Of a DNA stretch of 33,750 bases, positions 1-33,750 are shown in pieces; within the stretch, counting starts at the first letter, position 1, and the number at the start of each line of letters is the position of its first letter. The position numbers and the translations under genes are program-made. The notes below the pieces were generated by a model. The model ran no database searches. It was not told where the DNA came from and saw only the letters and a list, made by a program, of their open reading frames with translations. The DNA is from Cyclobacteriaceae bacterium (GTDB lineage Bacteria; Bacteroidota; Bacteroidia; Cytophagales; Cyclobacteriaceae): NCBI GenBank assembly GCA_026989505.1, contig JALSJF010000013.1:1-33750 (forward strand), written 5' to 3'.

Positions 1-108
1 AGCAACAGGCATGGAAACTCGTTCTGTCAAGTCTCCAAACTTCTTGCTTTCCCAATCCTTTTTAAATTCAGGGAAACGTATTTCAGGCACTTTCTTTAAA
101 TTCCCCAT
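1..108 (-). CDS. hsdS: Type I restriction-modification specificity subunit HsdS, N-terminal fragment
   Basis: Only the first 36 codons are inside the window; the gene runs off the left edge. The N-terminus contains VPEIRFPEFKKDWESKKFGD, the opening typical of HsdS target-recognition domains (V-P-x-[IL]-R-F-P-E-F, then W-E-x-K-K-[LF]-G-[DE]). HsdS picks the DNA target for the HsdM methylase and the HsdR nuclease. The ATG lies at 108-106 and overlaps the end of the upstream phosphatase-like gene by 13 bases, so the two are likely translationally coupled. The specificity itself cannot be judged because both recognition domains are missing. The family call is good despite the short length because of the motif and the hsdM context. 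Confidence 0.85.
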   Translation of the reverse strand, partial: MGNLKKVPEIRFPEFKKDWESKKFGDLTERVSMPVA

Positions 109-581
109 CGTCTTTTAATGTATAATAAGTTTCCACTTTTCGGATTGTAAGGAGGGTAGTACTCGCTTTTGAAAAGGTTGAATGTGTTTGTACTTCTCTC
201 AATCAGGTTATTCTCCAACAAGTACATTAAAGCAATGGAAGGACTTCTTGATTCTCCTAAACTGCAATACACGAAAACTTCATTTCCATTGGTTAAATGC
301 TGATGGATAAAATCCAAAGCAGGATCAATCATTTCATCATTCACATACTTGGGGTCTTCACCATCAATCATATTCAGGTAAATGGCATCTTCTTCACGTT
401 TGTACAAATAATGAGGATGAGCAGGATTACACCCTCTGCCTTGCCAACCCACAATGGATTGGTGAGTAACAAAGCCATTGGCACGATTCAGGGCACAAAC
501 GATTTTCATGCCTTTCTTTCGGGCAATTGGGTATTGTTCTTTTATACCAACGTAGAGTTGTAAATCCTTAATCCTTTTCAT
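96..581 (-). CDS. Dual-specificity/tyrosine phosphatase-like protein inside the RM operon
   Basis: The protein has 161 residues from the ATG at 581-579. A TTG six codons upstream (599) would overlap hsdM; I prefer the ATG because it sits one base after the hsdM stop. It carries the cysteine phosphatase signature C-x5-R as YCSLGESRSP, with Cys106, Arg112 and Ser113. Acidic residues about 30-33 positions upstream (IDGEDP, Asp73 and Asp76) are candidates for the general acid. Small dual-specificity phosphatases hydrolyse phosphotyrosine/phosphoserine or other phosphoesters. The real substrate is unknown and could be a protein, a nucleotide or RNA. The gene is packed between hsdM and hsdS: 1-base gap before, 13-base overlap after. 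It shares the AT-rich composition of the RM genes, so it belongs to that cassette rather than to the host neighbourhood. Its role in the RM system is not known to me. Confidence 0.75.
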   Translation of the reverse strand: MKRIKDLQLYVGIKEQYPIARKKGMKIVCALNRANGFVTHQSIVGWQGRGCNPAHPHYLYKREEDAIYLNMIDGEDPKYVNDEMIDPALDFIHQHLTNGNEVFVYCSLGESRSPSIALMYLLENNLIERSTNTFNLFKSEYYPPYNPKSGNLLYIKRRWGI

Positions 582-582
582 T

Positions 583-2160
583 CTAAAATGGTGTGTCAAT
601 ATTGAGTTCCTTACAATAGGCTCTAAGTTCTTCGTCTGTTTTATTTATATCCTTTTCAAGGCTTTTTAATTGTTTTGAAATAGCAGAAATATCAATCGGC
701 TCTTCTTCCTCTGAAGTATCAATATATCTCGAAATATTTAAGTTGTATTCGTTTTCGGCAAGTTCTTTTAACCCGACTTTTCTACTATATCGTTCTTCAT
801 CAGAACGATTGCGATACGCTTTGATAATTTTATCAATGTCAGAGTCTCTTAGATAGTTTTGATTGGTCGCCCTATCAAAATACTGACTGGCATCAATAAA
901 CAATACATCCTCTGGGTATTCCCTACACTTTTTAAACACCATAATACAAGTCGGAATACTTGTCCCGTAAAAAATATTGGCAGGCAAACCTATTACGGCA
1001 TCCAAATAATTGCGGTCTTCAATCAAGTATCGCCTGATATGTTGTTCCGCTCCGCCCCTGAACAAAGCACCGTGCGGTAAAACAATAGCCATAATACCAT
1101 TTTCTGCCAAATGATGGATCATGTGCTGCACAAAAGCGTAATCGGCTTTGCTCTTTGGGGCTAATTTGCCGTACTGGCTAAAACGGTCGTCACTGGTAAA
1201 TAAAGGGTTGGCACTCCATTTGGCAGAGAAAGGCGGATTGGCTACAATGGCTTCAAACTGCATATCCAAATGCTGAGGGTGTTCCAACGTATCTTCCTGT
1301 TTGATGTCAAACCTGCGGTAATGCACATCATGCAAGATCATGTTCATCCGGGCAAGGTTGTAGGTGGTTCGGTTGAGTTCCTGGCCGTAAAAATTACTCA
1401 CTTCTTCTACTTCTCTGGCTACACGTAAAAGCAAAGAACCCGAACCACAGGTGGGATCATAAACGGATTTCAGTTTTTTCTTGCCGGTGGTTACCAATTT
1501 TGCCAGCACCATACTTACCTGTTGTGGGGTGTAGAATTCTCCGGCTTTTTTCCCTGCTCCGCTGGCAAACTGCCCAATCAGGTATTCGTAGGCATCACCC
1601 AATACGTCTAACTCCGTTTGTTCCAGTTTGAAGTCAATTTTACTCAGGTGAGCCAATACTTTGGCAATGACTTCATTTCTGGCTTCCGGTGTTTTTCCCA
1701 GCTTGGTGCTGTTCAGGTCCATATCCTCAAAGAGGTGGTCAAAGTCCTCTTCGCTGTCCGTTCCCATTGTGCTGTTCTGGATGTTGATGAGGATTTTTTG
1801 GAGGTCTTCCAGAATAAAGTTGCTTACGCCTTCTTTTCCTCCATTTCCGTTTCCTCTTTTGGCTATTTCACTAAACAATTCGGAAGGTTTCAGGAAATAC
1901 CCCAGTTTCTCCAGCGATTCTTCTTTAATGGCTTCCAGCATGGCTTTGCCATTTTTGGAGCCTTCATCTATTTCTTTGTACGTGATCTTGTCTTGCTTCA
2001 GAATGGAGTTAGCGTACATTTCCATCTTCTCAGCAAGGTATTTATAGAAGATAAAGCCCAGGATGTAGTCACGGAATTCGTCTGCATCCATCTTACCTCT
2101 CAGGGTATTGGCTATGTTCCATAGCTGCTGTTCAAGCTGTTTCTTCTGGTCTTCTGACAT
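583..2160 (-). CDS. hsdM: Type I restriction-modification DNA adenine methyltransferase subunit HsdM
   Basis: The 525 residues match the usual HsdM length. The N-terminal HsdM_N helical domain (about 1-150) is followed by an N6-adenine methyltransferase domain. The AdoMet-binding motif I is DPTCGSGSLLL, starting at Asp235, and the catalytic motif IV is NPPF at 308-311. With two HsdM per HsdS the complex methylates adenine in a bipartite target; HsdR would add restriction but is not in this window and may lie beyond the left edge. It follows a small XRE regulator by 7 bases and precedes the phosphatase-like gene by one. The codons are AT-richer than in the genes from 2635 onwards, consistent with horizontal acquisition. 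Confidence 0.96.
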   Translation of the reverse strand: MSEDQKKQLEQQLWNIANTLRGKMDADEFRDYILGFIFYKYLAEKMEMYANSILKQDKITYKEIDEGSKNGKAMLEAIKEESLEKLGYFLKPSELFSEIAKRGNGNGGKEGVSNFILEDLQKILINIQNSTMGTDSEEDFDHLFEDMDLNSTKLGKTPEARNEVIAKVLAHLSKIDFKLEQTELDVLGDAYEYLIGQFASGAGKKAGEFYTPQQVSMVLAKLVTTGKKKLKSVYDPTCGSGSLLLRVAREVEEVSNFYGQELNRTTYNLARMNMILHDVHYRRFDIKQEDTLEHPQHLDMQFEAIVANPPFSAKWSANPLFTSDDRFSQYGKLAPKSKADYAFVQHMIHHLAENGIMAIVLPHGALFRGGAEQHIRRYLIEDRNYLDAVIGLPANIFYGTSIPTCIMVFKKCREYPEDVLFIDASQYFDRATNQNYLRDSDIDKIIKAYRNRSDEERYSRKVGLKELAENEYNLNISRYIDTSEEEEPIDISAISKQLKSLEKDINKTDEELRAYCKELNIDTPF

Positions 2161-2167
2161 CTATCGT

Positions 2168-2362
2168 TTATTTCTTTTGTTCTTGTATCAAGTCTTTCAC
2201 TTCTACTTCAAGGATTTTGGCAATTTCAAAAAGCACTTCTAGCCTTGGTTGCTGTCTGTTTTGCACATATCCGTTCACCATGTTGTAGCTCTTTCCAAGT
2301 TTTTCTGCCAACCAGGTCTGCTTTATACCTTTTTCTTCAAGTACTTTCTTTATTCGGTTCAT
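2168..2362 (-). CDS. Small XRE-family helix-turn-helix regulator
   Basis: A 64-residue protein made of a single Cro/C1-type HTH. The recognisable core is KQTWLAEKLGKSYNMVNGYV (about residues 14-33), followed by NRQQPRLEVLFEIAKILEV, the usual helix 4-5 region. It is the first gene of the RM operon, 7 bases before hsdM. Short XRE proteins in this position often act as controllers that time methylase and restriction expression; that role is inferred here from position. The sequence upstream (2363-2460) is very AT-rich and contains TATTTTGG on the minus strand (2390-2383), a one-mismatch form of the Bacteroidota -7 box, without a convincing -33 element. Confidence 0.88.
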   Translation of the reverse strand: MNRIKKVLEEKGIKQTWLAEKLGKSYNMVNGYVQNRQQPRLEVLFEIAKILEVEVKDLIQEQKK

Positions 2363-2469
2363 GTCCGTATAAATTTAGTCAGCCAAAATACGTAAAATTC
2401 TTTAACTATCTCATATTTCAATATATTTATCGGTCAATTAATTGTTATTTTGATTGAGCGTTGGCAAAG

Positions 2470-2534
2470 AAATGGCTCTTTTGGTTTTGGGAAGGGTCGG
2501 GCTTGTGTGTCGGGCAAAACCAAATGTGCCATTT
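2470..2534. repeat. Imperfect inverted repeat, 20-base arms
   Basis: The arms 2470-2489 and 2515-2534 are reverse complements with two mismatches: AAATGGCnCnTTTGGTTTTG against its complement. The spacer is 25 bases and GC-rich. The repeat lies at the compositional boundary between the AT-rich RM cluster and the GC-rich chromosome. It could be a remnant of a mobile element end, a REP-like element or a transcription stop between two transcription units. No open reading frame through it looks real. Confidence 0.6.
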
Positions 2535-2553
2535 GCGGGCTGGCAAATTGTTT

Positions 2554-2586
2554 TAACCCGAAAAATTCATCGGAATTTTTCGCCCG
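2554..2586 (+). repeat. Dispersed palindromic repeat, copy A
   Basis: This 33-base unit starts TAACCCG and ends GGAATTTTTCGCCCG. Inside it, CGAAAAATTC and GAATTTTTCG (2559-2568 and 2573-2582) form a perfect 10-base stem with a 4-base loop. The same unit occurs on the opposite strand at 31455-31487 (29 of 33 positions equal by my alignment), and a shorter relative occurs at 14858-14885. All copies lie just past the 3' end of a gene. The copy here is about 50 bases beyond the end of the minus-strand DUF4159 gene, so it may also act as a transcription terminator. Confidence 0.6.
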
Positions 2587-2634
2587 GGGGGCTGATGTCC
2601 TGCGGGCCGTTGGGCGAAACAGGCAGGGCGCCTT

Positions 2635-3300
2635 TCAGGGTGTTTCCTGCCCTACAAAACTGAATTGCACAATGTTGGCGCCCATTTTCAGGGCCAGTTG
2701 GCGCAGATGTTCGGGGTCATTATAAATCCGCTGGTCTTCCCAACCGTTGCCTAAATCGGTTTCGTAAGAATAAAAACATACCAGCCGGCCTTCGTATAGA
2801 ATTCCGAACCCCTGGGCCGGTTTGCCATCGTGTTCATGTATTTTGGGCAGGCCCCGGTCAAAATCATACTTCTGGTGGTAGATCGGGTGGTCAAAGGGCA
2901 ATTCAACAAAATCAAGGTCAGGGAATACCCTTTTCATTTCCAGGCGGATAAATTTATCCAGCCCGTAATTGTCGTCAATATGCAAAAAACCACCCCCGAT
3001 CAGGTAGTTGCGCAGGTTTTCCGCTTCCTGGTCGGAGAAAACCACGTTGCCGTGGCCGGTCATATACACGTAAGGGTAGAGGAAGATTTCCGGCCCGCCA
3101 ACCTCTACCACATCTTCTTCGGGGGCAATGTTGGTGTGCAGGTTTTGGTTGCAGAAAGCAATCAGGTTGGGCAGGGCGGTTTTATTGGCGTACCAGTCGC
3201 CACCGCCATGATATTTAAGTTTGGCAATTTTCACCTGTTGCGCCTGTGCGGTACCGAGGCAGCCGGCAAACAGGACCAGTAGGGCGGCAATCTTGTTCAT
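2635..3300 (-). CDS. DUF4159 family secreted protein
   Basis: The 221 residues open with a signal peptide (about 1-21, ending AQAQ, probable cleavage before QVKIAKL). The mature part reads like DUF4159 proteins: KYHGGGDWYANKTALPNL near the start, then YPYVYMTGHGNVVFSDQEAE, NYLIGGGFLHIDDNYGLD, and a C-terminal GWEDQRIYND segment. DUF4159 has a glutamine-amidotransferase-like fold as a family, and its function is unknown; in Bacteroidota it is often exported. Here it is divergent from the M14 peptidase gene with 61 bases between the start codons, and it is the first GC-rich gene beside the RM cluster. Its transcript probably ends in or near the repeats at 2470-2586. Confidence 0.85.
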   Translation of the reverse strand: MNKIAALLVLFAGCLGTAQAQQVKIAKLKYHGGGDWYANKTALPNLIAFCNQNLHTNIAPEEDVVEVGGPEIFLYPYVYMTGHGNVVFSDQEAENLRNYLIGGGFLHIDDNYGLDKFIRLEMKRVFPDLDFVELPFDHPIYHQKYDFDRGLPKIHEHDGKPAQGFGILYEGRLVCFYSYETDLGNGWEDQRIYNDPEHLRQLALKMGANIVQFSFVGQETP

Positions 3301-3320
3301 CTTAATTTGTTATACCTTTG
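3293..3320 (+). promoter_or_regulatory. Bacteroidota-type promoter for the M14 peptidase gene
   Basis: TTG at 3293-3295 and TACCTTTG at 3313-3320 match the -33/-7 pattern of Bacteroidota housekeeping promoters (TTG, then TAnnTTTG) with a 17-base spacer. The -7 box ends 41 bases before the ATG at 3362. The -33 element lies within the first codons of the divergent DUF4159 gene. Confidence 0.5.
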
Positions 3321-3361
3321 CGGTGGTAAATATGTTATTTTTTCTGCAATAATCATTCCCG

Positions 3362-4765
3362 ATGGGCTTGTTTCAGCAACTTTTTAGTCAATACGACCAG
3401 TATCATGTACCCCGCATAGAAACCAACCGGTTCCCTCCCGAACAATATTATGCCGCCTTAAAGCCACTTGCAGAACCTTTTTCCCGGCAACAAATCGGCC
3501 AGTCGGTGGCCGGCCGTCCTATCTATGCCGTAACCCTGGGCACCGGGCCGCTCAAAGTATTGCTCTGGTCGCAAATGCACGGCAATGAGTCAACCGCCTC
3601 GCGGGCCATACTGGATATCCTGCATTTCTTCACCTACCCCAAAAACCTGGCTTCCTTTTGCAAGGGCTTGCTGGAGGAAATGACCATATGTATTGTGCCT
3701 GTCCTTAACCCTGACGGTACCGCCCGTTTTCAACGCAGGAATGCCCTGGGCATCGACCTTAACCGCGATGCACGGGCCTTTACCGCCCCGGAATCGCAGG
3801 TGCTCCGGCAGGTGGTGGCAGATTTTGCCCCCGATTTTGCCTTTAACCTGCATGACCAGCGCAGGTTTTATAATGTGCAGGGCACCCGAAAACCCAGTAC
3901 CATTGCCTTTCTGGCCCCGGCCTATAATGCCGGTGAAGATATTGATAAAAGCCGTGCCACAGCCATGCAACTGATTGCCTTCCTGCGCGAAGAACTTGAA
4001 GGTATCATCCCCGGTCAGGTTGGCCTTTATGACGACACGTACACCCCCCGGGCTTTTGGCGATTATGTGCAGGGTACCAGGGCCAGCACTATTTTGGTGG
4101 AAGCAGGGTGGGAGAAGCATGACAGGGAGAAAGAATTTGTACGTAAGTTAAACTTTTGCCTGCTGATAACCGCCTTTGCCGCTATTGCCAACCGTGGGTA
4201 TAATTCTTTTTTTGTTACCGATTACCAGCGGATACCCATGAACGATGAACGGCTGTTTGACGTGCTCATCCGCAATGTACAGCTTAACGCAGCCGGGGCC
4301 GTTTATAACGTTGATATGGGCATCAGCCGGGAGGAAATAAGTGACGGGGAAACGGGGTACTACAGTCGTGGCCTGATAACCGATATCGGTGACTTGCGCG
4401 AATGGTATGGCTTTGAGGAGCTTGACGCTACCGGCCTGCAGGTAAAGGCCGGCAAGGTGCTGCCCGAACCGGTGGACCTGAAGATGCGGGCAGTGAAAAA
4501 ATTGCCGGAAGCGGTAGCAACCATGCTGGGGCAGGGGTACTTGTTCTGTAAAGTAAAGGACGGGTTTGCCAATCGTTATGTCAAGCTGCCGGTTAATATA
4601 GTGAATGACGGCTTTACCCCGCCAGCCAACCCGGAATTTGAGCAGGAGGCGAACTTTTTGTTAACCGATGCTGACGGGAAAATTAAATACCTGGTGGTCA
4701 ATGGCTTTTTGTGGGCTGTTGGTAAGCCCTGGCCGGAAAATGCCAATGGTCTGAATATGAGCTGA
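3362..4765 (+). CDS. M14 family zinc carboxypeptidase
   Basis: The 467-residue protein has an M14 domain in the first about 275 residues. The zinc ligands are visible as His73 and Glu76 (QMHGNES) and His164 (FNLHDQ). Substrate-binding NRD is at 134-136 (IDLNRDA), and the catalytic Glu is Glu247 (STILVEAGW). The remaining about 190 residues form an extra C-terminal region of unknown role, rich in beta-type sequence. No signal peptide is visible, which suggests a cytoplasmic peptidase unlike classical secreted carboxypeptidases. Substrates may be peptides or murein fragments; this cannot be decided. The gene is transcribed alone from the promoter at 3293-3320 and is followed by a hairpin at 4799. 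Confidence 0.9.
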   Translation: MGLFQQLFSQYDQYHVPRIETNRFPPEQYYAALKPLAEPFSRQQIGQSVAGRPIYAVTLGTGPLKVLLWSQMHGNESTASRAILDILHFFTYPKNLASFCKGLLEEMTICIVPVLNPDGTARFQRRNALGIDLNRDARAFTAPESQVLRQVVADFAPDFAFNLHDQRRFYNVQGTRKPSTIAFLAPAYNAGEDIDKSRATAMQLIAFLREELEGIIPGQVGLYDDTYTPRAFGDYVQGTRASTILVEAGWEKHDREKEFVRKLNFCLLITAFAAIANRGYNSFFVTDYQRIPMNDERLFDVLIRNVQLNAAGAVYNVDMGISREEISDGETGYYSRGLITDIGDLREWYGFEELDATGLQVKAGKVLPEPVDLKMRAVKKLPEAVATMLGQGYLFCKVKDGFANRYVKLPVNIVNDGFTPPANPEFEQEANFLLTDADGKIKYLVVNGFLWAVGKPWPENANGLNMS

Positions 4766-4798
4766 CTAACCTGTTTTTGTTGACTTTTTCTTGCCTTA

Positions 4799-4830
4799 CC
4801 GGAAGTTTTTTCCGGAAACTTATTCTTTTT
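4799..4830 (+). terminator. Possible Rho-independent terminator after the M14 gene
   Basis: CCGGAA (4799-4804) and TTCCGG (4810-4815) form a 6-base stem with a 5-base loop. It is followed by a mixed T-rich tract with TTTTT at 4826-4830. The stem is short and the T-run is displaced, so the call is tentative, but it sits 34 bases after the peptidase stop. Confidence 0.35.
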
Positions 4831-4888
4831 CATTAAACCTTTTGCCTGCCGGTGGCTCTAAAGGGCAAACAAACTAAAAAGCAAAGAC

Positions 4889-5755
4889 ATGGAAAAGTTA
4901 CATTCTCTTTACGCACTGGCTCAAAAAACAGTATTCGGGCTGGGATTGACAGCACTGGTTTTATCCGTATCGTGTACCACCGCAGTGGAGCCTACTTCGG
5001 CAATTGATGAGGCGGCCGTAGCCGCAGATATCATTGCCCAGGCTGACTTTGACGAAGTGGATGATTTAAGCTCCAACGCCATGATTGTGGCCGATGGCGG
5101 GGTTGGCGGGCGTATTGCCGGCATGGATGATGAACGAATGCGTTGTGCCGTGGTTACCCACGATCTTGAAAACAACGAAATCATTATTGACTTTGGCGAT
5201 GGCTGCACCGGCCCCCATGGCGTAACCCGTGCCGGTAAAATCATTATTAACTACCAGGGCCGCAGGTTCGTGCCCGGTTCTTACTGGAGGGTTAGTTTCG
5301 ATAGCTTCTACGTTAACCGCAGACATATCGAGGGTATCCGCACCGTGACCAATATTTCCGAATCGCTGGAGGCCAACCCTACTTTCCATGTAGTATTGGC
5401 AGGGGGTAAAGTTACCTGGCCCGATGGCAGTTTTGCTACCCGCGAGGTGGACCTGGTAAGGGAATGGGTGCGGGCTGCAAACCCGCTGCTGGATGAATAC
5501 CACATCCTGGCCGAAAGCACCACCTCAGGCTCTACCAAAGAAAGTGTACGCTTTAACAGCGTGGTGCTTGAAGACCTGATTATCAAGCGGGCCTGCATGG
5601 GACCGAAGGGTGGGCGCCTGCCGGTAGCAGGAATAAAAGAAGTCACGATTGGCAACAAGACCTATACGATTGACTTTGGTGATGGTGAATGCGATACCCT
5701 GGTAACGGTAACCGTTGACGGGGAATCTAGAACTATTGACCTGTCAGACAGGTAA
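4889..5755 (+). CDS. Predicted lipoprotein of unknown function
   Basis: The 288-residue protein starts with a signal sequence and lipobox LSVSC (Cys29), so it is probably a lipid-anchored envelope protein. I do not recognise a named domain. The mature part shows a repeated pattern: IIIDFGDGCTGPHGVTRAGK near residue 92 and YTIDFGDGECDTLVTVTVDG near the C-terminus. Each is a beta-strand pair around DFGDG-x-C, with the cysteines possibly paired. About 120 bases without a gene precede it, and a strong terminator follows. It is a single-gene transcription unit. A role in surface binding or structure is possible but nothing in the sequence proves it. Confidence 0.8.
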   Translation: MEKLHSLYALAQKTVFGLGLTALVLSVSCTTAVEPTSAIDEAAVAADIIAQADFDEVDDLSSNAMIVADGGVGGRIAGMDDERMRCAVVTHDLENNEIIIDFGDGCTGPHGVTRAGKIIINYQGRRFVPGSYWRVSFDSFYVNRRHIEGIRTVTNISESLEANPTFHVVLAGGKVTWPDGSFATREVDLVREWVRAANPLLDEYHILAESTTSGSTKESVRFNSVVLEDLIIKRACMGPKGGRLPVAGIKEVTIGNKTYTIDFGDGECDTLVTVTVDGESRTIDLSDR

Positions 5756-5784
5756 ACAACACGAAAACTGTGATTGTTGAGTTG

Positions 5785-5821
5785 GGTCTCTGTCCGCCTT
5801 CGGGTGGATGGGGGCCTTTTT
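5785..5821 (+). terminator. Strong Rho-independent terminator with UUCG tetraloop
   Basis: Positions 5785-5798 pair with 5803-5816 (14 pairs, several G-U) around the loop TTCG (5799-5802), and the stem is followed directly by TTTTT (5817-5821). It lies 30 bases downstream of the lipoprotein stop and insulates thyA. Confidence 0.85.
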
Positions 5822-5855
5822 CATGATAATGCTATTATCTTTAATGGCATAATCA

Positions 5856-5863
5856 TAATTTTG
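5856..5863 (+). promoter_or_regulatory. Probable -7 box of the thyA promoter
   Basis: TAATTTTG is a full match to TAnnTTTG and lies 20 bases before the thyA start at 5884, downstream of the terminator. The upstream -33 region has TTTA rather than a clear TTG. Confidence 0.45.
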
Positions 5864-5883
5864 TTGGGCATAAAGGCAAGCCT

Positions 5884-6678
5884 ATGAAACAATACCATCA
5901 ACTCATGCAACGTATCTTGGCTGAAGGGGTAGCCAAAAGCGACCGCACCGGTACCGGTACCCTCAGTGTTTTCGGGCATCAGATGCGCTTTGACCTGGCC
6001 GAAGGCTTTCCGGTACTGACCACCAAAAAATTACATTTACGGTCGATAATCCATGAGTTGCTGTGGTTTTTACAAGGCGATACCAATATTAAGTACCTCA
6101 AGGAAAATGGCGTAAAAATATGGGATGAATGGGCCGATGAAAAGGGGGAGTTGGGCCCTGTTTACGGCTATCAGTGGCGTAGCTGGCCGGCCCCGGACGG
6201 CACCCATATCGACCAGATTTCGCAGGTGGTAAAGCAGCTTAAAACCAATCCCGATTCCCGCAGGATCATTGTCAGCGCCTGGAATGTTGGCCAGATCAGC
6301 GAGATGGCCCTGCCCCCCTGCCACGCTTTCTTTCAGTTTTATGTGGCCGATGGCAAGCTGTCCCTGCAACTCTACCAGCGTTCGGCCGATGTGTTTTTGG
6401 GTGTGCCCTTCAATATTGCTTCGTATTCGTTGCTGTTGCTGATGATGGCCCAGGTTTGCAACCTGCAACCGGGCGAATTTGTGCACACCCTGGGCGATGC
6501 CCACCTTTATACCAACCACCTCGAGCAAACCAAACTACAGCTTTCCCGTGATTGCCGGCCGCTGCCGGTGATGAAAATCAACCCCAGGGTAAAGGATATC
6601 TTTGGCTTTACGTATGAAGATTTCAACCTTGAGGGCTACGACCCGCACCCGCATATAAAAGCCGCAGTAGCTGTGTGA
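5884..6678 (+). CDS. thyA: Thymidylate synthase
   Basis: It converts dUMP to dTMP using methylene-tetrahydrofolate, producing dihydrofolate that the DHFR at 15974-16483 can recycle. The 264 residues are exactly the classical ThyA length. The folate/nucleotide loop [20 protein letters not shown] is near residue 19, and the catalytic Cys146 is in [12 protein letters not shown]. The dUMP-phosphate arginines are in [11 protein letters not shown], and [17 protein letters not shown] is intact. The C-terminus is [10 protein letters not shown]. It is preceded by its own terminator and promoter and followed by about 100 bases of AT-rich spacer, so it is probably monocistronic. Confidence 0.98.
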
Positions 6679-6717
6679 TATTGCCCTGAAACACTATTTT
6701 TGCCACCTGTGTAGAAA

Positions 6718-6752
6718 TTGCAGTTTACAAAATAATATTTGTATTATTTTGG
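6718..6752 (+). promoter_or_regulatory. Possible promoter for the sdaAB-tolC-hlyD operon
   Basis: A TTG at 6718-6720 is followed 21 bases later by TATTATTTTGG (6742-6752). The latter is an imperfect relative of the -7 box TAnnTTTG. The same layout (TTG, 21 bases, TAnTATTTTGGCA) occurs before the permease gene at 17519. The stretch ends 28 bases before the ATG at 6781. The local AT-richness between two GC-rich genes supports a promoter. Confidence 0.35.
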
Positions 6753-6780
6753 CACACGTTATTGGTAAAACCAGTGTCTT

Positions 6781-7455
6781 ATGGGTGGTAAGAGTTCAGT
6801 ATTTGATATGATTGGTCCGGTAATGATTGGCCCCAGCAGTTCGCATACGGCCGGGGTGGTGCGTATTGGTAAGGCAGCCCACCATATTTTTGGCGGGCAA
6901 CCGGCCAAAGCTATAGTTACTTTCTATAACTCCTTTGCCCGGACGTATGAAGGCCACGGCAGCGACCGCGCCATAGTGGCCGGCCTGCTCGATTTTGCTA
7001 CCGATGACACCCGTATTAAGACCGCTCTTGACTTGGCCAAAACCTTTAACCTGCACGTACGTTTTAAGTCTGTGGGCAATGCCTCCACCATGCACCCCAA
7101 TACCGTGGCTGTGGAAATGGTCAAAGGCAAGCGGAAAATGCAGGTAACCGGTGAAAGCCGTGGGGGCGGGGTAATCCAAATTGTCGATATCGATGGCTTT
7201 AATGCTAACTTTTCAACTTCACTATACACCTTGATTATCAAAGCCCACGATATTAAAGGCAGTATTGCCTTTTTGGCCAATGTATTATCACAAGCCGGCT
7301 GCAATATTGCCACCATGACAGTATCGCGCAGGGGCAAGCACGACCTTGCCTGCCAGATATTTGAAATGGACAGCGAGGTGAATACTGTAACATTAAACTA
7401 TTTAAGTAGTCTAACCTATGTCGAAGAAATAATTTATCTGCCAAAAATGATATGA
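6781..7455 (+). CDS. sdaAB: L-serine dehydratase, iron-sulfur type, beta subunit
   Basis: With its alpha partner it forms the iron-sulfur L-serine dehydratase that converts serine to pyruvate and ammonia. The 224 residues begin SVFDMIGPVMIGPSSSHTAG, the hallmark of the SDH beta domain. It continues with FARTYEGHGSDRAIVAGLL and then a C-terminal ACT domain (about 150-224, LYTLIIKAHDIKGSIAFLAN) that senses amino acids. The alpha subunit, which carries the cluster cysteines, is not adjacent and not in the window, so this is the two-subunit form with split genes. The stop overlaps the start of the TolC-like gene by four bases (ATGA), an odd functional pairing that implies coupling. Confidence 0.95.
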   Translation: MGGKSSVFDMIGPVMIGPSSSHTAGVVRIGKAAHHIFGGQPAKAIVTFYNSFARTYEGHGSDRAIVAGLLDFATDDTRIKTALDLAKTFNLHVRFKSVGNASTMHPNTVAVEMVKGKRKMQVTGESRGGGVIQIVDIDGFNANFSTSLYTLIIKAHDIKGSIAFLANVLSQAGCNIATMTVSRRGKHDLACQIFEMDSEVNTVTLNYLSSLTYVEEIIYLPKMI

Positions 7456-8903
7456 ACTCAAAACAACGAATAACAACAGGTCTCCTTTCACTCTTTTTTA
7501 TCGGTCTCTCTTTTACTTCCCCTGCCCAAACAGAGGACAAAGTATGGTCCATTCAGGAATGTATTGCCTATGCCCTCGAAAACAATTTGACGGTAAAAAA
7601 CCGGCAACTTAATGTTGAGCTTAACCAGGTGAACAGCCTGCAAGCAAAAATGAATCTGTTGCCCACACTAAATGCCGGCAGTAATTACGGCTATAACTGG
7701 GGCCGGTCGGTAAACCCGGAAACCAATGTGGTTATCCGTCAGGAGCAACAAACCGGTTTTGGCAATGTATCGCTTAACTGGACCCTGTTCAGCGGTATGC
7801 GCAATATCAACGGCATCAGACAGGCCAATGCCAGCCTGGTGGCCCGCCAGTACGACCTTGAGAAGTCGAAAAACGATATCATCCTGCAAATTATTACCTT
7901 TTATACCAATGTGATCTTCAACAAAGAGTTATTGGAGAACGCCAAACTACAGTTGGAATCAACCACCAGCCAGGCCGAAAGGACCCGCAGGCAGGTAGCG
8001 GCCGGCTCTTTACCCCGCTCGTCTTTTCTCGACCTGCAATCGCAGGTAGCCTCGAGTGAACTCAATGTGATTAATGCTGAAAATGCAGTTAACTTATCCA
8101 TTTTACAGCTAAAACAAGCCATGCTGATCCCGGCCCATGAGCCTTTGGCAATTGAAATCCCCGAAATAGAGGTGAGTGAGGCCGATATTGCCGGGCTTAA
8201 CCCCAACCGTGTCTATCAATCAGCCCTGGCCACATTACCGGAAGTAAAAAGTGCCGACATGGATGTTGAAAGTGCTATCAGGGCCATTCAGGTGGCCAAA
8301 GCCGGCTACTATCCCCGCATTACCCTGAGTGCCGGGATAAACACCACATACTCCTCTTTTGCTGCCAAAAGGGGCAAGCGCGAAAGCACCGGTAATGTTA
8401 TACCTACGCCCATTGGTTATGTACAAGCCAGTGGTGAAACGGTGGTTAGCCCGGTGCCCGAAATAATTACCATACCCTATTCTACCGGGGAGCAATTGAG
8501 CGATAACTTCGGCCAGTCGGTAAGCCTGGGCATCAGCATCCCTATTTTTAATAATTTACAGGTAAACACGGCCGTGCAACGGGCAAAAATAAGCCGCGAA
8601 CAGGCCCAGGTATTTGCCGAGCAAACCCGGCTGGATTTACGGCAAACCATAGAACGGGCCTATAATGATGTATATAGCTCGGCCAAGGCCTACCAAAGCT
8701 CACGGAAGCGGGTGGAGGCCCAGGAAGAATCCTTTCGTGCTATGAAGCAACGCTATGAGAACGGGGCCGCCAATGCCACCGACTACGAGCTGGCCGAAAA
8801 CAACCTTTTCCAGGCGAGGTCGGATCTGCTCAGGGCAAAATACGATTACATCTTCAAACTTAAAATCCTTGATTTTTATCAGGGTAAACCCATTGAATTT
8901 TAA
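7452..8903 (+). CDS. TolC-family outer membrane efflux protein
   Basis: The 483 residues begin with a signal peptide (about 1-25, ending SPAQ). Two OEP repeats follow, with the typical opening WSIQECIAYALENNLTVKNR and long amphipathic helices. The second repeat carries SLGISIPIFNNLQVNTAVQR and the tail AKYDYIFKLKILDFYQGKPI, common in Bacteroidota TolC homologues. Such proteins form trimeric outer-membrane channels for efflux or type I secretion. It is followed after 24 bases by a periplasmic adaptor, its natural partner, but no inner-membrane pump gene follows. It overlaps sdaAB by four bases. Confidence 0.93.
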   Translation: MNSKQRITTGLLSLFFIGLSFTSPAQTEDKVWSIQECIAYALENNLTVKNRQLNVELNQVNSLQAKMNLLPTLNAGSNYGYNWGRSVNPETNVVIRQEQQTGFGNVSLNWTLFSGMRNINGIRQANASLVARQYDLEKSKNDIILQIITFYTNVIFNKELLENAKLQLESTTSQAERTRRQVAAGSLPRSSFLDLQSQVASSELNVINAENAVNLSILQLKQAMLIPAHEPLAIEIPEIEVSEADIAGLNPNRVYQSALATLPEVKSADMDVESAIRAIQVAKAGYYPRITLSAGINTTYSSFAAKRGKRESTGNVIPTPIGYVQASGETVVSPVPEIITIPYSTGEQLSDNFGQSVSLGISIPIFNNLQVNTAVQRAKISREQAQVFAEQTRLDLRQTIERAYNDVYSSAKAYQSSRKRVEAQEESFRAMKQRYENGAANATDYELAENNLFQARSDLLRAKYDYIFKLKILDFYQGKPIEF

Positions 8904-8927
8904 TACAACTCAAAATAAATAACACCT

Positions 8928-10307
8928 ATGGCCAGGACCAGAAAGAAAAAATCGAATAAAGTAATATGGATACTCCTCGGGGTATTTGTGCTGCTCATCG
9001 GCATTGCCGTGGTAGTACAAAAGAATAAGAAGAAGGAAATAGAAGTAGAAACCACCACCCCCAAACGGTTGACCATTGTGGAGAAAATAAGCGCTTCGGG
9101 CATGGTGCAGCCCGTTACCGAGGTGAAACTCAGTCCGGATGTGGCCGGGGAAATTATAGCCCTCGAAGTTGAGGAGGGCGACTCCGTGGTGCAGGGCCAG
9201 TTGCTGGTGAAAATACGCCCCGATAACTATATCTCGGCCGTGCAGCGGGCCGAGGCCAGCTTAAATACCCAGAAAGCCAACCTGATGTCGGCCAGGGCCA
9301 GCCTGGCCCGGGCCGAGGCCACCTACGAACGCGCCAAACTTGAACGCGACCGCAGCGAACGCCTGTTTAAGGAGAATGTGATTTCTTCTTCGGAATGGGA
9401 GCTGGCCCAACAAACCTTTAAAGTGGCCGACAACGACCTGAAATCGGCCAGGGCCTCGGTAGAAGCCGCCCGGTTTGTGGTAAAAAGTAGCCAGGCAGCC
9501 CTGGATGACGCCAAAGAAAACCTGCGTAAGACCACCATGTACGCCCCCATCAGCGGCACGGTTTCAAAATTAAGTGTGGAGAAAGGCGAAAGGGTAGTGG
9601 GCACCTCGCAGTTTGCCGGTACCGAAATGCTGCGGATTGCCGACCTGAATGTGATGGAAGTGCGGGTGGATGTGAATGAAAATGATATTATCAGAATTGA
9701 TATTGGCGATACAGCCATCATTGATGTGGACGCCTATACTTATCAGGAGAAGAAATTTAAAGGGGTGGTAACCCAGATTGCCAACACGGCCAAAGATAAA
9801 GCCTCGGCCGATGCCGTTACCGAATTTGAAGTGCGCATCCGCATTTTGCCCAGCGCCTTTGCCGAATTGCGACAAGAAGGCTATCGGCACCCGTTTAAAC
9901 CGGGAATGACCGCCAGCGTGGAAATTATTACCGAAACCAAAGAGAATGTGCTTTCGGTACCGCTGGCAGCCGTTACCATACGTAATGCCGCTGACCTTGA
10001 GAAGGATAAAGAAGAGGGGGATGAAAAACCAAAGGGACGCCCGGCCCGGAATAAAAAAGACAGCAAGGCGGATGATGAGCGGGTTGAGGTTATCTTCCTG
10101 AATGAAGGTGGTGTAGCCCGGATTTTTAAAGTGGAGACCGGCCTCAGTGATTTTGAAAATATTGAGATTACCAACGACCTGCCCGATTCGGCCCAGGTAA
10201 TCACCGGCCCTTTCCTGGTGGTTTCCAAGCGTTTAAAGGATGGCGACCTGGTGGTGTCGTCTTCTGAGAACCGAAAGAAAAAAGATAAGGGAAAGGAAGA
10301 TAATTAA
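8928..10307 (+). CDS. Periplasmic adaptor (HlyD/MacA-like membrane fusion protein)
   Basis: The 459-residue protein has one N-terminal membrane helix (about 13-30, VIWILLGVFVLLIGIAVVV). A biotinyl-lipoyl half-motif (VKLSPDVAGEIIALEVEEGD), a long coiled-coil hairpin (about 95-200) and the second lipoyl half (YAPISGTVSKLSVEKGERVV) follow. Beta-barrel and membrane-proximal domains come next. This order is that of MacA-type adaptors bridging a MacB-like ABC transporter and TolC. Inserted near residues 355-385 and at the C-terminus are very charged segments (GDEKPKGRPARNKKDSKADD and NRKKKDKGKEDN). The MacB-type pump expected next is absent; the operon ends here. Confidence 0.93.
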   Translation: MARTRKKKSNKVIWILLGVFVLLIGIAVVVQKNKKKEIEVETTTPKRLTIVEKISASGMVQPVTEVKLSPDVAGEIIALEVEEGDSVVQGQLLVKIRPDNYISAVQRAEASLNTQKANLMSARASLARAEATYERAKLERDRSERLFKENVISSSEWELAQQTFKVADNDLKSARASVEAARFVVKSSQAALDDAKENLRKTTMYAPISGTVSKLSVEKGERVVGTSQFAGTEMLRIADLNVMEVRVDVNENDIIRIDIGDTAIIDVDAYTYQEKKFKGVVTQIANTAKDKASADAVTEFEVRIRILPSAFAELRQEGYRHPFKPGMTASVEIITETKENVLSVPLAAVTIRNAADLEKDKEEGDEKPKGRPARNKKDSKADDERVEVIFLNEGGVARIFKVETGLSDFENIEITNDLPDSAQVITGPFLVVSKRLKDGDLVVSSSENRKKKDKGKEDN

Positions 10308-10577
10308 GCCCGGAAGTTAGCTTGCCGGAAGGAATGGGCGGAAGCATTTTGGCCTCCTTTGGCGGTCAGGAAAAAGGGGGTCAATGTCAAATAGCAGAAG
10401 CCTGAAATGGCTTGGAGTGCTTTGGCGCCCTGGTTTCCTGGGGTGGAAGAGGCCGGCACCAGGCTACACCTGGCCGATAGGGCAACCCGGTCTATTCACG
10501 GAGGTCGTGAATGATCCGGGGTAAAGTTGTGTTGACCTGCGGCCGGATTCCGGGATAACCCCAAAGGCCTGTTGATA
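10308..10577. other. Non-coding GC-rich stretch with two hairpins
   Basis: No credible open reading frame lies in these 270 bases. Two hairpins stand close together. At 10454-10476, CCAGG/CCTGG surround a 5-base loop, extended by CGG/CCG past a 2-base bulge. At 10486-10520, ATTCACG/CGTGAAT surround loop GAGGT, with an outer CCCGG/CCGGG stem. No T-run follows either, so they are not classical terminators. They lie upstream of the promoter at 10578-10608 and are therefore not in that gene's leader as drawn. They could be the 3' region of the adaptor transcript, an independent small RNA, or degenerate sequence. Confidence 0.5.
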
Positions 10578-10608
10578 TTGTAAATCCCCCCTGAATTATG
10601 TATTTTTG
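10578..10608 (+). promoter_or_regulatory. Bacteroidota promoter of the fused E1 dehydrogenase
   Basis: TTG (10578-10580), a 20-base spacer and TATTTTTG (10601-10608) match the Bacteroidota promoter consensus exactly. It argues that a reading-frame extension starting with TTG at 10606 is not translated and supports the GTG start at 10666, leaving a leader of roughly 50 bases. Confidence 0.7.
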
Positions 10609-10665
10609 TGGCATCAAAGAGGGGAAAAAGTTTCCCGTTACCATGTCTTAACAAACCCTGATAGC

Positions 10666-13068
10666 GTGACTACTCTACCTGTTCTGGAAAAAGCCAACAC
10701 CCAAGTGAAAGAAGTACTACATGATTATTTTTTAGCGGTTTCCAGCAGGGAGGCCAGCCTTCTTGGCCGCAAGGAGGTGTTCATGGGCAAGGCTAAATTC
10801 GGCATTTTCGGAGACGGCAAGGAATTGCCGCAATTGGCCATGGCCAAGGTGTTCCGCAACGGGGATTTCCGCTCGGGGTATTACCGCGACCAGACCTTCA
10901 TGTTTGCCATTGGCGAGCTCACCATCGAGCAGTATTTTGCCCAGTTGTTTGCCCATACCAGCATTGACGATGAGCCGGTTTCGGGCGGGCGCATGATGAA
11001 CGGCCACTTTGGCACCCGCATGCTCGATGAAAACGGCCTGCCGAAACCTTTTACCGAACATAAAAACGTTAGTGCCGACATCTCCAGTACGGCCGGGCAA
11101 ATGCCCCGGCTGGTGGGCCTGGCTTATGCTTCCAAACTATTCCGGCAGAATAAGGATTTACATAAATTTAAGGAGCTCTCCCTTAAGGGCAATGAGATAG
11201 CTTTTGGCACCATTGGCAACGCCTCCACCTCCGAAGGAATGTTCCTGGAGGCTTTTAACGCAGCCGGTGTGCTCCAGGTGCCTATGGTGGTTTCGGTATG
11301 GGATGATGAATACGGCATTTCGGTACCGGCCGAATACCACACCACCAAGCAAAGTATTTCCAAAGCCCTGGCCGGCTTTCAGCGTACGGCCAAAGAAGCG
11401 GGCTATGAGATTATCCGGGTTAAGGGCTGGGATTACCCGGCCCTGGTGGCAGCTTACCGCGATGCTGAGAAAATTGCCCGTAAAGAACATGTGCCGGTGT
11501 TAATCCATGTGGTAGAGCTTACCCAGCCGCAAGGCCATTCTACCTCCGGCTCGCACGAGCGCTACAAATCACCGGAACGGCTGGCCTGGGAGAAAGCGCA
11601 TGACTGCAACCTGAAATTCAGGGAATACCTCCTGGCTGAGGGCCTGGCCACCGAAGAAGAGCTCGCAGAACTTGAGCAAGAGGCCCGCACTTTTGCCCGC
11701 CAGGGCAAAAACAATGCCTGGAAAGCCTTTGACAGCGAAATGAAAAAGGCGCAGCAGGAGGCTATCCGTCACTTAGATGCCCTGCTACAGGTAGAGCAAA
11801 GCAAACTATTGCAAGCCCTGCGTGACGACCTGGAGAAGACCATCCACCCCTTGAAACTGGATGCCGTAAAAGCGGTAAAGAAAGCCCTCCGCTACCACCG
11901 CCACCAGCCTTCGCAGGCCCGTGAGCAGGCGCGGCAGTGGCTCAAGGGCTTCCTTGACCAGGCCAAACTTGATTATGACTCCCACCTGTACAGTGAGTCG
12001 CAGTATGCGGCCATTAAGGTGGGTAAGGTAGAACCGGTTTATTCTACCGCGTCCCCGGTAGTGGACGCCCGGGAGGTGGTGCAGGCTTGTTTTGACCAGG
12101 CCCTGGCCCGTGACCCCAAAGTGCTGGCTTTTGGTGAGGACGTAGGCAAAATAGGCGATGTAAACCAGGGGTTTGCCGGGTTGCAGGAAAAATACGGTGA
12201 ACTGCGGGTGAGCGATACCGGCATCCGGGAAACCACCATTGTTGGCCAGGGGATTGGCCTGGCCATGCGTGGCCTGCGGCCGATTGCCGAGATCCAGTAC
12301 CTTGATTATTTAGTATATGCTTTCGCCACCCTTACCGATGACCTGGCCACGTTGCACTACCGCACCATTGGCGGCCAGACCGCCCCGCTGATAGTCCGTA
12401 CCCGCGGCCACCGGCTGGAAGGTGTCTGGCATTCCGGTTCGCCTATGGGCATGTTAATCCACTCCCTCAGGGGCATGTATATCCTGGTGCCCCGCGATAT
12501 GACCAAAGCCGCAGCCTTTTATAATACCATGCTGCAATCGGATGACTCGGCCCTGATGATTGAGTGCCTTAACGGCTATCGCCTGAAAGAAAAGTTACCC
12601 GATAATATCGGGGAGATTACCGAACCCCTGGGCGTACCCGAAGTCATCCGCGAAGGGGAAGATGTAACCATTGTTACCTATGGCTCAATGTGCCGCATTG
12701 TGCTGGACGCTGCCGAACAACTGGCCGAAGCAGGTATCTCCTGCGAGGTGGTGGACGTGCAGACCCTGTTGCCGTTTGACCGCCACCATAAGATCGTGGA
12801 ATCGTTGAAAAAGACCAACCGCATTGTTTTTGCCGATGAGGACGTGCCCGGTGGGGCTACTTCCTTTATGCTGCAAAAGGTTATTGAAGGGCAGGAGGGC
12901 TACCGTTACCTCGACTCACAACCGCTGACCATTACCGCCAAAGAACACCGGCCGGCCTATGGCTCTGATGGTGACTACTTCTCCAAACCCAATGCCGAGG
13001 ATGTATTTGATAAAATATATGGCTTAATGCAGGAAGTGGAGCCGGCCAGGTTTCCGGATATATACTAA
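10666..13068 (+). CDS. Fused E1 alpha/beta 2-oxo acid dehydrogenase (branched-chain type)
   Basis: The 800-residue protein joins both E1 subunits of a thiamine-diphosphate 2-oxo acid dehydrogenase, probably acting on branched-chain 2-oxo acids. The alpha part covers about 1-420 (GYYRDQTFMFAIGE; TSEGMFLEAFNAAGVLQVPM). A helical linker follows. The beta part covers about 460-800 (GEDVGKIGDVNQGFAGLQ; IVRTRGHRLEGVWHSGSPMG; YGSMCRIVLDAAEQLAEAG; DEDVPGGATSFMLQ). Such fusions are common in Bacteroidota. The thiamine/Mg motif, normally GDG...N, reads GNAS at 184-187 (Asn185 where Asp is usual) and WDDEYG further on (Asp213-Asp214 where Asn is usual). The GTG start is chosen from the promoter position. 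E2 and E3 are not nearby. Confidence 0.9.
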   Translation: MTTLPVLEKANTQVKEVLHDYFLAVSSREASLLGRKEVFMGKAKFGIFGDGKELPQLAMAKVFRNGDFRSGYYRDQTFMFAIGELTIEQYFAQLFAHTSIDDEPVSGGRMMNGHFGTRMLDENGLPKPFTEHKNVSADISSTAGQMPRLVGLAYASKLFRQNKDLHKFKELSLKGNEIAFGTIGNASTSEGMFLEAFNAAGVLQVPMVVSVWDDEYGISVPAEYHTTKQSISKALAGFQRTAKEAGYEIIRVKGWDYPALVAAYRDAEKIARKEHVPVLIHVVELTQPQGHSTSGSHERYKSPERLAWEKAHDCNLKFREYLLAEGLATEEELAELEQEARTFARQGKNNAWKAFDSEMKKAQQEAIRHLDALLQVEQSKLLQALRDDLEKTIHPLKLDAVKAVKKALRYHRHQPSQAREQARQWLKGFLDQAKLDYDSHLYSESQYAAIKVGKVEPVYSTASPVVDAREVVQACFDQALARDPKVLAFGEDVGKIGDVNQGFAGLQEKYGELRVSDTGIRETTIVGQGIGLAMRGLRPIAEIQYLDYLVYAFATLTDDLATLHYRTIGGQTAPLIVRTRGHRLEGVWHSGSPMGMLIHSLRGMYILVPRDMTKAAAFYNTMLQSDDSALMIECLNGYRLKEKLPDNIGEITEPLGVPEVIREGEDVTIVTYGSMCRIVLDAAEQLAEAGISCEVVDVQTLLPFDRHHKIVESLKKTNRIVFADEDVPGGATSFMLQKVIEGQEGYRYLDSQPLTITAKEHRPAYGSDGDYFSKPNAEDVFDKIYGLMQEVEPARFPDIY

Positions 13069-13072
13069 TTCA

Positions 13073-13789
13073 TCACCCCCCAACGGTAATATTTTTCAGT
13101 ACAAAGTCGGGGGTGGAAATGGTATTGCTGATATTCAGCGCCCGGTCAATAATAAATACTTCTAATTTCATGGTATCCTGCCGGAAAATCAGTTCAAACC
13201 CGGCTGATTTCATTTTATATTTCAGTTTCCCTTCCAGCGGCCGGCTGCGGTTGGGGTCGTTGAGCAGGGGGAAGCGCCCGTTAAAGGTTTCACCGCAGAG
13301 TGGGTCAAAAGCCGTAAGCCAGTCGAATTCGGTATAAACACCATTTTTCTTGACAAAATATTTTACGTGGATGTTGTAATGGTACTCATTTGGCTCTACA
13401 TATAACGTATCATCGCCCGCAATGGTATAGTTTATACAAAAATAAGGGAATTCATAGGGGGGCAATAATGTGTCAAACCCGGGCAGGCTCCTGTCGGCAA
13501 GGGTAACAAAACTGCCATCACTTTTGGTAAAATACCATAAAGCGTTATAGGGCTCCCCGGTATCCGGCCCCTGGCTTTGCAGGCCCAGGTCCCCGTCCCC
13601 ATCGCGGAAGTTAATGGTTAAAATAAGCGTATCGGGGTCAAACTGGGTGGCCCCTTTTTTAAAGGCAATAGTATTGAAAGAAATACTGGGCTCTACCGGG
13701 AACTCGGGCGGGGTATAACAGGCGGCAAACACCCAGGACACTAAGGCAAAGGCCAGGCTTCCCTTAAAAAATATAACGAATCCCCTCAT
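13073..13789 (-). CDS. Predicted lipoprotein, unknown function
   Basis: From the ATG at 13789 the 238-residue product starts MRGFVIFFKGSLAFALVSWV and has a lipobox VFAAC. A further 19 codons upstream are open but would bury the signal peptide, so I reject them. The mature part contains ILTINFRDGDGDLGLQSQGP, a pattern frequent in Bacteroidota lipoproteins of unknown function. It is followed by a beta-rich domain and ends with RALNISNTISTPDFVLKNI. The stop codon lies 4 bases from the stop of the convergent dehydrogenase. It is divergent from the LuxE-like gene, with 46 bases between the starts. No enzymatic motif is visible. Confidence 0.8.
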   Translation of the reverse strand: MRGFVIFFKGSLAFALVSWVFAACYTPPEFPVEPSISFNTIAFKKGATQFDPDTLILTINFRDGDGDLGLQSQGPDTGEPYNALWYFTKSDGSFVTLADRSLPGFDTLLPPYEFPYFCINYTIAGDDTLYVEPNEYHYNIHVKYFVKKNGVYTEFDWLTAFDPLCGETFNGRFPLLNDPNRSRPLEGKLKYKMKSAGFELIFRQDTMKLEVFIIDRALNISNTISTPDFVLKNITVGG

Positions 13790-13798
13790 ATACTTTGT

Positions 13799-13806
13799 TA
13801 TCTTTG
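13799..13806 (+). promoter_or_regulatory. Probable -7 box for the LuxE-like gene
   Basis: TATCTTTG is a full match to TAnnTTTG. It lies 29 bases before the ATG at 13836 and argues against an upstream TTG start at 13809. No clear -33 TTG is seen. Confidence 0.45.
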
Positions 13807-13835
13807 CTTTGTACCCCCGTTTGCTTGATAAACGT

Positions 13836-14819
13836 ATGAAAAACATAAAAAGTTTTCAACAAACCCTCAACAAAATTAGTGAATCTGCTTTTGATAACCA
13901 TGCTATCCGTCTTTTCCAGTTTCAGGCCAGCCACAACCCGGTGTACAAAAATTACCTCCACCAATTGGGGGTTGCCCCTGCCGGGGTCCGCCACCTCCGG
14001 CAAATCCCCTTTTTGCCGATTGAATTTTTTAAATACCACCCGGTAAAAACCGGCCATTGGCAACCGCAAACCACGTTTATCAGCAGCGGCACCACGGGGC
14101 AGCAGCCCAGCCAACACGCCTTGCCCGACCTGGCTTTCTATCACCGGCATGCCCGGTACTTGTTTGAGCAACAGTTTGGCCCCCTGGCCGGCAAGGTTAT
14201 CGTAGCCTTACTACCGGCCTACCTCGAGCGCCAGGGCTCATCGCTGGTGAGTATGGTGGATTATTTTATCAGGCAAAGCCAAAACAGCAAATCGGGGTTT
14301 TATCTGCACAATCATGATGCGTTGGTTTCCCTCTTACAAAATACCGAGCCAGCGGATGAGGTGTTTCTTTTCGGGGTAACCTTTGCCCTGCTTGACCTGG
14401 CAGAGAACTACCGGCTTAACCTCGGGCATGTTACCCTTGTTGAAACCGGGGGCATGAAGGGGCGCAGGGAAGAAATTATTAAAGATGAGTTATATGCTGT
14501 CCTGCAACAACAGCTGGGGGTGGTGAAAATTTATGCCGAATATGGTATGACAGAGCTTTTGTCCCAGGCTTATGGCCAGCGGGGCAGGTTCCCGCAGTCC
14601 ACGGCCATGCGGGTGCTGATCAGGGATATAAACGACCCCTTTGCCTTGCTGCCGGCCGGCAAGACGGGCGGGATAAATATTATCGACCTGGCCAATGTGC
14701 ACTCCTGTGCTTTTATCGAGACCAAGGATTTGGGCCGGGTTAATGCCGATGGCAGCTTTGAGGTACTCGGCCGGTTTGATAATGCCGACCTGCGGGGATG
14801 TAACCTGCTGGTGAGCTGA
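13836..14819 (+). CDS. LuxE-like acyl-protein synthetase / acyl-activating enzyme
   Basis: The 327-residue protein resembles the LuxE (acyl-protein synthetase) family within the adenylate-forming enzymes. TFISSGTTGQQPSQHALPDL (about 80-99) is the phosphate-binding Ser/Thr/Gly loop. VIVALLPAYLERQGSSLVSM and GHVTLVETGGMKGRREEI follow, and YAEYGMTELLSQAYG is the adenylate-enzyme Y-G-x-T-E motif. LuxE activates fatty acids and passes them to LuxC reductase in bioluminescence. In Bacteroidota, homologues occur without luciferase and may activate a carboxylate for lipid or surface chemistry; that is inference. No LuxC-like reductase is in the window. The gene stands alone between divergent and convergent neighbours. 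Confidence 0.82.
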   Translation: MKNIKSFQQTLNKISESAFDNHAIRLFQFQASHNPVYKNYLHQLGVAPAGVRHLRQIPFLPIEFFKYHPVKTGHWQPQTTFISSGTTGQQPSQHALPDLAFYHRHARYLFEQQFGPLAGKVIVALLPAYLERQGSSLVSMVDYFIRQSQNSKSGFYLHNHDALVSLLQNTEPADEVFLFGVTFALLDLAENYRLNLGHVTLVETGGMKGRREEIIKDELYAVLQQQLGVVKIYAEYGMTELLSQAYGQRGRFPQSTAMRVLIRDINDPFALLPAGKTGGINIIDLANVHSCAFIETKDLGRVNADGSFEVLGRFDNADLRGCNLLVS

Positions 14820-14857
14820 TACAGGGTTGTTTGATGTATAGGTATGACGTGTGGAAT

Positions 14858-14885
14858 TAACCCGGAAATTCATATGAATTTTGAT
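14858..14885 (+). repeat. Dispersed palindromic repeat, copy C (degenerate)
   Basis: Begins TAACCCGG like the other two copies and contains a perfect 16-base palindrome, AAATTCATATGAATTT (14866-14881). It lies 39 bases after the LuxE-like gene. The right half differs from copies A and B, so membership of the family is likely but not certain. The rest of 14820-14992 holds nothing else I can identify. Confidence 0.45.
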
Positions 14886-14992
14886 GAACGGCAAAATAGT
14901 GTAAACAACATGTTATACCACAAAATACAGGATGAACCCAAGATTAAGCATGACCCAAATTTGAGGGTAAAATATTTTGCACTCAGCAGCGG

Positions 14993-15169
14993 TTAACGCT
15001 TTTTCAGGTAATAGTAGTTTACCAGCAGTAGCAAGGTGCTGAAACCACTCAAAATGTACAACGAAGTGCTGAACGGGATGGACTTATCAAACCATTCCAC
15101 CAGTGCGTAGGGCACTACGGCCAGAAACAGCACTAACGACAGCCCAAAGGTGATATGTTTGGCCTTCAT
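14993..15169 (-). CDS. Small two-helix membrane protein
   Basis: A 58-residue open frame starts at the ATG at 15169-15167, 4 bases after the SDR stop, and ends with TAA at 14993-14995. It has two hydrophobic segments, ITFGLSLVLFLAVVPYALV (about 6-24) and STSLYILSGFSTLLLLVNYY (34-53), separated by the polar EWFDKSIPF and ending KKR. The positive C-terminus suggests both ends face the cytoplasm. The tight spacing indicates it is the last gene of the fmt-folA-SDR operon. Function is unknown. The frame, hydrophobic pattern and position make a real gene likely despite the length. Confidence 0.65.
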   Translation of the reverse strand: MKAKHITFGLSLVLFLAVVPYALVEWFDKSIPFSTSLYILSGFSTLLLLVNYYYLKKR

Positions 15170-15173
15170 TTGC

Positions 15174-15974
15174 TTACCTTACTTTGGCTTTACGGATGAC
15201 CCGGGCAAACAACCCCGGGAAAAAACGTTTGAGGTAAACAGCCAGCACTTCTTTGCCCCCCATCAGCAGTTCATTTTTTTCCTGCTCAATGCCGCTGATG
15301 ATTTTACGGGCGCAATCTTCGGCACGCATACCCTTTTGCTGGCCTTCGTCCATCTGGTTCAGTTCTTTGCCGTCTTCGGTGAGGGCGTTTAACGACACAT
15401 TGGTTTGGACAAAACCGGGCGTTACCAGGGTAATCAAAATGTTTTGCTGATAGGTTTCGGCCCGCAGGGAATCGAAAAAGCCGTGCAGGGCGTGTTTAGA
15501 GGCCGCATACCCGCTGCGGAAGGGGCTGCCAAACTTACCCACCAGGCTGCTGATGGGTACCAGGTGGCCAAAACCATTGGCTATCATAGACGGCAACACG
15601 GCTTTGGTTAAAATGATGGCACCAAAATAGTTCACCTCCATAATTCGCCTGTCCACGGTAATTTTGGTATCCAGGGCCATGCCCCGCTGGCTGATACCCC
15701 CGGAATGAATGAGGATATCAATACGGCCGAACATGGCCAGGGCCTCGTTGGCTTTGGCTTCCAGGGTTTCGGGTTGGGCCAGGTCTAAGGGCAGGATACG
15801 GGAATTTTCCCGGGCGGCAGCCGGAAAGCTGTTTTGCACGGCTTGCAGGGCCTCATCTTGCCGCGAAGAAAGGATAAGTTGGGTGCCCTTTTGGGCCAAC
15901 TCTTTGGCCAGCGCTTTACCTATACCGGATGAGGCCCCGGTTATCCAGATTACTTTGCCGTTAACTTTTGCCAT
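15174..15974 (-). CDS. Short-chain dehydrogenase/reductase
   Basis: The 266 residues have a classical SDR fold. The nucleotide-binding motif is TGASSGIG at 12-19, the helix-4 region is VNYFGAIILT, and the catalytic residues are Ser143 (VPISSLVG), Tyr156 and Lys160 (SGYAASKHALHGFF). Length and C-terminal positive tail resemble the DHRS7/YqjQ-like membrane-associated SDRs, so NADP-linked reduction of a lipid or carbonyl compound is plausible but not proven. Its start codon shares one base with the folA stop (TGATG), and the small membrane protein follows 4 bases after its stop, so the three form one operon. Confidence 0.9.
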   Translation of the reverse strand: MAKVNGKVIWITGASSGIGKALAKELAQKGTQLILSSRQDEALQAVQNSFPAAARENSRILPLDLAQPETLEAKANEALAMFGRIDILIHSGGISQRGMALDTKITVDRRIMEVNYFGAIILTKAVLPSMIANGFGHLVPISSLVGKFGSPFRSGYAASKHALHGFFDSLRAETYQQNILITLVTPGFVQTNVSLNALTEDGKELNQMDEGQQKGMRAEDCARKIISGIEQEKNELLMGGKEVLAVYLKRFFPGLFARVIRKAKVR

Positions 15975-16483
15975 CAGTGGGTTGGTTTTCGTTCATAAAT
16001 CACAAAATCAAAAGCATATCGATGCCGGTCATCCACAGGGTGCCCCAGGCGCGAGGTTTCCTGCCACTGGGTTTTATCAAACTCCGGGAAAAAGGCATCG
16101 CCCGCAAAGCTATGCTTAATTTCCGTGAGATATAGTTTATCGGCCAAAGGCAGGGCCTGGCGGTAGATTTGCCCGCCCCCGATAATAAACACTTCCTGCT
16201 GGCCATGTTCCCGGGAATACGCCAGGGCTTCTGCTATGGAATGGGTAATAATACAGCCCGCGGCCCGGTAATTTTTTTGCCGGGTAACAATAAGGTTGGT
16301 GCGGTTGGGCAGCGGCCGGAACTTATGTGGGATAGACTCGTAGTTTTTTCTGCCCATGATAACATGGTAGCCCCGGGTGGTCTCCATAAAATACTTCATA
16401 TCATCGGGCAGGCGCCAGACCAGGTCGTTGTCTTTGCCAATGACCCGGTTTTCGGCAACCGCAGCTATCATCGATATCTTCAT
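15974..16483 (-). CDS. folA: Dihydrofolate reductase
   Basis: It reduces dihydrofolate to tetrahydrofolate with NADPH. The 169 residues are of normal length. The start [20 protein letters not shown] is typical. The acidic catalytic residue is Asp28 in [10 protein letters not shown], and the cofactor site is [11 protein letters not shown] (about 42-52) with [15 protein letters not shown] further on. It lies in a minus-strand operon after fmt (23-base gap) and overlaps the SDR start by one base. fmt uses 10-formyl-tetrahydrofolate, so pairing with folA makes metabolic sense; thyA at 5884 generates the dihydrofolate. Confidence 0.96.
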
Positions 16484-16506
16484 AAACCAATTTTGTGCTA
16501 AAGTAG

Positions 16507-17454
16507 TTAAATATTGTCTTCAATCCCCGGCAGGTGGGCCAGGGGATTGCCCCTGAGTAGTTCGGCTGCCGTCATTTTTCGTTTGCCGGCCAGTTGTAAT
16601 TCGGTGATCTCAGCCCAGGTGTCGGCACATTTTACCCATAGCTGCTGCCGGTGGTCGGTTACCATGGTGCCCGGGGCGGCTGCACGGGTTAGGGCTGCTT
16701 TTTTAAGCCAGAATATTTTGCAATGCTGTTTAGCAAGTGTCGTCCAGGCAGCGGGGTAGGGATTGAGGCCGCGTACGAGGTTGAAAACCTGGCTAAACGG
16801 CTTGTTCCAATCAATTTCACAGGTTTCTTTATATAGCTTAGGGGCGGTTTTCGGGTGGGTTACGGGCTTCTGGGGGGTGGTGGTCACCTTGTCTGCAGCA
16901 ATTTGTTCAACGGTTTTCAGCACTAATTTACTGCCTTTTGCCATCAGGCGGTGGTATAAGGCGCCTACCGTATCATCCTCCCGGATGGGCTCTTTTTCCT
17001 GCAGGATAATTTCCCCGGTGTCTATTTCATGTTGCAGGAAAAAGGTGGTTACCCCGGTTTTCTTTTCCCCATTGATAATGGCCCAGTTAATCGGGGCGGC
17101 CCCGCGGTAGTCGGGCAGGAGCGAAGCGTGCAGGTTGAAAGTGCCCAACTCCGGCAGGCGCCAAACGGCTTCGGGCAGCATACGAAAGGCTACCACCACC
17201 TGCAGGTTGGCTTTAAAAGCTGCCAGTTGGCTTAGGAAAGCCGGAGCTTTGAGGTTCGGAGGTTGTAAGACCGGGATTTTATGGGCTACGGCATAGGCTT
17301 TTACGGGCGAAGGGGTAAGCACCTGGCCCCGGCCCTGCCTGCGGTCGGGGGCCGTAACCACGGCCACTACCGGCCAGTTATTTTCTACCAGCGCCTGCAG
17401 GCTGGCTACGGCAAACTCCGGGGTGCCCATAAAAACGATACGTATATCAACCAT
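16507..17454 (-). CDS. fmt: Methionyl-tRNA formyltransferase
   Basis: It formylates initiator Met-tRNA using 10-formyl-tetrahydrofolate. The 315 residues fit the family. The start [20 protein letters not shown] is standard. The catalytic triad is visible as Asn107 and His109 ([15 protein letters not shown]) and Asp145 (HEIDTGE). The C-terminal OB-like tRNA-binding domain begins near residue 205 and ends [13 protein letters not shown]. It is the first gene of a minus-strand operon fmt-folA-SDR-small membrane protein, with a matching -7 box 17 bases upstream, and is divergent from the permease gene. Confidence 0.97.
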
Positions 17455-17464
17455 GTTTAATTGT

Positions 17465-17499
17465 TTGCTGCAAAACTAGGAGATAATGTAGTATTTTGG
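17465..17499 (+). promoter_or_regulatory. Possible promoter for the LolE/FtsX-type permease
   Basis: TTG at 17465-17467 and TAGTATTTTGG at 17489-17499, spacer 21 bases, repeat the layout found upstream of sdaAB. The -7 region is only an approximate match to TAnnTTTG. It would give a leader of about 15 bases. Confidence 0.35.
17471..17478 (-). promoter_or_regulatory. -7 box of the fmt operon promoter
   Basis: On the minus strand this reads TAGTTTTG, a full match to TAnnTTTG, and it ends 17 bases upstream of the fmt ATG. The -33 element is not clear. It overlaps the candidate promoter of the divergent permease gene, so the two transcription units may compete. Confidence 0.45.
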
Positions 17500-17518
17500 C
17501 AGAACAATTGCCGTTGCT

Positions 17519-18721
17519 TTGAATATATCGTTGTTCATATCCCGTAAAACCAGTAAGCCACAGGCGGGTACGTTTTCGGCCACCATTCACAAAGTGGCCA
17601 TTGCCAGTATTAGCCTGGGGTTGGCGGTGATGACCCTGGCGTTTCTGATTATGCTGGGCTTTCAGAATACCATCAAAAGCAAAGTGTATGATTTTACCGG
17701 TCATCTGCAGGTAACCCGCTACCTGTCGGGCAATGCCTATACCGAACGCCCGGCCACGCTCGATTCTTTGGATACCCTGCCGGAAATTGACCGTATTCAA
17801 CCCTTTGGCTATAAATATGGCCTGTTGCAAAACGATGAAGAAGTGGAGGGGGTTATTTTTAAGGGTATCGACAACGCTTTTGATACGGTAAGCTTCCACC
17901 CGTATCTTGTGGCCGGCAGGTTTATCCGCTTTAAGCCGGGTGGGCTGACTACCGAGATTGTCATCAGTAAAAAGGAGGCAGACAAAATGCGCTTACAGGC
18001 AGGCAGCGATATTCTGATGCATTTTATTCAGGAGCCGCCCCGTACCCGTAAGTTGCGGGTGGTGGGTATTTACGAAACCGGCATGGAGGATTTTGATGAT
18101 AAGCTGCTGCTGGGCGACCTTAACCTGGTACGCAGGCTCAACGGCTGGCAACCCAATCAGGCCGGGGGCTACGAAATTTACCTGCACGACCCGGCAACGG
18201 TTGACCAGGTTTATACCCGCCTGTTTAATGCGATAGGCTATGATTTGTTTGTGCAGAAGACCCATGAAAAGTATATCCAGATATTTGAGTGGCTGTCGTT
18301 GATAAACAATAATGTCAACATCCTTATTTTCATGGTGCTTTTCGTGGCCTCTTTTAATATGATTTCCATCGTGCTGATTTTAATCCTTGAACGGACCACC
18401 ATGATTGGCACCCTGAAAGCCCTGGGGGCGGAGGACAGTCTGATCCGCAAGATATTTGTTTACAGCGGGGTGCGGTTAATCGTAATTGGTTTGATAGCCG
18501 GCAATATCCTGGGCCTGGGCCTGGCAGCCCTGCAATACCATTTTAATATCATCCCGCTGGATGCCAGCAATTATTATATGAACTATGTGCCCATAGAGTT
18601 TGATTGGCTGGTGGTAGCCGGCCTGAATCTCCTCATTTTCACCCTGGTGTCGCTGGTGCTGTTTCTGCCCACCTTGTTTATCTCGCGTATCCAGCCTATC
18701 AAGGCCATCCGGTTCGATTGA
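17519..18721 (+). CDS. LolE/FtsX-type ABC transporter permease
   Basis: The 400-residue protein has one N-terminal membrane helix (about 25-50, IASISLGLAVMTLAFLIMLG). A large periplasmic domain (about 55-265) follows, then three C-terminal helices with the FtsX/MacB core (NNNVNILIFMVLFVASFNMI; LERTTMIGTLKALGAEDSLI; IFTLVSLVLFLPTLFISRIQ). This matches lipoprotein-releasing LolC/E-like permeases, which move outer-membrane lipoproteins or other lipids out of the inner membrane with a separate ATPase. No ATPase gene is adjacent. The start is TTG (17519); the next residues NISLFISRK are those expected for this family in Bacteroidota, and no ATG fits. Confidence 0.9.
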   Translation: MNISLFISRKTSKPQAGTFSATIHKVAIASISLGLAVMTLAFLIMLGFQNTIKSKVYDFTGHLQVTRYLSGNAYTERPATLDSLDTLPEIDRIQPFGYKYGLLQNDEEVEGVIFKGIDNAFDTVSFHPYLVAGRFIRFKPGGLTTEIVISKKEADKMRLQAGSDILMHFIQEPPRTRKLRVVGIYETGMEDFDDKLLLGDLNLVRRLNGWQPNQAGGYEIYLHDPATVDQVYTRLFNAIGYDLFVQKTHEKYIQIFEWLSLINNNVNILIFMVLFVASFNMISIVLILILERTTMIGTLKALGAEDSLIRKIFVYSGVRLIVIGLIAGNILGLGLAALQYHFNIIPLDASNYYMNYVPIEFDWLVVAGLNLLIFTLVSLVLFLPTLFISRIQPIKAIRFD

Positions 18722-18730
18722 TTCATAGTA

Positions 18731-19501
18731 TTATTCTGCCCTTGCCTCCGGCTGCCTGTACTGCTTAAACCAACTGTTGACCTTTAATTTAATTACCCCC
18801 AGTACGGCTTCTTTAAAAATACCCCGCGACATCTTCGATTCACCCCGGGTGCGGTCGGTGAAGATAATGGGCACTTCAATGATTTTAAAGCCATGCTTCC
18901 AGGTGTCAAACTTCATTTCAATCTGAAAGGCATAGCCAACAAATTTTACCTGGTCAAGGGCCAGGGTTTCCAGCACCCTGCGGTGGTAACATTTGAATCC
19001 GGCCGTGGTGTCGCGGATAGGCATGCCGGTAACCAGGCGCACATAGGTGCTGGCGAGGTAGCTCATCAACACCCTGCCCATAGGCCAGTTGACCACATTT
19101 ACCCCGGTTACGTAGCGGGAGCCGATGGCCAGGTCATACCCGTCTTCCTTGCACGCCTTTAGCAGCTTGACTAAATCCCTGGGGTTATGGGAAAAGTCAG
19201 CATCCATCTCAAAGATGTACTCATATCCCTGCGCAAGGCCAAAATGAAACCCCGCGATATAGGCCGTGCCGAGTCCCTGTTTCCCTTGCCGCTTGAGCAG
19301 GTGCAGGGTTTGGTTGAAAGGCTTGCCGGCTACCGTTTTACCCGCTATCAGCTTTTCTACAATGGCAGCCGTGCCATCGGGCGAGTTGTCATCCACAATC
19401 AGTATGTCAAAACCGGTAGCCAGGTCAAACACGGCCGCAATAATGGCTTCAATGTTTTCCTTTTCGTTGTAGGTGGGTATGATGACCAGGTTCGTGCTCA
19501 A
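18731..19501 (-). CDS. Polyprenol-phosphate mannosyltransferase-like glycosyltransferase (GT2)
   Basis: The 256-residue protein is close to dolichol-phosphate mannose synthase. The start NLVIIPTYNEKENIEAIIAA, the nucleotide-binding DILIVDDNSPDGTAAIVEKL and the metal motif in YIFEMDADFSHNPRDL are seen. GSRYVTGVNVVNWPMGRVLM, GFKCYHRRVLETLAL and the C-terminal IIFTDRTRGESKMSRGIFKE complete the domain. It has no C-terminal membrane helices, so it belongs to the soluble or membrane-associated short form. It would transfer a hexose from a nucleotide sugar to a polyprenol phosphate for envelope glycan synthesis. It is convergent with the permease (9-base gap) and has no co-directional neighbour. Confidence 0.93.
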   Translation of the reverse strand: MSTNLVIIPTYNEKENIEAIIAAVFDLATGFDILIVDDNSPDGTAAIVEKLIAGKTVAGKPFNQTLHLLKRQGKQGLGTAYIAGFHFGLAQGYEYIFEMDADFSHNPRDLVKLLKACKEDGYDLAIGSRYVTGVNVVNWPMGRVLMSYLASTYVRLVTGMPIRDTTAGFKCYHRRVLETLALDQVKFVGYAFQIEMKFDTWKHGFKIIEVPIIFTDRTRGESKMSRGIFKEAVLGVIKLKVNSWFKQYRQPEARAE

Positions 19502-19628
19502 GCTTCAGGATTTTTGCCTGCCAAAGGTAATAATTTTATTTAACGCAGAATGAGGCTATGGCTATAGAAGGATGAAAAATCTTCGTGCGAGAATTGCCCA
19601 AACAAGTGGTTATAACTGATTGAATTTC

Positions 19629-19636
19629 TATTTTTG
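19629..19636 (+). promoter_or_regulatory. -7 box of the amidinotransferase-ctlX-argS operon
   Basis: TATTTTTG matches TAnnTTTG fully and ends 19 bases before the ATG at 19656. It supports that start over a TTG at 19620, which would fall upstream of the transcription start. No well-spaced TTG is evident upstream. Confidence 0.5.
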
Positions 19637-19655
19637 CACTCTGAATTTTCAACTT

Positions 19656-20570
19656 ATGATCAATCCTTCGGTAAAAAACGAAACAGGGCGGTTGCGGACC
19701 CTGGTGCTGGGTATTCCTGATGATTTTGGCGGCACCCCGGCCCTGGATGAAGTGTATGACCCTAAGTCGAAGGAGCACGTGCTGGCCGGCACCTATCCCA
19801 CCCAGGAGGCGGTAACCCGTGAGATGCAGCAATTAGAGGAGGTTTTTCGTCAATATGATATAAACGTGTTGCGCCCGGATAACTTACCCGGGGTCAACCA
19901 GATATTTGCCCGCGACATTGCCTTTGTAATTGATGACACTTTTGTGGTGCCGAATATTATTGAAAACCGGCACCGTGAGGCCACGGGGATCAACCGCCTG
20001 ATCGGGCAGATAAACCCGCAGCATGTAGTTAAGGCAGGGGCAGGGGCACGGATAGAAGGTGGCGATGTGATGCCGTGGAATGAGGTGATCTTTGTTGGTT
20101 ATTCAGAAGATGCAGATTTTAACAAGTATAAGGTGAGCCGCACCAATAAAGAGGGGGTGGCTTTCTTAACGAAACAATTCCCCAACCGCCAGGTGCATGC
20201 ATTTGAACTCAATAAGTCCGATGACGATGCCAAAAACAACGCCCTGCACCTCGATTGCTGCTTCCAGCCGATTGGCCGTAACCAGGCCATCCTTTACCGG
20301 GGTGGGTTCAAACACCAGCACGATGTGGACTTCCTTTACACCTATTTCGGGGCGGAAAACATTATTGAAATCGACCAGGAAGAAATGTACAATATGTACT
20401 CTAATATTTTCTCCATCTCCCCGGAGGTAATTGTTTCCTGCCATTCCTTCACCCGCTTAAACAATGAACTGGCAAAGCGCGGGTTTACCGTAGAAAAGGT
20501 TGATTACGAGGAGATAGCCAAGATGGAAGGCCTGTTACGTTGTTCCACCATGCCCATAATCCGCGATTAG
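19656..20570 (+). CDS. Amidinotransferase / arginine-deiminase-superfamily protein
   Basis: The 304-residue protein belongs to the guanidino-group-modifying (pentein) superfamily. The conserved features are FARDIAFVIDDTFVV (about 87-101), IEGGDVMPW (Glu-Gly-Gly-Asp), HLDCCFQPIG with the catalytic His, and the nucleophile Cys296 in LLRCSTMPIIRD near the C-terminus. Members include glycine amidinotransferase, arginine deiminase and dimethylarginine hydrolase; the substrate here is not settled by the sequence, but an arginine-like guanidine is expected. It is followed after two bases by another superfamily member, CtlX, and then argS, pointing to arginine metabolism. The start is fixed by the promoter box at 19629. 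Confidence 0.88.
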   Translation: MINPSVKNETGRLRTLVLGIPDDFGGTPALDEVYDPKSKEHVLAGTYPTQEAVTREMQQLEEVFRQYDINVLRPDNLPGVNQIFARDIAFVIDDTFVVPNIIENRHREATGINRLIGQINPQHVVKAGAGARIEGGDVMPWNEVIFVGYSEDADFNKYKVSRTNKEGVAFLTKQFPNRQVHAFELNKSDDDAKNNALHLDCCFQPIGRNQAILYRGGFKHQHDVDFLYTYFGAENIIEIDQEEMYNMYSNIFSISPEVIVSCHSFTRLNNELAKRGFTVEKVDYEEIAKMEGLLRCSTMPIIRD

Positions 20571-20572
20571 CC

Positions 20573-21514
20573 ATGAGCCGCCAGCTTACCGATAGTGTGT
20601 TGATGATCAGGCCGGTGCATTTTACCTTGAACCCGGAAACGGCTGTCAATAATTATTATCAGCAGGTAATCGATGGCCTGGGCCCGGCAGACGCCCAAAC
20701 ACGCGCCCTGGCCGAATTTGACGAATTTGCCGCCAGGTTGCGCCAGCATGGCCTAAATGTGTTGGTAGTAGAAGATACCCCCGATCCCGAAACACCCGAT
20801 TCGATCTTTCCCAATAACTGGCTGTCGTTCCACCATGATGGCACCATGGCCCTGTACCCGATGTTTGCCGAAAACCGCAGGCTGGAGCGCAGGGAGGATA
20901 TGCAGGCAATAGTAACCCGCCAGGGGTTTGTTGTGGAGCGGATAAAAGATTTCACCTTTTATGAAAAGGAGGGTAAATTTCTGGAGGGGACCGGCAGCAT
21001 GATCCTCGACCGCGACAACCATGTGGTATATGCCGCTATCTCACCCCGTACGAACCCCGAGGTGCTGCTGTCCTTCTGTGAGGCGTTCAGCTACCGGGCG
21101 GTAACCTTTCAGGCCAACCAAACCGTAGGGGATGAGCGCCTGCCCATTTACCACACCAACGTAATGATGTGCCTTACCGACAAGCTGGCCGTAGTCTGCT
21201 TAGATAGTATTGATGATGCCGGGGAGCGCCAGGCCCTGCAAGGTTCACTTAGGGCCACAGGGAAAGAAATCATCGAGATCACCGAAGCACAGGTGGGACA
21301 TTTTGCCGGCAACATGCTGGCCTTAACCAATAACCGGGGGGTGCCCCACATGATTATGTCGGCTGCGGCCTTGCACTCGTTATCCGCAGGCCAAAAAAAG
21401 GCTATTGAGGCACACTACACCATTATTGCCAGTTCGCTGGATACCATTGAGGCCCTGGGCGGGGGCAGTGCCCGGTGTATGCTGGCCGAGATATTTTTAC
21501 CAAAAAATAAATAA
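20573..21514 (+). CDS. ctlX: CtlX-like citrulline hydrolase (pentein family)
   Basis: From the ATG at 20573 the protein has 313 residues. It starts MSRQLTDSVLMIRPVHFTLN and contains FPNNWLSFHHDGTMALYPMF, GTGSMILDRDNHVVYAAISP, IYHTNVMMCLTDKLAVVCLD and the C-terminal nucleophile Cys302 in GGGSARCMLAEIFLP. This is the architecture of the CtlX group, characterised in Francisella as a citrulline ureidase giving ornithine. The gene starts two bases after the amidinotransferase stop and ends 12 bases before argS, so the three are one operon. An alternative upstream start (20540) would overlap the previous gene and is not needed. Confidence 0.88.
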   Translation: MSRQLTDSVLMIRPVHFTLNPETAVNNYYQQVIDGLGPADAQTRALAEFDEFAARLRQHGLNVLVVEDTPDPETPDSIFPNNWLSFHHDGTMALYPMFAENRRLERREDMQAIVTRQGFVVERIKDFTFYEKEGKFLEGTGSMILDRDNHVVYAAISPRTNPEVLLSFCEAFSYRAVTFQANQTVGDERLPIYHTNVMMCLTDKLAVVCLDSIDDAGERQALQGSLRATGKEIIEITEAQVGHFAGNMLALTNNRGVPHMIMSAAALHSLSAGQKKAIEAHYTIIASSLDTIEALGGGSARCMLAEIFLPKNK

Positions 21515-21526
21515 GGAAACACATTT

Positions 21527-23314
21527 ATGTTCACTATAGTTGATAACCTGATAGCCGATATAGACCGGGCCTTTACCGCAGTTTTTGGCCAGCCGGCCGG
21601 TGAAATAAGCCTGCAGCCCACGCGCAAAGAGTTCCCCGGGCATTATACCCTGGTAATGTTTCCGTATTTGCGGCTCACCAAAAGCAAACCCGAAGAAAGC
21701 GGCCAGCTTTTGGGCGAAAAACTGCAGGCCGACAGCACTCTGGTCAAGGGCTATAACGTAGTAAAAGGCTTTTTAAACCTGGAGGTTGCCGACAGCGCCT
21801 GGGTGCAGGTACTGAATGACCTGAATACCCACCCGGATTTTGGGTTTAAACCGGCTTCTGGCGTGGAGATGATGGTGGAGTTTTCTTCGCCCAACACCAA
21901 TAAACCCTTGCACCTCGGGCATCTGCGCAATAATTTCCTGGGGTATTCGGTGGCTAAAATCCTGGAAGCCAACGGTACCCGGGTGCATAAGGTGCAAATT
22001 ATCAACGACCGGGGAATCCATATTTGTAAATCAATGCTGGCCTGGCAAAAGTTTGGTAACGGGGAAACCCCGGAACAAGCCGGCATTAAGGGGGATAAGC
22101 TGGTAGGCAACTACTATGTAAAGTTTGATCAGGAGTATAAACAACAAATTGCCGGGCTGGTAGCCTCGGGCATGCCCCGGGAAGAGGCCGAAAAAGAGGC
22201 TCCCATTATAAAGGAAGCCCAGGCCATGTTGCTGAAATGGGAAGAGAAAGACCCGGAAATCTATACCCTATGGCAGCAAATGAACCAATGGGTATATGAT
22301 GGCTTTGCTGCTACTTACCAAACTATGGGCGTGTCGTTCGACAAGCTTTATTATGAGTCGGAAACCTATTTGCTGGGCAAAGATGAAGTGCAGAAGGGGG
22401 TGGACGAGGGCATTTTTTACCGCCAGGAAGATGGCTCGGTGTGGGTGGACCTGACCGCTGAAGGCCTTGACCGGAAGCTGTTGCTGCGGGCCGATGGCAC
22501 CTCGGTATATATGACCCAGGATATTGGCACGGCCATTCAGCGCTTTCGTGATTTTCCTAAAATACACGGCCAGATATACACGGTTGGCAATGAGCAGGAC
22601 TATCATTTTAAGGTGTTGTTTCTTATTTTAAAGAAGCTGGGGTATGCCTGGGCGGCCCATTGTTACCACCTGAGCTATGGTATGGTGGACCTGCCTTCGG
22701 GAAAAATGAAATCACGGGAAGGTACGGTAGTAGATGCCGATGACCTGATGCAGGAGATGTTTGCCACAGCCGAAGAGCACACCCGCGCCCTGGGGAAAAT
22801 TGAAGGGTTTACCGGGGAAGAGGCCGGCCGACTCTACAAAACCCTGGGTTTAGGGGCGCTAAAATACTTTCTGCTCAGGGTTGACCCCCGGAAGCGCATA
22901 TTGTTTGATCCGCAGGAATCTATTCAATTTCAGGGCAATACCGGGCCGTTTATTCAATATACCCACGCCCGCATTGTCTCCATCCTTACCAGGGCTGAAG
23001 AACTGGGAGTGGCTGTGGATAAAGTACAGGACACGGACTTGCAACTGGCGGAAACGGAAAGGGAAGGGGTGAAGCTGTTGGCGGAATTCGGGCATAAAAT
23101 TACCGAAGCAGCCCAGGAGTACTCCCCGGCCATAATTGCCCAGTACGTGTTTGAAGTGGCCAAAGAATACAACCGTTTTTATGCCGAATTGCCTATTTTT
23201 AACGAACCAAACCCCGAAAACCTGAAATTCAGGGTAATTTATTCTAAATTAGTGGCCAGTGTAATTAAACGCGGCATGTCGTTATTGGGTATCGAGGTGC
23301 CTGACCAAATGTAA
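21527..23314 (+). CDS. argS: Arginyl-tRNA synthetase
   Basis: A class I synthetase that charges tRNA-Arg. The 595 residues fit the family. The N-terminal additional domain (about 1-110) precedes the active site with NTNKPLHLGHLRNN (HIGH motif) and KVQIINDRGIHICKSML. The second motif is the degenerate GKMKSREGTVVDADDLM typical of ArgRS lacking a canonical KMSKS. The anticodon-binding C-terminal domain ends VIKRGMSLLGIEVPDQM. It is preceded by AAGGA about 10 bases upstream, unusual in this window, and by ctlX; the glutathione peroxidase starts 3 bases after its stop. Its presence beside two arginine-type enzymes links translation and arginine turnover. Confidence 0.97.
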   Translation: MFTIVDNLIADIDRAFTAVFGQPAGEISLQPTRKEFPGHYTLVMFPYLRLTKSKPEESGQLLGEKLQADSTLVKGYNVVKGFLNLEVADSAWVQVLNDLNTHPDFGFKPASGVEMMVEFSSPNTNKPLHLGHLRNNFLGYSVAKILEANGTRVHKVQIINDRGIHICKSMLAWQKFGNGETPEQAGIKGDKLVGNYYVKFDQEYKQQIAGLVASGMPREEAEKEAPIIKEAQAMLLKWEEKDPEIYTLWQQMNQWVYDGFAATYQTMGVSFDKLYYESETYLLGKDEVQKGVDEGIFYRQEDGSVWVDLTAEGLDRKLLLRADGTSVYMTQDIGTAIQRFRDFPKIHGQIYTVGNEQDYHFKVLFLILKKLGYAWAAHCYHLSYGMVDLPSGKMKSREGTVVDADDLMQEMFATAEEHTRALGKIEGFTGEEAGRLYKTLGLGALKYFLLRVDPRKRILFDPQESIQFQGNTGPFIQYTHARIVSILTRAEELGVAVDKVQDTDLQLAETEREGVKLLAEFGHKITEAAQEYSPAIIAQYVFEVAKEYNRFYAELPIFNEPNPENLKFRVIYSKLVASVIKRGMSLLGIEVPDQM

Positions 23315-23317
23315 AAA

Positions 23318-23899
23318 ATGCAAAAGATGTACACAATATTATTGGCCGTTGCCCTGGTTTTACCTAACTTTTCGTGTGGCTTTAAAAAAGTAGTAGCCCG
23401 CCCCGATACCATGGAACAAAAACCAACCGCCTCTATTTACGATTTTAAGATGCCGGCCATCACCGGTGAGGAAATAGATTTTTCCCGCTATAAAGGAAAA
23501 AAAATGCTGATTGTGAATACCGCCTCCGAATGTGGTTTTACCCCGCAATACGAAGACCTGCAGAAGCTACACCAACAGTATGGCGAGAAAGTGGTTATCC
23601 TGGGGTTTCCGGCCAATAATTTTGGCGGCCAGGAGCCGGGCAACAACCAACAGATCGCCAACTTTTGCCAGGAAAACTACGGAGTTACTTTTCAGATGTT
23701 CAGCAAAATATCGGTAAAAGGCGAAGACATGGCGCCACTTTACCGGTGGCTTACCGACAAGGAGTTGAACGGCTGGAACACCACGGCCCCCAACTGGAAT
23801 TTCTGCAAGTACCTGATCAACGAAGAGGGGGAGTTGGTGAAATTTTATGCCTCGGCTGTTAACCCCATGAGCAGCGAAATCCTGGAGGATATTAATTAG
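23318..23899 (+). CDS. Lipoprotein glutathione peroxidase (thiol peroxidase type)
   Basis: The 193-residue protein has a lipobox-like signal (residues 1-20, LPNFSC, Cys20) followed by a GPx domain from about 37. The catalytic cysteine is Cys72 in NTASECGFTPQYEDL, where animal enzymes use selenocysteine. FPANNFGGQEPGNNQQI and NWNFCKYLI (catalytic Trp/Asn region) complete the tetrad. It reduces hydrogen peroxide or lipid hydroperoxides, probably with thioredoxin-type donors. The signal suggests it works in the periplasm or at a membrane rather than in the cytoplasm. It starts 3 bases after argS and is followed by menA after 6 bases. Confidence 0.93.
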   Translation: MQKMYTILLAVALVLPNFSCGFKKVVARPDTMEQKPTASIYDFKMPAITGEEIDFSRYKGKKMLIVNTASECGFTPQYEDLQKLHQQYGEKVVILGFPANNFGGQEPGNNQQIANFCQENYGVTFQMFSKISVKGEDMAPLYRWLTDKELNGWNTTAPNWNFCKYLINEEGELVKFYASAVNPMSSEILEDIN

Positions 23900-23905
23900 G
23901 CAACC

Positions 23906-24802
23906 ATGAATATCCGTGCCTGGGTTTCTGCGATACGCCTGCGTACATTGCCCCTGGCCCTGGCCAGTATTGGTATGGGTAGTTTTTTGGCGGCAGCCAA
24001 CGGTTTTTTTCAGGTAAAAATCTTGGTTTGGGCGGCCATCACCACTATTTTTTTGCAGGTGCTCTCTAACCTGGCCAACGACTACGGGGATTCGGTAAAC
24101 GGGGCCGACAGCAGCCACCGGGTAGGCCCGCAACGGGCCGTGCAAAGCGGGGTAATCAGTTTGCCCGCCATGCAGGCCGGTATGCTGGTCTTCGGGGTGT
24201 TGTCATTTATTACCGGTATTGTCTTGCTGGCGGTGTCGGTGGGGCTGGGCAGCCGTTTGTTTTATTGGTTTCTGGCTTTTGGGGTGTTGAGTATTGCCGC
24301 AGCCTATTCTTATACAGCCGGCCGTAAGCCGTATGGCTATGCCGGCCTGGGCGATCTGGCCGTGCTGGTGTTTTTTGGCTTCCTCGGTGTGGGGGGCACT
24401 TATTTCTTGTATAGCCAACAAATAAACTATCTTGTTTTACTGCCGGCCTATGCCATGGGGGCGTTGGCCACCGGGGTACTTAATATCAACAATATGCGTG
24501 ATGTGGAGGCCGACAGCAGGGCCGGGAAACACACCATTCCGGTGCGTTTTGGCCGGGCCAGGGCTGTGGGGTATCATTGGTTTTTACTCCTTAGCGCCAT
24601 TGGGGCTGCAGCCGGGTATGTTCTTAACCGGCCCTTTGCCGCGGGGGCCTTTGTCTGGCTGTTGGGAGTGCCTTTTTTGCTCTATAATGGCTATAAGGTA
24701 ACCGTTGTAGAAGATCATAAGGATTTAGACCCCTATTTGAAGCAACTGGCGTTATCGTCATTATTATTCATGCTTTTGTTTGGTCTGGCCATAACCTTGT
24801 AG
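23906..24802 (+). CDS. menA: 1,4-dihydroxy-2-naphthoate polyprenyltransferase
   Basis: It attaches a polyprenyl chain to 1,4-dihydroxy-2-naphthoate, the penultimate step of menaquinone synthesis, in the inner membrane. The 298-residue protein is of the UbiA family with about eight to nine hydrophobic segments. The first Asp-rich motif is NLANDYGDSVNGADSSHR (about 53-70), and the second is NINNMRDVEADSRAGKHTIP (about 193-212). The start MNIRAWVSAIRLRTLPLALA is standard for MenA. It is the last gene of the argS-gpx-menA run; about 80 AT-rich bases with a weak TATCTTG box follow before the stress protein. Confidence 0.96.
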   Translation: MNIRAWVSAIRLRTLPLALASIGMGSFLAAANGFFQVKILVWAAITTIFLQVLSNLANDYGDSVNGADSSHRVGPQRAVQSGVISLPAMQAGMLVFGVLSFITGIVLLAVSVGLGSRLFYWFLAFGVLSIAAAYSYTAGRKPYGYAGLGDLAVLVFFGFLGVGGTYFLYSQQINYLVLLPAYAMGALATGVLNINNMRDVEADSRAGKHTIPVRFGRARAVGYHWFLLLSAIGAAAGYVLNRPFAAGAFVWLLGVPFLLYNGYKVTVVEDHKDLDPYLKQLALSSLLFMLLFGLAITL

Positions 24803-24885
24803 GGTGCGGGGTAAAACAGTTCAAAAAAATCATTTCAATTTAACATATTTTTTACTATCTTGACCGCAATCAAACTAAAAACACT

Positions 24886-25737
24886 GTGAAAAAAATTCTT
24901 ATTCCTACCGATTTTTCTGACGAAGCCCAGAATGCGGCTGAACTTGGCCGTTTGCTGGCGTTAAAATATAAGGCCGAACTGGTCTTTCTGCACTCCATTG
25001 AAGTAACCAGTGCCGAAACCATTAATGCCAGTGGCGGGCCCTCTAACTTCGATTCTTTTGCCGATTCTATGCTGGTGCATGAGTCGATCAACCGCGCCAA
25101 CGAAGAAATGCACCGCCTGCTTGAAGTGAGTTCGTTTCAGGGCATTCAGGTTTCGCAACTGATAAAGCTGGGCAGCCCCTTTGGCCATATCAACGATGCC
25201 GTGGAAGAAGAGGGGGTGGATTTTATTGTCATGGGCACCAAGGGGGCCAGTGGCCTGAGCGAAGTACTCATCGGCTCCAATGCTGAAAAAGTGGTGCGTA
25301 GGGCCAAATGTCCGGTGTTGTCGGTAAAAGACAAGGTAAATGAGGACGTGTTTAAATCAATCGTTTATGCCACCGAAATGGGTGATAACGAAGACAACGT
25401 GGTGGCTGCCATTAAGGATATTCAACATGCTTATGGCTCAAAAATCCATGTGGTGTGGATAAATACCCCCAATAACTTTAAACCTGACCGGATTACCAAG
25501 GCCATGTTACGCGAGTTTGCCGCCAAACATAAGTTGGCAGGTTACGATGTGCATGTGTTTAACGATGTGATTGAAGAAGATGGTATCCGCCATTTTGCCG
25601 ATGAGGTAAATGCCGGTATGATTGTCATGGGTACCTCATCACACACCGGCCTCAGCCGCATTATCCGCGGCAGCATTGCCGAAGATATGGTTAATCACGC
25701 CAAGCGGCCGGTGTTAACGGTATCGATGAAGTATTGA
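24886..25737 (+). CDS. Tandem universal stress protein (UspA family)
   Basis: The 283-residue protein has two Usp domains (about 1-145 and 150-283). The first starts KKILIPTDFSDEAQNAAELG and carries the ATP-binding motif MGTKGASGLSEVLIGSNAEK. The second has MGTSSHTGLSRIIRGSIAED. Both glycine-rich loops are intact, so nucleotide binding by both halves is likely. It starts with GTG at 24886. The only promoter hint is TATCTTG at 24856, one base short of the consensus. The SUI1/YciH gene starts 3 bases after its stop. Usp proteins respond to starvation and stress, but the trigger here is unknown. Confidence 0.93.
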   Translation: MKKILIPTDFSDEAQNAAELGRLLALKYKAELVFLHSIEVTSAETINASGGPSNFDSFADSMLVHESINRANEEMHRLLEVSSFQGIQVSQLIKLGSPFGHINDAVEEEGVDFIVMGTKGASGLSEVLIGSNAEKVVRRAKCPVLSVKDKVNEDVFKSIVYATEMGDNEDNVVAAIKDIQHAYGSKIHVVWINTPNNFKPDRITKAMLREFAAKHKLAGYDVHVFNDVIEEDGIRHFADEVNAGMIVMGTSSHTGLSRIIRGSIAEDMVNHAKRPVLTVSMKY

Positions 25738-25740
25738 GCC

Positions 25741-26085
25741 ATGGCCCGTAAACCGCAAAATGACTGGAAAGACCGCCTCGGGGTGGTTTATTCTACCCAC
25801 GATGATTTTGCCTATGAGTATGCTGGCGAAGAAGGGCCGGAAACGTTACCGCCCGGGCAGCAAAACCTGCGGGTAACACTCGATAAAAAACAACGGGGTG
25901 GCAAGCAGGTTACCCTGGTTACCGGGTTTACCGGTACGGCCGCAGACCTGAAGGCCCTGGGAAAAATGCTCAAATCCAAATGCGGGGTAGGGGGAGCGGC
26001 CAAAGCGGGGGAGATTATCATCCAGGGGGATTTCAGGGAAAGGGTGAAGGAACTGCTTGCCGGGGAAGGTTACAGGGTGCGCTGA
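25741..26085 (+). CDS. SUI1/YciH family translation initiation factor-like protein
   Basis: The 114-residue protein has a SUI1/eIF1-like domain. The core is NLRVTLDKKQRGGKQVTLVT (about 42-61), with GFTGTAADLKALGKMLKSKC and a final GEIIIQGDFRERVKELLAGE. Bacterial YciH can act in initiation-codon fidelity or translational repression in stress; which holds here is not shown. The pairing with the universal stress protein (3-base gap) and the position before prfB fit a translational stress role. Confidence 0.9.
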   Translation: MARKPQNDWKDRLGVVYSTHDDFAYEYAGEEGPETLPPGQQNLRVTLDKKQRGGKQVTLVTGFTGTAADLKALGKMLKSKCGVGGAAKAGEIIIQGDFRERVKELLAGEGYRVR

Positions 26086-26119
26086 GGGTTACCCCGCTCA
26101 GCAGGTTTTTGTGCCGATA

Positions 26120-26150
26120 TTGGTCTCTTTTGTTGCTTATCATAGCTTGT
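26120..26150 (+). promoter_or_regulatory. Possible promoter upstream of prfB
   Basis: TTG at 26120-26122, a 20-base spacer and TAGCTTGT at 26143-26150 resemble the Bacteroidota pattern with one mismatch in the -7 box. It lies 39 bases before the prfB ATG. Confidence 0.4.
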
Positions 26151-26189
26151 TTACTGACATTTGCCGGCAGTAATTGACGATAATTCCCT

Positions 26190-27294
26190 ATGACTACCGA
26201 CCAACTGAAAGCCCTAAAAGCCCGCATTGCTGCCTTGCGGGACTACCTTTGACTACGATACCAAAAGCAAGGAAATAGCAGAGTTAGAGCTGGTCTCCGC
26301 TCAGCCCGGCTTCTGGGAGAATCCCAAAGAGGCTGAAGCCCTATTGCAGGAGATCAGGTCGAAAAAAATCTGGACAGACAGCTTTGCCACCGTGCAGGAA
26401 GGCCTGGACGACCTGGAAACCTTGCACGAATTTCTGGAAGCGGGCGAAGGCGATGCGCAGGAAGTAGAGCAGGTGTACCTCTCCCTGCAACAAAAGGTGG
26501 CCGACCTGGAATTTAAACGGATGCTCAGCAACGAGGAGGACCAGCTTGGCGCTATGCTGGAGATTAACCCCGGGGCCGGGGGCACCGAAAGCCAGGATTG
26601 GGCCGAGATGCTGATGCGCATGTATATCATGTGGGGGGAGAAGCAGGGGTTTACGGTGAAGAAAGTAAACTATCAGCCGGGCGAAACGGCCGGCATTAAA
26701 TCGGCTACGCTGGAGTTTGACGGCCCCTTCGCCTATGGTTACCTGAAAGCCGAAACAGGGGTCCACCGGCTGGTGCGTATCTCCCCTTTCGATTCCGGGG
26801 CCAGGCGCCATACTTCTTTTGCCTCAGTGTATGCCTACCCCGTTGTGGATGATAGTATTACCATCGATATCAACCAGGCTTATGTGCGCTTCGATACCTT
26901 TCGCTCGGGCGGGGCGGGCGGCCAGAATGTGAATAAGGTGGAAACAGCAGTGCGCCTGCACTACACCCCTCCCGAAATTGAGCCCCCCGGCATTATTGTG
27001 GAGTGCCAGGAAGAACGGTCACAACTAAAGAATAAAGAAAAAGCCCTGAAAATGCTTAAATCAAGGCTTTATCAGCTCGAAATTGCCAGGCGTAACGAGG
27101 CCCGCGATGAGGTAGAAAGCAATAAAATGAGAATCGATTTTGGCTCGCAGATCAGAAATTACGTGCTACACCCCTATAAGCTGGTGAAGGATGCCCGTAC
27201 CGGCACCGAACGCAGCGATGTGCAGAATGTACTGGATGGCGACCTGATGGATTTCATCAAAGCTTACCTGATGCAGGAGAGCAAAGAAAGTTAA
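26190..27294 (+). CDS. prfB: Peptide chain release factor 2 (programmed +1 frameshift)
   Basis: RF2 recognises UGA and UAA. The gene is in two frames. A first frame from the ATG at 26190 encodes 20 residues (MTTDQLKALKARIAALRDYL) and meets TGA at 26250-26252. A +1 shift then continues at GAC (26251) for 347 codons to 27294, giving 367 residues. The RF2-specific SPF tripeptide is in VRISPFDSGARRHTSF, and GGQ is in RSGGAGGQNVNKVETAV, which also identifies the peptidyl-tRNA hydrolysis site. The N-terminal coiled region (DYDTKSKEIAELELVSAQPG) starts at the shift. An apparent TTG start at 26227 in the second frame is an artefact. The MFS gene starts 51 bases after the stop. Confidence 0.97.
26247..26253 (+). 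promoter_or_regulatory. RF2 autoregulatory +1 frameshift site
   Basis: The heptamer CTTTGAC matches the classical E. coli prfB slippery site. When RF2 is scarce the UGA is slow and the ribosome slips forward one base. In E. coli an AGGGGG Shine-Dalgarno element precedes it by three bases; here only CGGGAC is found, with the GGG two bases further away, consistent with reduced Shine-Dalgarno use in Bacteroidota. Confidence 0.95.
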
Positions 27295-27345
27295 GGCCAT
27301 GATGCAGCCCGGAGAGACCCCCACCGTGCCTAACCACCCCTGCCG

Positions 27346-28524
27346 ATGAAAAAGACCGGTGGTTTCACCCTGCAATTCTGGCTGCTTTGCCTGAGCTCCT
27401 TTTTGTTTTTCTCGAGCTTCAATATGATGATCCCCGAACTGCCGGATTTTCTTACCGGCCTGGGCGGGGCGGAGTATAAAGGGTATATTATCTCGTTGTT
27501 TACCTTAAGTGCCGCTATCAGCCGGCCGTTCAGCGGCCGCCTGGCCGATACCATCGGCCGTATCCCGGTAATGGTGATCGGGGCCGGGGTATGTTTTATC
27601 ATGGGGTTTATCTACCCCGCTGTCGGCTCGGTGACGGCCTTCCTGCTGCTCCGCTTTTTTCATGGCTTCTCTACCGGTTTTAAGCCTACCGGCACCTCTG
27701 CCTACGTAGCCGATATTGTGCCGGTAGAACGCAGGGGCGAGGCCATGGGCATGCTGGGCGTGTTCGGCAGCCTCGGTATTGCGGCCGGCCCGGCCGTGGG
27801 CGGCATCATTGCCACGGCTATCTCGCAAAATGCCATGTTCTATACCTCCTCCGTTTTCGCTATCATGTCGGTTATTATTTTACTCGGCATGACCGAAACC
27901 GTAGCAGTAAAACGCCCTTTTACCCCATCGTTGTTGGTTATTCCCCTCAACGAGGTTTTTGAGCCACGGGTGCTGGGCCCCTCGGTAGTGATGCTCTTGT
28001 CGGCCTATTCTTTTGGGGTGGTGCTCACCATCATTCCCGATTTCAGTGTACACCTCGGCATTATGAACAAAGGCCTGTTTTTTGCCAGCTTTACAGCTTC
28101 CTCCATCCTGGTACGGGTCTTTGCCGGCAAAGTGTCCGACAGGTACGGGCGCATCACGGTATTGCGGGTTTCTACCCTGGCCGTGGTTTTTGCCATGTGG
28201 TTTGTCGGCACCTCCACCGGGCCGGTACATTTTTTTACGGCCGGGGCATTGCTGGGCATCGCGGCCGGCATGAACTCACCCTCAATCTTTGCCTGGACCA
28301 TCGACCTCAGCCACCCCTTGCACCGGGGCCGTGCCATGGCCACTATGTACATTGCCATGGAAATCGGTATCGGTATCGGGGCTCTGCTTTCGGCTTATTT
28401 GTTTGATAATCAGGCAGAAAAAATCCCCCTGGCGTTTAATTCAGGGGCCTTCTTTGCCTTAATTGCCTTTTTATATATTCTTTTGCTCTATAAACCACCC
28501 AAACCTGTTGCCGATGAAGCCTAG
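27346..28524 (+). CDS. Major facilitator superfamily transporter
   Basis: The 392-residue protein has about 12 hydrophobic segments. The MFS motif after helix 2 is RPFSGRLADTIGRIPVMVIG (about 60-80), and FHGFSTGFKPTGTSAYVADI and RRGEAMGMLGVFGSLGIAAG follow in helices 4-5. The second half repeats the motif in GKVSDRYGRITVLRVS. The pattern fits drug:H+ antiporter or sugar-type MFS exporters; the substrate cannot be told. It follows prfB by 51 bases, and its end overlaps the start of the next membrane protein by 11 bases, which suggests coupled translation. Confidence 0.92.
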   Translation: MKKTGGFTLQFWLLCLSSFLFFSSFNMMIPELPDFLTGLGGAEYKGYIISLFTLSAAISRPFSGRLADTIGRIPVMVIGAGVCFIMGFIYPAVGSVTAFLLLRFFHGFSTGFKPTGTSAYVADIVPVERRGEAMGMLGVFGSLGIAAGPAVGGIIATAISQNAMFYTSSVFAIMSVIILLGMTETVAVKRPFTPSLLVIPLNEVFEPRVLGPSVVMLLSAYSFGVVLTIIPDFSVHLGIMNKGLFFASFTASSILVRVFAGKVSDRYGRITVLRVSTLAVVFAMWFVGTSTGPVHFFTAGALLGIAAGMNSPSIFAWTIDLSHPLHRGRAMATMYIAMEIGIGIGALLSAYLFDNQAEKIPLAFNSGAFFALIAFLYILLLYKPPKPVADEA

Positions 28525-29182
28525 AATGTTCACTTTGTTCTTATTTGTTGCGGTGGCTGCCCTGGAGCTGCTGGGCGAAATCTATGGTTGGCGTAACCTG
28601 GTTCTATCCGTTAAGCCGTTGCTGATGCCATCCCTGGCCGCTCATTTTTTCTTTTCGGTCGGCCGTAAGGACAAGCTGGCCTTTTACATGGTCATGGCCT
28701 TATTATTCTCCTGGCTGGGGGATGTATTGCTGATGTTTGTGGAGTTGAACCCCCGGTATTTCCTCTTGGGTTTGCTCGCCTTTCTGCTGGCGCATGTAAT
28801 GTATATGATTATTTTCCGTAGCTCTTCACAGGGTTTTAAACCCCGGCTGATAACCTATGCTACCGGATTTTCTTTGTTCTTGTTCGGCCTCCTCTTGTTA
28901 TTGTTGTTGTGGCCGGGGTTGGGCGGCATGAAGTTACCCGTGGTGGTATATACTGTGGTGATCATTACCATGGGTTTTACAGCCTTGTTCCGGCAGGCGC
29001 CCGGGGCCAGCTATGTGCTGGTAGGGGCCATGTTGTTTATTGGCTCCGATGCCCTGATTGCCGTGCATAAATTTTCCGAACCGGTTGCGGCAGCCCGCTT
29101 CTGGATTATGCTCACCTATATTACGGCCCAGTTCCTGCTTGCTACCGGCATGATAACCTATTTTACCACGACCAAAAGATAA
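28514..29182 (+). CDS. YhhN family membrane protein (lysoplasmalogenase-like)
   Basis: The 222-residue protein starts at the ATG at 28514, inside the end of the MFS gene. It has about seven to eight membrane segments. LAFYMVMALLFSWLGDVLLM (about 50-70) carries the conserved SWLGDxxL element, and LFIGSDALIAVHKF (about 170-185) the second conserved S-D pair of the YhhN/TMEM86 family. Animal TMEM86B hydrolyses lysoplasmalogens; bacterial roles are little known. An upstream start at 28463 lies deep in the MFS gene and is not needed. The gene is convergent with coaD (6-base gap). Confidence 0.87.
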   Translation: MKPRMFTLFLFVAVAALELLGEIYGWRNLVLSVKPLLMPSLAAHFFFSVGRKDKLAFYMVMALLFSWLGDVLLMFVELNPRYFLLGLLAFLLAHVMYMIIFRSSSQGFKPRLITYATGFSLFLFGLLLLLLLWPGLGGMKLPVVVYTVVIITMGFTALFRQAPGASYVLVGAMLFIGSDALIAVHKFSEPVAAARFWIMLTYITAQFLLATGMITYFTTTKR

Positions 29183-29188
29183 CCGGGG

Positions 29189-29659
29189 TTATACCTCCAG
29201 TTTATAAGGAATAAGCTTGGAGATATCGCCCCCATACTGGTGCACCTCGCGGATAATGGTAGAACTGATATGGGCGTATTTTGGCGATGTGATCAGAAAG
29301 ATAGTCTCTAAAGGTTCGGCAAGGTGCATATTTACCTGGGCAATACTGTTTTCATACTCAAAATCGGTAGTGTTGCGCAATCCTCTGAGGATGTAATCGG
29401 CCCGGTGTTTTTTGGCAAACATAGCTGTCAGTTCATTATAGGTTTCTACCGATATGCGGCTATCACCTTTATGCAACTCACGTATTTTGCTAACCATCAG
29501 GTCAACATCAAAATAGCGGTTGCGTTTGGCCGAGTTATAGCCAATGCCAATCACAATCTTATCGAAAATTTGCAACCCCCGCATCACGATATCCTCGTGC
29601 CCTTTGGTGTAGGGGTCAAACGATCCGGGGAATATGGCTATTCTTTCTTTGGCAGGCAT
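29189..29659 (-). CDS. coaD: Phosphopantetheine adenylyltransferase
   Basis: It transfers AMP to 4'-phosphopantetheine in coenzyme A synthesis. The 156 residues are typical. The N-terminus IAIFPGSFDPYTKGHEDIVM has the T-x-G-H nucleotidyltransferase motif. YILRGLRNTTDFEYEN (about 91-106) and the C-terminal ISSTIIREV motif (ISSTxxR) are present. It starts 3 bases after the stop of the DUF3822 gene and is the last gene of a three-gene minus-strand unit. Confidence 0.97.
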   Translation of the reverse strand: MPAKERIAIFPGSFDPYTKGHEDIVMRGLQIFDKIVIGIGYNSAKRNRYFDVDLMVSKIRELHKGDSRISVETYNELTAMFAKKHRADYILRGLRNTTDFEYENSIAQVNMHLAEPLETIFLITSPKYAHISSTIIREVHQYGGDISKLIPYKLEV

Positions 29660-29662
29660 GGG

Positions 29663-30550
29663 CTATTCACACAAATGTACATTGTATAAATCAAAATAGT
29701 GGTGGTCCTGCAATTCGTCAAACATGTAGCCGAACTTTAAAAACTTAGGCCGGTCGCCAAAAGATATATTCTTTATGTACCGGGCAAATTCGTTGTAGTG
29801 TTTCGATTGCTTGCCTACATAGCCCCATAAAACCACATTGGCGGTGCGCTGGTCGCGGTCAAGGCCTTTCAGCACGGTCATAATGTATTTGATGTAATCG
29901 GCAAACTGCTTGATATAAAACTGGTTATAATACTCCAGCTTTTTATCCCGGGAGGTAATTATATGCAGTTTAAAGCGGTCAACATAAATAAAAATACTGT
30001 CATCAGGATAGTTGGGCAGTTGTGCCAGCACCCCTTCGATTAATGAACTCGACTGATGGATATACCCTAACTCCCGGTCGGGGTACAGTGATTCCAGCCA
30101 ATTATAAAGGCGTTTGTTGATGGCAAAAGAATTGACAGCATCCGCTTTCAGGTGCCGGAAATATTTCAACTCATCGTGGGCTTTGTTTACCCGGCAATTA
30201 AACTTCAGGTAATCAAAAAGTTTATCCTTGCTGAATAGCCTAACCGGAACCAGGGCAAATTTATTATTCTTAATGCCAACCTTTACAGATGACCAGAAAC
30301 CGGCTTTCAGCAGGTGGTGGTTGTCAAAGATGTGTTCGTAAACCGCAATCAGGTTGCCGTAAGAGTCAACATTGCCCAGGATGAAGTCCTCAACCAGGAG
30401 GCAGCGGTTATCCCTGTTATCAACGATGCTAACTTGTAAATCACGATTGCCAACGAGAAGATTAAGGGTATAATGATGAAGCTGATCTACATCAAACTTC
30501 TCATCCTTGATCTTCTTTAAGAGTTTGTAGTCTTTGCTGGCTGTCTTCAA
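29663..30550 (-). CDS. DUF3822 family protein
   Basis: The 295-residue protein matches the Bacteroidota-restricted DUF3822 group by its opening FDVDQLHHYTLNLLVGNRDL and YIHQSSSLIEGVLAQLPNYP in the centre. The adjacency to coaD is customary for this family. As far as I recall, a structural-genomics member shows an actin-like ATPase fold, but the role is unknown. It starts with TTG immediately after the stop of the upstream gene (TAG-TTG, no gap), implying coupled translation; no ATG exists nearby. No signal peptide or membrane helix is visible, so it is probably cytoplasmic. Confidence 0.85.
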   Translation of the reverse strand: MKTASKDYKLLKKIKDEKFDVDQLHHYTLNLLVGNRDLQVSIVDNRDNRCLLVEDFILGNVDSYGNLIAVYEHIFDNHHLLKAGFWSSVKVGIKNNKFALVPVRLFSKDKLFDYLKFNCRVNKAHDELKYFRHLKADAVNSFAINKRLYNWLESLYPDRELGYIHQSSSLIEGVLAQLPNYPDDSIFIYVDRFKLHIITSRDKKLEYYNQFYIKQFADYIKYIMTVLKGLDRDQRTANVVLWGYVGKQSKHYNEFARYIKNISFGDRPKFLKFGYMFDELQDHHYFDLYNVHLCE

Positions 30551-31369
30551 CTATTCCCAATTTCCTGCTGTAGTAACTTCTGTCCTGGAACCAAATCGTA
30601 AAGGCTTTTTGTTATTGGCCTCATTTTCTTCGCTACGCGCAGGATTGATCGGGGCAACATCCCGTACTTCAATCACATTTACGGTCAGGCGGTTCCGCTC
30701 AATGCGCTCAGCATAGATTTCAAATTTCCTGGGCGGGTCGGTAAACGGAATGTACGGCAATTCGGCAATATTGGTATTCGGGTCGTACAGTTCTTCCGTG
30801 AGGATAAACAGCAGTTCACCCTTGGTCAGCGGGCTGCCTTCTTTCTTCGGTACAATATCATGCACCCGGCCGGTTTCTTTCGAAACCTGGTTTACCTTTT
30901 TGCCGGTTATATTGTTAACCATTGAGTAAATCTTGGCCCCTTTAATAATGTACTGGCCGTCCGTCACAAAATATTCGCCAAAAGTACCGTCTGCAGCGGC
31001 ATAAACATTGTGTTTCTTTTCAAAGATATATTGCTTAACCGGCACAATTTCAATAGTGTCAATGGTAACTACACTACTGTCGGCACCATAGGCCAGTTCA
31101 ATAACATGTTCCGTTCTTTTGGTAATAGGAAACTGGCCGTGCTCAATAAAATTAATCAGGGTGTCCCAGTTGTTGGTATAAACACCGTAAACAGCCTGGT
31201 AGGCTTTTTCGGCATCGCGGATAAGCTTAAGTTTTTCAATAATAATAGCTTCCGACTCCTTGATTTTCTTTTCTTCGTCAATAGCGGTTTTTATACTGTT
31301 AACCAGGAAATACCCCAGGCCCAGGGCAATAACCAGGAATACGGTGGACCAAATACGTGTAGTTTTCAT
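30551..31369 (-). CDS. Membrane-anchored protein of unknown function, pilin-like N-terminus
   Basis: The 272-residue protein has a single N-terminal membrane helix (about 6-24, IWSTVFLVIALGLGYFLVNS), followed by a charged amphipathic helix (AIDEEKKIKESEAIIIEKLK). Next comes RDAEKAYQAVYGVYTNNWDT (about 50-70), which resembles the post-helix region of type II secretion/type IV pseudopilins. The C-terminal part is beta-rich (TDPPRKFEIYAERIERNRLT) and ends hydrophilic. No prepilin peptidase site with the usual glycine/phenylalanine is seen, so it is not a classical pilin. It is transcribed with DUF3822 (zero gap) and coaD. I do not recognise a named family. Confidence 0.8.
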   Translation of the reverse strand: MKTTRIWSTVFLVIALGLGYFLVNSIKTAIDEEKKIKESEAIIIEKLKLIRDAEKAYQAVYGVYTNNWDTLINFIEHGQFPITKRTEHVIELAYGADSSVVTIDTIEIVPVKQYIFEKKHNVYAAADGTFGEYFVTDGQYIIKGAKIYSMVNNITGKKVNQVSKETGRVHDIVPKKEGSPLTKGELLFILTEELYDPNTNIAELPYIPFTDPPRKFEIYAERIERNRLTVNVIEVRDVAPINPARSEENEANNKKPLRFGSRTEVTTAGNWE

Positions 31370-31454
31370 AAAAGCTAATTTTTTGCAAGTATATGAATTT
31401 TAATATGTAAAACATAGCCCTAAACAACTCAATTATTGTGTAAACAGGGCCCTG

Positions 31455-31487
31455 CGGGCGAAAAATTCCACTGATTTTTCCGGGTTA
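31455..31487 (-). repeat. Dispersed palindromic repeat, copy B
   Basis: Read on the minus strand it starts TAACCCG and ends GGAATTTTTCGCCCG, like copy A at 2554-2586 (29 of 33 positions equal). Its first three bases are the stop codon of the NUDIX gene. A hairpin pairs GAAAAAT/ATTTTTC. It may serve as that gene's terminator as well as being a dispersed repeat. Confidence 0.6.
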
Positions 31488-31949
31488 GGTTAAATGTCCC
31501 CGTTTCGCCAAAAGTTCTATTGGATTATTACAACTTTTCAACATGTGGTGCCGTTGCTGGCCGGGGATTTGCGCCAGTTTCTTTTGGTCAAAAAAATCCA
31601 GCGCCAGGATAATCTGCCTGTCCGGCAGTTCCGGGTCGTGGCCGGCTGCTATTGTACCGGTATAGGATTCGATCTTATAAAACAGCTCAATTGCGTGCAG
31701 GGGCTGCTGGAGGTATTCGGTTAAAAAGAGAAAGGGCCCCGGTTTTACCGTTAGCGATGTCTCTTCTTTAAACTCCCTGACCAGGGTTTGGGCTATGGTT
31801 TCCCCGGCCTCAACCGCCCCTCCGGGAGGCGCCCATAACACGCGGCCGTCAATAATATGTTTTACCAGCAAGAGCGCTTCGCCCCGGTAGCATAGGCCGC
31901 AGGCCCTGACCCTTACTTTATGGCCAAAAAAATCTTTTGTTGATTTCAT
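31485..31949 (-). CDS. NUDIX hydrolase
   Basis: The 154-residue protein has the Nudix box in GGAVEAGETIAQTLVREFKE plus ETSL, following G-x5-E-x7-R-E-x2-E-E with the last usual glycine replaced by serine. It cleaves a nucleoside diphosphate linked to another group. The opening FGHKVRVRACGLCYRGEALL and the region LFLTEYLQQPLHAIELFYKI resemble ADP-ribose/mutT-like members, but the substrate is not defined. Start ATG at 31949. It is divergent from the thioesterase, and its stop coincides with repeat copy B. Confidence 0.9.
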   Translation of the reverse strand: MKSTKDFFGHKVRVRACGLCYRGEALLLVKHIIDGRVLWAPPGGAVEAGETIAQTLVREFKEETSLTVKPGPFLFLTEYLQQPLHAIELFYKIESYTGTIAAGHDPELPDRQIILALDFFDQKKLAQIPGQQRHHMLKSCNNPIELLAKRGHLT

Positions 31950-32009
31950 GGGCAGGAAATTTAAACCATTTTTGATGCCACAAGATTGATTTCCCTAAAT
32001 TACATTGCT

Positions 32010-32438
32010 ATGGTATTGAAACCTAAAAATATACAATTTAAACAGCGTGTGGCACAGCAACTGGAGCGGCAAAACTTTATGCATCACCTTGACTTCAGGT
32101 TACACACCGTTGAAGCCGGCTTTACAGCCGGTGAGCTGGCCGTGCAGCCTATTCATTTTCAACAAGATGGCTTTGTGCATGGTGGGGTTATTGCCACCGT
32201 GGCCGATATTGTGGCCGGTTTTGCTGCCTATACCCTGGTCGATAGCCGGCAGCATGTGGTTACCGGTGAAATCAAGATAAGTTACTTTAGTAAGGGGGAT
32301 GGTGATACCCTGATTGCCAAAGGCCGGGTAATAAAACCGGGGAAACGCCTTAATTTTTGCGAGGCGGAGGTGTTTTCGGTAAAAGATGGCCGGGAAACCC
32401 TTATTGCCAAAGCTTCTACCACCATGATTACCCTCTGA
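32010..32438 (+). CDS. PaaI-type hotdog thioesterase
   Basis: The 142-residue protein has the hotdog fold signature FQQDGFVHGGVIATVADIVA (HGG motif; the usual catalytic Asp/Glu is in the following helix) and ends RETLIAKASTTMITL. These enzymes hydrolyse acyl-CoA thioesters, such as hydroxyphenylacetyl-CoA in the PaaI case. The ATG at 32010 is chosen over a TTG at 31986 because it gives the expected N-terminus. The helicase gene follows within about 22 bases in the same direction. Confidence 0.88.
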   Translation: MVLKPKNIQFKQRVAQQLERQNFMHHLDFRLHTVEAGFTAGELAVQPIHFQQDGFVHGGVIATVADIVAGFAAYTLVDSRQHVVTGEIKISYFSKGDGDTLIAKGRVIKPGKRLNFCEAEVFSVKDGRETLIAKASTTMITL

Positions 32439-32460
32439 TTTGCCCAGGCCATCTGCCATA

Positions 32461-33750
32461 TTGCAGCAAAAATTCCCTTTTGCCCCCACAGCCGGACAAA
32501 AAGACTTGTTTTATATGTTCGACAGCTTTATTGATGACCAGCAGGATTTCCCGGTGATGGTGCTGCATGGCTATGCCGGCACGGGCAAAACCTCGGTAGT
32601 GTCGGCCCTGGTACAGACCTTACCCTTGTTTAACTATAAATTTTTATTGCTGGCGCCTACCGGCAGGGCGGCCAAAGTGATTTCATTTTATACCGGTCGT
32701 TCAGCCTTTACCATCCATAAAATCATCTACAAGCAGGCGGCCGACCCGCGTTCCGGGCAATTGCTGTTTAAACGCTTGAAAAACTACAATAAAAAAACCG
32801 TTTTCGTGGTAGATGAGGCTTCCATGCTCTCGGCCGAGGGCAGCTTTGGCGAACAAGGTTTACTGCAAGACCTGCTGGCTTTTGTGTTTGCCCACAGCAG
32901 CAATAAGCTCTTGCTCATTGGCGATACCGCCCAGTTGCCCCCGGTAGGGCAAACCTTTAGTGCCGCCCTCAACCGGCAGTTTTTACACGAAGCCACCGGT
33001 AAGCCGGTACTCTATGCCGAACTTGCGGAAGTCATGCGGCAAAATGAAGGGTCGGGCATTCTGTTGAATGCTACCAACCTGCGGCAACTGTTAACGGCCG
33101 GTAGCCAGGACATCCGCTTGCAAACCAGGGGGTTGGCCGATTTCTTTAAGATGAGTGGTGAGCGGCTGGCTGACGGCCTGCATTACGCTTACGATAAATA
33201 TGGCCTGCAAGCGACTATTGTGATCACCCGCGCCAACCGTGATGCGGTAATGTATAATAAGCATATCCGCCAGCAACTTTTATTCCGTGCCGAGGAGATT
33301 GAAGTTGGGGATTTACTGATGATTGTACGTAATAATTATTTTTATGTGCCCCCTGACGCCCCATCAGGCTTCCTGGCCAATGGCGATTTTGTGGAGGTAA
33401 CCAAGGTGGTCTCGTTGGAAGAGCTCTATGGCTTCCGCTTTGCTACCCTGCAATTACAGCTTGTAGATGACCCGGGCCAACCTTTTGAGGCCAGGGTTAT
33501 TTTAGAGAGCCTGCATACCCATGCCCCGGCCCTGACTGCCGCAGAAAACCGGCAGCTTTACGAGGCGGTCTTACTTGATTATGCCGATATCGACAATAAA
33601 AAGGAGTTAAACGAAGCTTTGCGCTCAGACCCCTACCTGAATGCCCTGCAGGTTAAATATGCCTATGCCGTAACCTGCCATAAATCCCAGGGCGGGCAGT
33701 GGCAGGCGGTGTTTATCGACCAGGGTTACCTCACCGATGAGCGGCTGAAT
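32461..33750 (+). CDS. RecD-like ATP-dependent DNA helicase, N-terminal part
   Basis: At least 430 codons are present, cut by the right edge. The Walker A motif is HGYAGTGKTS (about 38-47), and motif Ia is LLLAPTGRAAK. Walker B is FVVDEASML (about 117-125) and motif III is LLIGDTAQLPPVG. The superfamily 1 motif near the end is YAVTCHKSQGGQW, with KSQG in place of the commoner KAQG. The domain order is that of the RecD2-type AAA_30 plus UvrD_C_2 helicases of Bacteroidota. There is no ATG near the N-terminus; TTG at 32461 is chosen, and TTG at 32440 is the alternative, adding seven residues and abutting the thioesterase stop. Confidence 0.88.
   Translation, partial: MQQKFPFAPTAGQKDLFYMFDSFIDDQQDFPVMVLHGYAGTGKTSVVSALVQTLPLFNYKFLLLAPTGRAAKVISFYTGRSAFTIHKIIYKQAADPRSGQLLFKRLKNYNKKTVFVVDEASMLSAEGSFGEQGLLQDLLAFVFAHSSNKLLLIGDTAQLPPVGQTFSAALNRQFLHEATGKPVLYAELAEVMRQNEGSGILLNATNLRQLLTAGSQDIRLQTRGLADFFKMSGERLADGLHYAYDKYGLQATIVITRANRDAVMYNKHIRQQLLFRAEEIEVGDLLMIVRNNYFYVPPDAPSGFLANGDFVEVTKVVSLEELYGFRFATLQLQLVDDPGQPFEARVILESLHTHAPALTAAENRQLYEAVLLDYADIDNKKELNEALRSDPYLNALQVKYAYAVTCHKSQGGQWQAVFIDQGYLTDERLN

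What the first reader, a model, noticed from the sequence alone, without database searches (positions are those of the whole stretch)
96..2160. Tyrosine/dual-specificity-phosphatase-like gene wedged between hsdM and hsdS
The order XRE-hsdM-phosphatase-hsdS is seen directly, with a 1-base gap before the phosphatase and a 13-base overlap into hsdS. The C-x5-R active-site signature is intact (Cys106, Arg112). Known type I RM systems consist of hsdR, hsdM and hsdS, sometimes with regulators; a phosphatase as an internal, co-translated gene suggests an accessory function. It might control restriction alleviation, remove a phosphate from HsdR/HsdM or a phage-modified protein, or process a nucleotide signal. 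I know of no described mechanism. The AT-rich composition shared with hsdM argues that it travels with the cassette.
Basis: partly seen in the sequence, partly recalled or inferred. Interest (0 to 1): 0.78.

Follow-up and report, generated by a model that had tools for sequence, protein, structure and literature searches.

The report
Phosphatase gene inside restriction-modification operon
A gene for a protein-phosphatase-like enzyme sits, overlapping its neighbour, inside a bacterial DNA-restriction operon, and relatives of it turn up inside other restriction operons and in phages, which suggests an add-on to phage defence whose task is still unknown.

Summary
On the minus strand the contig carries XRE (2168-2362), hsdM (583-2160), a 161-aa dual-specificity-phosphatase-like gene (96-581) and the first 36 codons of hsdS (1-108), with the 1-base gap and 13-base overlap as described. 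The contig ends inside hsdS, so its integrity cannot be judged, and one HsdR query found nothing in the draft genome. Two other Cyclobacteriaceae genomes have the same order followed by hsdR. The protein is a confident VHR/MKP-like model with Cys106, Arg112 and Asp73 conserved, and is under purifying selection. More distant members sit in type I operons at other positions (hsdS-DSP-PrrC-like-hsdR; hsdS-HipA-like-X-DSP-Fic-hsdR), consistent with about three recruitments; but 35 of 36 viral-collection contigs with a member show no hsd genes. In the same hsdM clade the slot after hsdM also holds Fic, PDDEXK_3 or Abi_C genes. The best reading is accessory cargo of a type I RM operon, a known kind (PrrC, DarTG2), with a cargo type that my searches did not find described. 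The substrate (phosphoprotein, or nucleic-acid/nucleotide end) is undecided.

The parts
96..581 (-). dual-specificity-phosphatase-like gene, 161 aa from the ATG at 581 (a TTG 18 bases upstream would add 6 residues)
   Evidence: PF00782 5e-9; AF2 pLDDT 95.4; VIA Z 16.3 to a DUSP
264..266 (-). codon of catalytic Cys106 of the C-x5-R loop
   Evidence: invariant in 21 of 21 aligned sequences
246..248 (-). codon of Arg112 of the C-x5-R loop
   Evidence: invariant in 21 of 21
363..365 (-). codon of Asp73, likely general acid (role inferred from the superfamily)
   Evidence: invariant in 21 of 21
583..2160 (-). hsdM, type I DNA methyltransferase subunit, 525 aa
   Evidence: TIGR00497 7.8e-135, over cut-off
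1..108 (-). hsdS, first 36 codons only; cut by the end of the contig; start codon lies inside the last codons of the phosphatase gene
   Evidence: (window is the contig from base 1)
2168..2362 (-). XRE-type helix-turn-helix protein, 64 aa, 7 bases before hsdM; not seen in the 33 other loci scanned, most with about 1.5 kb of flank

Best explanation
The gene is accessory cargo of a type I restriction-modification operon. It encodes a catalytically equipped cysteine phosphatase of the dual-specificity (VHR/MKP) fold that is made together with HsdM and HsdS from adjoining and overlapping genes (order and overlap shown; co-translation inferred). The family is shared between phages and defence loci and is found in RM operons at several positions, where other operons carry Fic, Abi, PrrC-like or nuclease genes (shown). 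I infer that it works as a second defence layer or protective regulator, most likely by taking phosphate off proteins phosphorylated during infection (by phage kinases, or by HipA-like kinases of such loci), less likely by trimming phosphates from nucleic-acid ends or nucleotides. Confidence is about 0.8 for embedded RM cargo with an active phosphatase and about 0.4 for the phosphoprotein substrate.
For: Same hsdM-DSP-hsdS order, with hsdM touching DSP and a 13-base DSP/hsdS overlap, in G079 and G165, both followed by hsdR. Other slots: hsdM-RhuM-X-hsdS-DSP-AAA_13 ATPase (PADLOC PDC-S06, weak PrrC match)-hsdR in L096, hsdS and DSP overlapping by 4 bases, and hsdM-hsdS-HipA_2-X-DSP-Fic-hsdR in L016. 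A 64-aa DSP remnant with the C-x5-R loop lies between hsdS and hsdR in G775. In all, 5 of 10 genomes with family members carry it inside a type I operon. RM linkage needs 3 gains or losses on the family tree of 33 rows. dN/dS 0.07 and 0.08. AF2 model pLDDT 95.4, pTM 0.91, matches DUSPs/MKPs. A HipA-like kinase gene lies near DSP in 2 loci (L016, with one gene between; L052, next to it).
Against: 35 of 36 IMG/VR contigs with a member, and the two phage records scanned (L008, L051), show no hsd genes in the DNA held; nor does the annotation around it in phage VpV262. The closest non-RM relative (67% identity) stands alone in an element with integrase-like ORFs (by eye) and a SIR2-like gene. The nearest HsdM (G028, 82%) has no phosphatase. 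The window's own hsdS is cut and no HsdR was found in its genome. No kinase gene was seen by eye among ORFs of 100 aa or more around the window-type genes. Phage neighbours in the families listed are terminase, HNH, a HAD_PNKP and an AP-endonuclease-like gene rather than protein kinases. Window-type proteins have Tyr, not His, before the catalytic Cys. No activity was measured.
Confidence: 0.6

Rival explanations
1. It is a nucleic-acid or nucleotide phosphatase: it removes phosphates from RNA/DNA ends or a small nucleotide, for instance on tRNA cut by PrrC-like or Abi nucleases of the same operons.
For: In a Vibrio phage the gene overlaps by one base a HAD_PNKP (polynucleotide kinase phosphatase) gene; in a Spiroplasma plasmid it follows an endonuclease IV gene by 2 bases; 3 of 13 family members scanned pass the Pfam cut-off of the Rit1 DUSP-like domain (L016, L052, L012); in L096 it is directly followed by an AAA_13 ATPase gene that I call PrrC/RloC-like.
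Against: PF00782 scores better than PF04179 in 13 of 13 members scanned and passes its cut-off in 9 of 13; the window's own Rit1 match is below cut-off; the closest solved structures are protein phosphatases or their kin; the general-acid Asp is kept, which RNA triphosphatases of this fold are recalled to lack.
Confidence: 0.25
2. It is a passenger: a phage or mobile-element gene that landed in the hsdM-hsdS junction, a tolerant slot, with no functional link to RM.
For: Many members are in viral contigs without hsd genes; the slot after hsdM also holds Fic, PDDEXK_3 or Abi_C genes in relatives; the nearest HsdM (G028, 82%) has no phosphatase and abuts hsdS.
Against: Purifying selection; gene kept with both junctions in 2 HsdM lineages; separate occurrences in other type I operons; Fic and Abi neighbours are families with known toxin or abortive-infection members (recalled, and PMC3710099 passages).
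Confidence: 0.15
3. It is a captured phage counter-defence enzyme (phages use it to undo host kinase-based defence) that now protects or tunes the RM operon's own kinases or toxins.
For: Many phage-contig members; HipA-like kinase gene near it in L016 and L052 and a HipA-family toxin gene about 3 kb away in an Alteromonas plasmid.
Against: No kinase seen by eye near the window-type genes in L010/L011; no protein kinase among the neighbour families listed for phage loci; phage use of it is untested.
Confidence: 0.2

Closest known systems
PrrC embedded in EcoPrrI (type IC RM); passages in PMC12707154 and PMC3710099
   Same: accessory gene embedded in an hsd operon
   Different: PrrC is an ATPase-nuclease that responds to RM inhibition and cuts tRNA; here a phosphatase of unknown substrate
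DarTG2 embedded between hsdS and hsdR with the RptR repressor gene upstream; passages in PMC12255303
   Same: small DNA-binding gene upstream, defence cargo inside a type I operon
   Different: cargo is a toxin-antitoxin pair in the hsdS-hsdR slot; here a single phosphatase in the hsdM-hsdS slot, and an XRE gene that relatives lack
VHR/MKP dual-specificity phosphatases (PF00782)
   Same: fold, C-x5-R loop and conserved Asp
   Different: about 20% identity in the best rows; 133 of 161 residues align to the best chain; Tyr before the Cys in the window type
Vibrio phage VpV262 ORF44 (Q8LT65)
   Same: same family by fold: TM 0.87/0.90, 22% identity
   Different: phage gene, no RM gene in the annotation around it

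Membership tests
Dual-specificity phosphatase catalytic domain (PF00782) | profile match over curated cut-off | tested here: met
   36.5 bits against 33.5
Dual-specificity phosphatase catalytic domain (PF00782) | C-x5-R loop and general-acid Asp | tested here: met
   Cys106, Arg112, Asp73 invariant in 21 of 21
Dual-specificity phosphatase catalytic domain (PF00782) | DSP fold | tested here: met
   predicted model, pLDDT 95.4; VIA Z 16.3, rmsd 2.8, 133 aligned to 4yr8_B
Dual-specificity phosphatase catalytic domain (PF00782) | His before the Cys of the loop (recalled as usual, not as required) | tested here: not met
   Tyr105 in window, L018, L019 and L042; His in the other 17 rows of the alignment
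Dual-specificity phosphatase catalytic domain (PF00782) | phosphatase activity | not testable with these tools
   no assay
Type I restriction-modification operon | hsdM | tested here: met
   TIGR00497 450.5 bits against 242.75
Type I restriction-modification operon | hsdS | tested here: inconclusive
   36 codons, then contig end; full-length in relative L010 (PF01420), split by a frameshift in L019
Type I restriction-modification operon | hsdR | tested here: inconclusive
   none found in the draft genome with one query; present in both relatives
RM-embedded defence cargo (PrrC/DarTG2 kind) | gene inside the hsd operon in several genomes | tested here: met
RM-embedded defence cargo (PrrC/DarTG2 kind) | anti-phage effect | not testable with these tools
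   no assay
Rit1 DUSP-like domain (PF04179) | profile match over cut-off | tested here: not met
   16.5 bits against 22 for the window protein; met for L016, L052 and L012

The most novel reading that the evidence does not exclude
Type I RM operons carry a phosphatase arm: a family of dual-specificity-type phosphatases, shared between phages and RM operons, that acts as a guardian or regulator by undoing phosphorylation (by phage or HipA-like kinases) or by acting on RNA ends made by the PrrC-like or Abi proteins encoded beside it. It would be, as far as my searches show, an undescribed phospho-signalling component of a type I RM system.
Probability: 0.25. Interest if true: 0.75.

Novelty: new variant of a known kind. 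Interest (0 to 1): 0.52.

Why it matters
Accessory genes inside hsd operons are how PrrC and DarTG2 were tied to phage defence. A cysteine phosphatase found in such operons at several positions would add protein (or RNA-end) dephosphorylation to the RM arsenal, and would give phage-encoded members of the family, now labelled only 'dual specificity phosphatase' or 'hypothetical protein', a testable role in the contest between phage and host.

Tried and rejected
Chance insertion with decay: rejected as sole account because of purifying selection and conserved junctions. A PADLOC or PHROG defence family: no PADLOC family matches the phosphatase at E up to 1; the best PHROG match is 0.0071. Conserved XRE-hsdM-DSP order: the XRE gene was found in none of the 33 other loci scanned, so it is left out of the unit. 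Single vertical origin of DSP in the hsdM clade: the HsdM tree needs 2 changes; loss, gain and transfer cannot be told apart.

Searches that led nowhere: the window protein as single query found no IMG/VR relative, A4 and L042 as queries found only the contig already known; E. coli genomes, none; order of G542 (unnamed), 0 of 188, without a positive control; genome contigs with A2 found only the two loci already known, so there is no named wide survey of cellular genomes. Rows dropped before the count of 10 genomes: G272, G294, G319, matched at E 1.9e-5 to 4.2e-5 over 55-71 residues (26-29 bits), taken as ordinary DSPs. Papers: seven searches for a phosphatase in hsd or defence loci listed 20 of 184, 20 of 86, 0, 1 of 1, 0, 15 of 122 and 12 of 2,146 papers; I saw titles and abstract starts only, and none of them names such a gene; passages of PMC12839542 gave no hit for DSP, tyrosine phosphatase or HipA. 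No supplements were seen. So 'not described' means not in these listings.

Full report
What is there. The window is contig C13 from its first base. On the minus strand lie an XRE-type gene (2168-2362), hsdM (583-2160), a 161-aa phosphatase-like gene (96-581) and the first 36 codons of hsdS (1-108). The stated 1-base gap, 13-base overlap and Cys106/Arg112 are right. The stretch is AT-rich (phosphatase 38% G+C, hsdM 42%, the window beyond 2400 50%). hsdS runs off the contig, and a search of the draft genome (96% complete) with one related HsdR found nothing, so this genome's RM system cannot be called complete.

What the protein is. It passes the Pfam cut-off of DSPc. AlphaFold2 on 21 aligned family members gives pLDDT 95.4 and pTM 0.91. 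The best solved structures are human DUSPs, MKPs, VHR and a serine/threonine/tyrosine-interacting protein (Foldseek TM about 0.6-0.7; VIA Z 16.3, rmsd 2.8, 133 residues); the best viral model is ORF44 of Vibrio phage VpV262 (TM 0.87). Asp73, Cys106, Gly109, Ser111 and Arg112 are invariant in 21 of 21 sequences; Tyr58 and Leu59 are invariant too and His40 nearly so. That the stretch around residues 36-60 is special to this family is my inference; it was not mapped against the eukaryotic enzymes. Window-type members carry Tyr where the superfamily motif (recalled) has His before the Cys.

Conservation in the operon. Of 196 genomes drawn from the same family, 4 have a match: the window, G079 and G165 (80% identity) and G022 (39%, no RM genes found near). 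Both have hsdM-DSP-hsdS-X-hsdR with hsdM touching DSP and DSP overlapping hsdS. X is a 129-aa gene in one and an AbiD/Abi_2 gene in the other. dN/dS is 0.07 (window/G165) and 0.08 (G079/G165); the other 4 pairs are saturated at synonymous sites.

History. Of the 30 best hsdM loci held (L060-L089; L060 is the window itself), the phosphatase follows hsdM in 3; hsdS follows in 20; Fic in 3 (no hsdS within the DNA held); PDDEXK_3 and then an hsdS-like ORF in 1; Abi_C in 1; 2 could not be judged (cut, or an unrelated gene next) (hsdS was called by eye from the printed sequence except L061 and L079, scanned). On the HsdM tree the phosphatase needs 2 changes: G165 and G079 sit in a starred clade with G053, G171 and G120, which lack it, and the window lies outside that clade, as does G028, which lacks it. 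Loss, transfer and double gain cannot be told apart.

The wider family. Further searches (order 5 of 390, phylum 3 of 395, order of G806 5 of 128, class 1 of 295, genus of G165 1 of 8, order of G542 0 of 188, class of G806 6 of 185; genomes overlap between calls, queries and thresholds differ) give, 10 genomes with a family member after dropping 3 weak general DSPs. In 5 of 10 it lies inside a type I operon: window, G079, G165, G806 (hsdM-hsdS-HipA_2-X-DSP-Fic-hsdR) and G775 (a 64-aa remnant between hsdS and hsdR, beside a D12 methyltransferase gene). G943 has it beside a HipA-like kinase gene, 4.4 kb from a truncated type IIG enzyme gene. For G022 and G1458 (a short contig) no RM genes were found; G936 and G859 hold fragments with stops.

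Viral collections. 36 distinct IMG/VR contigs carry a member (24, 10 more, 2 more). One of 36 (L096) has hsd genes in the DNA held, which is sometimes short, by phmmer with 2 HsdM, 3 HsdS and 3 HsdR queries: hsdM-RhuM-X-hsdS-DSP-AAA_13 ATPase-hsdR-GmrSD, hsdS and DSP overlapping by 4 bases. I call the ATPase PrrC/RloC-like from PDC-S06 and a weak PrrC match in PADLOC; its nuclease part was not tested. Whether that contig is viral was not tested. L042, the nearest to the window type (67%), is in an element with integrase-like ORFs (by eye) and a SIR2-like gene. Named phage records: 5 (two Vibrio phages, VpV262 twice, Tunturi_3); plasmids: 2. On the family tree of 33 rows RM linkage needs 3 changes, gains or losses; the G775 remnant was not in it.

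Substrate. Context pulls two ways. For phosphoproteins: the DSP fold and two loci with a HipA-like kinase gene close by. For nucleic-acid ends: a HAD_PNKP gene overlapping it in a Vibrio phage, an endonuclease IV gene just before it in a Spiroplasma plasmid, a PrrC-like gene right after it in L096, and Rit1 scores over cut-off in 3 of 13 members. Of 157 neighbouring ORFs called mechanically for 28 phage, plasmid and IMG/VR loci, 70 were scanned, mostly the longer ones, some of over 150 aa left out: terminase large subunit and HNH lead; no protein kinase is among the 25 Pfam and 25 PHROG families shown of 34 and 120.

Known and new. Accessory genes inside hsd operons are known: PrrC, Abi2, and RhuM- or Fic/Doc-like neighbours of PrrC/RloC genes (passages of PMC3710099 and PMC12707154) and DarTG2 (passages of PMC12255303). 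My seven searches for a phosphatase of this kind, with capped listings, showed none. So this is a new cargo of a known kind, with an unproven role.

Noticed in passing
L019 7180-8465 (= L011 4577-5862): hsdS of Belliella filtrata is split into two half-length ORFs by a frameshift at a homopolymer A run; real half-subunits, phase variation or a sequencing error cannot be told apart.
   Followed up: partly
L076 3239-4369, L077 198-1328, L087 198-1328: Closely similar Fic genes (Fic_N plus Fic) follow hsdM in three related genomes, the place where the window has the phosphatase; hsdS is not in the DNA held.
   Followed up: partly
L016 5620-7318 and L052 9213-10939: A HipA-like kinase gene (PADLOC candidate PDC-M66A in both) with a second gene after it (PDC-M66B in L016 only) occurs with the phosphatase in two genomes, in different gene order: a possible kinase-phosphatase module.
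   Followed up: partly
L043 7977-10280: A phage ORF in which the phosphatase domain is fused to a part that looks terminase-like by eye; several phage members lie near terminase large subunit genes.
   Followed up: partly
L010 3427-5589: A gene with an NA-iREase2 domain (PF22723) and a NACHT match just under cut-off directly after hsdR.
   Followed up: no
L096 14056-16152: A GmrSD type IV restriction gene directly after the type I operon.
   Followed up: no
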